From Armatimonadota bacterium (lineage in GTDB: Bacteria; Armatimonadota; Zipacnadia; UBA1398; JAKPQA01): 64,000 bases of DNA. A model generated the notes under the pieces. That model did no database searches. It was not told where the DNA came from and saw nothing but the letters and a program-made list of their open reading frames with translations. The translations under genes and the position numbers were made by a program. The stretch lies in NCBI GenBank assembly GCA_029547025.1, contig JAKPQA010000068.1:1-64000 (forward strand), in the 5' to 3' direction. Each line of letters begins with the position of its first letter. The first letter of the stretch is position 1. Below, piece after piece: positions 1 to 64,000 of this stretch.

Positions 1-76
1 GCTTCAACGTCGGCACTGGTCCCGCGCGAGGGTGTGGGCCGCGCCGCGAGCAGAACCGGCGAGGCCTCGACCGCGT

Positions 77-105
77 TTGACAACAGAGGTCCGAGTGCGT
101 ATAAT
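77..105 (+). promoter_or_regulatory. Sigma-70 promoter of the tRNA-Glu gene
   Basis: TTGACA at 77-82 and TATAAT at 100-105 are separated by 17 nt, an exact match to the sigma-70 consensus in both boxes and spacing. Transcription should start near 112, about 50 nt before the mature tRNA. The 76 bases to the left show nothing I can name. Confidence 0.9.
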
Positions 106-161
106 CTCTGCCGGTCCGGGTTCCGACGGACCCGCTGCTCCGCAGCGGTCGTGTGGCTGGT

Positions 162-234
162 GGCCCCATCGTTCAGTGGCCTAGGACGCTGGGTTCTCAT
201 CCCAGAAACAGGGGTTCGACTCCCCTTGGGGCTA
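162..234 (+). tRNA. tRNA-Glu (anticodon CTC)
   Basis: The cloverleaf is complete. The acceptor arms are GGCCCCA (162-168) and TGGGGCT (227-233) with discriminator A234. The D arm is GTTC/GGAC. The anticodon stem CTGGG/CCCAG closes loop TTCTCAT with CTC at 196-198, which reads GAG (Glu). The T arm is AGGGG-TTCGACT-CCCCT. CCA is not encoded (the sequence continues CCT), and the first acceptor pair is a G-U wobble. The identity elements fit bacterial tRNA-Glu. Confidence 0.95.
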
Positions 235-327
235 CCTCGGTTCACCCCATCGGCTTCTGGCTGGACTCGCGGGCGCCGAAGGCGGCGTGTGGAGGTATGG
301 AGTTTCCGCGGGTTCTTGGAGGTTGCC

Positions 328-1473
328 GTGAGTCCTGCGGTGCCGTGCCGTGTCTTCCGTGTCGGTCTGCTCGCTGCGGCGCTTCTCGCGTGGTTCCCCG
401 CCTTGGCCTCCGCCTACGATGACACGCTGGTTCAGGCGGCGGAGACCCTACGCAGCTACGAACTGCAGTACGGAGTCGATCCCGCTCTGACGCTCGATGT
501 GGCGCTCCGCACACCCATGGCTAACGCCGACCGGTATGTTCGGGTCATCGCCATCCTTCGCGGTGTCCAGGGCGGAACGGGGCAGATGGCGCGGCTGTAC
601 GTGGAGTTTGACGGCCGTTCGGCGTGGTTCCCGGTCGCTTCCGCCCCGAGCCTGGAGACCGGAGAGTTTGTGCGGCTTCTGGTTCGGGTGCCGGCCGCTA
701 TGGCGTCTGACGCGACACCCATGGTGATTGCGTGGGCACCGGAGGCCCTCCTCGCCGCCGTGCCGCAGGCGTTGGCGGATGGCGGCGGCGGCGCGCCGGG
801 GCCCGCCTCGGCCGCGGGCGCGTGGGACCCACTTCAGCCGGGCCAGGTGATCGCGCAGAGTGCCGCGCCCCGGGGCGGGGAAGCCGCGGCGCGCACGTTC
901 CATCAGCCCGGCCTCACGCCGGGCGCCGCGGAAGCGACGGCCCATGCGGCGGGTGCAGGAAGTGGGGGGTACTACGCCGCCTCCACGGACGAGTGGGCTC
1001 AGTTCCGATCGTATGTCAACCTGGCGCGGCACCTGAACCCGAGGCTGAGCGAACAAGAGGCGAGCCTGATCGCTCAGTGCCTGTTCGCCTACTGTGCTCG
1101 TTTCGGGGTGCCCCGCCCCGTCATGGCCAGCGTGATCTACGCGGAGTCGCGGTTTAACCCTCGGGCCAAGTCGCCGGCGGGCGCGCTGGGGCTTTGCCAG
1201 CTCATGCCCGGTACCGCCGCCGGCATGGGCCTGAGCTCACCGTATGACATCAACCAGAGCATCTATGGCGGGACGCTCTATCTGGCTCGTCAGATGCAGC
1301 GCTTCTACCCCCGCGCCGGCCAGCGGTGCCTCGAGCACGCTCTGGCGGCGTACAATGCGGGTCCCGGAGCCGTCGAGGAGTACAATGGCGTGCCGCCCTA
1401 CGCCGAGACACAGCGGTACATTCGCACGGTGGCCCGCATGTGCTCCGAGTTGTCGCGCCTGGGCTATCGCTAG
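328..1473 (+). CDS. Exported lytic transglycosylase (SLT domain)
   Basis: 381 aa, predicted to cleave the MurNAc-GlcNAc bond of peptidoglycan outside the cytoplasm. I start it at GTG 328 because GGAGG lies at 318-322 and the first 30 residues then form a signal peptide ending ALASA; the open frame runs back through the tRNA, so the longer start is wrong. Residues about 35-135 form an unassigned domain and about 150-220 are Gly/Ala/Pro-rich. The C-terminal 120 residues are a classic SLT domain: AESRFNP with catalytic Glu273, ALGLCQLMP, and ALAAYNAGPGAVEEYNG. It lies just downstream of the tRNA and may share its promoter. Confidence 0.9.
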   Translation: MSPAVPCRVFRVGLLAAALLAWFPALASAYDDTLVQAAETLRSYELQYGVDPALTLDVALRTPMANADRYVRVIAILRGVQGGTGQMARLYVEFDGRSAWFPVASAPSLETGEFVRLLVRVPAAMASDATPMVIAWAPEALLAAVPQALADGGGGAPGPASAAGAWDPLQPGQVIAQSAAPRGGEAAARTFHQPGLTPGAAEATAHAAGAGSGGYYAASTDEWAQFRSYVNLARHLNPRLSEQEASLIAQCLFAYCARFGVPRPVMASVIYAESRFNPRAKSPAGALGLCQLMPGTAAGMGLSSPYDINQSIYGGTLYLARQMQRFYPRAGQRCLEHALAAYNAGPGAVEEYNGVPPYAETQRYIRTVARMCSELSRLGYR

Positions 1474-1582
1474 GGCGCCGACGGGCAAGGGATTCCCTGC
1501 ATCGCCTCCGAATAGCCGGGATGGTACAGCGTGGCTCGTGCCTGGGCCCGCGCACTCGTGCGCAGGGGCTGGGGAGATGATC

Positions 1583-1924
1583 ATGGCGGGTCATGATTGC
1601 TCCCGTCAGGTTGGGCAAGCCATCGACAACCTGGTGAAGTTGGAGCTCGTGATGTTCTTTCACGAGAACCCGGAGACGCTCGATGACGCCTGCGGCATCT
1701 CGCGGCGCCTCGGGTATTCGCCCGAGGTGATCGAGTCGTTCATGCCCGAGCTGGTGGCTGCTGGGCTCCTGATGCAGCATGGGCAGGGGCCCGGGGCGTT
1801 GTACCGTTACACTCAGGACCCCGAGGTGCGCCGAGTGGTGGAGGGGGACTACTCGTCACGCTACCAGACCAAAGCGGAGCGGAGGCGCCTCGAGTCGGCT
1901 TTGGCGGCGAAGGGCGTAGTGTAG
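1583..1924 (+). CDS. Small winged-helix-like protein coupled to a KaiC-like ATPase
   Basis: 113 aa from ATG 1583, chosen because GGGGAG (1571-1576) sits 6 nt upstream; ATG 1577 is also in frame but has no room for a ribosome site. Residues about 10-75 read like a helix-turn-helix or winged-helix fold (VKLELVMFFHENPETLDDA, then ISRRLGYSPEVIESFMPELV and AAGLLMQ), the pattern of MarR/ArsR-like and Rrf2-like domains. The C-terminus is charged. Its stop is immediately followed by the ATG of the KaiC-like gene at 1925, so the two are surely translated together. The DNA-binding role is inferred from the fold pattern only; it could equally be a protein-protein adaptor. Confidence 0.65.
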   Translation: MAGHDCSRQVGQAIDNLVKLELVMFFHENPETLDDACGISRRLGYSPEVIESFMPELVAAGLLMQHGQGPGALYRYTQDPEVRRVVEGDYSSRYQTKAERRRLESALAAKGVV

Positions 1925-3331
1925 ATGGCGAGAGCGAAGCTCGGGGTAGCGGGACTCGACGCGATCCTCCACGGCGGCGTCGTGCCGGGCAATGCCATCC
2001 TGGTGGAGGGGACGCCCGGGGCCGGCAAGACTACGCTGGGTATGCAGTTCATCTATGCGGGGATCACCCAGCACAATGAGCCCGGCCTGATCGTCACGTT
2101 CGAGGAGTTTCCCAGCCAGATGTACCGTGATGCGGGCATGCTGGGTTGGGATCTTCAGGCACTCGCCAATGAGAACAAGCTGAAGATCATCTCGACGTCG
2201 CCGGCGGTGTTCCGTCAGGAGACGGCGGGGCCCAGTGGTCTGATCACGCAGATGGCTCGCGAGATCGGCGCCGAACGGGTGATGGTGGATTCGATCTCGC
2301 ATTTCCAGCGGCTGACCCAGGACCCGGCGGAGCAGCGTGAGATCTTCAACTCGTTGGTGAACATGCTCAAGCGGGGCGGGTTCACGGCCATGTTCACCAA
2401 GGAGGTCAAGTCGCGCTCGGGCGACGAGGTTTCGTTCGAGGAGTATGCGTCGGACACGGCGCTTCGCCTGACCTACGAGGTGGAGGCATCGACGCAGCGG
2501 GCCCGTTATGTGGAGGTTGTGAAGGCGCGGGGACAGGACTTCATCCCGGGCAAGCACAGCTTCCTGATAGGCCGCGGAGGCATCACGGTGTTTCCGTCGG
2601 TGGCGCTTTCGACCGACGATGACGCGGCGAAGGCCCACATCGAGCGGATTGACTCCGGGATACCGGGGTTGGATGAGATGCTCCACGGGGGACTCATCCG
2701 CGCCTGGTCGCTGTTGCTCGTTGGCCCGGCCGGCTCGGGCAAGACCATCTTCGGTCTGCAGTCGGTCTGCTTCGCCGCATCGAAGGGCGAGTCGTGTCTG
2801 TTCCTGAGCTTGCGAGAGAGGCCTTCGATGCTTCGGGCGACGGCCGAGAGCTTATCGATGCCTCTTGGAACTCGGGGGGGGGGCTCGGTGGATTTGGTCT
2901 ACCAGGCGCCGCTCCCGCTGAACCCCTATGCTTTGGTATATCGATTGCTGCAGTGGATCGACCGCAAGCACTACACGCGCGTGGTGATCGACAGTCTGGA
3001 CGATCTCTCGGGGGGCCTAGGGGACCCGGGGCGTGCCCTGTCGCTCATCCGCCTCGTGCTCGACGAGTTGCGGCGTCGTGGGGTCACCTCGATCCTCATC
3101 TGGGGCAGCCGGAGCGGAGACGAGGCGGGCACCGTGGCCAGCACCCCTCAGTCGGGCCTGGTGGACGCCATCATCAGTCTGCGGTTTGTGGAGTCGCAGG
3201 GAGTGGTGCGCTCGGGCCTGGCGATTCTCAAGAGCCGGGGCACGGCACACAGCACCGATATTCGCCCGTACCAGATCACGTCGCAGGGCCTGAGTGTCGT
3301 CTCGAGGCGCGTTACGGTGTATGACGACTAG
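1925..3331 (+). CDS. Two-domain KaiC/RAD55-type RecA-superfamily ATPase
   Basis: 468 aa with two tandem KaiC domains. Domain 1 has Walker A GTPGAGKTTLG near residue 33, the TFEE catalytic pair and Walker B RVMVDS. Domain 2 has LDEMLHGGLIRAWS, Walker A GPAGSGKTIFG near residue 272 and Walker B VVIDSLDD. In domain 2 the usual acidic pair is FLSLRERP, so the first Glu is an Arg. The Ser-Thr autophosphorylation pair of cyanobacterial KaiC aligns by eye to Ser-Gly before LVDAIISLRF, so a clock role is unlikely. No kaiA or kaiB is nearby. It is probably an ATP-driven signalling protein working with the upstream winged-helix-like partner. Confidence 0.85.
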   Translation: MARAKLGVAGLDAILHGGVVPGNAILVEGTPGAGKTTLGMQFIYAGITQHNEPGLIVTFEEFPSQMYRDAGMLGWDLQALANENKLKIISTSPAVFRQETAGPSGLITQMAREIGAERVMVDSISHFQRLTQDPAEQREIFNSLVNMLKRGGFTAMFTKEVKSRSGDEVSFEEYASDTALRLTYEVEASTQRARYVEVVKARGQDFIPGKHSFLIGRGGITVFPSVALSTDDDAAKAHIERIDSGIPGLDEMLHGGLIRAWSLLLVGPAGSGKTIFGLQSVCFAASKGESCLFLSLRERPSMLRATAESLSMPLGTRGGGSVDLVYQAPLPLNPYALVYRLLQWIDRKHYTRVVIDSLDDLSGGLGDPGRALSLIRLVLDELRRRGVTSILIWGSRSGDEAGTVASTPQSGLVDAIISLRFVESQGVVRSGLAILKSRGTAHSTDIRPYQITSQGLSVVSRRVTVYDD

Positions 3332-3430
3332 CCCGGGAAGCGGACGCCCTACCGCCTGGCGGCCCGTTCGAGTCTCCTATGCGATCGAGACACCCAGTGT
3401 GGAGGTGTGGGGCCACGCGGCCCGCGGTTC

Positions 3431-3838
3431 ATGATCAGGGGCGTCGGAGTGGATATCATCGAGGTCGGGCGGGTTGAGGAAGCGCTGACACGGCGGCCCA
3501 GACTCCTGCGGCGGCTGTTCACCCCGGCGGAAGTGGCGTACTGCCGCTCGAAGCCGGCATCCCAGTACTCACACTTCGCCGGTCGTTTCGCGGCGAAGGA
3601 AGCGGTCGCCAAGGCTCTGGGGAGATCGTGTGCGTGGCATGATGTGGTCGTGTCTCACGACCCGCTCGGGAGGCCGGTGGTTGAGTTGTCCGGCCGGGCC
3701 CGGGAGGCCGTGGGCGATGGCACCATTACGCTGACCATATCACACTCACGGGACTATGCCGTCGCCTATGCGGTGTTCGATGTGAGCCCCCCCGCCGACC
3801 GGTCTCGGCCGGAGCGCCCTGATGAGGAGCCCGCCTGA
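3431..3838 (+). CDS. acpS: Holo-[acyl-carrier-protein] synthase
   Basis: 135 aa, transfers 4'-phosphopantetheine from CoA to acyl carrier protein. The family signature GVGVDIIEVGRV carries Asp8, and FAAKEAVAKALG carries Glu57, the two Mg-binding residues. TLTISHSRDYAVAYAV is the usual C-terminal strand, followed by a Pro/Glu-rich tail of about 15 residues. I prefer ATG 3431 because it gives the canonical N-terminus; GTG 3407 would add eight residues, and neither start has a well-spaced ribosome site (GGAGG at 3401-3405 abuts the GTG). It is followed closely by the translin-family gene. Confidence 0.9.
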   Translation: MIRGVGVDIIEVGRVEEALTRRPRLLRRLFTPAEVAYCRSKPASQYSHFAGRFAAKEAVAKALGRSCAWHDVVVSHDPLGRPVVELSGRAREAVGDGTITLTISHSRDYAVAYAVFDVSPPADRSRPERPDEEPA

Positions 3839-3847
3839 TGGAGGTGC

Positions 3848-4504
3848 ATGGCGATCCACGACGATTTTGGGGATATCGCTGAGTCGATCCGCGCGCGAAT
3901 GGATGTGATCGACACAACTCGGGAGTTTGCATACACCGAGTCGCGACAGATCGTGCGCGACTCGGCTGCGGCGATACGGGCGACTCACCGCGGCGACGGT
4001 GCCATGGCCGCGGAGGCTTTGGCGCGCACGGCCGAGGCGGTGCGCGTTCTCCTCGGGCGGCTCGCCGGCGAGCCCATCCTGTACGGGGCGGGCTTCGTGC
4101 AGGACGCGATCAAGGAGTATGTCGAGGCAGCAGTCACTTCGTGTCTGGAGGCCGAGGCGCCGCTTCCCTCACCCGTCGAGCTGCGGGTGCCGGAGGCTGC
4201 CTACCTCAATGGTGTGGCCGAGGCGGTCATGGAGATCCGCCGGCACATTGTTGATGAGATCCGTCTGGAACGACTGTCGGAGGCCGAACGCAAGCTCGAG
4301 CGGGCCGAGGACATCTACCATGTCCTGATGAGCTTCGACTACCCCGATGCGGTGGCCCTGGGGCTTCGGCGGCGGCTCGACACGGTACGGTCGGTACTGG
4401 AGCGCACCCGTTCCGATGTGGTGACTGCCATTCGTCAGGCGTCGCTCGAACGGAAGATGGCCTCCCTGGAGTCGCGGCTCTCGCCCTCGTCTCTCGGCGA
4501 CTAG
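3848..4504 (+). CDS. Translin-family protein
   Basis: 218 aa, all-helical, with the translin pattern: an N-terminal helix ending in the repeated Arg/Ala-rich segment, FVQDAIKEYVEA, then YLNGVAEAVMEIRRHIVDEI, and the C-terminal FDYPDAVALGLRRRLDTVR followed by LERTRSDV. Eukaryotic translins bind single-stranded nucleic acid and, with TRAX, cleave RNA; archaeal homologues are often labelled haloacid dehalogenase-like. I see no TRAX-type acidic catalytic cluster, so binding rather than cleavage is the safer guess. GGAGG at 3840-3844 precedes the ATG, 9 nt after acpS ends. Translin-family genes are uncommon in bacteria, so this may be acquired. Confidence 0.75.
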   Translation: MAIHDDFGDIAESIRARMDVIDTTREFAYTESRQIVRDSAAAIRATHRGDGAMAAEALARTAEAVRVLLGRLAGEPILYGAGFVQDAIKEYVEAAVTSCLEAEAPLPSPVELRVPEAAYLNGVAEAVMEIRRHIVDEIRLERLSEAERKLERAEDIYHVLMSFDYPDAVALGLRRRLDTVRSVLERTRSDVVTAIRQASLERKMASLESRLSPSSLGD

Positions 4505-4512
4505 GACAGGCC

Positions 4513-5358
4513 ATGGCCCACATCGCTCCGGAAGACCAGATGGTGATCGAGAGCCCCGAGCAGGTCGAGGTGGTCATGGAGCTGGCCGGCCTGGGGTCGC
4601 GGTTTGCGGCGGCTCTGCTCGATACCATGTGCCTCGCAGCCCTGATGGTGCTGGCTGGTCTTCTTCTATGGGGCATGGCCGCGCTGGTGGCGCATTCGGG
4701 CGGAAGCGGCGCGCTGGCGTCGTTGGGCGGGCTCGGGCTGGCGTTGGCGATCGCGCTGGGGTTCGGGGTGTTTCTGGCGTACTACATCGTGTGCGAGATG
4801 CGGCTCAACGGCCAGACACCGGGCAAGCGCGTGGTTGGGATCCGGGTGGTTCGGGATAATGGCCAGCCGGTCCGCCTCCTGGATTCGGCGTTGCGGAACC
4901 TCATCCGTTTTTTCGAGGCGACGGCTGGGGCCTATTCGCTGACCTTCATCTGCTTACTCGTGACGGCCCGTCGAAAACGCCTGGGCGACCTCGCTGCGGG
5001 CACGATCGTGGTCCGAGCGACGTCACCTCAGGCGCCGGCCCTGCTCACCACAGACCTGTCGGCGATCGGGCTGCCGCCCGAGTGGTGCACGGCCATCGAA
5101 GAGAATGTGGGGGAAGTCAGCCAGCAGGAGTACGAGTTCATCGGCAATCTGGTGGAGCGCGCGAGCCGGCTCCCGTACCAGGTGGTCACCCGCATGGCCG
5201 TGGACACCGCGTGGCCACTGATGCAGCGAATGGGGATCTTGGTGACGCCCGAGCAGATGGTCTCGCCGACCCTGTATTACCGGTTCCTGCAGGGCGTGGC
5301 GCTGGCGTACGCGCAGCGGAGTTCGCGAGCTCAAGGGCCCTCGACACCGAACCACTGA
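4513..5358 (+). CDS. RDD-family membrane protein
   Basis: 281 aa. The RDD pattern is clear: GLGSRFAAALLDT starts the first membrane helix, a second helix follows (LALAIALGFGVFLAYYI), then the conserved NGQTPGKRVVGIRVV loop, a third segment around RNLIRFF, and KRLGDLAAGTIVV. The last 90 residues are soluble and unassigned. RDD proteins are thought to be transporters or membrane anchors of unknown substrate; some have been linked to sodium/proton exchange. The start is 8 nt after the translin-family stop, so the two are probably co-transcribed. Confidence 0.8.
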   Translation: MAHIAPEDQMVIESPEQVEVVMELAGLGSRFAAALLDTMCLAALMVLAGLLLWGMAALVAHSGGSGALASLGGLGLALAIALGFGVFLAYYIVCEMRLNGQTPGKRVVGIRVVRDNGQPVRLLDSALRNLIRFFEATAGAYSLTFICLLVTARRKRLGDLAAGTIVVRATSPQAPALLTTDLSAIGLPPEWCTAIEENVGEVSQQEYEFIGNLVERASRLPYQVVTRMAVDTAWPLMQRMGILVTPEQMVSPTLYYRFLQGVALAYAQRSSRAQGPSTPNH

Positions 5359-5413
5359 TCGGGGGCTCGTGATCGCCTACTGGCCGCGTAGATCCCAGCG
5401 CGGGAATACGGGT

Positions 5414-5443
5414 TTGACACTCCCGTTTGGGCGAGTGTAGTAT
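5414..5443 (+). promoter_or_regulatory. Sigma-70 promoter of the corrinoid protein gene
   Basis: TTGACA at 5414-5419 and TAGTAT at 5438-5443 have an 18-nt spacer. The predicted start near 5450 leaves a leader of about 135 nt before the ATG at 5585. Confidence 0.7.
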
Positions 5444-5449
5444 GCACCC

Positions 5450-5584
5450 GCCTTGGGTTTAGGTCTCCTTCCCTGGGCCGCGCGTGGCGTGGCGCCTGGT
5501 TAGGGGACCGGGAGCTCTGGGCGTGGTGGCCTGGCCGCGTGGGCCGGGCAGACGGACTCTCGATTGCAGTCTGGAGGAACGGGC
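5450..5584 (+). promoter_or_regulatory. GC-rich structured leader of the corrinoid protein gene
   Basis: Two hairpins can be drawn: CCTGGT (5495-5500) with ACCGGG (5507-5512), and CCTGGCC (5530-5536) with GGCCGGG (5542-5548), each with one G-U pair. I looked for the conserved cobalamin-riboswitch boxes and did not find them. The ribosome site GGAGG is at 5573-5577. A regulatory role is a guess. Confidence 0.3.
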
Positions 5585-6220
5585 ATGGCAGACTTGCAGG
5601 GCCTGGCCGACGCGGTGATCCGCGGGGACGCGAAGACCGCGGAGGCGCTTACCAAGGCCGCCATTGACGAGGGTGTCGGTGCGGCAGACATCGTCAACAG
5701 CGGACTGATCGCTGGTATGAACGTTGTGGGCGAGAAGTTCAAGAACAACGAGTTCTATGTTCCTGAGGTGCTGATCGCAGCCCGCGCCATGAAGACCGCC
5801 ATGGCTCTCGTGAAGCCGCTCCTCGCGGAGCAGGACGTGAAGCCTGTTGCCAAGGTAGCCATCGGGACCGTCAAGGGTGACCTCCACGACATCGGGAAGA
5901 ACTTGGTGGCCATGATGCTCGAGGGCGCCGGTTTCGAGGTGCTCGACCTGGGTGTGGACGTGTCGCCGGATCAGTTCGTGGCCTCGGTGTCCAACGATGG
6001 TGTCCAGTTGGTCGCCATGTCGGCGCTGCTGACGACGACGATGCCGGGGATGAAGGACACAGTGGAGGCGCTGGCGGAGGCCGGCCTCCGCGGCAAAGCC
6101 AAAGTCATGATCGGCGGGGCGCCGGTGACCCAGAACTACTGCGACGAGATCGGGGCAGACGGGTATGCGCCGGACGCGGCCTCCGCGGTGGACAAGGCCA
6201 AGGAGCTTCTCGGCGTCTAG
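5585..6220 (+). CDS. Corrinoid (cobalamin-binding) methyltransfer protein
   Basis: 211 aa, the vitamin B12-carrying subunit of a methyltransferase system (MtbC/MttC/MtgC-like). The N-terminal 90 residues are the helical methionine-synthase-type cap. The Rossmann B12 domain follows, with GDLHDIGKN carrying the cobalt ligand His101 (DxHxxG), then MLEGAGFEVLDLGVDV, a run of Ser-Ala-Leu-Leu-Thr-Thr, and MIGGAPVTQNYCDEIGADGYAPDA. Start ATG 5585 has GGAGG 8 nt upstream. No methyltransferase partner lies next to it; a UroD-family methyltransferase is encoded at 58692. It has its own promoter and terminator, so it is monocistronic. Confidence 0.93.
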   Translation: MADLQGLADAVIRGDAKTAEALTKAAIDEGVGAADIVNSGLIAGMNVVGEKFKNNEFYVPEVLIAARAMKTAMALVKPLLAEQDVKPVAKVAIGTVKGDLHDIGKNLVAMMLEGAGFEVLDLGVDVSPDQFVASVSNDGVQLVAMSALLTTTMPGMKDTVEALAEAGLRGKAKVMIGGAPVTQNYCDEIGADGYAPDAASAVDKAKELLGV

Positions 6221-6299
6221 GTCGCTGCACTGAGCCCCGACGAGGGTCGTCACGATGTCTCTGGCCCCTACAGACCCCCAATGGTCTTTCGAACACATG

Positions 6300-6335
6300 C
6301 TGCCCCTCGCCGGATGCTACGGCGGGGGGCAGTTT
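6300..6335 (+). terminator. Hairpin terminator after the corrinoid gene
   Basis: A 13-bp stem (6300-6312 with 6320-6332, one T-G wobble) with a 7-nt loop, followed by TTT, 80 nt after the corrinoid stop. The T-run is short but the stem is very stable. Confidence 0.7.
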
Positions 6336-6368
6336 CCGCTATGTTGCCCGGCCGGCGAGGAGTAGCCG

Positions 6369-6959
6369 ATGGCGGCAGACCACAGACCTGTCCAGCGCCA
6401 CTGGGTGCGGCGGCTCGGCCTGCTCCTGACGCTGGGATTCCTGCTGTCGGTCATCTTGCTGCGCTACACAACCTACGATTCCGTGATCGTTGTCGGCGAG
6501 TCCATGAGCCCAGGGCTGCAGGAGAACGATCGTCTGTGGGCCAACCGCCTGGCGTACCGGAAAGCTCCCCCACGGCGTGGCGACATCGTGATTGTGCTGC
6601 CTGCCGGTGAGGACGCCATCGAGATCAAGCGGGTGATCGGCCTCCCCGGCGATGTCGTGGTGGTGTCCATGGGGCAGCTTTTCATCAACGGTGTGCTCGT
6701 CAGAGAGAGCTATCTCAAGGAGCCCATGCAACTGGACACATGGCCCTTCCCCGTGCTGGTTCCCGACCGGGCCGTGTTCGTGATGGGTGACAATCGCAAC
6801 TTCAGCCGGGATTCCCGCGACTTTGGTCCGGTCCCGCTGGGGGAGGTCCGGGCGAAGGCGACTCGGGTGTTTTTCCCCTTCGACAGAGCTCGCCGCCTCG
6901 TGCCGCCCAAGGAGTTGTCGGATCTCCCGGTGCTCCGGCCCCACGAAGCCGGAGGCTAG
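6369..6959 (+). CDS. lepB: Signal peptidase I
   Basis: 196 aa, a membrane-bound serine protease that removes signal peptides of Sec and Tat substrates. A single N-terminal membrane helix (about 15-32) is followed by VVGESMSPGL with nucleophile Ser45, EIKRVIGLPGD with general-base Lys87, and the C-terminal box VFVMGDNRNFSRDSRDFG. All boxes are in order and the length is normal. GAGGAG at 6357-6362 precedes ATG 6369. Its stop codon overlaps the stop of the convergent TPR gene by 4 bp. Confidence 0.95.
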   Translation: MAADHRPVQRHWVRRLGLLLTLGFLLSVILLRYTTYDSVIVVGESMSPGLQENDRLWANRLAYRKAPPRRGDIVIVLPAGEDAIEIKRVIGLPGDVVVVSMGQLFINGVLVRESYLKEPMQLDTWPFPVLVPDRAVFVMGDNRNFSRDSRDFGPVPLGEVRAKATRVFFPFDRARRLVPPKELSDLPVLRPHEAGG

Positions 6960-8413
6960 CCCGCTCGCCCTGTCTGTTCGAGCTGGTGCCGGGCCAGCGA
7001 CGTGTAGTAGTCGGCATAGGCCAGGGCGGTGACCGACTCGAAGGTCCGGGCCGCCGACTCGATCTCCCCCAAGGCTTGTCGGGCCAGGCCCATATGGTAC
7101 AGCGCGCAGGGCATCTGCGTGTGTTCGATGGGCTGACTCATGGCGAGTTCGAGGCACGCCGCGGCCTCGGCGGGGTCATGGCGCAGCAGTGCGGCGCGCC
7201 CCATGAGGATGGCGGCTTCGCCCACGCACGCCGGATCCCCGGCTAGGTCGAGGACGGCGCGCTTCGCCTCGGCATACTCGCCGCCCGCCTCGTCGGCCCG
7301 TCCCAGGCGGCCAAGCACACCCGCCCGAAGGGCTCGGGCCGAGGCAACACAGAACGGATTCGCCCTGGGGGTCTCCACGGCTCGCGACAGGTAATGGAGC
7401 GCCTCATCCCATCGCTCGAGCATGGTGTGCAGTTGCCCGCACACGCTCGACCAGATCGCGTCGTGCGTCCGCTCCTCCGCCGAGCCAGGTCGCGTCCCGT
7501 GCACGAGCTGCCCGCGTGCCAGTTCGAGGGCCTGGTCGAGACGTCCCAGACGGGTCAAGACAACTGCCGCCGCTACCGCCCTGGTCCCTGTGGCTCTCTC
7601 CCCTCCGACGGCCCCGGTCAACTGCCTCAGAGCAGCCTCGTGCTCGCCTCGCGCCGACAGGATCTGGGCCTTGAGCGCGGCACATGCATCGTCGGCACTG
7701 TCGAGGTACGCGGAGAGCTCCATCAGACGCTCCTCGTCCCCGAACTGCACGCAGAGATGGGCCAGACACTCAGCGATGGCCGGACCATGCGGCCCCCTGA
7801 GCGTCTGTGCGGAAGCTCCTTTCGCATAGCTGAATGCTTCGGACGGCCGACGGTCGGCGATGCATGCCCGCATGTAGTGTAGGCCCACCAGGTCGCGCTC
7901 GTCCTGCGTGAGATCGGTGCGGATGAGGGCCCGCCGCAGGCTGAGTGCCGCCGTTTTGGGATCCCCGCGCCTGTGGTGCAGCTCCGCCCGCTCCAGGATC
8001 ACGCGCACCGGAGGGAAGTTGAGTCTTTCCATCAACTCGAGAGCCGAGACCGCCTCGGCGTCCGCCTCCACGAACTGCCACTGGGCGTCCAGCGCGCGAG
8101 ACAGCTCGAGCCGGCACACGGCAATCGTGCGCGGATCGGAGTCGGTGGTGAGTAGTTGTCTCAGAATGTGTTCCGCTTCGGCAGGGCGTCGCGCGCGAAG
8201 CAGAAGCTCGACGAGCGTGATGCACTTCGGGGTCCGGAACAGCCCTCCAAACACTGAAACCCGACGGAGGCTACGTTGCAGCGCCACAATGGCGGCATCC
8301 CGCTGCTCGGGTCCCCTCGAGAGCGCATCCCCGGCACGTCGCAGTTCGTGGCGAGCTCGGTACCAGCAGAACTGGAGCGCGATGGCGCCCACCAGCCCGG
8401 CCAGGAGAGGCAT
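6956..8413 (-). CDS. Membrane-anchored tetratricopeptide-repeat protein
   Basis: 485 aa. I start it at the ATG at 8413, where GGAGGTG stands immediately upstream and the protein opens with a hydrophobic helix (MPLLAGLVGAIALQFCWY). The rest is helical repeats of TPR spacing, with recurring Ala at small positions, for instance LLLRARRPAEAEHILRQLL near 75 and LTRLGRLDQALELARGQLV near 290. There is no catalytic motif. The layout resembles LapB/YciM-type or assembly-scaffold TPR proteins, but there is no C-terminal rubredoxin-like metal site, so I give no specific role. It converges on lepB and shares the terminal CTAG. Confidence 0.7.
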   Translation of the reverse strand: MPLLAGLVGAIALQFCWYRARHELRRAGDALSRGPEQRDAAIVALQRSLRRVSVFGGLFRTPKCITLVELLLRARRPAEAEHILRQLLTTDSDPRTIAVCRLELSRALDAQWQFVEADAEAVSALELMERLNFPPVRVILERAELHHRRGDPKTAALSLRRALIRTDLTQDERDLVGLHYMRACIADRRPSEAFSYAKGASAQTLRGPHGPAIAECLAHLCVQFGDEERLMELSAYLDSADDACAALKAQILSARGEHEAALRQLTGAVGGERATGTRAVAAAVVLTRLGRLDQALELARGQLVHGTRPGSAEERTHDAIWSSVCGQLHTMLERWDEALHYLSRAVETPRANPFCVASARALRAGVLGRLGRADEAGGEYAEAKRAVLDLAGDPACVGEAAILMGRAALLRHDPAEAAACLELAMSQPIEHTQMPCALYHMGLARQALGEIESAARTFESVTALAYADYYTSLARHQLEQTGRAG

Positions 8414-8653
8414 CACCTCCGGGTCGCCGCCCGGAGCCACATGAAGATCACAACTCGACCAGATCGCTGCACTTGGGTACCCCCGGAGCACCGCCCCACC
8501 CGCCAACAGGCGGTGGCTTTCCTTCTTCGCCGGTCATTGCCCCAGTCCTCGCTCGGCCGAGGCATGGGAAGGGGCAGAGGCCGGTGTGGGGAACCCTACT
8601 ATGCCGCGCAACGTGGGCGGGCATCCCCGCTATATCATCGGGCAGGGGGTGGA

Positions 8654-9508
8654 ATGGTGGAGGACACTCCGCAGGACGAGGACTTGGCGCACAGCGAGGT
8701 TGCCCGGGGGGACACCGGACCTCCGGTGGCGCATCCGCGCCCGGACTGGGACCTCGGACGCCTGCTGGAGGAGTGGAAGTTCGAGCCCGGGGAGCTGTCG
8801 GCTCGCTGCTTCGTGGGACACGACGGGCGTCAGAAGATCCAAATGCGTCTGGAGCTGGGAATCCTTCAGATGGAGGCCGACGGACGGCCCGACGGACAGC
8901 GCCCCGGGGGTGTCGAGTCGTTGTTCGAATACCATCAGGAGGCCCTACGGACGGCGGGACCCGGAGCCACATACCGTCTCACTCCGGATGAGTGCTTGGA
9001 CCTGCGCCACGAGGCGTTGCTGTACTACCACCGGTACCTCTGCTGCTTCTGCATTGGGGACTTCGAGAGGATGGAGCGCGACACCGCGCGGAACCTGGCG
9101 GTGTTCGACTTCGTCCGTGACCACGCCGAGGCCGCCTATGACCGTGAGTCAATGGAGCCCTACCGGCCGTATGTGTTGATGATGCAGGCGCGGGCCCGGG
9201 CGGGAATGGCTCTGCGGTGTGGTCGCTATGCGCAGGCCCTCTCCGCTGTGGAGCAGGGCATCGCGGCCATCCAGGCCCTGGGCGTATCACAGCTCGGGCA
9301 GTCGGAACCGATGGGCGCCGACGAGATCGAAGCGCTGCAGGACCTGGCCGACGAGATCCGCCGGAGCAGACCACCGACCCGTCTGGCGCGGCTCGAGGCC
9401 GAGCTGCAGGCGGCCGTGGAGTGCGAGGACTACATGGCCGCCGCCCGGCTGCGCGATCTGATCCGCATGGAGCGTTCGAGTTCGGAGGCGCCGCCATCCG
9501 GGCGCTAG
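8654..9508 (+). CDS. UVR-motif (UvrB/UvrC) domain protein
   Basis: 284 aa. After a short acidic N-terminus comes DWDLGRLLEEWKFEP and then GRQKIQMRLELGILQMEADG followed by RPDGQRP, a block I know from planctomycete proteins annotated UvrB/UvrC motif-containing. The middle is helical and Tyr/Arg-rich (LYYHRYLCCFCIGDFERMERD). The last 40 residues form a UVR motif: LARLEAELQAAVECEDYMAA followed by ARLRDLI. UVR motifs mediate UvrB-UvrC contact and also occur in McsA and Clp adaptors; the rest of this protein is unlike either. Start ATG 8654 follows a G-rich site. It converges on the GH15 gene with a 4-bp CTAG overlap. Confidence 0.75.
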   Translation: MVEDTPQDEDLAHSEVARGDTGPPVAHPRPDWDLGRLLEEWKFEPGELSARCFVGHDGRQKIQMRLELGILQMEADGRPDGQRPGGVESLFEYHQEALRTAGPGATYRLTPDECLDLRHEALLYYHRYLCCFCIGDFERMERDTARNLAVFDFVRDHAEAAYDRESMEPYRPYVLMMQARARAGMALRCGRYAQALSAVEQGIAAIQALGVSQLGQSEPMGADEIEALQDLADEIRRSRPPTRLARLEAELQAAVECEDYMAAARLRDLIRMERSSSEAPPSGR

Positions 9509-11472
9509 GCCGACAGAAGTCCGCGCAACCGTTCGAGCTTCATGACAGTGACCACGAAGAGCCCCGAAGCCCACGCGTGGGGCGCCGCCCAGTAGGTGAA
9601 CGAATCCATGTGCACGATGAGCTCGGGGAGCTGGCCCGTGGGATTGGCGCAGGCCACGGCTGTGCTCAGGTGCTGACGGGCCATCCCGACATGGTCGAGA
9701 GCTCGGTCCGACCGACCACGGTCGAGCCAAGCTTCGGCCACCGCGAGGTGGACCCGGGCCGTCCACAGCGTGTTGACACAGCCCGCCGCGCCACCCATGT
9801 ACGGATCGTGTTCGTGGCGCAGGATGCACCGCCGGCCCCGGATGGTGAGCGATAGACACCGCTCGACGGCTTCGAGGGTGCCCACGGCCATGGCGAACTC
9901 GGTCTCATCGCGCAGGTCCAGAAGGCCAAATGGCTCGATCAGGCCGAGTACCGACGAATCATGTTGCCGGTCGATGTTCCCATCATAGTCAAGCCCGCGG
10001 GCGAACCGCCGTTCGTCCTCGAGCCAGAACCGCTCGAGCACCGCTCGCTTGACCCGTGCGGCTTTCGAAGCCGGCAGTCCGTAGGTCTCCTTGGCGGACA
10101 GCCATGCGCGGTACACCGCGGCGCTGGTGTAGGAGAACACGCCTCGGAAACGCTCCCACAGGTCGGCGGCGCGCTCGTGGAGGCCATCATCCGCGACCGC
10201 GCGGTCGATGGCGGCGATCCCGCGCTCGACCGCGGGGCGCACCGCTGCCACGTACTGATCCCGCTCGGCACCCTCCGGGAGCATGGGGGCGAGTCGGCAC
10301 ATGGCGTCGACGGTGGCGGCCGTCTGATCGAGCTGGTAGAAGTCGGGATAGACACACCAAGCCGAGGCGGGCAGTCCCGTCGTCCAGTAACGCTGGTACC
10401 AGTGCCCGGTCTCGAGCTGCGTACCCGCGCACCAACGCAGGACACGCTCGGCCGTGTCGACATACCCGGCCTCGGCCAGCGCGAGAGCGCCCTCGGCGGC
10501 ATCGCGCGGCCAGCAGTAGCCATAGCCCCCCGAGAGCTCGTACATGGGGTCGAACTCAGGAGCCGCCAACATGGCGCCCGTGCCCTCATCCACCAAGTCG
10601 CGCAGAACCAGGAGGGAACGCTGAAGCGGCGTGCGCAGCTCTGCATCGCGGGTCTGGGGCCCCCGGACGAGCCAGGACCGCGCGCCATGGGCGACGCCCT
10701 CGCACAGCTCCGGGAACGATGTGGACAACACCTGTCGGGCTCGGTCGCGGGCCTCAGGCTCATTGCCGCCGGCCGCGACAACCATGGTGATCCGCTCGGT
10801 ATGGGACGAAAGCTTGCGTCCCTCAGGCGAGCGCGGGTCGCCAAAGTCCAGGGGGAATGCGATGGCCAGGTCGACCTGGCCAATGTCCATCTCCTGGCCC
10901 GAGAGGTGGCCGTGCGTCATGTCCCACTTGGTACGGCTGCTCAGGTCTCCGGCTAGCTTCCCGCATTGGTGCTCGAACCCGCGGTCCGCCGTGATGCAGA
11001 ACGTTGTCTCCCGGTAGCGCTGGATGCACTGGCGCTCGTCAGGGTATACGTGGACGGCGTTGCCTCGGGCCACGTCGCCCAAGTTTAGCTGAAAGTACTG
11101 ACACACCTTGAGTCGGCCGTGTCCGCCCGAGACTGACACCTGGCGCACCCAGGCAGGGGCGTCCGCGGGCACGAGGTCCACGAGCTCGACGACGAGGCCA
11201 GTCCGCGGGTTCGATAGCACCGTGCGGAGTATGCTGGAGGCGAACTCCGTGTCGCCATTGTTCGAGAACCCCTGTTCGATCCGCCACATGTCGTCCCACG
11301 ACCAGGCGAAGCGTCCCTCGGGGGAATCGGCGAAGTAGACGCCAAAGAGGCACTCGCGCACATTCTGCGCGTGATCGATGTGCGGGTAGAACAGCCCCAT
11401 GACCTCGCCGGAGCGTCCGACGGTCATCAGAAACCGTGAGTTGCCAAATGCGGCTGTCGGGAGAAACACCAT
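9505..11472 (-). CDS. Glycoside hydrolase family 15-like protein (glucoamylase/glucodextranase type)
   Basis: 655 aa with the GH15 two-part layout: an N-terminal beta-sandwich (about 1-260) with GRSGEVMGLFYPHID and RFAWSWDDMWRIEQGF, then an (alpha/alpha)6 barrel with ELSGGYGYCWPRDAAEGALA near 315, ETGHWYQRYWTTGLP, WERFRGVFSYTSAAVYRAWL and TLWTARVHLAVAEAWLDRG. The family releases glucose or trehalose units from alpha-glucans. There is no signal peptide, so it probably acts on glycogen or maltodextrin in the cytoplasm. Its start lies 99 nt after the hydantoinase gene on the same strand, so it may be the last gene of that operon. Confidence 0.85.
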   Translation of the reverse strand: MVFLPTAAFGNSRFLMTVGRSGEVMGLFYPHIDHAQNVRECLFGVYFADSPEGRFAWSWDDMWRIEQGFSNNGDTEFASSILRTVLSNPRTGLVVELVDLVPADAPAWVRQVSVSGGHGRLKVCQYFQLNLGDVARGNAVHVYPDERQCIQRYRETTFCITADRGFEHQCGKLAGDLSSRTKWDMTHGHLSGQEMDIGQVDLAIAFPLDFGDPRSPEGRKLSSHTERITMVVAAGGNEPEARDRARQVLSTSFPELCEGVAHGARSWLVRGPQTRDAELRTPLQRSLLVLRDLVDEGTGAMLAAPEFDPMYELSGGYGYCWPRDAAEGALALAEAGYVDTAERVLRWCAGTQLETGHWYQRYWTTGLPASAWCVYPDFYQLDQTAATVDAMCRLAPMLPEGAERDQYVAAVRPAVERGIAAIDRAVADDGLHERAADLWERFRGVFSYTSAAVYRAWLSAKETYGLPASKAARVKRAVLERFWLEDERRFARGLDYDGNIDRQHDSSVLGLIEPFGLLDLRDETEFAMAVGTLEAVERCLSLTIRGRRCILRHEHDPYMGGAAGCVNTLWTARVHLAVAEAWLDRGRSDRALDHVGMARQHLSTAVACANPTGQLPELIVHMDSFTYWAAPHAWASGLFVVTVMKLERLRGLLSA

Positions 11473-11571
11473 AGACGGCGAGCACCCTCTCAGTGGTCTG
11501 ACCCCAGTTGTCGACCGGGATGCTCAGGCCACAAGGATCATCATTCCATGCAGACCCAATCCCCGAAAGGC

Positions 11572-13689
11572 CTATCCCACCACAATCAGCACGGGCGATT
11601 CGGCGGCGACGCCCGCGAGCTCGGCCTCCAGGAGCGCCGAAGCCTGTTCGAGAGTGGCCAGGCCGGACACGTCGACGATGCGCGCGGCCGAGATGACCCG
11701 TGCCGGGGGTAGCGCGAGACCTGCATCGCCATACCGTGCCTCTGACGCCAGGGCGCGAGCGGCCTCCTGAGCCGTTGTGGTGATGCAGACACCGTCGGGG
11801 CGCTGCAGTCGAACTGCGCCCGTGGAGTCCACGACACACGTAGGGTGTGTGGTCCGGCGCAGCAGCCCCAGAGCCCGGCGCGTTCGCACCTCCCCCTGGT
11901 ATACGGAGAGAAACTCACTGCGGCCCACTCGCGTGACCTCATCGGCACCGTAGCGGCGCAGAACGGCCCTCGCCCGTTCGGCCAGGGCGTCGTCAGCCAG
12001 CCCGGCCCGGGCCGGGCCGGCGGAGAGCGCCGCCGCTCCCGTGGCAGTGGCGCGCAGGACGCCGGCAGCCGCCTCGAACTCGACCCGCACTTCGACGCTG
12101 TCATCGCTGGCCCCATGGCGGAGCAGGCTCTGCCGGACCTCCTGGCGTATCGCCGCGATGTCCGCGGGGGAGGGATTCGCCACGCTCCTTTCGATCGTCT
12201 CGTGCATCATGGCGAGCGCCGCGCCGATGGCGGAAACCACCGGCGCATCCGGACAGATGCTCCAGGGCACCGCGATTCGTTCCGCCAGGTGAGGCACAAT
12301 GGCCTCCGCTCCACCCCCGCCTCCCACCAGTGTGAGCCGGGGACCGTCGAGCCCATGTTCCGAGGCCAGTTCGAGCACGGCTGCGGATAGTGGCTCGATG
12401 GCGCGTTCCAGCATGGCCTGGCACATCTCGCGGGCGCCCAACCCGACCAGACGCCCGGCGGCGGCGGCCCCGTCCTCTGGGACCTCGCCTCGCAGTGTTC
12501 TCGCGGCGCAGGTCAGTGTGAAAGCCCACCGCCGACCGGCTTCGTCCTCGAGAGCCACGTACTCACCGGGGTCGCCGGCGATGGGTGCCATGAGGACCGC
12601 CTTGAGCGGCGGGGCGGGCAACCCGTAGCCGTAGTAGGGCAAGCCCGCGATATGGGCGCTCCGAGGCCCCACCGCAGCGAGGCCATCGGTGCCCAGGAGC
12701 GGCAAGGAACCCCCGGCCACCCCGAGCGTGCGTACCGCCAGGGTCCTCAGGTGGAGCCGATGTCCCCCTGTCATGGCCGCGCGGACCGTCGGTCGACCGT
12801 CCACGATGGCAGACAGATCCGTGCTGGTGCCTCCCACCTCGACAAACACGCCATCGGCCACGCCGACGTACATCAGCGCCGCCGCGACGCCTGCGGCCGG
12901 TCCCGAGAGCACCGTCAGCAGCGGCCGGCGCGTGGCCTCCTCTGCCGACATGGTTCCGCCGTCACTGCGGACGATCAGCAGGGGAGCCTGGAATCCCAGG
13001 GCCCGGGCGGCGTCCTCGGTGCACCGTGCGGCCTCGGACATCTTGGGCAAGATGCTGGCGTTCACGACAGCCGTGCGGGTCCGTTGGCGCAGCCCGTGCA
13101 GGAGCGAGATGTCTGACGTGGCCGTGGCCGGCAGACCCGCCTGGATCGCCAGCTCGGCAACTCGTCTCTCGTTGGAGGGATCCTCGATCGAGAACGCTTC
13201 GGCGGCCACGATGACCTCGCATCCCTCGGCTTTGAGGGTCCCAATGGCCGCCCCCACCGCGTCAGAGAGCTCCTCACTGGTGCACTCGACATGCACATGC
13301 CGGACCGGCACCGACCGGTGGCCCCCCTCCCCGATGGGGGTGTCGCCTACATCGGTCTCCCTCTCCGCCCGCGCGGAGGTCACCCTCGACATGCCCGATC
13401 GGCCGACTGACACGGCGAGGACGCCCACAGGAGCGACGTCACCCTCGAGAAGCGCATTGGTCGCCTGGGTGGTACTGTGGGCAATCAGGGCTACAGACTC
13501 CGGGGACTGGCCGAGCCGGGCCAGCAGCGCCCGGAGCGCCTCGCAGACACCCTCGGCCACACCCCGAGTCGCCCGGTGCGTCGTGGGAACGCGCACCGAT
13601 GCCCGAAGGCTCTGGGTCATGGCATCGATGGCCACGGCGTGGGTGAACGTGCCGCCCACATCGATGCCGACTCGCAGGGTATCGCCCAT
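11572..13689 (-). CDS. Hydantoinase/oxoprolinase A-type ATPase
   Basis: 705 aa. The actin-like ATP-binding start VGIDVGGTFTHAVAID is the HyuA/OplA signature; SDGGTMSAEEATRRPLLTVL, SGPAAGV and VEVGGTSTDLSAI follow as in the family. A second glycine-rich segment, TLVGGGGGAEAIVPHLAERI, is near residue 465. The C-terminal 180 residues differ from standard HyuA. The family hydrolyses 5-oxoproline or hydantoins, or carboxylates ketones, with ATP and normally pairs with a HyuB subunit; no hyuB is next to it here. It is 24 nt downstream of purB on the same strand. The substrate cannot be told. Confidence 0.8.
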   Translation of the reverse strand: MGDTLRVGIDVGGTFTHAVAIDAMTQSLRASVRVPTTHRATRGVAEGVCEALRALLARLGQSPESVALIAHSTTQATNALLEGDVAPVGVLAVSVGRSGMSRVTSARAERETDVGDTPIGEGGHRSVPVRHVHVECTSEELSDAVGAAIGTLKAEGCEVIVAAEAFSIEDPSNERRVAELAIQAGLPATATSDISLLHGLRQRTRTAVVNASILPKMSEAARCTEDAARALGFQAPLLIVRSDGGTMSAEEATRRPLLTVLSGPAAGVAAALMYVGVADGVFVEVGGTSTDLSAIVDGRPTVRAAMTGGHRLHLRTLAVRTLGVAGGSLPLLGTDGLAAVGPRSAHIAGLPYYGYGLPAPPLKAVLMAPIAGDPGEYVALEDEAGRRWAFTLTCAARTLRGEVPEDGAAAAGRLVGLGAREMCQAMLERAIEPLSAAVLELASEHGLDGPRLTLVGGGGGAEAIVPHLAERIAVPWSICPDAPVVSAIGAALAMMHETIERSVANPSPADIAAIRQEVRQSLLRHGASDDSVEVRVEFEAAAGVLRATATGAAALSAGPARAGLADDALAERARAVLRRYGADEVTRVGRSEFLSVYQGEVRTRRALGLLRRTTHPTCVVDSTGAVRLQRPDGVCITTTAQEAARALASEARYGDAGLALPPARVISAARIVDVSGLATLEQASALLEAELAGVAAESPVLIVVG

Positions 13690-13713
13690 AGAGGCTCCCG
13701 AGGACCGGCCGCG

Positions 13714-15123
13714 TCAGCGGCCAGCCAATCCGAGCCGTTCGGCGTAATGGTCACAGATCGCGTCCACGCGAAGCGCCGCGATGCCCTGGTAGAGCGCCGG
13801 GTCCTGAAGAACCGCCCTCTGAGCCGGTGTCATCCGATCGAGGTAGGGCCCGATGTCGCTCTCTGCCGCCACGTCCCAGAGCCGGCGGCCCGTGCGCTCG
13901 GCCTCCAGCGTGAGCCGCCGGACGGCCTCATGGGCATCGGGATGTCCCTGGGCGGCCAGCAGGATGTACAGGGGCTCCGCCAAGCACATGCCTGCCGTGA
14001 GCTCCAGGTTGGCCCGCATCTGCTCGCCGTCGACCACGAGCCGAGACATGATGCGCCGCAACCGCTCGGACGCATTCATCAGACCCACGATCGTCTCGGG
14101 CAGGAAGCGATTCGTTGCCGAGTTGGTCAGGTCACGCTGGTGCTCCGAGAGTTGGTCGAGGTACACCGAGACCATGCGAGGCATGAACGCCTTGTAGAGC
14201 GACTTGACGTTCTCGAAGTTCCACGGGTTGCGCTTGTGAGGCATGGTTGACGATCCGACCTGGCTGGCCTCGAAAGCTTCACCCACCTCAGAGATCTCGG
14301 TCCGCTGCAGGTGGCGCATGTCATCCGCCAGGGCAGCCAGGACGGAGAAGCACGAGGTCAGCGTATGCATGTAGTCGGTGACGTGTTCTGGCGCGACGAT
14401 CTGGGTCGAGTGCCAGGCGGGCCTCAGCCCCAACTCCGCCAGGACCTCCTCCTCGAACGCCGCGGGATCGTCAATCAGAAGGCTCGACGCGTTGTAGGCG
14501 CCCACCGCACCGGAGATCTTGCCCCGGAGGTTCGCCGCAGCCCCCTGGATCGCCTCGATCCGCTCGCCCAGGCGGCTCACGTACTCGGCCAGCGCGAACC
14601 CGAAGGTGATCGGCACGGCGTGCTGCCCATGCGTGCGGCCGATCTGGGGCCGGTCCCGCTCCCTTCGTGCCAGCGTGATGAGCGTGGCCTCGAGATCGAG
14701 CAACTTGGGGACCACGGCTCGCTGGGTGCAGTCCTTCATCCGCGCCGCGATGGCCGTGTCGATGACGTCAAACGAGGTCAATGTGAAATGGACGAAGGGG
14801 CGGGCCGCATCGCTCACCTTGGCCTGCAGGCAATTCACCATCGCTCGGATGTTGTGGTGGATGCGTGCCTCTTCAGCCGCGACCTCTTCGGCCGTAACCC
14901 GGGCCGCAGCCACCTCGATCTCTCTCGCGGCCTCCGGCGGGCATATGCCGCGCCGGGCCAGGACGCGGGCCGCGGCGACCTCGACCTTGAGCTCGTACGC
15001 CAGCCGCGCGCGCTCGGTCACGTAGGGCGACAGGAGCGCAATGAGATCCGGATCCACGCCGTAATAGCGGAACTCGAGCGGCGACACGCTGTCATACACG
15101 GAGCGTTGCGTCGGCTGCGGCAC
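13714..15123 (-). CDS. purB: Adenylosuccinate lyase
   Basis: 469 aa, fumarase/aspartase superfamily: converts SAICAR to AICAR and adenylosuccinate to AMP plus fumarate. Signatures in order: HFTLTSFDVIDTAIAARMKD, GRTHGQHAVPITFG with the active-site His, and SQVGSSTMPHKRNPWNFENV, the mobile Ser loop. The start is GTG 15123, which follows the trxB stop by 1 nt; the open frame extends upstream into trxB, but that extension has no family similarity. It is slightly longer than short bacterial PurB (about 430-456 aa). The family call is firm; purB rather than another superfamily member is very likely. Confidence 0.9.
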   Translation of the reverse strand: MPQPTQRSVYDSVSPLEFRYYGVDPDLIALLSPYVTERARLAYELKVEVAAARVLARRGICPPEAAREIEVAAARVTAEEVAAEEARIHHNIRAMVNCLQAKVSDAARPFVHFTLTSFDVIDTAIAARMKDCTQRAVVPKLLDLEATLITLARRERDRPQIGRTHGQHAVPITFGFALAEYVSRLGERIEAIQGAAANLRGKISGAVGAYNASSLLIDDPAAFEEEVLAELGLRPAWHSTQIVAPEHVTDYMHTLTSCFSVLAALADDMRHLQRTEISEVGEAFEASQVGSSTMPHKRNPWNFENVKSLYKAFMPRMVSVYLDQLSEHQRDLTNSATNRFLPETIVGLMNASERLRRIMSRLVVDGEQMRANLELTAGMCLAEPLYILLAAQGHPDAHEAVRRLTLEAERTGRRLWDVAAESDIGPYLDRMTPAQRAVLQDPALYQGIAALRVDAICDHYAERLGLAGR

Positions 15124-15124
15124 T

Positions 15125-16039
15125 CTAGATGCCCCCCAGGACCCAGCGAGCCGCCGTGAGAGCCGCGACGCATCCATCGCCCACGGCCGCTGCGATCTGC
15201 CGGTAGCTCTTGTGGCGCACGTCGCCCGCGGCAACGATCCCACGAATCGACGTGCTCAGCTCGAGGTCCACCATGATGTAGCCGCCCTCGTCGAGCGCCA
15301 CCAGGTCGCGCACGATACCCGAGTTTGGTATGTTGCCGATGTACACAAACACGCCGTCGCAGGGTAAGTCGGACTCGGCGCCTGTCTTGACGTTGCGCAG
15401 CCGTACGGAACGCACCGCGGTGTCTCCAGAGAACTCCACCGGCACCGTGTCCCAGATGAACTCGATCTTCGGATTCTCGAAGCAGCGCCGCTGGAGGATG
15501 TCGACGGCACGAAGCTGGTCGCGCCGATGCACGATGGTCACCCGGTCGCAGATCCGAGCCAAGTACAGGGACTCCTCGCAGGCCGCGTCACCACCGCCGA
15601 TCACGACGACCTTGCGGTTCTGGAAGAAGAACCCATCACAGGTGGCGCAGTAGGACACGCCTCGCCCTGTAAACTCCTGCTCGCCAGGGATGCCGAGCAA
15701 TCGCGGATGGCTGCCCGTTGCGATGAGCACCGATCGCGCCCGGGGATCATCCTTGACGCCCACGAGCTCGAACGCCTCGCCGTCCTGGCGCACCTCACAG
15801 ATGTCCGCGGTGCGGGCTTCGACGCCGAACCGGCGGACATGCTGCACCATCTGCTCGATCAGGCCGGGGCCCGAGAGCACTCCCGGAAACCCCAGATAGT
15901 TTTCAACCGACTCGGTGTTGTTCATCTGGCCGCCGGGGAGCGCCTTCTCATATAGTCTTACCGACAGGCCAGCCCGCGCGGCGTAAATGGACGCCGACAG
16001 CCCCGCCGGGCCCGCACCGACAATCGCCAGGTCGGTCAT
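15125..16039 (-). CDS. trxB: Thioredoxin-disulfide reductase
   Basis: 304 aa flavoprotein passing electrons from NADPH to thioredoxin. FAD-binding GAGPAGLSASIYAARAG is at residues 8-24, the redox pair CATC at 131-134 (SYCATCDGFFF), NADPH-binding VVIGGGDAACEES near 145, and the C-terminal FAD motif GIVAAGDVRHKSYRQIAAAV. Start ATG 16039 follows GAGGTGA; the longer frame covers the PHP gene and is spurious. The gene sits between a PHP gene and purB in a tight operon with gaps of 5 and 1 nt, an odd mixture of functions. Confidence 0.95.
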   Translation of the reverse strand: MTDLAIVGAGPAGLSASIYAARAGLSVRLYEKALPGGQMNNTESVENYLGFPGVLSGPGLIEQMVQHVRRFGVEARTADICEVRQDGEAFELVGVKDDPRARSVLIATGSHPRLLGIPGEQEFTGRGVSYCATCDGFFFQNRKVVVIGGGDAACEESLYLARICDRVTIVHRRDQLRAVDILQRRCFENPKIEFIWDTVPVEFSGDTAVRSVRLRNVKTGAESDLPCDGVFVYIGNIPNSGIVRDLVALDEGGYIMVDLELSTSIRGIVAAGDVRHKSYRQIAAAVGDGCVAALTAARWVLGGI

Positions 16040-16044
16040 GGCGG

Positions 16045-16707
16045 TCACCTCAGTCCTCTCATCAGGTCGCGAGTCACGGGACCGGGCACCACATGGGCGC
16101 CCTGGCGAGGAGAACAACGGCGTGCCCGGATCCCGGAAACGATGTCCGCGATGGACCGGACCTGGCCATCGAACACCGTGACACACCGTCCGACCTGCTC
16201 GGCGCGATGGGCATCGCTCCCCCCCGTTCGTGCCAGGCCGCGCTCCTCGGCGACCGCACGCGCCGGCTCTACGGCTTCAGGAGGATCCGAGCCGTTGATC
16301 ACCTCCACGCCGTCCACGTCGAGGTGATAGAGCTGGTCACCAATGCGAGGGCCGTTGCGATAGGGGTGCGCCGCCACCACGACGGCGCCGTGTGCGTGGG
16401 CCCATTCGATGAGCTCCTCGGGCGTCATCCGGCCCTTGGCCTGCGGCGCCCCGAACACGAGGAAGTCGCCGCGCCAGCCGGATCTATCCCACGTCGAGAC
16501 CTCCTGGGCCGCCAGGGCGACCAGTCCGTCCACCTGGGCTTCGTCCACGCGGCGAACGAGTTCTCGCTCCGGGTACAGATGGTCGTGGTCGGTGATGACG
16601 ATGGCATCGAGCCCGGCCGTGCGGGCCGCTCGTAGCATGTCCACCGTGGAGTCGATGGCGCACCCCGAGTACTCGCAGGTGTGACTGTGGAGCTCAACAA
16701 CTGCCAT
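16045..16707 (-). CDS. PHP-domain metal-dependent phosphoesterase
   Basis: 220 aa, a compact PHP hydrolase. Metal ligands are seen as ELHSHT (His-x-His) at the N-terminus, ITDHDH near 40, AQEVS with a Glu near 68, AAHPYR near 112 and GGSDAH near 163. This is the RNase AM/YciV-like and histidinol-phosphatase-like arrangement, predicted to remove phosphate from small molecules or nucleotides. It lies between the Gfo/Idh/MocA gene (6 nt) and trxB (5 nt), so it is translated as part of that operon. Confidence 0.85.
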   Translation of the reverse strand: MAVVELHSHTCEYSGCAIDSTVDMLRAARTAGLDAIVITDHDHLYPERELVRRVDEAQVDGLVALAAQEVSTWDRSGWRGDFLVFGAPQAKGRMTPEELIEWAHAHGAVVVAAHPYRNGPRIGDQLYHLDVDGVEVINGSDPPEAVEPARAVAEERGLARTGGSDAHRAEQVGRCVTVFDGQVRSIADIVSGIRARRCSPRQGAHVVPGPVTRDLMRGLR

Positions 16708-16713
16708 CGCTAC

Positions 16714-17856
16714 TCAGCTCTCTCGGGCGACGTCGACCCACCGCCCACAGGCACTCGACTGCTGCACGGCGTGGAGCACCTCCTGGCACGCCACGCCATC
16801 GGCGAACGAGGGGCTCGCGGGGCTATGCTCGACCATGTGAGTGAGGAACGCATGTACACTGGCGGCGTGAAACCGCAGCCAGCCCGGCACGAACTTGGGT
16901 CCGGGCCACACCGCGGGCTTCGGGTAGCGCTGCATGCACTCGATCCTGGTGTAGCCGCGCTCGCCACCGTAGGGCTCCTCCGGTCCCTCGGCGCGGTACA
17001 CCCGGAGCCACCCCGGCTCCTCCAGGTCGAACTGGAGGGCGCCTTTTTGCCCGTGGATCTCGATCCGAAGCTGGTCGTTGGATCCGGTCGCCAGCCGAGA
17101 GGCCTCGACCAGCCCCACGCTGCCGTCATTCATCTCGACCTGCATCAGTGCCAGGTCATCCACCTCAACCGGGCGGGGGCCGGACCCGTCGGGCGCCGGG
17201 CGCTCCGCGATGAACGTGCGCAGGCTGCCATGGACCCGCCGGACGTCACCTAGCAGATATCGGACCACGTCCACGACATGGGCCCCGAGATCGAACAAAG
17301 CTCCCCCACCCGACTGCTCCTTGTCGAGTCGCCAGCTCATCGGGCGAGCCGGGTCGGTGTAGCCCGCGTGCAAGTAAGCCGCACGGAAGTGGAATACGCG
17401 CCCGAGGACTCCGCGCTCAATCAGTTGCTTCGCCCGCATGAGAGCCGGGACGAAGCGACAGTGAAACGTCACCTGGCACGCGAGATCCGATGCTGCCGCG
17501 GCGCTCCCCATGGCGCGCGCCTCCTCCACAGTTCGTGCCAGGGGCTTGTCGCAGTAGACATGCTTCCCGGCCGCGATCGCGGCCAGGGCCGCATCGTGAT
17601 GGAGCGCGTTCGGCGTGCAGATGTGCACCGCGTGCACGTCGTCCCGAGACAAGAGTTCCTCGATCCGCGTGACACCCACGTCGAAGCCCCCGTGGGCCCG
17701 GGCACGTTCCGCGGTCTCCGCCCGGCTGGTGCAGACGCCAACCAGCCGGACCCGGGCCGGCACCGGATCGTAGTAGAAATGCAGGTTGCGGTAGGCATAG
17801 GTATGAACCTTGCCGATGAAGCCGTAGCCGATCACGCCGATACCGAGCTCTATCAT
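16714..17856 (-). CDS. Gfo/Idh/MocA-family NAD(P)-dependent oxidoreductase
   Basis: 380 aa. The N-terminal Rossmann motif GIGVIGYGFIGKVHTYAYRN, the DAVHICTPNALHHDAALAAI segment and the catalytic GKHVYCDKPLART motif are all present, followed by the C-terminal alpha/beta domain with GGGALFDLGAHVVDVVRYLL. These enzymes oxidise or reduce sugars and inositols at a carbinol carbon. There is no Tat signal, so it is cytoplasmic, in contrast to the paralogue at 45797. It is the first gene after the promoter at 17907-17935 and heads the operon running down to about 11.5 kb. Confidence 0.92.
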   Translation of the reverse strand: MIELGIGVIGYGFIGKVHTYAYRNLHFYYDPVPARVRLVGVCTSRAETAERARAHGGFDVGVTRIEELLSRDDVHAVHICTPNALHHDAALAAIAAGKHVYCDKPLARTVEEARAMGSAAAASDLACQVTFHCRFVPALMRAKQLIERGVLGRVFHFRAAYLHAGYTDPARPMSWRLDKEQSGGGALFDLGAHVVDVVRYLLGDVRRVHGSLRTFIAERPAPDGSGPRPVEVDDLALMQVEMNDGSVGLVEASRLATGSNDQLRIEIHGQKGALQFDLEEPGWLRVYRAEGPEEPYGGERGYTRIECMQRYPKPAVWPGPKFVPGWLRFHAASVHAFLTHMVEHSPASPSFADGVACQEVLHAVQQSSACGRWVDVARES

Positions 17857-17906
17857 GGGCGCTCCGATCGAGGCGAACCGATGCGTGGGGTGGCGACCTC
17901 GAACGC

Positions 17907-17935
17907 ATTCTAGGCACGCCCCCCCGGAGCGTCAA
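17907..17935 (-). promoter_or_regulatory. Sigma-70 promoter of the Gfo-PHP-trxB-purB operon
   Basis: On the minus strand TTGACG (17935-17930) and TAGAAT (17912-17907) are separated by exactly 17 nt. The predicted start is near 17900, about 45 nt before the ATG at 17856. Each box differs from consensus at one base. Confidence 0.78.
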
Positions 17936-17962
17936 CGGGGAGGCCGGCCCGACGCTCGCTCG

Positions 17963-19279
17963 TTAGGGCTTGGGGGTTGCTTCCGGCTGCTCGGGGGCTC
18001 CCTCGGTGCCCGCGGGGGCCTCGTATTGCTGCTTGAGTGCCTTGAGGGTGGCCGTCAAGCCTTCGGCACGGCGGGCCCAGACGGTGTCCGGGAAGTGTTC
18101 ATGGAGGTAGTCCACGACAATCCGGTACTTGGTCTCATCGCCCACACGCCAGCACCCGATGGCTGCAAGGTACATGGCGAATGGGCGCTGACCCGACTCC
18201 GGGTACTTGGTCAGCAGCTCGTCGATTAGCCGAACGCCTCGGCCTGGGTCGGGCCCGATAATGCATGCGGCCGCCAACCGGAGGGTGATGAGTGTCTCCT
18301 CGGCTTCGCCGTCGGAAGCCGAGGCCAGCGCGCGGTCGAGACACGCCATGGCCTCGAGCGCATTGCCCAGCCGCAGAAAGAACGCCCCCAGATCGGCTTC
18401 GGTCATTCCAGCAGGGGTTTCGCCTCGCGCCAGAGCGCCCATCTGCTCGACGGTCTGCACAAGCTCCTCCGGTGTGACTTTCCGAGCGACGATGGCACCG
18501 ATGGGCTCCCCGGCGGGTTTGTCGATCTCAGCGGGCACAACCGCACCGGGCTCCATCAGCCCCAAGGCCGTCAGATGATCCACCGCCTGGCGCACCCGCT
18601 CGACGGGCTCAACAACGCGCGCTCCCGCCAATACCTCGGCCAACGTCTGGCGCCCGGCCTCGACGTCGCCCAGGAGGCACTGCAATGACCCGAGCAGGAT
18701 CTGCGATCGCCGAAGCTCGGCTTCGCTCAGCTGTCCCGATTCCACCCGTGACTTGAGCACAGCGGCCGCAATGCCACCTCTCTCGAGCCGCAGGAGGGCC
18801 GCTACGTACTCGTCGGCGTCGGCAGTGCTGAGCTTCGGCGGGTCGATGGGCTTGAGCCGGAAGATCAGCAACCCGTCGGCCATTGCAGACAAATAGCTCT
18901 TGATGGAGCTGACACCGACGATGCGGCCCAATTCCTCACCTTCGGCGGTGATGAAAGCCGTGGTCGGCAGGGCCTCAAGCTCCTGCTTCTCGACGAGCCC
19001 CTTGTCGCGGGAGACGTCGAGCTTGGCCAGGATCCAGCCCTCGGCGGCCCGGGCGAACTCCGGCTGGCTGAACACACGTTCCTGGGCGGACTCACACGCC
19101 CGTGACCCCGGCGCATACAGCAGCAGCAGGATGGGCCGGTTGGCACGAGCCGCCTCGGACTTGGCCCGCGTAAGGTCGCCCTGGATCCATTGGGGCGGTT
19201 CGGCAGCCACCGCCGGGTACGCCGCCCACGCGGCCAGGAGAACGACGGCCAACGCCATACGGGAGTTCCGCGTAACCAT
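17963..19279 (-). CDS. Exported thioredoxin-fold protein with helical repeats
   Basis: About 438 aa. A signal peptide (MVTRNSRMALAVVLLAAWAA, cleaved after AVAA) leads into a thioredoxin-like domain, residues about 35-150, recognisable from PILLLLYAPGSRACESAQE, WILAKLDVSRD, the cis-Pro loop ALPTTAF and GEELGRIVG. The redox site reads Ser-Arg-Ala-Cys, so the first Cys of CxxC is missing. The remaining 280 residues are TPR-like helices. ATG 19279 gives a normal signal peptide; ATG 19309 has a better AGAGG site and would add ten residues. Probably a periplasmic scaffold or chaperone rather than an oxidoreductase. Confidence 0.7.
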   Translation of the reverse strand: MVTRNSRMALAVVLLAAWAAYPAVAAEPPQWIQGDLTRAKSEAARANRPILLLLYAPGSRACESAQERVFSQPEFARAAEGWILAKLDVSRDKGLVEKQELEALPTTAFITAEGEELGRIVGVSSIKSYLSAMADGLLIFRLKPIDPPKLSTADADEYVAALLRLERGGIAAAVLKSRVESGQLSEAELRRSQILLGSLQCLLGDVEAGRQTLAEVLAGARVVEPVERVRQAVDHLTALGLMEPGAVVPAEIDKPAGEPIGAIVARKVTPEELVQTVEQMGALARGETPAGMTEADLGAFFLRLGNALEAMACLDRALASASDGEAEETLITLRLAAACIIGPDPGRGVRLIDELLTKYPESGQRPFAMYLAAIGCWRVGDETKYRIVVDYLHEHFPDTVWARRAEGLTATLKALKQQYEAPAGTEGAPEQPEATPKP

Positions 19280-19558
19280 GTCAGACCCACCGCCTTCGGC
19301 TACCGGCATGGACATGACCTCTTCGCTGACGCGCCGGCGGCTTCGCGAGTTCCCTTGCCCCTGTCGGAGGTATGTTCGCACACGGCCACCGAATCCCATG
19401 CCGGCGCATGCACGACTCCCGCAAGCACCGCACGGCGCTTGCGGGGTGGCTCGTGGAAGGCAGAGAGGGTATAGTTGCGGGGTGCGTCCGACAGCTCATG
19501 GGCGTTGGGACGCGCTCCCACGATGATGGCTCTCGAGGGGCGGAGCGGGGGGTGACCC

Positions 19559-21370
19559 GTGCGGGGACGCAGCAACTTCCGTAGGTTTCTCGGGTACCTC
19601 AAACCCTACCGATGGCGCGCGTCCGAGCTGCTGTTCTGGACCTTCGTTAGCGCCCTGCTTGGTCTTCCCATGCCCGTGCTGCTTGGCATCGCGGTCGACC
19701 GGGTACCGGGGCTCGTTAAGGATGGCAACGCTCGGGAGGCGTGGGGGGTGGTCGTCTGGACGGTCGGCGCCCGGATTGCCCTCGGGGTCGGGGCCTCACT
19801 GCTGTCACTTCGGCACCGGGCCCTGACGCTCAGCATCGGGCAGCGCCTCATCTTCGATCTTCGGCAGCAGCTCTATCGCCATCTGCAGCGGCTCTCGATG
19901 CGGTACTACGAGACGATGCAGACCGGGCAGATTATGAGCCGAGTTCTGTGGGATGTCGAGGCAGTCCAGGCTATCTCCACGGGTCAACTCGCCCAGCTCA
20001 TCGTCGACTTCGTTCGCCTGGTGGTCATCGCGACCTATCTGTTCATCCGAGACTGGCGCATCGGTCTGCTGACGTGCATCGTGCTTCCTCTGTATGTCAT
20101 CAACTACTACTTTTTTCGCAACAAGATCCACGAGGTTGCGGCCGAGACGCGCGAGAAGTTCTCGCAGATCACCGGCAGCCTCCAGGAGAAAGTGGCCGGT
20201 GCTCGTATCGTCAAATCGTTCGTTCGCGAGCGGAGTGAGAGCCGCCAGTTCGTCCACGAGACTCGCGAGAACCTCTTCCTGAACATCCGCCTGGGGCTGT
20301 GGAGTGGCGGCCTCAACACCACCGCGTCGTTCATCTCCGATCTGGGAACACAGCTCGCCGTGCTCTACTGCTGGTACCGTGTGGTGTGGGGCCAGCATAT
20401 GACCGCAGGTGACGTGGTCGTGATCTCCTCGTTTGTGGCGCAGATGTATGGGCCCGTGCTCAACATCACCACGATCAACGACGCCATCGTGCGGGCTTCC
20501 ACCGCCCTCGACCGCATCTTCGGCGTGCTCGATACCACCCCGGATGTGGCGGAGGCTCCCGATGCGCTTCCTGTCGAGAACGTTCAGGGCCGGATTGAGT
20601 TCCGCGATGTCTACTTCTCATATCAACCCGATGAACTGGTTCTCAAGAACGTCAACTTCGTCGCGGAGCCGGGCACGGTCAACGCCCTGGTTGGGCCTAG
20701 CGGCGGTGGCAAGAGCACGATCATCAACCTGATCCCGCGCTTCTACGACCCGATTGCCGGCGAGATACTGCTGGACGGCATTCCCTTAACCAAGCTCAAA
20801 CTAAACGCGCTTCGCCAGCAGATCGGCATTGTGCTTCAGGAGACGTTCTTGTTCACAGGAACGATCAAGGAGAATATTAAATACGGCAAGCCAGACGCCC
20901 GGGACGACCAGGTTGAGGCGGCGGCGAAGGCCGCTAACGCCCACGAGTTCATCATGGAACAGCGCGATGGCTATGAGACCGAGATAGGCGAGCGCGGCCT
21001 GCGGCTCTCGGGGGGGCAGAAGCAGCGCATTGCTATTGCCCGCGCCATCCTGCGTGATCCGAAAATCCTGATTCTCGATGAGGCCACCTCGGCGCTGGAC
21101 TCGGAGTCCGAGCACCTGATCCAGCAAGCCCTGGACACGTTGATGGCGAACCGGACCACCTTTGCCATTGCCCACCGCCTCTCGACCGTCATGAACGCCG
21201 ACCAGATCCTCGTCATTGACGGGGGCGAGGTCATTGAGCGGGGGACGCACCTTGAGCTGGTCCAGATGGGCGGCCGCTACCAAAAGCTAGCCGAGATTCA
21301 GTTCAAAGCGCCGACCGCCGACCCCCCGCGCGAGGAGAGGTTCGAGGACGACCCGTTCGCCGAGGAGTGA
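19559..21370 (+). CDS. MsbA-like ABC exporter (fused permease and ATPase)
   Basis: 603 aa half-transporter. Six membrane helices occupy about 20-310. The ATPase has Walker A VGPSGGGKST (Lys385), Q-loop IVLQETFLFTG, signature LSGGQKQRIAIARAIL, Walker B ILILDEATSALD and switch IAHRLS. These exporters flip lipids, lipid A precursors, drugs or peptides; it works as a dimer. Start GTG 19559 follows a G-rich ribosome site. It is transcribed alone, divergent from the thioredoxin-fold gene and convergent with the kinase. The substrate cannot be inferred. Confidence 0.92.
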   Translation: MRGRSNFRRFLGYLKPYRWRASELLFWTFVSALLGLPMPVLLGIAVDRVPGLVKDGNAREAWGVVVWTVGARIALGVGASLLSLRHRALTLSIGQRLIFDLRQQLYRHLQRLSMRYYETMQTGQIMSRVLWDVEAVQAISTGQLAQLIVDFVRLVVIATYLFIRDWRIGLLTCIVLPLYVINYYFFRNKIHEVAAETREKFSQITGSLQEKVAGARIVKSFVRERSESRQFVHETRENLFLNIRLGLWSGGLNTTASFISDLGTQLAVLYCWYRVVWGQHMTAGDVVVISSFVAQMYGPVLNITTINDAIVRASTALDRIFGVLDTTPDVAEAPDALPVENVQGRIEFRDVYFSYQPDELVLKNVNFVAEPGTVNALVGPSGGGKSTIINLIPRFYDPIAGEILLDGIPLTKLKLNALRQQIGIVLQETFLFTGTIKENIKYGKPDARDDQVEAAAKAANAHEFIMEQRDGYETEIGERGLRLSGGQKQRIAIARAILRDPKILILDEATSALDSESEHLIQQALDTLMANRTTFAIAHRLSTVMNADQILVIDGGEVIERGTHLELVQMGGRYQKLAEIQFKAPTADPPREERFEDDPFAEE

Positions 21371-21376
21371 GCCGCC

Positions 21377-22771
21377 TCAGCACGCATCGGGCTGCGGTGT
21401 GTCGAGTTCCGATGGCCGCGTGTGCGGGACGGTGGGGCGAAACGGCAGATGGACCGTGAAGCAGCTCCCCTTGCCCTGCTCGCTCCGCACAGAGACTCGT
21501 CCATCATGGGCGTCCACGGCGTTCCGGATGATCCGAGTGCCCAGACCGGTGCCACCAGGCTTGGTGCTAATAGCCTCATCGGTGAAAAGCCTCCGCCGGA
21601 CCTCCTCGGGCATGCCCCGGCCGGTGTCCTCGACCTCCAAGACGATGCGGGGTCCCGTCCCGTCCGGCGGCGCATCCTCCAGACGCGTGCGGACGGCGAT
21701 GGTTCCTCCCGGAGGGGTCTCCGGGATGGCGTTGTGGATGAGATTGTACACCGCGTTGTACATTAGCTTCGGGTCGAGCGCCGAGGGCCGCAGGTCGCCC
21801 AGGCGGGTCGTGTCCAGGGTGATACCGTGGCGTTCCGCGACGACGGCCAGCGTGCGGGCTACCGAGCGAACCACTTCGTTGAGGTCTGCCATCTGAAAGA
21901 CGGGACGCGCCACCTGCCCCTTGACGGCATCGGCGATCTCACGCGCCCTCGACTGCACGTTGGCAGCTCCCTCGAGAACCATCAGCGTGATCTCGGGGAA
22001 GAACTCGGACAGTGAGGCGAATGCCTCATCGAGCCGGCAGAAGACGGCACTGCCATCGAGTTCCCGCGCCTCGTCTCGCACGGCCTCGTAGGCCTCGAAC
22101 GCGCTGTGGTAGATCATCTCGAGAGTCTTCATGCCGCTCTCGACCGGCGTCATCATGTTCTTGATGTCGTGGCTGATGTCCCCGATCTTCTTCACAGTCT
22201 CGGCGACGCGGACACGGCGCATCAGCTCGACGTGTTCGATGGCCATGGCGGCCTGGTTGGCCAGGATGGACAGCACCTCGAGGTCCGCCTCGTCGAACAG
22301 TCCCTCGTGCTTGTTCAGGATCTGCATCACTCCGATGACCTCGCCCTCGCCGGTCTTCAGGGGCACGGTCACCATGTTGCGAGTCACATACGAGACGCGC
22401 TGGCCGACTTCGGCATCGTGCGACTCGTCTGATCGCGGGTCGTCGCTGATCTCGGCCACGCCCGTCGAGAAGACCCGCCCGCAGATGCCCGTGGACACCG
22501 AGTGATGCTCCCCGGTGAGGCGCTCGCTCGCCTCGCCGACCACGTAGCGGAACTCAAGGTCGTCGGTCTTGGGGTCATAGAGGAGGATCGAACCCGCGTC
22601 GGCTCCGGCCACCGCCAGGGAGACGTTGATGATCTCCGGCAGCAGCGTGTCCAGGCGCACCTGCGAGTACAGCGCGGCCGAGATACGCGCGATGGCATAG
22701 AGCTGCCGTTCCCGTAGTGCCAGCTTCGCTGCCACCGCATCGGCGTCCGTCGGGGCACACTGCTCTGCCAT
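21377..22771 (-). CDS. GAF-domain sensor histidine kinase
   Basis: 464 aa (467 if GTG 22780 is used). After a short coiled N-terminus a GAF domain spans about 30-180 (ADAGSILLYDPKTDDLEFRY, VSTGICGRVFSTG, TVPLKTGEGEVIGVMQILNK). The dimerisation helix carries DISHDIKN with the phosphoacceptor His. The ATPase has N box YNLIHNAIPETPPGG, G1 VEDTGRGMP and G2 GGTGLGTRII. There is no membrane segment, so it senses a cytoplasmic ligand or redox state. No response regulator is adjacent: an orphan kinase. It ends 6 bp from the convergent ABC gene. Confidence 0.9.
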   Translation of the reverse strand: MAEQCAPTDADAVAAKLALRERQLYAIARISAALYSQVRLDTLLPEIINVSLAVAGADAGSILLYDPKTDDLEFRYVVGEASERLTGEHHSVSTGICGRVFSTGVAEISDDPRSDESHDAEVGQRVSYVTRNMVTVPLKTGEGEVIGVMQILNKHEGLFDEADLEVLSILANQAAMAIEHVELMRRVRVAETVKKIGDISHDIKNMMTPVESGMKTLEMIYHSAFEAYEAVRDEARELDGSAVFCRLDEAFASLSEFFPEITLMVLEGAANVQSRAREIADAVKGQVARPVFQMADLNEVVRSVARTLAVVAERHGITLDTTRLGDLRPSALDPKLMYNAVYNLIHNAIPETPPGGTIAVRTRLEDAPPDGTGPRIVLEVEDTGRGMPEEVRRRLFTDEAISTKPGGTGLGTRIIRNAVDAHDGRVSVRSEQGKGSCFTVHLPFRPTVPHTRPSELDTPQPDAC

Positions 22772-22812
22772 CCCGCCCACTGCCTCTCCGCGATCGTGCG
22801 AGTCGCCCGGGC

Positions 22813-24471
22813 CTAGTTCGCCGCGGGTTCCGCATTCCCCTCACTCAGCACGCGCCGCACCTCAGCGGCCTCGTAGACGACGGCCAGTGGGGCGCCATCG
22901 AGGTCCCACACGTAGACGGGGCGCCCCCGATCGAGGAGCACACGTGCCTGGGGCCAGATCTCGTTGCGCCGGGTGTGGAAGACGCAGTAGTCCGCCGATC
23001 GCAGCTCCCGGGGATCCTCGGTGAACTCAAGGTCCTCACGCACAACGGCCCCCCGGTAGGAGTCCACCAGGGTGCCGATGATGCCCGGCTGGCAGATGAC
23101 CACTCGAGCACGAGAGGGCGCATTCGAAGAGAGCCATGCCAGCGGACGCAGGTACGCATCGCCCCAGTACGTCGGCTCGAAGCCGGCCCGAAGGGCCCCG
23201 CACGGGCCGCCGACCAGCCCGTTGTAATACGAAAGCCAGGACGGGAATGAGCCGACGGTGGCGGCAAGCCCTGGCATGAGGAGCAGAACCGGCGCCAGCG
23301 CGGTCACCAGGCCGCGGCGTCCCACGATACCCCCAAGACCGCCGCGGCCCTCTCCCCACCGGGCCAGACCATCGAGAGCCGTCGCCGCGCCAAGCCCTCC
23401 CAGAACGCACAGGAACGGGAACGCGGCGAGGAACAGCCGTACGCCGTTGTACTTGGGTACGCCGGGGAGCGCGACCGCAGCCATCTGGACCAGTGCGCAC
23501 ATCGCCATGAGGACCGCCTCGGGCCGTCGGCGGTCGGCACGACCGACGTGGTTCCACAGGCCGTAGCACCATGCCAGCAGGGTCACCCCGGGCGTGGTGA
23601 TGGCGGTCATCACCAGCGGATAGTGCCACGGCGCCGGCGGATCGGCGTAGGTCCGTCCGAGGTAGTCAACGGCGATACGGCCGTGCCCACCGTGGAAGGC
23701 CACATAGCTGCCGACCCGGGCGATGGTGTCATACCAGAGCCATGGCCACGTGAGCCAGAACACCAATGGCGCGACGAGAGCGGCGCAGGCAAGCAGCCGC
23801 AACGGCCTGCCGCCGCGGTAGACCAGCCACCAGGCGACCAGCGGGAAGGGGACGAAAAACGCATTCAGCTTGCAGCCCAGGGCCAGACCCCAGACCACGG
23901 CGAAGACCACCGCCCACCTCCACCGCGGGTCGCGGACCGCTTTGAGGAAGGCGACGGCGGTCAGGAAACTCATCGCCGCTACCGGCACGTCCAGAGCCAT
24001 CAGATGGGCGTGCCCAAACACTCGCGGCATGGTCGCGAGGCTACCGGTGCCGAATACCGCCGCGGGCCACCCATACCTCTGCAGGAACCAGCACACAGAC
24101 GCACAGAGGGTCGCGAAGAATAGAGGCCCCGCCACCCGGAACGACGCCAAGCCGCCCAGCGCGCTGCCGATGGTGGCGGACCCGAGGGCGCCCACAAGCT
24201 TCACGACACCCGGGTGCTGGTCCTTCCCCGCCCAGTAGTGTCCGATGGCCTCGTTCGAGACGGCGTAGGACGCCTGCCCGCCAGCGAGGAGGGCAAGCCA
24301 CTCGCGCGCGAGCATGGCCTTGGATCCGTAGATCGGCTCATCGTAGGTCAGACCCATGTCGGCCGACGTCAGCGACACCGATCCGAAGGCGACCGCGAAA
24401 ACACAGGCAGTCGCGCACACCGGCACCCAACTGCGGCGTGGCCGAGGCTCGTGCGTTTGCCCTTCCCACAC
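22813..24471 (-). CDS. GT-C family membrane glycosyltransferase (PMT/ArnT-like, GT39/83)
   Basis: 552 aa with about 12 membrane helices. The first loop has LTYDEPIYG, the Asp-Glu metal/substrate motif of lipid-phosphosugar-dependent GT-C enzymes, and FGHAHLMALDVPVAAMSFL follows, as in PMT-family transferases. The C-terminal 130 residues are extracytoplasmic. It should transfer a sugar from a polyprenyl carrier to a glycan, lipid or protein outside the membrane. It starts at GTG 24471 and lies 12 nt after an exported-protein gene in a minus-strand set that begins with a nucleotidyltransferase. Confidence 0.82.
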   Translation of the reverse strand: MWEGQTHEPRPRRSWVPVCATACVFAVAFGSVSLTSADMGLTYDEPIYGSKAMLAREWLALLAGGQASYAVSNEAIGHYWAGKDQHPGVVKLVGALGSATIGSALGGLASFRVAGPLFFATLCASVCWFLQRYGWPAAVFGTGSLATMPRVFGHAHLMALDVPVAAMSFLTAVAFLKAVRDPRWRWAVVFAVVWGLALGCKLNAFFVPFPLVAWWLVYRGGRPLRLLACAALVAPLVFWLTWPWLWYDTIARVGSYVAFHGGHGRIAVDYLGRTYADPPAPWHYPLVMTAITTPGVTLLAWCYGLWNHVGRADRRRPEAVLMAMCALVQMAAVALPGVPKYNGVRLFLAAFPFLCVLGGLGAATALDGLARWGEGRGGLGGIVGRRGLVTALAPVLLLMPGLAATVGSFPSWLSYYNGLVGGPCGALRAGFEPTYWGDAYLRPLAWLSSNAPSRARVVICQPGIIGTLVDSYRGAVVREDLEFTEDPRELRSADYCVFHTRRNEIWPQARVLLDRGRPVYVWDLDGAPLAVVYEAAEVRRVLSEGNAEPAAN

Positions 24472-24483
24472 TTCGGAGCCTTC

Positions 24484-25536
24484 TCAGTGCGTCGGCTTCG
24501 CGGCATCCGGCCCGGCCGGCACCCGCTGGAGCACCGAGTGCAGCCGCATGAGCACCCGGGCACGCTTGTCGAGCTCGCTGGCGACGAAGCGCGCCGTGAC
24601 ATCGGCATCGAGCTGGCCTCGCACTAGTTCCGCAGTGGACGGATCGAGGTACACGGTCCCGGAGAGCTTCGCCATGCCACTCAGAACCACGTCGGGGACC
24701 GAAGGGAGTAGCATCGCTCCGCTGTCCGTCACAGGACCCACGAGCTCACGCAGACTCATCTCGGACAGACCGACCTGTCCGCGAAGCCCGATGGAGGCAC
24801 ATCGCCGGCCGGCCTCCATGGTGGTGCCACGGTACAGGAACCGCAGCGCCCCTCCTCCGGCGATGCCGAGCTCGGGCACACTGAACCGCACCTCGGAGCG
24901 CCACGTATCACCCGCAGTCACATTGCCCTCAGGGAGGATCGGCGGCCAGAGGTCGGCCAACTCCGAGAAGGCCTTGGCGAGCGCCGGAGTGTCCGCCACC
25001 GTGCTCAGCAGCCCCGCAGTAGTGATCCCGCGGAGGTCGGCGCGGCGGTCGAAGTCGAGCAGAAGGAACTCGCGGCCGAAGACGAGAGCGGCGATGGGGA
25101 AACTGGCCAGCTCGCCCTGCGTGCTGTCGAAGACCGTCTCATCATCGAGGCGGACCTTGGCCGCCGACTTATCCGCATGGACCGTCGCGCCGTGACCGAA
25201 CCCGCTGGCTTCGAGGTCGATGGAGTCTAGTGCCATGTTCAAACGCATTCCCTGCTCATCGGCGGACCGGACCGATGTGGACAGCAGGCTTGTCGCCTTG
25301 AACTTGAGAGGGCTCCTGGTGTCGAAAGGGACGTTGTTGACGAGATCCTCGGGGATCTGGAACGAGACGCGCCCCTCGGTGGTCCAGCTATACTGAGCGC
25401 GGGCCCCTTCCGTGCCCGACAAGCGCAGCGCGACGGGGGCAGACGACTGTTGCGCCTGAGCCGTCGGCACGGCCGCCAGCGCAATCAGTGACGCGAGGAC
25501 CAGCCCCACCAGTCCACGTGTGCCCAAGCGATCCAT
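24484..25536 (-). CDS. Exported protein of unknown function
   Basis: 350 aa. A standard signal peptide (LVGLVLASLIALAAVPTAQA) is followed by a beta-rich domain: YSWTTEGRVSFQIPEDLVNN, SLLSTSVRSADEQG, LDSIDLEASGFG, WPPILPEGNVTAGDTW, GTVYLDPSTAELVRGQLDAD. The WPPILPEGxVxxGDTW block is a pattern I recall from large secreted families of unknown function (DUF6263-like), where it precedes a strand-rich domain. No catalytic residues stand out. GGAG 8 nt upstream supports ATG 25536. Being between the nucleotidyltransferase and a GT-C gene suggests an envelope role. Confidence 0.6.
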   Translation of the reverse strand: MDRLGTRGLVGLVLASLIALAAVPTAQAQQSSAPVALRLSGTEGARAQYSWTTEGRVSFQIPEDLVNNVPFDTRSPLKFKATSLLSTSVRSADEQGMRLNMALDSIDLEASGFGHGATVHADKSAAKVRLDDETVFDSTQGELASFPIAALVFGREFLLLDFDRRADLRGITTAGLLSTVADTPALAKAFSELADLWPPILPEGNVTAGDTWRSEVRFSVPELGIAGGGALRFLYRGTTMEAGRRCASIGLRGQVGLSEMSLRELVGPVTDSGAMLLPSVPDVVLSGMAKLSGTVYLDPSTAELVRGQLDADVTARFVASELDKRARVLMRLHSVLQRVPAGPDAAKPTH

Positions 25537-25584
25537 GGGGATCTCCTACCCTTCCTGCAGTGCACTGAGACGCGAGCGGGGACG

Positions 25585-26313
25585 TTAGGCCCGCCCCAGG
25601 ATGATGGTGCGCGCGTCGCCTTCTTCGGCCGCGACGGCTTCGATGGCCCGGGCCAGCGAGGCCGGTTGACCGACGTCATGCCAGTACGCGTTCTCGTCGA
25701 TGAACCCCTCGACCCACTCGTCGGCGCGAAGCATAGCTGGGATCACGTCGATCGAGATGTCCTCACCTTTTCGGAACCAGGGCAGAGCCCGACCGGAGAA
25801 CATCATGATGGCGGCATTGGTCGGCTGAGGCAGGGGCGGCTTTTCGACGAAGGCGACGACCCGGCCGTCGGCGTTGACCTCGGCAATGCCGGTGGCGACT
25901 CGATAGCTCCTCACCAGCCCGATTGTCGCCAGCGGATCTTTCTGCTGATGCCTGGTCACCAAGCCGGCCACATCGAAGTTGCTCAGGATGTCGCCGTAGT
26001 ACACGAGGAAGTCCGGCTCCCCCTCGAGCCAGTGGCGCGCTGCCGCGATCTCGCCCGCGGTGCCCTGTGGTTCGTCGGTGATCGAGAAGCGTAGGGTGAC
26101 CCCCAAGCGTTCCCCGTTGCCGAAGTAGTGGACACACTGTTCGCCCAGATGAGACACGGCCACCACGAACTCGTTGAAGCCGTAGCCCGCCAGGCGGCGA
26201 ATCACGCGCTCCAGCACCGGCACCCCATTCACGGGCACCAGTGCCTTGCACAGGTAGTCCGTGATGGGCCGCAGCCGGGTACCGTATCCCGCGCTGAGGA
26301 TGACCGCTTTCAC
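25585..26313 (-). CDS. Sugar-phosphate nucleotidyltransferase (RmlA/GalU/RfbF-type)
   Basis: 242 aa. MKAVILSAGYGTRLRPIT is the nucleotide-binding signature with the catalytic Arg, KALVPVNGVPVLERVI follows, then DEPQGTAGEIAAARHW, YYGDILSNFD (metal-binding Asp) and VVAFVEKP. It activates a sugar-1-phosphate to an NDP-sugar. The protein is short and has no C-terminal beta-helix, like RfbF or HddC. Start GTG 26313 has GAGG 7 nt upstream. It is the first gene of a probable operon with the exported protein, the GT-C enzyme and perhaps the kinase. Confidence 0.88.
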   Translation of the reverse strand: MKAVILSAGYGTRLRPITDYLCKALVPVNGVPVLERVIRRLAGYGFNEFVVAVSHLGEQCVHYFGNGERLGVTLRFSITDEPQGTAGEIAAARHWLEGEPDFLVYYGDILSNFDVAGLVTRHQQKDPLATIGLVRSYRVATGIAEVNADGRVVAFVEKPPLPQPTNAAIMMFSGRALPWFRKGEDISIDVIPAMLRADEWVEGFIDENAYWHDVGQPASLARAIEAVAAEEGDARTIILGRA

Positions 26314-26663
26314 GCCATGGCCTCATTTCCGTTGGGGCTGCCGCGTGGGATCACCGCGTGCCAACGCCGTGCCAGATCGGTCCGACGCCCCTGTCGGACC
26401 AGTATAGTCCATCGGACCCACCCCTGTGTGGGGGGCGAGCTCCCGGGGGCCTTCCGTTCTCCAGTTCGGGACGGATGGCACCCCTCCCGCCTCGCGGGCC
26501 CTTCCCATTCGTCCCATCGCTGATGGTTGGGTGGATCTCCGGAAGTGCCGCATGGCGGGAACCAACCGCAGGCGGGCGGGACCCCATCCGGCCCGAGGCC
26601 ACCGACGCCTCAGGCGGCTCGTGACCGGGTGGAAGTGGGCACAGGTCCCGCGGCGCACCCGGC
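26314..26663. other. 350-bp non-coding stretch upstream of the nucleotidyltransferase gene
   Basis: No credible gene. It contains the repeated half-sites described at 26379-26418 and, on the minus strand, a lone TATACT that could be a -10 box. The part from about 26420 to 26663, next to the sulfatase stop, is GC-rich and shows nothing I can name. Confidence 0.6.
26379..26418 (-). promoter_or_regulatory. Inverted and direct repeats around a possible -10 box
   Basis: GGTCCGAC (26379-26386) and GTCGGACC (26393-26400) form a perfect 8-bp inverted repeat with a 6-nt spacer. A third half-site ATCGGACC lies at 26411-26418. On the minus strand TATACT (26406-26401) sits between the second and third half-sites, about 90 nt before the nucleotidyltransferase start. 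No convincing -35 is visible. The geometry suits a repressor operator. Confidence 0.4.
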
Positions 26664-27989
26664 CTATTCCGGCGCGCCCGGTTCGGCGTCCGGTTCCGGC
26701 ACCAGGCTCTCGACGAAACGCCGGAGCTCTCCCTCGAGCTCCTCGGCGACATCAGGGCTGCCCTCGTAGATGTTGGTGAACTCGTCGGGGTCCTCGGCCC
26801 GGTTGTACAGCTCTGAGGGTTCGCCTTCCAGCGAGAGCAGGTAGCTGTGCTCCTGGGAGCGGATGCTCCAGGCGCGCATGTGGAAGCCAGAGTAGGCGTA
26901 ATCGCGGACCGACTGGGCCTCGCCCCGGACCAACGGTCCCAGGTCAGCCCCCGTCATGCCCGCCGGTCCCTCGATGCCGAGGAAGCCCAGGATCGTGGGC
27001 ATCAAGTCACAGCTCTGGGCAAAGGCCTCACAGATCTGTCCCGCGCCCGTACCATCCGGGTACCGAAGCATGAGAGGTACGTTCACGAGTTCCTGGTGCA
27101 ACCAAGGGCGGCAGCGGCGGATGATGCCGTGCTCGCCAAACGGTACGCCATGGTCACTGGTGAAGACAACCAACGACTTCTCCAGCAGACCGAGTGACCG
27201 GGCACGATCGAGCAAGAGCCCTACCCACTTGTCCACGAAGGTGACTTCGCCGGCATAGAGCGCCCGGACATGGGCAAGCTCCTCGGGGGACAGATAGCCC
27301 TGGACATTGCCGGGCACCGGGTCCAGGATCTTCTTCCCGGTGTAGTCCGGGTCGTACATGGTGTCGAACGGCGGTGGCGGGTCCCATGGCTCGTGCGGGT
27401 CGAAGCAGTCCAGCCACAGCAGGAATGGCTGGTCGGCGTGGCGAGTCTCGAGCCAGTCCATCCCTGCCTGCATCACCTGGGCGGCGAAGTAGTCCTCCTC
27501 GGCCTGCCGTCTGCTGACGTTCTTGAGGTATTGAGCGAAACGAGGTTTGAAGATCTCATCATTCAGTCCGTCGGCTTTATAGAATGAGTCCACGTCAACC
27601 TCAATGCTGGGGTCGACGATGTAGGGGTCATACTCCTGCCCCCGGATGAACCGGGTGTAGGCAAACCCACGCGCGAAGTTCATTCCGGGTTTGAGCATGT
27701 GATAGACATCGGTGATAAGTGCTGTGTCGTATCCTTTGTCCCAGAGCGCCTCGGGCAGGGTGACATCATCATGCTCCAGCGGCTGCCATCCGCGGAATGG
27801 GAACGTGTAGCGCCCCGTCAACATGCTGTGGCGCGCGGGTATGGTCGGCAGCCCGTCGGCGTAGGCCTGAGTGAACAGGATGCTCTCCGCGCCCAGCTCA
27901 TCGAGCCGAGGCGTGTCGATGCCCTCGCCGCCGTAGCACCCCAGGCAGTCGGTCCGGAAGCTATCCGCCACGATCACGATGACGTTCAT
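26664..27989 (-). CDS. Sulfatase-fold hydrolase with Thr at the formylglycine position
   Basis: 441 aa of the alkaline-phosphatase superfamily. The N-terminal metal motif VIVADSFRTDCLGCYG, the signature region GLPTIPARHSMLTGR, CFDPHEPWDPP and FTSDHGVPFGEHG are all in place. The residue that should be Cys or Ser (later formylglycine) is Thr49, while the following Pro and Arg are kept. Thr is the nucleophile in nucleotide pyrophosphatase/phosphodiesterase relatives, so this may be a phosphodiesterase or a distinct hydrolase. There is no signal peptide. GGAGG lies 5 nt upstream of ATG 27989. It is divergent from the MEMO1-AMMECR1 gene. Confidence 0.85.
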   Translation of the reverse strand: MNVIVIVADSFRTDCLGCYGGEGIDTPRLDELGAESILFTQAYADGLPTIPARHSMLTGRYTFPFRGWQPLEHDDVTLPEALWDKGYDTALITDVYHMLKPGMNFARGFAYTRFIRGQEYDPYIVDPSIEVDVDSFYKADGLNDEIFKPRFAQYLKNVSRRQAEEDYFAAQVMQAGMDWLETRHADQPFLLWLDCFDPHEPWDPPPPFDTMYDPDYTGKKILDPVPGNVQGYLSPEELAHVRALYAGEVTFVDKWVGLLLDRARSLGLLEKSLVVFTSDHGVPFGEHGIIRRCRPWLHQELVNVPLMLRYPDGTGAGQICEAFAQSCDLMPTILGFLGIEGPAGMTGADLGPLVRGEAQSVRDYAYSGFHMRAWSIRSQEHSYLLSLEGEPSELYNRAEDPDEFTNIYEGSPDVAEELEGELRRFVESLVPEPDAEPGAPE

Positions 27990-28181
27990 CGTCTACCTCC
28001 TGCCGCCGCGTGCACGGCGGCTTTGTCCGCTCTATGGCCTTCGGCGCACCGCCGCGCAGGCCCTTCACGTAACGCCCCGACTGGGGTCGCCCGTTCGGCC
28101 CGATGCCGACAGGATAAGGCGAGGGGAACGCGAACGGGTACGGGAGACCGATTGCCGCGGTTCCGAGGAGCCTGACGCGCC

Positions 28182-29768
28182 ATGAACGTTCGATGGTCCC
28201 TGCCCGCCGGGCTGGTGGCCATGGCACTCGCCTTGCTCGTCGCCCGTGCCCTCTCACACTGGGGGGCGGCGCCGGAGAGGCCGCCGGCCACGGGGGCAAG
28301 CGTGGCCCCCCACCCTCCCGTGCGGCATCCACGCGCCCCCGTTGTGGCCGGCCCAGCGGGCCGAGGGTTCTACCCTTCGGACCCGGGGGCGCTGGGTGCG
28401 GCGCTCGACGACGCGTTTGCCCGAGCCACCCCCCCTGCGCCTGCAGGCCGGGTGATCGGGTTGGTGGTACCTCATGCTGGCTACGAGTACTCCGCCTCTG
28501 TGGCGGCGAAGGCCTACACTCTCCTTCGCGGGGCGCCGCCCGGGACCATCGTGCTGCTGGGGCCCAGTCACCGCGTCCCGGTCACCGGCGGGGCCATCGC
28601 GGAATATGACTCGTGGCGGACTCCCTTGGGCGAGATTCGGGTGGACCTGGACGTGGCGCGCGGCTTGTGCCGTACCGAGCCGCTCTTCCGCATCGACAGC
28701 GCCCCTCACGCTGAGGAGCACTGCCTCGAGGTCCAGCTCCCCTTCATCCAGCGGGTGGCTCCTGAGGCACGCATTGTGCCCGTGGCGGTTGGCGGTGGAG
28801 CGGAGGCGTCCGGCACTGCCCAGCGCCTCGCTGATGCCCTGGCGGCCGTTCTGCGCGGCCGCGATGCCGTAGTCGTGGCGAGCTCGGACATGTCTCACTA
28901 CCCGGAAACATCGGACTGCGAGCGGGTCGATCGCGCGATGCTCGTGGCCATTGCGTCGCTGGACCCGCATCGGCTGATCGTCGAGAACACTCGGCAGCTC
29001 GAGAGCGGCGTGCGCGGCCTCGAGTGCACGTTGTGCGGGCTAAGCGCCGTCGAGGTTGCCGTCCGAGCCGTCCGTGGCCTTGGGGCCCACCGGTCGCAGG
29101 TCCTCGCCTACGCCAACTCGGGCCAAGTGGTTCCCTCGACGCGACACAGGTCCGTTGGCTACGGCGCTGTGGCTTTCCTGGGCGAGGGGGCCGTTGCGGG
29201 CGACGGACCCGCGGCACTGAACGCTGCCCAACGCGCCCGGCTGATCGCGGTGGCGCGGGAGGCCATACGGGCGCGTCTTCGCGGCGAACCGCTCGAATCC
29301 GGGCAGTCCACGGATCCAGTGCTGATGCACCCGGCGGCCGTGTTTGTCACCCTGACCAAGAGCGGCCAGTTGAGAGGCTGCATCGGATGCACCGAACCGG
29401 AGCTGCCGCTGATGGATGCGGTCGCCCATTACGCTGAGCTCGCCGCATTCAGCGATCATCGCTTCCAGCCGGTGCGTGATGCCGAGCTGCCCGAGCTATG
29501 CATCGAGATCAGTGTGCTGTCTCCGCTGGTGCGGGTAACCTCGCCCGATGATATCGTGCTGGGGACACATGGCGTGATGGTCACCCAGAATGGCCGGCGG
29601 GGCCTATTCCTGCCTCAGGTCGCGACGGAGCACTCCATGAGCCGTGACGAGTTCCTGACGCGTCTGTGCACGGAGAAAGCAGGCCTGCCTGGTGACGCGT
29701 GGCAGCATGGGGCCCAGCTCTTTGTGTTCACGGTGGAGCGTTTCAGCGAGGAGCGGGGAGCTTCCTGA
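28182..29768 (+). CDS. MEMO1-AMMECR1 fusion (AmmeMemoRadiSam proteins B and A) with membrane anchor
   Basis: 528 aa. Residues 1-30 form an uncleaved anchor or signal peptide (LVAMALALLVARALSHW). MEMO1 domain, about 55-330: GRGFYPSDPGALGAALDDAF, VPHAGYEYS, LLGPSHRVP, EHCLEVQLPFIQ and SSDMSHY, all family landmarks with the conserved His residues. AMMECR1 domain, about 340-525: FVTLTKSGQLRGCIG, LRVTSPDDI-type strand, MVTQNGRRGLFLPQVATEH. The two are normally separate genes with a radical SAM enzyme; none lies here. The stop overlaps the DUF362 start (TGATG), so translation is coupled. Confidence 0.88.
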   Translation: MNVRWSLPAGLVAMALALLVARALSHWGAAPERPPATGASVAPHPPVRHPRAPVVAGPAGRGFYPSDPGALGAALDDAFARATPPAPAGRVIGLVVPHAGYEYSASVAAKAYTLLRGAPPGTIVLLGPSHRVPVTGGAIAEYDSWRTPLGEIRVDLDVARGLCRTEPLFRIDSAPHAEEHCLEVQLPFIQRVAPEARIVPVAVGGGAEASGTAQRLADALAAVLRGRDAVVVASSDMSHYPETSDCERVDRAMLVAIASLDPHRLIVENTRQLESGVRGLECTLCGLSAVEVAVRAVRGLGAHRSQVLAYANSGQVVPSTRHRSVGYGAVAFLGEGAVAGDGPAALNAAQRARLIAVAREAIRARLRGEPLESGQSTDPVLMHPAAVFVTLTKSGQLRGCIGCTEPELPLMDAVAHYAELAAFSDHRFQPVRDAELPELCIEISVLSPLVRVTSPDDIVLGTHGVMVTQNGRRGLFLPQVATEHSMSRDEFLTRLCTEKAGLPGDAWQHGAQLFVFTVERFSEERGAS

Positions 29769-30838
29769 TGATCGGGGAACTGGAACAAAGGCCTGTGTGC
29801 CGGCGCGAGTTCCTCAGGCGGACCGCGCGGCAGCTGGCGATAGCCGGGGCGGTCTCGCTGGGCGGCTGTCTGCGCGCCCAACCGGAAAGCGGGGGACCGT
29901 CCGCGGCGGCCCCGACGGTTTCCCCCACTGCGGCGCGGGCGACGGGTCGGGCGCGTGTCGTCCGCGTGACGCATCCAGATGCGTTCCGTGGGGATACCGT
30001 CTGCACCGATGCGGTGGAGCAGATGGTCGATGCGGGCATGCGGAGGCTGCTGGGCACCGCGACCGCCGCTGAGGCATTCCGTCGGCTCTTCCAGCCGGGC
30101 GACGTTGTCGGGCTCAAGGTGAACTGTCTGGCGGGTCCACTGCTGTCAACGCACCCCGAGGTTACCTACTGCGTGGCGCGCGGCATCGTCGCGGTGGGGA
30201 TCCCGTCGCGCAACGTGATCGTGTACGACCGGGAGTCGTCGGAGCTTGCCTCGGCCGGCTATGACGTGACCGTGCGGCCAGCTGACGTGCGCTGCATCGG
30301 GTCCGACATGGCCGGGTATGACTCGACCCCGACGGTGCAGGGGACTGTCGGGACTTGCTTCTCGCGTATCGTCTCGGAGCGCGTCAGCGCTCTGGTGAAC
30401 CTGCCTGTTCTCAAGGATCACGATCTGGCCGGGCTATCGGGGGCTCTGAAGAACCACTATGGGTCGATCCACAACCCCAACAAACTGCACATGAACCACT
30501 GTTCGCCCTATGTGGCCGACCTCAACTGCGCGCCGGTGCTGCGGGGCAAACAGCGGTTGGTCGTTTGCGACGCCCTGCTGTGCTGCTACGACGGAGGTCC
30601 ATCGCACAAGCCGGAGACGACTGAGGTCCGAAACAGCTTGCTCTTTTCGGAGGACGCAGTCGCCGTCGACTGGCTTTGCGCGCGGATGATCGACGAGCTC
30701 CGAGCGGCCAGGCAACTGCCGAGCCTCAAGGAGGAAGGGCGCGAACCGCGCTTCATTGCCGAGGCAGCGGCTCCGTCGAGGGGAATCGGCGTGGCGGGCG
30801 AGTCGGCGGTCGAGGTGGTGGATGTCCCTCTGGGATAG
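29768..30838 (+). CDS. Tat-signal DUF362 protein
   Basis: 356 aa. The N-terminus CRREFLRRTARQLAIAGAVS is a twin-arginine signal, and the following LGGC resembles a lipobox. The DUF362 body includes VGLKVNCLAGPLLSTHPEV, IPSRNVIVYDRESSELASAG, LPVLKDHDLAGLSGALKNHY and the LLFSEDAVAVDWLCARMIDEL end. DUF362 proteins are often fused to ferredoxin domains; none is seen here, so this is the single-domain exported form. Function is not established. It is translationally coupled to the membrane-anchored MEMO1-AMMECR1 protein, so the two may act together at the outer face of the membrane. Confidence 0.8.
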   Translation: MIGELEQRPVCRREFLRRTARQLAIAGAVSLGGCLRAQPESGGPSAAAPTVSPTAARATGRARVVRVTHPDAFRGDTVCTDAVEQMVDAGMRRLLGTATAAEAFRRLFQPGDVVGLKVNCLAGPLLSTHPEVTYCVARGIVAVGIPSRNVIVYDRESSELASAGYDVTVRPADVRCIGSDMAGYDSTPTVQGTVGTCFSRIVSERVSALVNLPVLKDHDLAGLSGALKNHYGSIHNPNKLHMNHCSPYVADLNCAPVLRGKQRLVVCDALLCCYDGGPSHKPETTEVRNSLLFSEDAVAVDWLCARMIDELRAARQLPSLKEEGREPRFIAEAAAPSRGIGVAGESAVEVVDVPLG

Positions 30839-30857
30839 TACGTGGCCGGGCCCCGGG

Positions 30858-31433
30858 CTACTTGGCCTGGCGGGTCAGCACGATGAGCGTCTCTCCCGTG
30901 TCCTGGACTTTGCTGATCGCGATCGTTGCCTTGCCATCGGCACTGGCGAACATGCAGGCACTGCCCCCACCCATCTCCATGCTCGTCTGCTTCCACCCCG
31001 GGAGCTCTTTGGTGTACCAGGCCTTGACGTCGTCGTAGGGATCCTTGGCCTTGTAGGTCGCGGTCACGCTGGTCTCGGCGTTCGTGTGGGCTTCGGGGAC
31101 CGCCGCGGCGTAGACGGGAAGGTCGAGTCTCTTGAGGGTGCTCTCGGGCACACTGACGCCAAAGTCGATCTCGCCCTTTGGCGCGAGTCCCTTGCCAGGG
31201 CCGCCTCCGGCGGAGAATGCGGCCTTGCCTTCGGGGGTGGCGATGCTGGGGCCTTTCATCCCGCCGAACGGGGGTAGCCCTCCGTCGGGGGGCGCGAGAC
31301 TCTTCCTTGCGTCCCGGATGTTTGGGTCGACTTCGATGGCGCTTTCAGGCGCCTCCGGCGGCCTGCGGCAGGCCGGGCACGCCAGCGCAAGCAGCGCCAC
31401 AGTGAGAGTAAGTGGCATTAGTGCGGCTCTCAT
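30858..31433 (-). CDS. Lipoprotein of unknown function
   Basis: 191 aa. Signal peptide MPLTLTVALLALAC with Cys19 at a plausible lipobox (LALAC), then a Pro/Gly-rich linker of about 70 residues and a compact C-terminal domain of about 90 residues: RLDLPVYAAAVPEAH, VTATYKAKDPYDDVKAWYTK, ELPGWKQTSMEMGGGSACMF, TIAISKVQDTGETLIVL. The last part resembles small alpha/beta domains of exported proteins of unknown function that contain a W-Y-x-x-x-L pattern. It lies 16 nt downstream of the GH2 gene and is likely co-transcribed. Confidence 0.65.
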   Translation of the reverse strand: MRAALMPLTLTVALLALACPACRRPPEAPESAIEVDPNIRDARKSLAPPDGGLPPFGGMKGPSIATPEGKAAFSAGGGPGKGLAPKGEIDFGVSVPESTLKRLDLPVYAAAVPEAHTNAETSVTATYKAKDPYDDVKAWYTKELPGWKQTSMEMGGGSACMFASADGKATIAISKVQDTGETLIVLTRQAK

Positions 31434-31449
31434 TCACGATCTCCTCATC

Positions 31450-37744
<6,295 letters not shown>

Positions 37745-37751
37745 CGGGGGT

Positions 37752-39506
37752 ATGAGACCGATGGTGATCGGGTTCGCCATTCTGGCCGTCCAGTCGGCGC
37801 CGAGCCATCCGGCTGTCATCCTGGTGGAGGCAGAGGCCTTTACTGAGCGCGGCGGCTGGGTCGTAGACTCCCAGTTCATGGATCAGATGGGCTCGCCATT
37901 CCTGCTGGCCCACGGGCTGGGCCGGCCTGTGTCCGACGCCGCCACGCAGGTCCTGGTCCGAGCGGCCGGGGACTACCGGGTCTGGGTGAGGACGCGCGAC
38001 TGGGTGGCTCCGTGGGGCGCGCCAGGCGCGCCGGGGCGCTTCCAGGTTGTCGTCAACGGGGAGCCACTTGGCACCACATTCGGTACGGAGGGGGCCGAAT
38101 GGCACTGGCAGGACGGGGGCACCGTCGCCCTGCCCAACGGCCTCACCCGCATCACCCTGCATGATCTGACAGGCTTTGAGGGCCGCTGCGACGCCATCGT
38201 CTTCAGTGCGGACCCGAGCTTCGTTCCGCCCCCCGAGCCGGCTGAGTTGGCCGCGTTCCGTGAAGCACACGGCGGCGTCTCCCACACGGTAAGGGAGGGT
38301 GGCCATTTCGACCTGGTGGTCGTGGGCGGGGGCATCGCGGGTATGTGCGCATCGCTGGTCGCGGCCAGACACGGCCTCACGGTGGCTCTGGTGCAGGACC
38401 GCCCGGTTCTGGGGGGCAACAACAGCTCGGAAGTCCGCGTGTGGCTGGGTGGCGAGACGGGGCTGGAGCCATACCCTCGCATCGGCGACGTGGTGCGCGA
38501 ACTCGAGCCCAAGCAGAGGGCCCAGCCGGGGCCCGCCGAGTACTACGAAGACGACCGCCGGCTCGCGCTGGTCGGCTCGGAGCCCAACATCCGCCTGCTT
38601 CTCAACTACCGAGCGAACCGGGTCCGCACCGACGCGGGGCGGATCCGCTTCGTCACCGCCCAGCACACGATCACGGGCGAGCGCGTGCGACTGAACGGTA
38701 AGTGGTTCGCCGACTGCACCGGTGACGGCACGATCGGCTATCTGGCCGGTGCCGACTACGAGATCACACTGCAGGGCCACATGGGGCCCAGTGATATGTG
38801 GTCCATCGCGGACACGGGTGCCCCGAGTCCGTTCCCGCGGTGTCCGTGGGCCTTCGACCTGACGAGCAGACCGATCCCCCCAAAGCTCGGTGAGTGGTTC
38901 TGGGAGAGCGGATTCGACCGCGACCCGATTGCCGAGGCCGAACGCATCCGGGACAACAACCTTCGCGCGATGTACGGGGCGTGGGACGCGCTCAAGAACG
39001 TGCGAGGCGAGTACCCGACGTACCGGCTCGAGTGGGCAGCATATGTGGCCGGCAAGCGCGAGTCGCGCCGATTGATGGGTGATATTGTGCTCACCCAAGA
39101 GGACATACTGAGCAACCGGGCGTTCGTGGACGCCGCAGTGCCCGCGACATGGATGATCGACCTACACCTGCCCGACCCACGGTACGCACAGGGGTTCGAG
39201 GGCGACGAGTTCATCTCCGAAGCACGCTACACAAGATACACACCACCCTACTGGGTGCCGTACCGCTGTCTGTACTCCCGCAACATCGCCAACCTGTTCA
39301 TGGCCGGGAGAGACATCAGCGTGACGCACGAGGCCTTGGGGGCGGTTCGCGTCCAGCGCACATGCGGGATGATGGGCGAGGTCGTGGGGATGGCCGCCTC
39401 ACTGTGTAGGAAGCACCGCACCAGCCCTCGAGGCGTCTTCGAGGCGCACCTGTCCGAGCTGCAGGAGCTGATGCGGCGAGGCGGTGCGGGGCCCGCTCCT
39501 CGATAG
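37752..39506 (+). CDS. FAD-dependent oxidoreductase with N-terminal beta-sandwich domain
   Basis: 584 aa. A short signal-like segment (MRPMVIGFAILAVQ) leads into a beta-sandwich of about 140 residues with EAEAFTERGGWVVDSQFMDQ and YRVWVRTRDWV, like carbohydrate-binding or PA14-type modules. The FAD domain begins with DLVVVGGGIAGMCASLVAAR, followed by RPVLGGNNSSEVRVW, KWFADCTGDGTIGYLAGADY and the C-terminal NLFMAGRDISVTHEALGAVR, typical of the FAD_oxidored family. These act on sugar or polyol substrates, but the exact reaction is unknown. ATG 37752 is preceded by GGGGG with only 1 nt spacing; ATG 37761 is the alternative. Confidence 0.85.
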   Translation: MRPMVIGFAILAVQSAPSHPAVILVEAEAFTERGGWVVDSQFMDQMGSPFLLAHGLGRPVSDAATQVLVRAAGDYRVWVRTRDWVAPWGAPGAPGRFQVVVNGEPLGTTFGTEGAEWHWQDGGTVALPNGLTRITLHDLTGFEGRCDAIVFSADPSFVPPPEPAELAAFREAHGGVSHTVREGGHFDLVVVGGGIAGMCASLVAARHGLTVALVQDRPVLGGNNSSEVRVWLGGETGLEPYPRIGDVVRELEPKQRAQPGPAEYYEDDRRLALVGSEPNIRLLLNYRANRVRTDAGRIRFVTAQHTITGERVRLNGKWFADCTGDGTIGYLAGADYEITLQGHMGPSDMWSIADTGAPSPFPRCPWAFDLTSRPIPPKLGEWFWESGFDRDPIAEAERIRDNNLRAMYGAWDALKNVRGEYPTYRLEWAAYVAGKRESRRLMGDIVLTQEDILSNRAFVDAAVPATWMIDLHLPDPRYAQGFEGDEFISEARYTRYTPPYWVPYRCLYSRNIANLFMAGRDISVTHEALGAVRVQRTCGMMGEVVGMAASLCRKHRTSPRGVFEAHLSELQELMRRGGAGPAPR

Positions 39507-39593
39507 CGGCCCGAGACGCGTGCTCGACTCAGCTCGGCGGTGCCGGAGTGGGGTCCTCGTCGGTCCCCATGGGGCCCGCCCACGCCAACCACA

Positions 39594-40964
39594 CTACATA
39601 CCCGGGTACAGATTGCTGTTGTACAGCGTCGGGATGGCCAGGGGACGAGCGTTGGAGTAGATGCAGGCCCCCCGCGCGCCGAACAGGATCACCTCGTCGC
39701 GACCATCTCCCCAGACGTCGGCCTTGAGGGCGTAGAAGTGGGCACGCGGGTCATTGTCGGGATGGCCCGGGGCGTACACCATAGGCAGCGAGTCGACCAG
39801 CTCGCCGCCGCCGTCATAGAGCACCGCCGGCTCGCCCGGCCCCCGGCCGTACACGAGAACGCACGAAGGATCGTCGGCGCCGAACCAATCGACGGCGATG
39901 CACCCCGATGCCCAGCTCTCGGGCCCCAGCTCGCGGTGCCACAGCTCCTGCCCTTTCATGTCGCACAGTATGAGGGTCGCCGGATCGCGTGAACCATCGG
40001 GCCGAGGCTGCCCTCTCGCGATCGCCGCACATTGGAGCGGCCCGTCGCCACGGTAGCGGGCGATGACGACGTGTTGCGCCTCGGCCATCGGAAGGCTCCA
40101 CAACTCCTCGCCCGCAATGCTAAGGCAATGGAGTCCATGGTTGCCAAACAGCAGGCGCCATGTGCCATCTTCGAGCCGGACCACATAGGCCGCGTCCTGG
40201 TGAGCTCCCTTGGGATCGTGCGCGAACCGCACGGTGCCATCGTGGTCGAGCAAGCAAAAGCCGAGGAAGATCTCGTCCTTGCCGTCGTCATCGACATCGC
40301 CGTAGGCCGGAAAGTGCCCGGTCGAGCCCTCCCAGTGCCACAGGACGGTGCCTTCGTGGCTCACGCCCCAGATGTTCCAGTAACGGTCCTTGACGACCAG
40401 GTCCTGTCGCCGGCCGCGGCCGGTCAGGTTCGCGAAGAGGAAGCAGTCGTCGGCCGGGGCGGGGATCGCGAACCGCCCCTTCTCCTCGCCGGTGGCGGCG
40501 TCGAGTATGACCATGAAGGCGTCGCCCTCGTAGCTGCGCGCGCGCTCGCGAGCCCACCCGCCCCACTCGTCGGGCTCGACGTACCGGGCCTGGACGACGT
40601 ACAGCACCTCGTTGGCGCCGTCGCCGTCCCAGTCGTAGATCTGCACCGGCAGGTCGGAGTAGATGACGCCGTTGTCGCGTGAGGGCGTGCCGTGCTGCCA
40701 CAGGACCTCGCCAGAGACGGTGGTGGCCGTCAGGCAGGTGATCTCGCGAGTCGCGTGGATGCTCTGCACGAACAGAAGGTCGGGCGCGCCGTCGCCATTG
40801 AGGTCACCGATCCGCACCGTCTCGGCCCCGAAGTCCTCCGTGTCGATGACGCTGACCAGATGGTGTGAGCGCGGACCCCGCTCCTCACGGGCAGGCCCGC
40901 CCGCTGCCAGCGGCGCGGATCCCACGGCCAGGGCTATGGCGCCACCCATCAGCCATGTGCACAT
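39594..40964 (-). CDS. Exported FG-GAP/PL11-like beta-propeller protein
   Basis: 456 aa. Signal peptide MGGAIALAVGSAPLAAGG is followed by repeated calcium-type Asp-rich loops: VRIGDLNGDGAPDLLFVQ, QIYDWDGDGANEVLYVV, AYGDVDDDGKDEIFLGF and ADVWGDGRDEVILFG. These are FG-GAP/VCBS repeats forming a propeller, as in rhamnogalacturonan lyases of family PL11, though I do not see the PL11 catalytic set with certainty. It is the last gene of the sulfatase operon, 12 nt after the tetraheme cytochrome gene. Possibly glycan binding. Confidence 0.75.
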   Translation of the reverse strand: MCTWLMGGAIALAVGSAPLAAGGPAREERGPRSHHLVSVIDTEDFGAETVRIGDLNGDGAPDLLFVQSIHATREITCLTATTVSGEVLWQHGTPSRDNGVIYSDLPVQIYDWDGDGANEVLYVVQARYVEPDEWGGWARERARSYEGDAFMVILDAATGEEKGRFAIPAPADDCFLFANLTGRGRRQDLVVKDRYWNIWGVSHEGTVLWHWEGSTGHFPAYGDVDDDGKDEIFLGFCLLDHDGTVRFAHDPKGAHQDAAYVVRLEDGTWRLLFGNHGLHCLSIAGEELWSLPMAEAQHVVIARYRGDGPLQCAAIARGQPRPDGSRDPATLILCDMKGQELWHRELGPESWASGCIAVDWFGADDPSCVLVYGRGPGEPAVLYDGGGELVDSLPMVYAPGHPDNDPRAHFYALKADVWGDGRDEVILFGARGACIYSNARPLAIPTLYNSNLYPGM

Positions 40965-40976
40965 TGCCAGATCCCC

Positions 40977-41591
40977 TCACTCGTGGCATTCGGCGCAGAG
41001 CCTCTTCGCGGGGGCGCGCAGGAGCTTGGCAGCGACCGCACCATGCGTCGCGTGGCACCGCCTACATCCCGCGATCGGCGTCAGCGGATGGGAGTGCGCC
41101 AGTTCGAAGTCGGCCGGCGGGTGGCACGTCAGGCAGGCATCGGGCAGGACCAGGTCGCGAATGGCGAGTGCGCCGTCCTCCTCGGAAGTCACATGGCACG
41201 CGGCGCAGTCCTGTCTGCCATCGGCCCCTCCCGGATGCGCGAATGCGACCGGCCACTCACGAACGGACTCTGGGAGATCATCGTCGCCTTTGACGAAGAC
41301 TCGTGCCACCTGTGTTCCAACCGTGATGGTGTGTTCCCCAGGCTCCAGCTCCACGCGCGCCAACACCGTGGGGGGCCGGGTGGGGACGCGCTCGGCCCGA
41401 CGGCCATCCACGGTGACCGCCAGTGCCGCGGCCTCCTCAGCCGTGAATCCGCCCACCGAGGCAACGATATCAAACCGGCCGGAGTCGAGGATGCACTCGT
41501 TGAGCGGGGACAGTATGCGCACCGCCCGCTCCAGTTCAGCCGGCGCGATCCAGACGCACAGCGTAGCCAGCGTCAGACATGCTGGTGCCAT
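40977..41591 (-). CDS. Exported tetraheme cytochrome c with N-terminal Ig-like domain
   Basis: 204 aa. A hydrophobic signal segment (CLTLATLCVWIAP) precedes a beta-rich domain of about 80 residues (ILSPLNECILDSGRFDIVAS, VLARVELEPGEHTITVG). The C-terminal 85 residues contain four CxxCH heme sites: CAACH, CLTCH, CRRCH and CAECH, with extra His in HSHPLTP and HATHG as likely axial ligands. This is the doubled-CxxCH pattern of small periplasmic electron carriers. It starts 8 nt after the Tat protein gene, so electrons may flow to or from that protein. ATG 41591 has no strong ribosome site; TTG 41597 is possible. Confidence 0.85.
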   Translation of the reverse strand: MAPACLTLATLCVWIAPAELERAVRILSPLNECILDSGRFDIVASVGGFTAEEAAALAVTVDGRRAERVPTRPPTVLARVELEPGEHTITVGTQVARVFVKGDDDLPESVREWPVAFAHPGGADGRQDCAACHVTSEEDGALAIRDLVLPDACLTCHPPADFELAHSHPLTPIAGCRRCHATHGAVAAKLLRAPAKRLCAECHE

Positions 41592-41599
41592 GCGCAAGG

Positions 41600-42562
41600 C
41601 TATGGGCCCCCGTACTTTGCGGCGTAGCCCGAGTTCTCGGTCACCTCGTCGGCGTAACGAGGGAACATGCCGACGATCACGCCGTCGGTGGGCTTGATGT
41701 TGGCAAACGCGTACCGGAAGGCGGCCTCGGTCGACTCGGGACTCCAGCAGAGCTGTCCGGCCGCCAGGATCTTGAAGCCCAGGCACGGCTGGCTCACCTG
41801 TCGCATGACCTGGGTCATCTCGTCACGGTCCGACTCGAAGAATGGCTCACCCACCGGGATCTTGCCGAGCGTCGCCGCCATCTCCTCGCGCGGGCGCGTC
41901 AGGTAGTAGAAGCAGCACATGAAGAGATCGTTCTCCCACCCCTCGTCGGCCACACGCTTGATGTGGTCTGGGCAGTGGGCGGACACACCGGCCAGCGCTC
42001 CCGCGTCGTGGACCTTCTTGACGAAGTCGTGGACCTTCCCCGACTGCCCCGCGCGGAACAGGGAATCGGTGACGCCACCGTGGTGGACGATGGCGATGGG
42101 CTTCTCCCGCATCACCTCGTCGATGCCCGAGTCGACGCCCCGCTCGGCGTGAAGGCAGATGAGCTGGATGCCGCAGCCCGCCTCGCGGGCCAGGCGGATC
42201 GCCTCCACCGTTTTGTCAGTGCGGTCGTACTGCCAGGTGTTGATGCCGGCGCGCTCGCAGTTGCCGAGGAACTCGGCGGTCCGCTGGGCGGTGAAGTAGT
42301 CCCGCATGTGCCGTGCCATGTCGAGCGTCGTGTGCGAGTGGCCGCCGATCGGGTTGTAGCCGGCAACCAGACGACTGACGCGATGAGGGCCCAGCGCGAT
42401 GGTGGGAAGCGCGGAGCGAGACGCATCCTGGGCACCGAGCCGTCCGGCCGACAGGCCCGAAGCCGTCAGGAGGGCTGCCATCCCGGCGCGGGCCAGGAAC
42501 TCACGACGCGTAGCCTGCGCCGGCACTTGGTCCGGAGTCCCCACAGCGATCACCTCACTCAT
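41600..42562 (-). CDS. Tat-exported aldo/keto-reductase-like TIM-barrel protein
   Basis: 320 aa. The signal QATRREFLARAGMAALLTAS has the twin-arginine pattern with a hydrophobic core. The mature part looks like a TIM barrel of the aldo/keto reductase type: SRLVAGYNPIGGHSHTT, TAEFLGNCERAGINTWQYD, VIAIVHHGG-like strand ends (PIAIVHHGGVTDSLFRAG) and CLGFKILAAGQLC. The classic Asp-Tyr-Lys-His tetrad is not obvious. Export through Tat implies a bound cofactor or folded state. It is 17 nt after the sulfatase and 8 nt before the cytochrome. Confidence 0.7.
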   Translation of the reverse strand: MSEVIAVGTPDQVPAQATRREFLARAGMAALLTASGLSAGRLGAQDASRSALPTIALGPHRVSRLVAGYNPIGGHSHTTLDMARHMRDYFTAQRTAEFLGNCERAGINTWQYDRTDKTVEAIRLAREAGCGIQLICLHAERGVDSGIDEVMREKPIAIVHHGGVTDSLFRAGQSGKVHDFVKKVHDAGALAGVSAHCPDHIKRVADEGWENDLFMCCFYYLTRPREEMAATLGKIPVGEPFFESDRDEMTQVMRQVSQPCLGFKILAAGQLCWSPESTEAAFRYAFANIKPTDGVIVGMFPRYADEVTENSGYAAKYGGP

Positions 42563-42579
42563 TCGTGACGGCGATGACC

Positions 42580-44040
42580 CTACGTCGCCAACCCCAGCCT
42601 CTGGTACTGCTCCGCCGGGGCCTCGTTCTCCTCCATCAGCCGAACGAGGTGGCCGATCATGTACTCCTCGACTTCGGGATCGCTGAGTGGGTGTTCCTGG
42701 CCCGGGTCATTGGTGAGGTCAAACAGCAGGGTCCCAAACGGATGGGGGTTGACGGACGAGCGGCCAGGAATCCGCATTGTCCGACAGCCCTTGGTGAACC
42801 CGAACGGTTCGACCAACTGGATGTCGTGCAGCTCATCCACTCCAAAGGTCCGGCGCATGTGTGTGGGCATGAGTGTGTATTCGAACAGAGGTGAGTTGCT
42901 GGGGTCGCCGGGTGCGCGCATGTAGACATACCGGCCGTCCGTGCAGTTGACATGCGCGCCGTGAAGACCAAACAGAGCCGCCTCCCGCACCGGGGCGTCG
43001 CGGGCGATGGCCTCCCGCAGGGGCTTGCCCTGCATGTCTGGCGGCAGTGCCTGGCCGAAGTACTCGAGCAGGGTGGCGGGTAGGTCGATGGTCTGCACCA
43101 GGGCGTCGCGCCGCTCCCCCTCACACCGGCATCGCGGGTCCCACACGAACAATGGCGTGTGCGCGATCTCATTGTAGAACGGCTGGGCGCACTTCCCCCA
43201 CCAGCCGTGCTCGCCCAGCAAGAACCCATGGTCGGTGTTCACGATCAGCAACGTGTCGTCCCACAGGCCCAGTTCGTCCATCGTGTCCAGCACGCGGCCG
43301 AGATACGCGTCGCACATACTGACCAGTGCCGCGTTGCGGCGGCAGCAGTGCGCCACCTGCTCGGGACTCTCGGCGACCCTCTGATAGGGTGGCCAGTCAA
43401 ACTCCGGCCCATCGTATGCCTCGGGATAGAGGCGATGAAACCGCTCGGGACTGAAGTAGGGTTCGTGGGGGTCGAAGGTCTCGATGTGCAGAAACCAGTT
43501 GTCGGCGGTGGCGTTGGTGTACAGGAACTCAAGCCCGCCGGCGAAGGTCTTGGCTTGTGGCTGGTCCTCTTCTCGCTGCATGTAGTGCCGGTTGATCAGA
43601 TCCTGCCGCCCCCAGACGCCGTGGTCGTGCATGCGCTCCGGCAGGTCAATGTGGCTAAGGTGTGCCTTCCAGGGGTCGCCCTCCTGGCCCCGAGAAGCCT
43701 CCCAGGTACTGTAGCGGGTGTGGTAGTTGCACCCGCCTTCCTCCCAGTAGTGGTAGTGATCGCTGACGAGGTGGGTGTGGACGCCACTCGTCTTGAGAAG
43801 CTCGGGCATGGAGTCATCGAACGGCTCGATGGGTCCCCAACTTCGGTGGAGGAAGTTGTACCGCCCCGTGTGGATCTCGCGTCTGGCCGGCATACAGGGC
43901 ATGGAGCCCACATAGCTGCGGTCAAAGGTGACCGCCTGGTCAGCCAGACGCTGGAAGTTGGGGGTGTGGACCCAGTCGCACCCATAGGGCCGTAGCATGT
44001 GCCGGTTCAGCGAGTCGAACATGACCATGATGGCCTTCAT
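42580..44040 (-). CDS. Sulfatase (Cys-type, formylglycine-dependent)
   Basis: 486 aa. KAIMVMFDSLNRHMLRPYGC holds the first metal Asp; SMPCMPARREIHTGR has the CxPxR sulfatase signature with Cys49 as formylglycine precursor; FDPHEPYFSPE and LIVNTDHGFLLGEHGW complete the site. It should hydrolyse sulfate esters on glycans. Oddly there is no signal peptide, although the operon partners are exported. Start ATG 44040 has GGAGG 9 nt upstream. First gene of the operon sulfatase, Tat protein, tetraheme cytochrome, FG-GAP protein. No sulfatase-maturating radical SAM enzyme is in the window. Confidence 0.93.
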   Translation of the reverse strand: MKAIMVMFDSLNRHMLRPYGCDWVHTPNFQRLADQAVTFDRSYVGSMPCMPARREIHTGRYNFLHRSWGPIEPFDDSMPELLKTSGVHTHLVSDHYHYWEEGGCNYHTRYSTWEASRGQEGDPWKAHLSHIDLPERMHDHGVWGRQDLINRHYMQREEDQPQAKTFAGGLEFLYTNATADNWFLHIETFDPHEPYFSPERFHRLYPEAYDGPEFDWPPYQRVAESPEQVAHCCRRNAALVSMCDAYLGRVLDTMDELGLWDDTLLIVNTDHGFLLGEHGWWGKCAQPFYNEIAHTPLFVWDPRCRCEGERRDALVQTIDLPATLLEYFGQALPPDMQGKPLREAIARDAPVREAALFGLHGAHVNCTDGRYVYMRAPGDPSNSPLFEYTLMPTHMRRTFGVDELHDIQLVEPFGFTKGCRTMRIPGRSSVNPHPFGTLLFDLTNDPGQEHPLSDPEVEEYMIGHLVRLMEENEAPAEQYQRLGLAT

Positions 44041-44117
44041 TGAGCAGGGCCTCCATTCACGTCTCTTGACCTTCGGGTGAGTGCTCGGCGGGGCCTCCCG
44101 AAGCGTCGGCGTCCGGC

Positions 44118-44146
44118 TTGGCATGCCTCGAACGGCCGGGTATCAT
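44118..44146 (+). promoter_or_regulatory. Sigma-70 promoter of the zinc-ribbon membrane protein gene
   Basis: TTGGCA (44118-44123) and TATCAT (44141-44146) have a 17-nt spacer and one mismatch each. The predicted start near 44153 leaves a leader of about 39 nt and rules out the longer frames that run through this site. Confidence 0.62.
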
Positions 44147-44191
44147 GAGGTGTCCACATTGCGCCCTTTGGGCGTGCGAGGGTGTGAGTGT

Positions 44192-44569
44192 ATGCCGGCG
44201 TGCCCCGAGTGTCTGTACGGCGTGGGGTCCCAAGACACCAAGTGCGGGTTCTGTGGCGCCGAACTGGATCAGGCCAAGTCCATTGCGGCGGAGGCCGAGC
44301 GGTTCGCGATTGTTCCCAAGCCCCCGTACATGCTCGGCGAGAGCGTCATCCCCGCGGTTCTCGTGCTCGGCGGCATCGCGGCCGTCGCCGCGGGTGCCGT
44401 TTTCGCCATGCAGGCCATGGGCGCAGAGATGGATACCAACCAGGTGGGCCGGCTCACCGTCATGGTCTCCAACGGAGCCATGTGCCTCATTTTCGGCCTC
44501 TGGTCCATCGGGCGTCAGCGGGCGCGTCAGCGCGTCTTCTCGTCGCCGCCGACTCGCCGCGCGAGGTAG
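44192..44569 (+). CDS. Zinc-ribbon protein with two membrane helices
   Basis: 125 aa. CPECLYG near residue 4 and CGFCGAELD near 18 form a four-Cys zinc ribbon at the N-terminus. Two membrane helices follow, at about 50-75 (VIPAVLVLGGIAAVAAGAVF) and 88-105 (VMVSNGAMCLIFGLW). The tail is Arg-rich. Function unknown; such small proteins are common and may be regulators or redox sensors at the membrane. Start ATG 44192 is supported by the promoter and by GAGGGTG about 9 nt upstream. It converges on the aldolase gene, 18 bp apart. Confidence 0.7.
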   Translation: MPACPECLYGVGSQDTKCGFCGAELDQAKSIAAEAERFAIVPKPPYMLGESVIPAVLVLGGIAAVAAGAVFAMQAMGAEMDTNQVGRLTVMVSNGAMCLIFGLWSIGRQRARQRVFSSPPTRRAR

Positions 44570-44587
44570 CGTGCATCCCGGCGGCCC

Positions 44588-45628
44588 TCAGTCCCGAACG
44601 GCCCTCAGTTCGCCCTGCACATCCCGAAGGTTGGCATAGTTCAGCTGCTGCATGTACTCCCGGTAGACGGTTTTGACCCGCGCCATCCACGCCCGGCGAA
44701 CGTTGCACAGCGGAAAGACGTCGAGGTCCTGCTGGGTCACGTAGCCCGTGTCGTGGTCCTTCACATACTGAGCCAGCGCCCGGGCTCCCTCGCGCTCGAC
44801 CCGCGTCCAGATGTTGATCTTGATGACGCCATCTTCGGGCAACCGGCCCAGCCCCTGATCGGTCAGCGACGACGTCCCGTGAAGGCACAGCATGCGCCGT
44901 CCCAGGGCCGCCGTCAGCGCTTGAGCCACATCGCCGCGGTACTCGGGCTTGTAGTCATCCCGCGTCACGCGGTGCTCCGTGCCCAGGTTGGCCACGACCA
45001 GGAATGGCTGGGCTTCCTGCACGTACCGCACGACCACCTCGGTGTCCGTCGCCGTGCCGGCATCGCGCTTCTGACCGGGCTCAAGGATCTGCTCGCAGAT
45101 GCCCTCCACGAGCACGGTGCCTCGCGTGCGCTCGACAAAGGCCTGGGTCATCCGCAGGTTCTCGTCGTCTGAGTGGTGCGAGCAGTCATACATGAGGGTG
45201 CCCATGAGCCGATGCTCGAGCACGTACTCGATCAGGTCGGCATCGTCGGTGGGGTCGCCATGGTCGAGGTGCGGTACCGCGAGCACCGTGTTCCGTGTGC
45301 CCTCGAGTGCCCGGTCGAGGTCAAACAGCATGTGGTCCACGCCCTCGATGGCGGCATCTCGCGCCCGCCGCCCCACGCCGGGCGCGTAGTTCAGGAGCTG
45401 AGTCCTCATGCTGTGGTGGCCTGTCGCGGAGACACAGATCGGCAGTACCGACGCGCCCAACTCGGTGGCCATCTCGTCGACGGCTTCGACAATGGCGTGG
45501 GTGGTCCACTCGTTCTCCGTGCAGAATGCGGGAAGGCACGCCCCCGCCCGAACGACGGCGTCGAAGATGGCCGCGACCCGCTCGGGGGCGGTGATCGAGT
45601 GCTGACCCAGTGTGATGGTCCGAGGCAC
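44588..45628 (-). CDS. Class II (zinc) fructose-bisphosphate aldolase-like protein
   Basis: 346 aa. The class II layout is clear: PAFCTENEWTTHAIVEAVDE, VPHLDHGDPT with the first zinc His, MYDCSHHSDDENLRMTQAF, VEGICEQI, VANLGTEHRVTRDDYKPEY with the second His, LCLHGTSSLTD with the third His, and VIKINIWT. Zinc ligands are therefore all present. The sequence is divergent from standard FbaA/GatY, so the substrate may be tagatose-bisphosphate or another ketose. Start GTG 45628, with AGAGGATC about 6 nt upstream. Confidence 0.78.
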   Translation of the reverse strand: MPRTITLGQHSITAPERVAAIFDAVVRAGACLPAFCTENEWTTHAIVEAVDEMATELGASVLPICVSATGHHSMRTQLLNYAPGVGRRARDAAIEGVDHMLFDLDRALEGTRNTVLAVPHLDHGDPTDDADLIEYVLEHRLMGTLMYDCSHHSDDENLRMTQAFVERTRGTVLVEGICEQILEPGQKRDAGTATDTEVVVRYVQEAQPFLVVANLGTEHRVTRDDYKPEYRGDVAQALTAALGRRMLCLHGTSSLTDQGLGRLPEDGVIKINIWTRVEREGARALAQYVKDHDTGYVTQQDLDVFPLCNVRRAWMARVKTVYREYMQQLNYANLRDVQGELRAVRD

Positions 45629-45644
45629 GGGTGATCCTCTTTCG

Positions 45645-45663
45645 GACGCCCGCTGCGGGCGTC
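45645..45663 (-). promoter_or_regulatory. Perfect hairpin in the leader of the aldolase gene
   Basis: GACGCCC (45645-45651) and GGGCGTC (45657-45663) form a perfect 7-bp stem with a 5-nt loop, just upstream of the aldolase ribosome site. It could be an operator or a leader hairpin. Confidence 0.35.
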
Positions 45664-45687
45664 GAGTGGTGTCATGGTACTGCCGAG

Positions 45688-45716
45688 ACGCTAGCGGGTT
45701 CCTCCGGGCCCGTCAA
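45688..45716 (-). promoter_or_regulatory. Possible promoter of the aldolase gene
   Basis: On the minus strand TTGACG (45716-45711) and TAGCGT (45693-45688) are 17 nt apart. The -35 is good; the -10 matches three of six bases. The start would be near 45680, about 52 nt before the GTG at 45628. Confidence 0.45.
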
Positions 45717-45796
45717 GGTCAGCACACCCGCGGCACCCCGTGGCAGGATGACCGGTCCCCCGCCGCGAACGTGTCCCCACCCGAGGGAGGTCTGCC

Positions 45797-47152
45797 ATGA
45801 GACACATGCTTACCCGACGTGGATTCCTCAAGCACTCCGCTGCCATAGCTGGCGGCGCCATCGCCCTACCGTATCTGATGAGCCGCCCGGCTCGAGCCCA
45901 GCAGGACCAGCTCGGCGTCGCAATCATCGGCACGGGTGGCATGGGCGGCTATGCCGTCGATTGCGGGCTGAGTGAGCGCGTCGTGGCTGTCTGCGACGTC
46001 GACGACGGCATTCTGGCCGGCACGCTCAAGACTATTGCCGAGCGGGCGCCCGATGTGCCCGCGCCCAAGGCCTATGCCGACTACCGCAGGCTCCTCGAGG
46101 AGTGTGCCAACGACATCGACGTCGTGCTCATCTCGACACCGGATCATCACCATGCGCCGGCCGCGATCCGCGCCATCGACCTCGGGAAGCACGTCTTCGC
46201 GCAGAAGCCCCTGGCCCACAACATTCGCGAGTGCGCCGAGTTGGCTCGCGCGGCCCGGGAGAAGGGCGTCCTCACGCAGATGGGCAACCAGGGCCACTGC
46301 GGCGAGGGGTTTCGCCGTGCGTGCGAGGATCTGTGGGCCGGAGTCGTGGGGGACGTCACCGAGACCCATAGTCTCCTGGGCCGGAACTTCGGCGGCACCG
46401 GCGGGCGGCCGGAGACCAAGCCCATCCCCGCGGGCCTGCACTGGGATGAGTGGATCGGCCCCGCGCCCTATCGCGACTACCACGACGGGCTGCACCCGTT
46501 CAGCTGGCGTAACTGGCGCGACTTCGGCACGGGCACCATCGGCGACATGGCCTGCCACAACGTCGACTGCGTCTTCTTCGGCCTGAAGGTCAACGAGGCA
46601 AAGACCTACACCATCGAGTGCCTGAACACCAATGGCGGCAGCGAGGAGATGTGCGCGCAGAACAACATCGTCCGATACGACATCCCCGAGCGCGCCGGAA
46701 TGCCCGCGCTGAAGGTCTATGTGTATGACCATGGCGACCTCAAGTCCGATGTCATGAAGGAAGCCGAGAAGGAGTTCGGGATCGAGCTCACAGAGGACAC
46801 CCTCTACATCGGCAGCAAGGGCTTCTACCGAACCGGTGGCCATGCCGGCGATGCCGTCATCCTCTCGCCTGACCGCGCCAAAGAGTGGGAGAAGCCTGCC
46901 GAGGTGCTCCCCCGAGTCAACGGGAGCCCGATCCACGACCTCTACGACGCCATCCGCAATGGCACCACGCCCGCGTCGAACTTCCCCGACGCCGCCACGC
47001 CACTGACTTCGTTCGTACTGTCGGGCCAACTGGCGCAGCAGGCCGGCGTCGGCAAGAAGGTCGAGTGGGACGTCGAGAAGATGGAATGCACCAACATGCC
47101 GGAGCTGAACCAGTATGTCCGGCGCACCTACCGGCCCGGGTGGGAAGTCTAG
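45797..47152 (+). CDS. Tat-exported Gfo/Idh/MocA-family oxidoreductase
   Basis: 451 aa. MLTRRGFLKHSAAIAGGAIA is a twin-arginine signal. The Rossmann motif VAIIGTGGMGGYAVDCGLS is followed by DVVLISTPDHHHAPAAIRAI, the catalytic GKHVFAQKPLAHNIRECAEL and NWRDFGTGTIGDMACHNVDC. The C-terminal domain carries an Asp/Glu-rich segment typical of the exported Planctomycetes-type subgroup. It oxidises a sugar or cyclitol, with NAD(P) loaded before export. GGGAGG precedes ATG 45797. It ends at a good hairpin terminator. Confidence 0.93.
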   Translation: MRHMLTRRGFLKHSAAIAGGAIALPYLMSRPARAQQDQLGVAIIGTGGMGGYAVDCGLSERVVAVCDVDDGILAGTLKTIAERAPDVPAPKAYADYRRLLEECANDIDVVLISTPDHHHAPAAIRAIDLGKHVFAQKPLAHNIRECAELARAAREKGVLTQMGNQGHCGEGFRRACEDLWAGVVGDVTETHSLLGRNFGGTGGRPETKPIPAGLHWDEWIGPAPYRDYHDGLHPFSWRNWRDFGTGTIGDMACHNVDCVFFGLKVNEAKTYTIECLNTNGGSEEMCAQNNIVRYDIPERAGMPALKVYVYDHGDLKSDVMKEAEKEFGIELTEDTLYIGSKGFYRTGGHAGDAVILSPDRAKEWEKPAEVLPRVNGSPIHDLYDAIRNGTTPASNFPDAATPLTSFVLSGQLAQQAGVGKKVEWDVEKMECTNMPELNQYVRRTYRPGWEV

Positions 47153-47174
47153 CGCGGCGTCTGTGCTGCCCTGA

Positions 47175-48872
<1,698 letters not shown>

Positions 48873-48888
48873 TGCGTTCGTCCCAGTG

Positions 48889-48937
48889 GGAGACGGGTGA
48901 CGGCTCCGCAGTACGCCCGAGCCCGTTGCCCGTCTCC
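48889..48937. terminator. Long hairpin between convergent gdhA and PEP-domain genes
   Basis: GGAGACGGG (48889-48897) pairs perfectly with CCCGTCTCC (48929-48937), and inside it GGCTC (48902-48906) pairs with GAGCC. It lies 17 nt after gdhA and could stop transcription from both sides, although no T-run follows. Confidence 0.55.
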
Positions 48938-49003
48938 AATGCGCCTCGCTGCGGACGCGCCCCTCGGCTTAACCTCCGTCCACACAGCACACTGCGTCCT
49001 GCC

Positions 49004-51574
49004 TCAGCACGTCGGCGTGGAGCCTGAGATTGCGCCCGCCCAGGGCACGGGAGTCGAGCACCCGAACCACAGTGTCCCACCCGCGTCCGGAATGAGGTCC
49101 AGCAGACGGCTCGGGGCCCTCTCCAGAAGGTCGCTGTTCAGCCAGTTCCCATCGCGGCCCGGGAACAGAGCCAGGTAGAGGATGTCCATCTCGATGAGCT
49201 CGTTGAGGAAGTGGGTCCCGAGCGAGACGTCGGGGACAAGATCATCCCGCATGGCCACGATCTCGCACAGCGCCGATATGGTGTGGATATCGCTGAACGT
49301 GACCGGAACTCCAAGGGATGGTGTGGAGGTGCCCCACCGGCCAGGGCCGGCGAGCAACACGGTGCGTGCCTCGACATCAGACCGTGTGATGTCACCGATG
49401 AGACGTGCCACCGCATAGCGGTCGGGAGTCGGGAGCCGCCCATACGCGGACGGGACCACGTAGATGATCCGGTCGACGTCCAGGGGAGCGCTGTGCCCGA
49501 TCACCGCACCGTGGGCTCGGAGCACAAGGCGCTCGCGCGGGACATCGGTCGGCGGAGCGGCCGCGGCCCCACCTTCCCGCACCTGGAGCGGACGGCACTG
49601 CACCAGGCCGATCCGGTACTCGCTTCCGTCCAGGAAGTTGGTGGTGAACTCGACGTCGACCGGGTAGCCATAGGCCTCCTCGAGGACCCGGAGCATCTCG
49701 CGCATGGTCTCGACGTAGTCCGTGTCCGACAGCAGCCGGTCGAAGGTCAGCACCCACGGACACGCCGCGCTCGCGCCCTGGGTGGACGCCCGTTCCTCGG
49801 CCTCCTCGTCGCGCGAGGCGAACATGTCCATGGCCAGCCCCTGGCTTCGGGCGAGTACGTCCCGCAGGGCCAACGAGGTCAGCCGATTGGCCTCGAGGTC
49901 GAGGCAATCGACTCGACGCTGGGCGTAGCGGCGCACTTGGTCGAAGCCAGCCTCGGGGCGGCGTCGCGGCGCGTTGAGCGCCACAATCCGGGTGTAGTCG
50001 TCATCGGATCGGTCCACGGCCCGGGTGCCCAGTCCGAACACGAGACGCAGTACTCCCGCATGCGGGTCGATGTGCTCGCTCCAGACATATGGGTTGAAAG
50101 ACAGCCCGACGCCGGCCATCTCGGGGTAGAAGAGGTCTCCGCGCACGGCACCCGAGACGCGCTGAACCAGTAGGGCCATCTGTTCGTCGCGATCCAGCAG
50201 ACCTCGCTGCGCCCGGTACCGCAGTGCGCGTTCGCTCATCGAGCTGGCATAGATGGATCGCACGGCCGATAGGAAGTCCTCGAGCCGCTGGTCGCGATGC
50301 CCCTGGTTCACGCAGAACACGCTGTCGTACTTCCCCGCGAACGCATTGCCGAAGTTGTCCTCGAGCAGACTGCTGGATCGCACAATGATGGGACACTGCC
50401 CAAAGTAGTCGAGCATCTGGGCGAACTGGCTCACAATGCTATCGGGGAAAGTGCCCGTGAGCATGCGCTGGCGGGCAGTCTCAGCGCCATCGAGGAAGGT
50501 CTCGGGGTCGCGCTGTTTCTCGCGCACCCACCAGACGCCGTTGCGGACCAGATAGGTGTAGAACACGTCGGACCCGATGTAGAACGAGTCGTGCGGTTCC
50601 AGGACCTCGGCCCAGCGCGCGCCGCTCTGCCGCAGGATCGCGCGCGCAAGCAGCATGCCGACCGACTTGCCGCCGATGAGGCCCGTGCCGATCATCCGTT
50701 TCCCAATCTCGAGCACGTCCGGCAGACCCAGGTAGCGCTCTGCCAGGCGAAGGATGCGCTCATCACGCGAGACCACCATTCGCAACAGCCGCTGAGTGAG
50801 CTGGGCCGCATGCTCGAGGCTGCACCGGTCGGCGTTGACGGGGTCCGTCACCTCGATGGCTTCGAGGAACGTGCGGTTCCATACGCCAAGCTGGTAGTTC
50901 ATCGAATCGAGCTGCGGCCAGGCGATGCCCGTCTGCACCTCGGAGATCACGGCACTCTGCCTGACCGGGTGAAACTCGTCGCCCTCCCACACATGCAGCA
51001 TATGCATGGTCGGCGAGTGGCGATGCTGCACCTTCAGCGGGTGCACGTACAGCCTGTCCTGATAACGCAGCACGTCGAGCAGGAGCTGGGTCGTGTCGGC
51101 GATGGCTGAGGTGGCCTGGGTCGAGTGCGTGCCGCGCAGGATGGCGAAATAGGCCACGGTCTCCATGTCGAGCAGATACGGACACGTCAGCATGAAGAAG
51201 TTGCCGAGCATCTGGTCGCTATACCAGTCGACGGCGAGGTCGGAGAGACAGTCAAAGACGTAGAAGGCCCCCCGGCCTTTGTCACGGATCGTCTGTCGGA
51301 CCTCGCCGATGAAAGTCTCGAACCCCGCCTCGGGATGCAGCACTCGCACGTCGATGCCGGGGTGGCCGGCGACAAGTGGCGGGTGCTTGGCGAACCGGAA
51401 GTAGACCAGAGGAGTGCCGCACGCAGTGGCATGGCGGCAGTAGGGCTCGACGAAGGGTATGTAGTCGCCGACGTGGTCCACCTGCCACACCACGTTGTCG
51501 CCGGCGAGTATGCCTTTGAGCACCCGATCGAGACTGGGCAGCCCCGTGCTGAGCTTCGGGTTGGCGGGTAGCAT
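49004..51574 (-). CDS. PEP-synthase-like nucleotide-binding protein with degenerate KaiC-like N-terminus
   Basis: 856 aa. The first 220 residues look like a KaiC/RAD55 domain (STGLPSLDRVLKGILAGDNV) but the Walker A position reads VDHVGDYIPF, with no GKT. From about residue 290 the ATP-grasp-like domain of PEP synthase follows: IGTGLIGGKSVGMLLARAIL, PIIVRSSSLLEDNFGNAFAG, VFGLGTRAVDRSDDDYTRIV, and VEFTTNFLDGSEYRIGLVQC with RPL. The central swivelling phospho-His domain and the C-terminal PEP barrel of true PpsA are absent, so it does not make PEP by itself. Perhaps an ATP-dependent phosphotransferase or regulator. It converges on gdhA. Confidence 0.78.
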   Translation of the reverse strand: MLPANPKLSTGLPSLDRVLKGILAGDNVVWQVDHVGDYIPFVEPYCRHATACGTPLVYFRFAKHPPLVAGHPGIDVRVLHPEAGFETFIGEVRQTIRDKGRGAFYVFDCLSDLAVDWYSDQMLGNFFMLTCPYLLDMETVAYFAILRGTHSTQATSAIADTTQLLLDVLRYQDRLYVHPLKVQHRHSPTMHMLHVWEGDEFHPVRQSAVISEVQTGIAWPQLDSMNYQLGVWNRTFLEAIEVTDPVNADRCSLEHAAQLTQRLLRMVVSRDERILRLAERYLGLPDVLEIGKRMIGTGLIGGKSVGMLLARAILRQSGARWAEVLEPHDSFYIGSDVFYTYLVRNGVWWVREKQRDPETFLDGAETARQRMLTGTFPDSIVSQFAQMLDYFGQCPIIVRSSSLLEDNFGNAFAGKYDSVFCVNQGHRDQRLEDFLSAVRSIYASSMSERALRYRAQRGLLDRDEQMALLVQRVSGAVRGDLFYPEMAGVGLSFNPYVWSEHIDPHAGVLRLVFGLGTRAVDRSDDDYTRIVALNAPRRRPEAGFDQVRRYAQRRVDCLDLEANRLTSLALRDVLARSQGLAMDMFASRDEEAEERASTQGASAACPWVLTFDRLLSDTDYVETMREMLRVLEEAYGYPVDVEFTTNFLDGSEYRIGLVQCRPLQVREGGAAAAPPTDVPRERLVLRAHGAVIGHSAPLDVDRIIYVVPSAYGRLPTPDRYAVARLIGDITRSDVEARTVLLAGPGRWGTSTPSLGVPVTFSDIHTISALCEIVAMRDDLVPDVSLGTHFLNELIEMDILYLALFPGRDGNWLNSDLLERAPSRLLDLIPDAGGTLWFGCSTPVPWAGAISGSTPTC

Positions 51575-51611
51575 GGAGTCCGTTTCCCCCGAGGCCCATC
51601 CGCCCCCTGCC

Positions 51612-52805
51612 CTATCGGCCGGAAGCGGAGCCTATCCATCGGTCGAGCCAGTCGAAGGCCTTCTCCTGCATCGCTGCGTTGAACTCGTGCGGCCCCTCGT
51701 ACAGCACGCCCTGGAATCGCTCCGGGACGCCCGCCTTGGCATAGACGCTCGTGATCTTGTTGAACGCCAACTTCACACCATCCAGTGGGAAGAGCCCGTC
51801 CTTGGTACCGCTGATGGTCATGAGGGCGCCGGGGCAGGTCATCGACACGACGTCGGGCAGGTCCATCAGCTGGTAGAGTCCGGGGACGATCTTCATCGGC
51901 CCGATGCTGGTGAGGTGTGACTGGAGCATGTCGCCGTAGGTGCACATCCAGCCGACGACCACGGCCGCCTTGATGCGCGGATCGAGGCCCGCCAGATGGG
52001 CCGAGCGGAAGCCGCCCACGGAGAGCCCGCAGCAGCCGATGCGCTCGGGGTCCACATCGGGCCGCGTGAGAAGGTAGTCGACCGTCCGGATGTCATCGGT
52101 GAACATGACGCCCGCCCACGAGGCGCCGGCCTCAAACAGGCCGGTGCCGACCAGCCAGGTGTGCTCGGACGCGCGCCGGTCGAAGGCCTGGACGTCCTCG
52201 GCCGACATGGCCTCCCGGTCGCGGTAGAGCGCTGGATCACCGTCGATCAGTAGCCGGCGCTCGCCCCAGTAGAACATATCGATGGCGATGACAACGTAGC
52301 CGCGCCGGACGAGCTCGGAGGCCCAGCTCCGGCCCGAGTAGTAGTCCCTCTTGAACTGCGTCAGCACTGGGTGCTCGGGCTGGACGTCGACGATCTTCTC
52401 CTTACCCCACACGAAGAAGCCTCCGTGGTCATGAAGGGCAACGACGGCGGGCTTGGGGCCGGGAGGGCTCTTGGGTACCAGGACATAGGCCGGCACGCGG
52501 ATATCAGGCGTGGTGCTGAACTCGATCCGCTCGCGGACGTACTCGCCACAGTCGACCCGCTCGAGCACTTCGGGCGCCGGGTCGCAGTGCGGTGGATCGT
52601 AGTGGAGCAGCGCCCGCACCGCGGGCCGGGCTTGAGCCTTCCACGCGTCCACGTCCGTGAACCGGGGCTGGACGAAAGACAAGGAAAGGGTCGACCGGTC
52701 GGCCGTTGCTCGCATCAGCCGGTAGAGGGTGCCCGCCTGGGCGCCGGGGGTCGGTGATTCGGTAGGTACACCCGCCAAGAGAGCGAGTACCGACTGGGCC
52801 ATCAT
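51612..52805 (-). CDS. Exported alpha/beta hydrolase of the acetylxylan-esterase/dienelactone-hydrolase type
   Basis: 397 aa. A hydrophobic N-terminus (MMAQSVLALLAGVP) serves as signal. The alpha/beta fold is recognisable from VPAYVLVPKSPPGPKPAVVA, GHGG-like ALHDHGGFFVWGKEK, RRGYVVIAIDMFYWGERRL, nucleophile elbow GCCGLSVGGF, catalytic Asp region SGTKDGLFPLD and His in EGPHEFN. This matches exported esterases that deacetylate xylan and related glycans. TTG 52817 has GAGGGGG 8 nt upstream and could be the real start, adding four residues. The much longer open frame is spurious. Confidence 0.8.
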   Translation of the reverse strand: MMAQSVLALLAGVPTESPTPGAQAGTLYRLMRATADRSTLSLSFVQPRFTDVDAWKAQARPAVRALLHYDPPHCDPAPEVLERVDCGEYVRERIEFSTTPDIRVPAYVLVPKSPPGPKPAVVALHDHGGFFVWGKEKIVDVQPEHPVLTQFKRDYYSGRSWASELVRRGYVVIAIDMFYWGERRLLIDGDPALYRDREAMSAEDVQAFDRRASEHTWLVGTGLFEAGASWAGVMFTDDIRTVDYLLTRPDVDPERIGCCGLSVGGFRSAHLAGLDPRIKAAVVVGWMCTYGDMLQSHLTSIGPMKIVPGLYQLMDLPDVVSMTCPGALMTISGTKDGLFPLDGVKLAFNKITSVYAKAGVPERFQGVLYEGPHEFNAAMQEKAFDWLDRWIGSASGR

Positions 52806-53122
52806 CACCAGCGACAAGGCAGATCCCCCTCGGAAGACAGGGCGGTGCGGTGGGGCGGCGGTTCGCGCCGCAGTAGGGGCCCACCTGCGCGTGAGGGGGC
52901 TAGCCAGAGCTCGGCGGCCCCAGCGGGCACGGGTCGCACGCCAGTCGGTTCGTCTCGTGCTGCCCTCGGCGGCGCAAACGCAGGACACGTGCTACCTAGT
53001 GTATGCGAAACACAGTCGCGATGGGTTTGGCGCCGGGTGGGGACGGGTATGATGGCAGAAGTCCAGTTGTGCCGGATCGCTCGGCGGGCTGGAGGAGACC
53101 AGTGACGGAAAGGGGTCTTGGC

Positions 53123-53464
53123 ATGAAGTGGTTGTGCGTGTGCGCTGTGATGGCGGCCATCGCGTGGGCCGCGCTGGGGTGCGACGAGACAGGCACCTTC
53201 GTGCCATCGGACGACACGGCCGCGGTGCGGGCGGGCGCCGACAACGTGCCCGGTTCGGCGGTCCAGCAGCAGGACAGAGAGCGGCTCCAGGAAGGTAGCT
53301 GCGACGAGGCGGCGTGCCAGGACTGCGATCGGGACCGGGACCGCGATCGGCTGCAGGATGGCAGTTGCGCGACCCGCGGGATCCAGGTACAAGACCGCGA
53401 CCGCGATGAGTGCGGCGACTGCGAAGGGCCGTGCACCAAGTCACGGCTGGGCATTGGTGCATGA
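53123..53464 (+). CDS. Small Asp/Arg/Cys-rich lipoprotein
   Basis: 113 aa. MKWLCVCAVMAAIAWAALGC is a textbook lipoprotein signal (AALGC). The mature part is highly polar, with runs of Asp-Arg and many Cys: DRERLQEGSCDEAACQDC and DRDRDRDRLQDGSCATRG, then QDRDRDECGDCEGPC. AAAGGGG lies 8 nt before ATG 53123; GTG 53102, with GGAGGA upstream, is an alternative. I do not recognise the family. The RLxxGSxC pieces recur in the next gene, suggesting related function, maybe metal or surface binding. Confidence 0.6.
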   Translation: MKWLCVCAVMAAIAWAALGCDETGTFVPSDDTAAVRAGADNVPGSAVQQQDRERLQEGSCDEAACQDCDRDRDRDRLQDGSCATRGIQVQDRDRDECGDCEGPCTKSRLGIGA

Positions 53465-53773
53465 AACGGCGTTAGCCACGGCGTTCCTGGCCCCGCGCGT
53501 TCGGCACGGGGCCGGGAATCGCCCTCCCCAGACGGTCCCCGGCCGATGTAGTCCGTAGTTAGCCCTCCCCCTACGGCCAGCGACTGAGTTGCGCTCTGCA
53601 CGCGACCCGCCTGGCCAAGCCTGATCGTTTACCCAATCGTAGCGGTTCGCCGGTCCCTCCCGCGGTCCGACGCGGAAAAGTGCCAGTAGAGTGAGGGTGT
53701 TACTTGGCATGTGACGGCTGGTCTTCACCTGCCGCCACCGTGCCTGTGGAACACCGGAGGGAGTGGTATCTCG
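53465..53773. other. 309-bp spacer between the two lipoprotein genes
   Basis: It holds the hairpin at 53489-53513 and a second inverted repeat, CCGTAG (53553-53558) with CTACGG (53571-53576). The region from about 53580 to 53755 has no credible gene and no good promoter that I can see; the ribosome site GGAGGGAG of the next gene is at its end. Confidence 0.6.
53489..53513 (+). terminator. Possible terminator hairpin after the small lipoprotein gene
   Basis: GGCCCCG (53489-53495) pairs perfectly with CGGGGCC (53507-53513), 25 nt after the stop. No T-run follows. Confidence 0.4.
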
Positions 53774-54589
53774 ATGAGATACGCGTACGCTCCGGCCGCG
53801 ATGGCGGTGACACTGGGATCAGCGATCCTCGTCGGATGCGGCGGGACCACCGCTACATTGGATGCCTCGGACGATCTGGCGGGGGCTCGAGCCGCAGCCG
53901 CCGCGACTCTCGCCACATTCGCCGCGGACGCGGTGGTGCTGGCGGAGGCCAGCGAGGTGGTCGCCGCCGGGGTTCGGTCCGGAGGCGAGGGAGAGCCTGG
54001 TGGCAATGAGGACCCGGCAAACCAGGGCGGCAACACGGAGGATGGCGAGGGTGAGACCGAGAGGAATCGGCTTCGCGACGGGAGTCAGTGCTCCGTCGGC
54101 GAGGGCGGCCGGATACGGGTCGAGCGCCCCGACGGAACGGTGATCGAAGGCTACGTGGACGGAGATCAGCAGATCCGCCGCGGCGACGGGTGGCTCGCCG
54201 ATGGAGAGCAGGAGCAGGGCGAGGGCGAGACACAGCGGATCCGCCTGCGCCTGCAGAACGGCGGCGAGTGCCTCGTGGATCCGCCGGGGACTCCCGGCGG
54301 CGCGTTCGAGTGCCAAGGCCCCGGCACATGGGTCATTGAGGTTACGCAGAACGAAGATGGCTCACTGGTTGTGGCTTTCGCGTCGGTAGAGATCACGGTG
54401 GTCCGAAACGAGGACGGCACCCTGACCGCGACGCTCGGCGACGGCTCGAACTGGCAGGTCACGTTGAACGAGGATGGCACCATCAGCGCGACAAGCCCGA
54501 GCGGGAGCACCTGGGTAGTCAGCATGACCCAGGGAGCGATCATGGTCACGACACCATCGGGGGCCAGCCATGAGCTGACGGTCGAGTAG
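53774..54589 (+). CDS. Lipoprotein with acidic linker and NEDG repeats
   Basis: 271 aa. Signal MRYAYAPAAMAVTLGSAILV ends at lipobox VGC. An Ala-rich helix (30-70), a Gly/Glu-rich linker, then ETERNRLRDGSQCSVGEGG and ETQRIRLRLQNGGECLVDPP, which repeat the motif of the preceding lipoprotein. The C-terminal 90 residues are tandem beta units of about 20 residues: QNEDGSLVVAFASVEITVV, RNEDGTLTATLGDGSNWQVT and NEDGTISATSPSGSTWVV. GGAGGGAG lies upstream of ATG 53774. The family is unknown; a surface-exposed adhesive or calcium-binding role is possible. A strong terminator follows. Confidence 0.62.
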   Translation: MRYAYAPAAMAVTLGSAILVGCGGTTATLDASDDLAGARAAAAATLATFAADAVVLAEASEVVAAGVRSGGEGEPGGNEDPANQGGNTEDGEGETERNRLRDGSQCSVGEGGRIRVERPDGTVIEGYVDGDQQIRRGDGWLADGEQEQGEGETQRIRLRLQNGGECLVDPPGTPGGAFECQGPGTWVIEVTQNEDGSLVVAFASVEITVVRNEDGTLTATLGDGSNWQVTLNEDGTISATSPSGSTWVVSMTQGAIMVTTPSGASHELTVE

Positions 54590-54604
54590 GCCCAGTAGCG
54601 CCGC

Positions 54605-54645
54605 GAGGGAGCCCGTCGGGGTGTTGGCCCGGCGGGCTCTCCTCG
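54605..54645 (+). terminator. Strong hairpin terminator after the NEDG lipoprotein gene
   Basis: AGCCCGTCGGG (54610-54620) pairs with CCCGGCGGGCT (54628-54638) across a 7-nt loop, one T-G wobble; flanking GAGGG and CTC extend it. Pyrimidine-rich sequence with several T follows. Confidence 0.68.
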
Positions 54646-54916
54646 TCTGTGCGACGGTTGAGGCGGCCGCGGCGGCACGCGCCAGATAGCGGCGTCCCGC
54701 CGCGCGGTGAGCCGTGTGTGGGGCGCGGTTCCCGCGTACCCGCGCAGAGCTGTGGTGCAGACGCCAACGGGTATTCGCCCTCGGGTCGGGCCCGTTTGCG
54801 GAATAATGGCGCTGGAGGACATGCCGCGCCTGGCCCCGCCGAGCATCGCGGGCCTGTCGCGACGCGTCCACGCCCCGCTTCCCGGGCATGAAGCTCGGGG
54901 CCGGAGGGAGGCGTTT
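54646..54916. other. Non-coding region upstream of the pilin genes
   Basis: No credible gene. AATAAT at 54802-54807 resembles a -10 box but has no good -35. The ribosome site GGAGGGAGG (54903-54911) belongs to the first pilin gene. Nothing else is recognised. Confidence 0.5.
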
Positions 54917-54919
54917 GTG

Positions 54920-55372
54920 ATGCGATCTGCAGGCACCGCCGGGCGGCCTCGAGGCCGCCGCGGCTTCACGCTGATCGAGATCCTGCTCTCGGTCGTCATT
55001 CTGGGTGTGGCGATGGTGGCCCTGATGTCCATGCTGGCTCATGCCGGGCGCACCCAGCGCTTCGCGCGCTATGAGATGCTGTGCTCGACGGCGGCCCAGG
55101 ATCTTCTCGCACGACTGGAAGGCGGTTCGTTCTCGGATATCACCCCCGAAAGGGCGCCGACGTACGCGGCCGAGATGGAGGCGGCCCTGCTCGAGCAGGG
55201 CGTGCCCGACCCGACGGCCGAGGTCGAGATCGCGCCCTGGCCGGACACATCGACCGCGCACCTACGGCGGGTCACGGTGACCGTCCAGTTCGGCGGCGAC
55301 ACTGTGCGGGTTAAGGACTTAGGGTCCATTCGACTGGAGACACTGTTCTGCGACAGCGTCAAGGAGCTATAG
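54920..55372 (+). CDS. Type IV pilin-like (GspI/PulI/PilV) protein
   Basis: 150 aa. The prepilin cleavage motif is RRGFTLIEILLSVVILG (after Gly, before Phe, with Glu at +5), followed by a hydrophobic helix. The mature domain is small (RFARYEMLCSTAAQDLLARL, VTVTVQFGGDTVRVKDLGS). GGAGGGAGG precedes ATG 54920. It is the first of three pilin-like genes, with 30 nt to the next. No prepilin peptidase or assembly ATPase is in the window, so the machine is encoded elsewhere. Confidence 0.85.
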   Translation: MRSAGTAGRPRGRRGFTLIEILLSVVILGVAMVALMSMLAHAGRTQRFARYEMLCSTAAQDLLARLEGGSFSDITPERAPTYAAEMEAALLEQGVPDPTAEVEIAPWPDTSTAHLRRVTVTVQFGGDTVRVKDLGSIRLETLFCDSVKEL

Positions 55373-55402
55373 CCCGGGGCGCCTGTGAGGAGGCGATAGG
55401 CG

Positions 55403-56041
55403 ATGAGAAGGATGCGGCCCCGATCGGGGCAAGCCCCCCGCTCGCGCCGGGGCTTCACCCTGGTCGAGATGATGGTGGCGGTGGGGGTACTCGCAACGCT
55501 GATGGGCGCCATATGGGGCGTCTTCATGATGGGCATGCGGTTGTACTCGATTCATCGGGCGGCCTACACCAGCGACTCCAATGCGTCCATGGCGCTGGAG
55601 CGTGGCCTGCGAGACCTGGCCGATGCCGCGATCATCACGTACGCCAGCTCGGACTACTTCACGTACCGCAAGCCCGCGAAGGGCCCTGACGGGTTCTACG
55701 AACTGGAGCGCCACGGGGGCATTGCCATCCAGATGACAGCGGTGACCCTGGGTGACGAGATGAAGCTCTACAAGCTCGGCGAGGCCGTGTACCTGGACAA
55801 TACGAGCGATGCGGAGCCGCCGATCGAGCTGGCCAGCGGTGTCACCAACGTCCACTTCCTGTACGACGGGCTGGAGGCCTCGGGAACAGGGAGTCTGATC
55901 GGGGGCACCCAGGCGGCGCCGTTCGACGTGAAGACCGTTACACTGACCATCGAGACGCAGGGGAAGACCTCGGGCATCGGCGGGAGATCTCAGTCCGGGA
56001 CAACGGTCACGAAGACGGTCCGACTGCGGAACCACATGTAG
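55403..56041 (+). CDS. Type IV pilin-like (PulJ/GspJ/PilW) protein
   Basis: 212 aa. RRGFTLVEMMVAVGVLATLM is the prepilin motif; the mature part has SNASMALERGLRDLADAAII, the helix-plus-strand start of GspJ-type minor pseudopilins, and a beta-rich tail (NVHFLYDGLEASGTGSLIGG, VKTVTLTIETQGKTSG). A GGAGG-type site precedes ATG 55403. It sits between the PulI-like and PilX/GspK-like genes, the usual minor-pilin order. Confidence 0.85.
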   Translation: MRRMRPRSGQAPRSRRGFTLVEMMVAVGVLATLMGAIWGVFMMGMRLYSIHRAAYTSDSNASMALERGLRDLADAAIITYASSDYFTYRKPAKGPDGFYELERHGGIAIQMTAVTLGDEMKLYKLGEAVYLDNTSDAEPPIELASGVTNVHFLYDGLEASGTGSLIGGTQAAPFDVKTVTLTIETQGKTSGIGGRSQSGTTVTKTVRLRNHM

Positions 56042-56062
56042 CCCGGAGGAGGAGGGGTGGAG

Positions 56063-57286
56063 ATGAGAAACGGCACAAGGCATTCTCAGGGGCAGGTACT
56101 GGTCATCAGCCTGGTCGCCACTGTGGTTATGGCCTTCCTGGGGCTCGGATTGATGCAGCTCGCCCAGCAGTCGGCTTCGGCCGAGTCGACTGCCTATCGC
56201 AAGGCGCAGTCGCTCTGGCGAGTGCACGGCGGCGTGGAGTATGCCGTCTGGAACCTGCTCAGCACTGATGTGGGTTCCGCCTATTCGGGCCAGGCCGCTC
56301 CAAACCCGGCCTACAACTGGGGCTACAACGGGGCGACCCTTTCGTACCCGCTTGGAGGCGGGAGTGAGGCTGATACGTCCTCTGTGGCGATCACGGTATC
56401 GGCGCCCATGGCATCGGACCCGAGCATCAGGGCCATCCGTGCCGAGACCGATGTATTTGGGAAGACGGCAGCGGCTCGACACCTGATCGACGTGGACCGG
56501 CCCCCGCCCGCGCTGAACCTCGCGATCCTGACTGAGGACTCGCTGAACGTTGGCGGCAACACGGTGGTCACCAGCCATTCGGGTGCACAGGGCACGCTGA
56601 ACGCCGATATCCACACGAACCGCAACCTGTCGGTGGACGGGTCCTCGGTCGTCAATGGGTTCGCGACGGCGTCAGGGACGGCAAACGTGAGTGGCACGGT
56701 GGCCCCCCCGGTCAACCCGGGCAACCTGCCGCCCTACTTTGAGGGGGTGTCGGCGGTCGACATCCCGAACATCGACCCAGCATCCTTTGCGAGCATCGCG
56801 GACGTGACGATCTCCAACCCGAAGAGCATCCCGATGAACGCCGTGTTGGACTTCGGCGGCACACCGGACGACCCCACGATCGTGTACCTGAACGGCGACT
56901 GGCAACCCGCCGGGCATACGTATGTGAGGGGCAACTGCGTCCTCGTCGTGAACGGAAAGCTGAAGACGGCAGGGCTGACGTATCTGGAGGCCACAGCGGG
57001 AGGCCAGTTCTCGGTGATCGCGAGCTTCGTGGACCTCAAAGGCACCTCGGAGATCCATGGCGTGGTATACGCCCGGGAGGAGTTCCATAGCTCGGGCACC
57101 GCGGCCATCTATGGGTCCGCGATCTCGAAGTCCTACGACCCGGCGACCGGCAAGACCAAGACCGGATCCGTGTTCACGGGGAACTTCGACGTGTACTACC
57201 AGCCGCACGGGGAGAACCTGCTCCCAGAGCCTCCGACGGCCGCACGGTTGTCGTACCAGACGCGAGGACCAGGTGAGAACTGGTAG
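56063..57286 (+). CDS. PilX/GspK-like pilus assembly protein with C-terminal beta domain
   Basis: 407 aa. The N-terminus GQVLVISLVATVVMAFLGLG is the membrane helix of PilX-type proteins, followed by AESTAYRKAQSLWRVHGGVE. The C-terminal 250 residues are repetitive and beta-rich: NLAILTEDSLNVGGNTVVTS, NRNLSVDGSSVVNGFATASG, VYLNGDWQPAG. Such tails are seen in pilX-like proteins with polymer-forming C-termini. I use ATG 56063 because GGAGGAGGGG lies just upstream; GTG 56057 is the alternative. Last gene of the minor-pilin set. Confidence 0.78.
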   Translation: MRNGTRHSQGQVLVISLVATVVMAFLGLGLMQLAQQSASAESTAYRKAQSLWRVHGGVEYAVWNLLSTDVGSAYSGQAAPNPAYNWGYNGATLSYPLGGGSEADTSSVAITVSAPMASDPSIRAIRAETDVFGKTAAARHLIDVDRPPPALNLAILTEDSLNVGGNTVVTSHSGAQGTLNADIHTNRNLSVDGSSVVNGFATASGTANVSGTVAPPVNPGNLPPYFEGVSAVDIPNIDPASFASIADVTISNPKSIPMNAVLDFGGTPDDPTIVYLNGDWQPAGHTYVRGNCVLVVNGKLKTAGLTYLEATAGGQFSVIASFVDLKGTSEIHGVVYAREEFHSSGTAAIYGSAISKSYDPATGKTKTGSVFTGNFDVYYQPHGENLLPEPPTAARLSYQTRGPGENW

Positions 57287-57390
57287 GGGGAACCGGAGCG
57301 CCACGAGCCTTGTAGTATCATGGAGCGCCGCTTTCCCGCGGCGCTTCGTCTCGTACGGGGCCCGATACTGTCACTGCGTGGTGAGTCTTC

Positions 57391-58653
57391 GTGAACCACC
57401 GAATGCCCGCCGCCGAGCGGTTTGCCGGACTGGACACGGGTCGAACAGAAGGCATTGGTCGTCCCCTACCTCACAATGCCCACATCCACATGCCGCCGAA
57501 CTTCTCGGCATTCGATACGGTGGGGCAGGTCGTCGAGCTGGCGGCGCAACAGCACATGGCCCTGGTGTGTGCCAGCAACTACTACGACCATCGAGTCTAC
57601 GACCCCTTCGCCCGCATGGCTTTCGATGCGGGCGTGTTCCCCGTGTTCGGGCTCGAGATCATCCTCTTCGACGAGGGACTCGCGCGGTGCGGGGTTCGGA
57701 CGAACGACCCCAACAACCCGGGCCGCGTATACCTGTGTGGGCTGGGCACGCCGTTCATCGGCCACCCGCCGGCCGGTCCCGACCAGACGCTGGGAGTGAT
57801 CCGCCGGAACGACGAACGCCGTATGCGGGCCATGGTCGAGCGGATCAACGAGGTCCTCGCCAGCCGGTCAATCGGCTGCCGTCTGGCCTATGAGCACGCC
57901 GTGGATGGGCTCGTGCGACGGCACGGCGTCGAGCCCGACTCCATCGTCCTGCAGGAACGGCATCTGGCTCAAGCCCTGCAGGAGATGCTGTTCGCCGCCG
58001 CAGATCTCGACCCGGGGCTCCTCGATCGCGCTGCGCCGGGCGCGCTCAAGGCGCCGGGTGACCCGGTGAAGGTCCAGAACGACCTGCGCAGCCACCTCAT
58101 GAAAGCCGGCGGACCGGCCTATGTCGATGAGGAGTTCGTCGACTTCGCGACGGCCAAGTCCGCCATCCTTGGCCTGGGCGGCATCCCGTGCTACCCGGTC
58201 CTGGGCGATGGCGCCGATCCTCGCACGGAGTTCGAGGCCGACGTCGATGGACTCATCGAGTCCCTTGGGGCCTGGGGGGTGCACATGGCGCAGTTCATCC
58301 CGCGGCGCAACTCACTCGAGCTGGTCGAGCGCTACGCCGAGGCCCTGCGAGAGGCCGGCATCGTGCTCACGGCGGGCACCGAGCACAACACACTGGAGCT
58401 CATCCCACTGCAGCCGGCGTGCATTGGCGGCGTCGCGCTCACTCCGCGACTGATGGAGCTGTTCTGGGAGGGGGCCTGCATCAGCGCCGCGCACCAGGTC
58501 TTGGTGTCCCGCGGGCAGGCCGGCTACGTGGACGTCCAAGGCGAGCGCGCGGCCGATCCGGCGGAGCTTGCCGCGATCGGTGCGGGCCTCGTCCAGCAGG
58601 TCGCGGGGCGAAGAGCCCGGCCGGGAGGCCCGGGGGGCCGCGAGGCGAACTGA
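57391..58653 (+). CDS. PHP-like amidohydrolase-type protein of unknown function
   Basis: 420 aa. NAHIHMPPNFSAF near 29 and CASNYYDHRVYD, with VFPVFGLEIILFDE further on, resemble the His-x-His and His/Glu ligands of PHP hydrolases; a C-terminal AGTEHNTLELIPL fits another ligand. The body is longer than simple PHP proteins. It could be a phosphoesterase or a sugar-metabolism enzyme; it directly precedes a UroD-family methyltransferase. Start GTG 57391 has no strong ribosome site; ATG 57403 is possible. The tail is Gly/Arg-rich and probably disordered. Confidence 0.6.
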   Translation: MNHRMPAAERFAGLDTGRTEGIGRPLPHNAHIHMPPNFSAFDTVGQVVELAAQQHMALVCASNYYDHRVYDPFARMAFDAGVFPVFGLEIILFDEGLARCGVRTNDPNNPGRVYLCGLGTPFIGHPPAGPDQTLGVIRRNDERRMRAMVERINEVLASRSIGCRLAYEHAVDGLVRRHGVEPDSIVLQERHLAQALQEMLFAAADLDPGLLDRAAPGALKAPGDPVKVQNDLRSHLMKAGGPAYVDEEFVDFATAKSAILGLGGIPCYPVLGDGADPRTEFEADVDGLIESLGAWGVHMAQFIPRRNSLELVERYAEALREAGIVLTAGTEHNTLELIPLQPACIGGVALTPRLMELFWEGACISAAHQVLVSRGQAGYVDVQGERAADPAELAAIGAGLVQQVAGRRARPGGPGGREAN

Positions 58654-58691
58654 CCCGCAGGGCGCGCAGCGCCTAGCCGGAGGTGTGGCCT

Positions 58692-59963
58692 TTGACGTCT
58701 CGCGAACGAGTGGTCGCCGCGATCCGCCATCAGGAGCCTGACCGGGTGCCCGTGGATCTCGGGGGCACCGCAGTGACTGGCATCGCTGCCAGTGTGGTCT
58801 ATCTCCTTCGCGTTGCTCTGGGATTGAGCCGTCCCGGTGAACCGGTGCGGGTGGTCGAGCCCTACCAGATGCTCGGCGAAGTCGATGATGGCCTGCGCGC
58901 TGCCCTGGGCATCGATACGACGAGCTTGGAACGCCAGGCCAACCTGTTTGGGTTTGAGAACCGGGACTGGAAGGAGTGGCGGTTGTTCGACGGCACGCCC
59001 GTGCTGGTGCCAGGCGCCTTCAACACCACGCCCGAGCCCAATGGCGACATTCCCATGTACCCCGGCGGTGATCGCGGTGCTCCGCCCAGCGGGCGCATGC
59101 CTCGCGGCGGCTACTATTTCGACACCATCGTGCGCCAGGAACCGATCGATGAGGAGGCTCTCGACCCCGCCGACAATCTCGAGGAGTTCACGCCCATCCC
59201 TCCGGAGGAGCTCGACCGCCTCGCGGACCGGGCCGACGCGCTCGCCACACAGACCGAGTATGCGGTGGTGGGGAGCTTTGGCGGCACCAGTTTCGGTGAT
59301 ATCGCCTTGGTGCCCGCGCCCTTCCTGAAGTACCCCAAGGGTATCCGGGACATCGAGGAGTGGTATGTCTCCACCACCGCACGGCGCGACTACGTCCGCC
59401 GTGTGTTTGAGGGGCAGTGCGAGATTGCCCTGGAGAACCTGGCGCGGGTGTGGGGTGCGGTGGGAGATCGGGTGCAGGTCGTGTTCGTGACGGGGACCGA
59501 CTTCGGCACGCAGCGTGGCCCGTTCTGTTCGCCCGAGTCCTATCGTGACCTGTTCAAGCCGTTCCATGCACGGATCAATGATTGGATCCACACGCACACA
59601 CACTGGTTGACCTTCTGTCACAGCTGTGGCGGCGTCGAACCGCTGATCGAGGATTTCATCGAGGCGGGTTTCGACATCCTCAACCCCGTCCAGTGCTCCG
59701 CTGAGGGCATGGACGCCGCGCATCTGAAGAAATGCTACGGCGACCGAATCACGTTCTGGGGCGGTGCTGTGGATACGCAGAGCACCTTGCCGTTCGGCAC
59801 CCCGAGCGCGGTACGCAACGAGGTGCTTGAGCGCTTGCGCGTCTTTGCGCCGGGCGGTGGCTTCGTTTTCAACGCCGTCCACAACATCCAAGCGCGCACT
59901 CCCGCCACCAATGTCCTTGCCATGTTCGACGCACTCCGTGAGTATAACCAGGCTGGTGCCTAG
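58692..59963 (+). CDS. Uroporphyrinogen-decarboxylase-family (cobalamin-linked) methyltransferase
   Basis: 423 aa. I choose TTG 58692: it has GGAGG (58679-58683) 8 nt upstream and gives the family N-terminus [20 protein letters not shown]. Zinc site: [20 protein letters not shown] (His-x-Cys-x-x-Gly-Gly) with a downstream [15 protein letters not shown], as in MtaA/MtbA-type methyltransferases rather than true heme-pathway UroD. It should move a methyl group between a corrinoid protein and a thiol or methoxyl donor. The corrinoid protein at 5585 could be its partner, though far away. The next gene is a beta-helix protein. Confidence 0.85.
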
Positions 59964-59998
59964 TCCACCGGCTCGCCGAACGCCAGGAGGCCTCCGCC

Positions 59999-62020
59999 AT
60001 GACCGCGCTGCTTGGCTCTCTCGTCCCAGTGCTTGCCCAGATGCCGCTCGCGCCGGGAGATCCGGCCCTGACGGTCTACGTGTCCGCTCAGGGCAACGAT
60101 GAATGGTCCGGCATGGTCCGCGAACCCCGTGCGGATGGTACGGACGGCCCCCTTGCGTCACTGGCGGGCGCCCGCGACGCCATCCGCGAGCGCCGGAGAC
60201 GTCATGGGGGGCCGGAGCCTGGCGGCTATGTGATTGAGGTGGCCGGCGGCACGTACTTCCTGGACGATACCTTCGTGCTGGGGCCGGACGACTCGGGCAC
60301 TGGCGCCAGTCCGGTCACGTACCGGGCGGCGGCGGGTGAGCCTGTCATCATCAGTGGCGGCCGGCCCATCGGCGACTGGCGGGAGACCGTGGTCGATGGA
60401 AAGGCGTTGTGGGCGGCACACGTACCCGGTGTCGCCGAGGGCGAATGGTGGTTCACCGAGTTGTTCGTGAATGGCGGACGGCGCGACCGAACGCGTCTGC
60501 CCGAGGAGGGGTACTATCACTTCGCCGGGTTCGTTTCCGAGGAGGAAGCGAACGCCCCGTGGAGCACCGGCCAGACCCAGATGAGGTTCGAAGGCGAGGA
60601 CCTCAAACCGTGGCGGAACCTGCCGGATGTTGACATCATCGGACTCACATTGTGGATCAGCAACCGCATGCCCATTGAGTCAGTGGACACCGAGCGGGGC
60701 ATTGTCACGTTCGGGAAGCCCAGCCGGTTCAAGCTCAACGATGACCACCAGCCGCGGGGCTGCCGGTACTGGGTCGAGAACGTGTTCGAGGCGCTGAATG
60801 CGCCGGGACAGTGGTATCTCGATCGCCCGACCGGAACGCTCTACTACATGCCGCTCCCCGGGGAGTCCGTGGACACCGTGCAGGCCATCGCGCCCCGCCT
60901 GGCCTGTGCAGTTCGCGTTGAAGGCGATCCCAACCGGGGCATTCCGGTGGAGGGTGTTACCTTCGAGGGGCTGACCTTCAGCCACACCGAGTGGCGCTAT
61001 CCGGGTGACAGTGCGGGCGATGGTCAGGCCGCGGTGAGCTGCCCGGGTGTGGTCGTTCTTCAGAGCGCGAACCACTGCACGCTGAAGGACTGCACCGTGA
61101 ACCAGTCAGGAAACTACGCGGTGGAACTACTTGGCCCGGCCGAGTCGAACGTGATCGAGGGCTGCACGTTCCACGACCTGGGCGGGGGCGGCGTGAAGCT
61201 GGGCCACGGCACGAATGGGACCACCGTGGCAGACTGCCGCATCTTCGACGGCGGCAAACTGCACCATGCGGCCGTGGGTGTGTTGATCCTGCACAGCAGC
61301 GGCAATACCGTGATCCACAACGACATCCACGATCTCTTCTACACGGGCGTATCGGTGGGCTGGACGTGGGGCTATGCACCGAGTGAGGCGAACCACAATC
61401 TGATCGCCTACAACCACATCCATCACCTCGGCAAGGGGGTCCTCAGTGATATGGGCGGGATCTACTCACTCGGGATCTCGCCAGGCACGGAGCTCCGGAA
61501 CAACCTGATCCATGATGTGGAGTCGTACAGCTACGGCGGCTGGGGGCTCTACACCGACGAGGGCAGCAGCGACATGCTGCTTGAGGACAATGTGGTCTAC
61601 CGAACCAAGACGGGGAGCTTCCACCAGCACTACGGTAGGGAGAACGTGGTCCGGAACAACATCCTCGCCTTCGCGCGGGTCGGCCAGATCCAGCGCACGC
61701 GGCAGGAGGAGCATATCTCGTTCACCTTCGAGAACAACATCGTCTACTGGACCGAAGGACCATTGCTTCACGGAAGCTGGGGCGATGACAAGTACGTGTT
61801 CGCGAGGAACGTCTACTGGCAGGCCAACGGAGAGCCATTCGACTTCGCCGGGAGGTCGCTTGAGGAGTGGCAGGCGGCCGGCATGGATGTTGACAGCATC
61901 GTCGCCGACCCGCTGTTCGTGGATCCCGAGAACGGAGACTTCACACTCAGGCCGGAGTCCCCGGCGCTCAAGCTGGGGTTCCGCCCCATCGACCTGTCGG
62001 CCGTGGGGCCGAGGAGATAG
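59999..62020 (+). CDS. Exported right-handed parallel beta-helix protein (GH141-like)
   Basis: 673 aa. A short signal ([13 protein letters not shown]) leads into [13 protein letters not shown] and [19 protein letters not shown], then [40 protein letters not shown], the opening of large beta-helix enzymes such as GH141. The helix coils are visible: [53 protein letters not shown] and so on to residue 600. Catalytic residues cannot be fixed by eye. GGAGGCCTCC lies before ATG 59999. It could cleave xylan, fucosylated pectin or related glycans. Confidence 0.75.
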
Positions 62021-62023
62021 GGA

Positions 62024-62658
62024 TCAGGTGCCCCGAGGGGCTGCCGCGAAGTGCTCGCGCAGGAACTCGCGCAGGCCATCAGAGGCAGGGTCGGCGCAGC
62101 GAGTGAGGCCAGCATGCTTCGCGATTGCCTGGTAGACGGCAGGGCTGACGCGCCTGTTGGCCGCCCGCAGGGCCGCCTCGAATGCCTCCTTGGGTTGGGC
62201 GGGTTTGGAAGTGCCGGGGGGGCAATAGGGCGCGATGGCGCGCGCCAGATCGGCCATTGACAGGCCGATCGCGTCCGCTGTTGCCGAACTGCCGAACGGC
62301 ACCCACGCCTCGAGTTCCGGGCTGATGCATAGCGCGCGCGATCGCCCCAGCCGCCCCCGTTGAGCTGCTTTTCGACGTGCCTGCAGACGGAGTCTGGGTC
62401 CCCCGGTCGGCCGGATCCGTGATAGTCGAACACCACGAGCGCCAGTCGATGGGTCCTGAGCATGCCACGGAGGATCTGGACACAGCTCGCAACTACGCCG
62501 GCATCCCTCTGGGGGTGCACTATGATATCGAAGCTGAACGGGTCCAACCCGAGCGCCTTGCGCCGGAGAGAGAGCAACGTGTCAAGCGTGGCCCGCATCT
62601 TGGAGTCTGCAGCAAGCACTACGAGGTCAGTCTGGTAGTTCTCAGAAACCTTCGTCAC
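62024..62658 (-). pseudogene. Inactivated DUF4276 (TOPRIM-like) gene
   Basis: The reading frame starts at GTG 62658, overlapping the ancestral stop of the ATPase gene as GTGA. Residues 1-110 (TDLVVLAADSKMRATLDTLL, ALVVFDYHGSGRPGDPDSVC) match DUF4276. In the CG-repeat at 62332-62340 the frame breaks (one base missing or two extra), and the continuation LCISPELEAWVPFGSSATAD is in another frame down to 62024. By my recollection the family has FDHEGSG, so FDYHGSG also lacks the conserved acidic residue. An assembly error in the CG tract is the alternative. Confidence 0.72.
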
Positions 62659-63334
62659 GCGAGTACACCGGCCGCATTCAGGAGGCTGAGGTCGACCTCG
62701 TCCTGCTACGCAGTCAGCCGCGGATGGTCTTCGCCGGCAACTATGTCCGTGTTACCATTCACGTCGCGCGCGAAACAGGGCACCTGCCCCGTTGTCGCCA
62801 TCCAGAGCAATGCAGGCGAGTGGGTCGCCAGAAGCACCTGGTGGTCCCACATGGACCTCAGACTGTCGAGGACCGTCTCAATGGCTCCTGGGTGAACGCC
62901 GTTCTCGGGCTCTTCGATCATGAACGCGCCGGCCTCGTCCCACGGATAGTACGCGAGCAGTGTCAGAGCGAGGAGACGCAGGGTGCCGTCGGAGACCAAC
63001 CACGCAGGCACGGTGAGGTCCGAGGCATACTCGACCCGCATGATGCAATGCCGGCAGTCACCCCTCACCGTCGCAGTAATGTCGCGGAGGTCACAGAGGG
63101 CAGAGCGCAAGTGCTCGATCCACTGCTCAGAGGCGTCAGGGCGCCTCCTCCGAAGGTCGCGGATAGCCCAAGCCAGGTTCGCCCCGTCATTGGCCAGGGG
63201 GCCGTCCTGGGCGGGCAGGGCCGTCTCATCTGAGCGGCGTCCAGGTGGATATAGTGGATGCCCCGAGAGAGGAGACCGCGTACCCAGTGTATCTCCGGGT
63301 ACAGCCCCTGGCGCGCGTCGTCGCCTTCCGACAC
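62655..63334 (-). pseudogene. Inactivated AAA-family (OLD/AAA_21-like) ATPase remnant
   Basis: Only the C-terminal third of an ABC/OLD-type ATPase is left. It starts directly after the neighbouring glycosidase with RGLLSRGIHYIHLDAAQM. At the G-run 63209-63211 a base is missing, and the proper sequence QDGPLANDGANLAWAIRDL continues in another frame. Then VPAWLVSDGTLRLLALTLLA, IEEPENGVHPGAIETVLDSL and VLLATHSPALL, i.e. signature, Walker B and switch. A TAG at 62708-62706 stands where Trp is expected, after which QDEVDLSLLNAAGVLA reaches the natural stop at 62655. Walker A is absent, so it cannot work. Confidence 0.8.
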
Positions 63335-63337
63335 ACC

Positions 63338-64000
63338 CTATCCCAGGGGCTTGCTGGTGAGGAGTCCGATGCCGCGGCCGAGACTCCCGACAGCACAGTA
63401 GTAGAGGTAGTAGGTATCATTCGCTGGGTTGTAGACGAGCGAGGTCTTGTGGGCGTACTGCTCATCGAGGCCGGTGGGGTGGCCGCCGGCCTTGTAGATG
63501 GGCTCGGCGCGGGCCGTCCAGTTCACCAGATCGCGCGAGAAGGCCAGCATAATGTGGGCGTGTCCGTCGGGTGCCACGCCGAAGTAGAACATGACCCAGT
63601 GGTCGCCGTGCCGATAGACCTTGGGGTCGGAGGCGAAGTTCTGGTCGTACCCGCCGGCGCGATTGCGGACGATCGGGTTGCCGGGGTAGCGGCGCCAGGC
63701 CAGCAGGTCCTCCGAGAGCGCCAGGCCGCTCTGCTCGATGGGTCCGTTGGCGGCGTTGTAGAAGTTGTAGAAGCGCCCCTCGTGTTCGACGAGCCAAGGC
63801 TGGTAGACGCAGTCGCGTTCCCACTCGGCAGCATCGGGGTCGTGGATGGAGAGGATGTATGAGTCCTTCGCTCGGCGCCACGAAAGGCCGTCATCGCTAA
63901 CCGCAACGCCCTCATAGCCCGGTCGAAGTTCGTAGCCGCCCTGGAGCGGGTAGCAGCCATACAAGGTCCAGAACCGCCCGTGGCGCCTCTTCAGCATCCG
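63338..64000 (-). CDS. Glycoside hydrolase with five-bladed propeller (GH43/GH130-like), partial
   Basis: At least 220 residues; the gene runs off the right edge of the window, so the N-terminus is missing and the ATG at 63997 may be internal. Repeats of the propeller type are seen: GYEGVAVSDDGLSWRRAKDS, YQPWLVEHEGRFYNFYNAAN, YRRYPGNPIV-like WRRYPGNPIVRN, DPKVYRHGDHWVMFYFGV, AFSRDLVNWTARAEPIYKA. This pattern of xxWxxxG and Asp before Pro occurs in GH43, GH32 and GH130 enzymes. It ends 4 bp before the ATPase remnant on the same strand. Confidence 0.78.
   Translation of the reverse strand, partial: RMLKRRHGRFWTLYGCYPLQGGYELRPGYEGVAVSDDGLSWRRAKDSYILSIHDPDAAEWERDCVYQPWLVEHEGRFYNFYNAANGPIEQSGLALSEDLLAWRRYPGNPIVRNRAGGYDQNFASDPKVYRHGDHWVMFYFGVAPDGHAHIMLAFSRDLVNWTARAEPIYKAGGHPTGLDEQYAHKTSLVYNPANDTYYLYYCAVGSLGRGIGLLTSKPLG

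Follow-up and report, generated by a model that had tools for sequence, protein, structure and literature searches.

A probable recent pseudogene of a free-standing MAD3–MAD4 ATPase–Toprim pair in an Armatimonadota bacterium

Introduction

In PARIS, as described in PMC12409363, an ATPase senses and a Toprim protein cleaves tRNA. The same paper, where it deals with systems that pair Toprim with an ABC ATPase, lists among them MADS, the eight-gene anti-phage methylation-associated defense system, and the ATPase–Toprim nature of MADS is thus already in print. The OLD family nucleases, GajA included, also combine an ABC ATPase with a Toprim domain. A candidate system of PADLOC, HEC-01 (HEC-01A ATPase plus HEC-01B), is the nearest named ATPase pair to the genes described here, with a good match for the ATPase and a marginal one for its partner.

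The window, by which we mean the whole stretch of 64,000 nucleotides that was analysed, comes from an Armatimonadota bacterium and contains the remains of two adjacent genes assigned to the MAD3 and MAD4 families. They share with MADS the same two families, in the same order, as overlapping genes, whereas MAD1, MAD2, MAD5, MAD7 and MAD8 are not found nearby, MAD2, MAD7 and MAD8 are absent from the genome, and both genes are broken. With PARIS (AriA ATPase and AriB Toprim tRNase) they share a layout in which the gene for an ABC-type ATPase precedes a separate gene for a Toprim-fold protein, but MAD4 has no AriB match by sequence and the MAD3 family is distinct from AriA. Compared with the OLD family, the same combination of domains is carried by two genes instead of one protein, and MAD4 has Asp rather than Glu at the likely first Toprim position.

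Results and Discussion

Layout of the locus

The remnant of the two genes lies on the minus strand between a glycosidase-like gene (63338–64450) and a convergent gene for 673 residues (59999–62020). The features are as follows.

63338–64000, minus strand: 3' portion of the glycosidase-like gene upstream (370 aa in full, running to 64450); right edge of the remnant
62655–63334, minus strand: MAD3 (AAA_21/ABC-type ATPase) pseudogene, with N-terminal half lost, a frame change and an in-frame stop
63203–63221, minus strand: interval of the MAD3 frame change, in which profile positions 205–237 and 233–418 lie in different frames
62814–62915, minus strand: region still readable in translation (EEPENGVHP ... 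THSP), which we take to run from Walker B to the H-switch
62706–62708, minus strand: premature TAG in MAD3, at profile position 403
62024–62658, minus strand: MAD4 (Toprim-fold partner) pseudogene, with a GTG start at 62658 within a GTGA overlap with the MAD3 stop
62332–62377, minus strand: interval of the MAD4 frame change, in which the profile pieces lie in different frames; codon-usage HMM jump at 62325/62327
59999–62020, plus strand: convergent 673-aa open reading frame, presumably a beta-helix protein; left edge of the remnant

The glycosidase-like gene, which matches Pfam GH32N/GH130 over cut-off, is complete, its best relatives aligning up to residue 369 of 370. A deletion cutting into this gene is ruled out, as its closest relatives stop at the same residue. 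The DNA ahead of the GTG at 63334 belongs to this complete gene, which ends at 63338. Its closest matches in G001 and G002, two compared genomes of the same order, lie on contigs other than those that carry the pair, so that the pair is seemingly not at the same place there. An ancestral empty site was not found, the neighbour genes never being adjacent in the relatives' loci, whose flanks extend only ∼1.5 kb. At the two neighbouring stop codons there is a 7-base inverted match, GATAGGG (62016–62022) and CCCTATC (63336–63342); beyond this match, which is at about chance level, no terminal repeats were seen around the remnant.

The MAD3 remnant

NCBIfam model NF047739 (MAD3) gives 205 bits for 62709–63215, over model positions 246–410 of 427, and 25 bits for a 54-residue piece in the other frame, over positions 211–246. 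Since both pieces fit consecutive parts of the model, they are one gene read in two frames. The larger piece also matches Pfam AAA_21 with 69 bits. A MAD3 profile of 418 positions, built from 27 intact relatives, aligns its positions 205–237 at 63203–63301 and 233–418 at 62661–63221, in another frame, whereas positions 1–204 are unmatched in the remnant and the P-loop (GPNASGK, positions 28–34) is absent.

Much of this had been anticipated in an earlier note on the same DNA. Its reading of the gene as a decayed AAA ATPase without Walker A agrees with a first piece that starts at profile position 205 of 418, and the Trp-to-TAG change that it placed at 62708–62706 falls on a column that is Trp in all 27 aligned intact proteins. 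It also proposed a one-base deletion at 63209–63211; a frame shift within ∼63203–63221 agrees with this, but does not single out the exact base. The GTGA overlap of the two genes, which it pointed out as well, is present in the sequence, and a like junction is seen in relatives. From position 240 onwards, 29 of the 31 invariant MAD3 columns are kept, the stop accounting for one of the two missing ones.

The MAD4 remnant

The partner gene is also broken, a fact overlooked in the earlier note, which treated only the ATPase gene as damaged. NCBIfam model NF047734 (MAD4) matches two pieces in two frames, with 84 bits over positions 2–104 and 63 bits over positions 109–205 of 206. In our MAD4 profile, positions 3–103 lie at 62332–62634 and positions 90–205 at 62042–62377, in another frame. 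The frame is lost at about mid-length, ahead of a conserved ELE motif and conserved lysines, and 24 of the 28 near-invariant MAD4 columns are kept in the remnant.

Decay or sequence error

There are four lesions in 1.3 kb: loss of the MAD3 N-terminal half, the MAD3 frame change, the MAD3 stop and the MAD4 frame change. In a codon-usage HMM of the full 69,845-base contig, the only mid-gene frame jump is that in MAD4; the method missed the short upstream MAD3 piece, calling 63231–63341 noncoding. The only other tight jumps, two in number and with at most 3 noncoding bases separating the frames, lie at 4501/4505 and 66427/66431 and are true gene ends with stop codons. No second, intact copy was found in the genome: MAD4 is matched nowhere else, and the next-best hit of the MAD3 profile, which scores 91 bits and lies on contig C100, seems to belong to another ATPase family.

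The source assembly is fragmented, with 369 contigs and 96% completeness, which lends something to the idea that the organism's genes are intact and that the frame changes and the stop are assembly or consensus errors; an intact copy could also lie in sequence that the assembly lacks, or be carried by other cells of the same population. The lost N-terminal half is not a matter of base calling, however, because a complete upstream gene abuts the remnant. The separateness of the four lesions, the lack of any other mid-gene frame jump in the contig and the lack of a second copy make sequence error quite unlikely. Four lesions, one of them a lost half gene, in a contig otherwise free of mid-gene frame jumps indicate real inactivation, as the earlier note had argued against a single sequencing error. 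Conserved columns are nearly all kept in both remnants, and the loss is therefore recent. We conclude that the locus very probably represents a free-standing two-gene MAD3–MAD4 module that has decayed recently.

Family assignment

By NCBIfam, the two genes are assigned to the MAD3 and MAD4 families of MADS, not to PARIS. The window pieces themselves, from broken genes and for MAD3 of half length, fall short of the curated cut-offs of 420 bits for MAD3 (205 and 25 bits) and 160 bits for MAD4 (84 and 63 bits). The intact genes of a relative, G051, reach 514.9 bits for MAD3 and 198.8 bits for MAD4, over both cut-offs, and ten other intact relatives likewise exceed that for MAD3.

The pair was also compared with other named systems. 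The best PADLOC match of the ATPase piece is HEC-01A, with 77.5 bits (142.8 and 169.7 bits for two intact stand-alone MAD3 proteins), but HEC-01B matches MAD4 only marginally, at 12.8 to 15.1 bits, and two intact MAD4 proteins from stand-alone pairs match the PADLOC model mad4 best (22 and 36 bits). Sequence models of AriB match neither the MAD4 pieces (E up to 1) nor three intact MAD4 proteins (E up to 0.01). ATPase and Toprim are separate genes in the window and in its relatives, so that the single polypeptide of OLD is not what is found here. As labels for the pair, PARIS, Gabija and DUF4276 are unsupported by NCBIfam, PADLOC and Pfam.

The earlier note had described an OLD/PARIS-like two-gene defence module. 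This description stands as regards a decayed pair of ATPase and effector, the latter with an OLD/AriB-like Toprim fold in predicted models (see below), but not as regards membership of PARIS. Its further link to an AAA/DUF4276 family is not supported: no Pfam match to DUF4276 is found, at E up to 1, for the window pieces or for the intact MAD4 proteins of L029, L086 and L111.

Relatives within the phylum

A search of 101 genomes with the 169-residue MAD3 piece gives some match at E up to 0.001 in 45 of them, the source genome included, although the majority of these matches are weak and probably belong to other ATPases. Clear relatives (>120 bits) occur in 10 genomes besides the source genome. 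Identity to the window piece is 56% in G051, 53% in G001 and 50% in G002, and all three supply the intact copy that the earlier note had suggested looking for in related strains. Across 291 genomes of the phylum, MAD3 scores at least 350 bits in 18, and the copies in G128, G267 and the window, all partial or broken, score lower; MAD4 is matched in 25 and exceeds the cut-off in 16.

Profile alignment of 21 pair loci (20 relatives and the window) shows both genes full length and open in 15. Among the others, MAD4 is cut by the contig end in G095 and has one TAG in G250, the end of MAD3 is divergent in G245, MAD3 lies in two frames in G128, and in G267 MAD3 lacks most of its first half while MAD4 is partial near the contig end. 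At the last of these loci (L084 549–1277, contig C490 of G267), MAD3 profile positions 2–33 and 209–418 are almost directly joined, in one frame.

Full-length, open genes in 15 of the 20 relatives' loci speak against the notion that truncated MAD3 and an N-terminal fragment of MAD4 are still made as short functional proteins, for example from the 134-aa open reading frame at 62706–63110 or the first half of MAD4. Coding-type codon usage does persist and most conserved sites are kept, which speaks for such proteins, but the ATP-binding half of MAD3 is gone and MAD4 is cut ahead of its ELE motif and lysines; we regard functional fragments as extremely unlikely, and return to the pseudogene as the reading of the locus.

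A FastTree phylogeny built from 101 sequences places the window MAD3 together with those of the stand-alone pairs in G001 and G002 (support 0.96). The only MAD3 from a MADS locus (L086) falls outside the 96 sequences that comprise the stand-alone pairs and the window (support 0.61), the tree being rooted with another ATPase of the source genome.

Stand-alone pairs and complete MADS

The positive control was a complete MADS carried by a Piscinibacter plasmid (L086): all eight MAD models match eight of its genes over their cut-offs, MAD6 and MAD8 being represented by their first part only, and the gene order includes MAD2-MAD3-MAD4-MAD5. When the eight L086 proteins are compared by tblastn with 21 loci from relatives and with the window's own contig, only MAD3 and MAD4 are matched, save for a generic kinase match, in which a kinase gene of the own contig resembles the kinase part of MAD6. 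This gene, the sole MAD6-like match of the contig, lies at the contig end (L025 6553–7846; contig 68552–69845) and runs into a long PE-rich repeat (EPEPVPEPEPVP...).

MAD1 and MAD5 were not found in the own contig, to which their search was confined, and MAD2, MAD7 and MAD8 have no match in the genome. Among the 25 pair-bearing genomes of the phylum, none has MAD2 over cut-off. Four of the 25 (G014, G041, G102 and G128) have both MAD7-like and MAD8-like genes, all on contigs other than that of the pair and below the cut-offs. The remnant could in principle be what is left of a complete eight-gene MADS otherwise deleted here, since MAD3 and MAD4 adjoin in L086 too. The missing MAD2, MAD7 and MAD8, the nearest relatives with the pair alone, the pair-bearing genomes of the phylum without MAD2 and the grouping of the window MAD3 with the pairs of G001 and G002 all make such a leftover very unlikely. 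Intact pairs stand alone both in relatives and in many phyla, and the remnant is therefore read as a recent pseudogene of a free-standing ATPase–Toprim pair that MADS also contains.

The wider distribution was assessed from a scan of one genome per species, which yielded 459 confirmed MAD3 relatives. The best 80 were analysed, a choice that biases the set to intact MAD3; flanks were at most 8 kb, several reaching contig ends, and matches to MADS proteins were counted from 60 bits up. Above this score MAD1, MAD2, MAD5, MAD7 and MAD8 are found in none of these best 80 loci, which come from many phyla, and a MAD6-like kinase is found in one (L162, 67 bits). Of the same 80 loci, 67 have an intact MAD4 beside MAD3; among the remaining 13, MAD4 carries a frameshift in 2, is partial in 4, is missing from 4 and runs into a contig end in 3. 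Automatic classification had put 65 loci under intact, 3 under stop, 2 under frameshift, 3 under partial, 4 under absent and 3 under contig end; L154 and L157 were re-read as intact, their stop being the terminal one, and L148 as partial, which leaves 67 intact. In 10 of the 77 evaluable loci (L102, L106, L121, L124, L147, L148, L149, L160, L164 and L170), MAD3 thus looks intact while its MAD4 neighbour is missing, partial or frameshifted, and the effector MAD4 may be lost first.

Genomes covering 40 of the 80 loci were searched for MAD2, which exceeds its cut-off in 1 of 40, the genome of L162. In this Archangiaceae genome, MAD1-MAD2-MAD5-MAD6-MAD7-MAD8 stand in a row (L191 10–12207; contig C107 of G305), MAD3 and MAD4 lying neither between MAD2 and MAD5 nor on the remainder of the 18.7-kb stretch, and a MAD3–MAD4 pair is found on a different contig (L162 8001–9868). 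A MADS core without the pair, and the pair on another contig, show that MAD3–MAD4 can be separate from the other MADS genes. A search of 369 genomes of one class for MAD2 at E up to 1e-150 gave none, a search result that is no proof of absence. The pair has no match in 50,697 phage records, and viral contigs give two weak matches, at 25% identity.

We lean towards the view that MAD3–MAD4 is an independent, widespread two-gene ATPase–Toprim defence module, a split OLD in its own right, and that MADS is a composite into which this module has been incorporated. If so, the NCBIfam MAD3 and MAD4 names mislabel most of their members, MADS cores without the pair exist (as at L191), and turnover of the pair is fast, with one of its dead copies in the window.

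Predicted folds and putative active site

AlphaFold2 models were made of the intact G051 proteins (pLDDT 95.4 for MAD4 and 91.4 for MAD3); the Toprim-fold test was done on the model of an intact relative, L094, and not on the broken window copy. The MAD4 model matches the C-terminal Toprim regions of OLD proteins with Z scores of 8.5–9.6, from 9.6 for 6nk8 (182 residues, rmsd 4.7) to 8.5 for Thermus OLD. It also matches an uncharacterised archaeal protein (2p62, Z 9.2) and AriB of PARIS (8ux9, Z 8.8, 170 residues, rmsd 4.6), chain A of 8ux9 being taken as AriB from its length and chain B being named AriA. These matches are modest (Z 8–10), unrelated folds appearing in the same list from ∼7.9 down. 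Foldseek gives no match below 1e-3 for the MAD4 model, with three OLD entries ranked first, and the MAD4 sequence has no match among solved structures at E up to 10. For the MAD3 model, Z scores reach 20.6 for SMC/Rad50 heads, ∼19–20 for PtuA and 18.4 for Thermus (Ts) OLD. In these models, then, MAD4 has a predicted OLD/AriB-like Toprim fold and MAD3 a predicted SMC/OLD/PtuA-like ATPase fold.

The Class 2 OLD site, as described in PMC6755086, consists of a Toprim Glu, a DxD, a T-x-E pair and a Lys. In 47 MAD4 proteins, D75, E114, K155 and K160 are invariant (47/47), and E116 (45/47), D15 (44/47) and E77 (31/47) are conserved to differing degrees. When residues are matched to OLD by their order in the sequence, MAD4 appears likely to have a two-metal nuclease site with an altered first acid, the position of the invariant Toprim Glu being Asp in 44 of the 47 proteins. 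This substitution makes the catalytic chemistry of MAD4 uncertain.

Proposed mechanism and significance

By analogy with these systems, MAD3, as an SMC/OLD-type ABC ATPase, may act as sensor and scaffold, and MAD4, encoded separately and combining a Toprim fold with conserved lysines and acidic residues, as the effector that MAD3 would hold in check or position. Once infection is sensed, MAD4 would cleave nucleic acid, either DNA or a cellular RNA, in the manner of AriA and AriB in PARIS. MAD3 without its P-loop half cannot bind ATP, and in the window genome the module should neither sense nor cleave.

The window remnant is a recent pseudogene of an ordinary kind, another defence locus that has decayed, and it is the free-standing pair that is moderately interesting. 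The MAD3 and MAD4 families usually occur without the rest of MADS and thus offer a testable two-gene system, while the eight-gene MADS, whose division of labour is poorly understood, splits into at least two modules. A stand-alone MAD3–MAD4 pair is the subject of no paper found in the open-access literature, which is weak evidence given that most subscription papers lie outside this scope. There is also a warning here, in that curated protein names imply MADS where none exists. The NCBIfam 'equivalog' models for MAD3 and MAD4 give stand-alone pairs scores above the cut-offs (L029 3287–5175 and other loci), and automatic annotation would therefore name a MADS that is absent.
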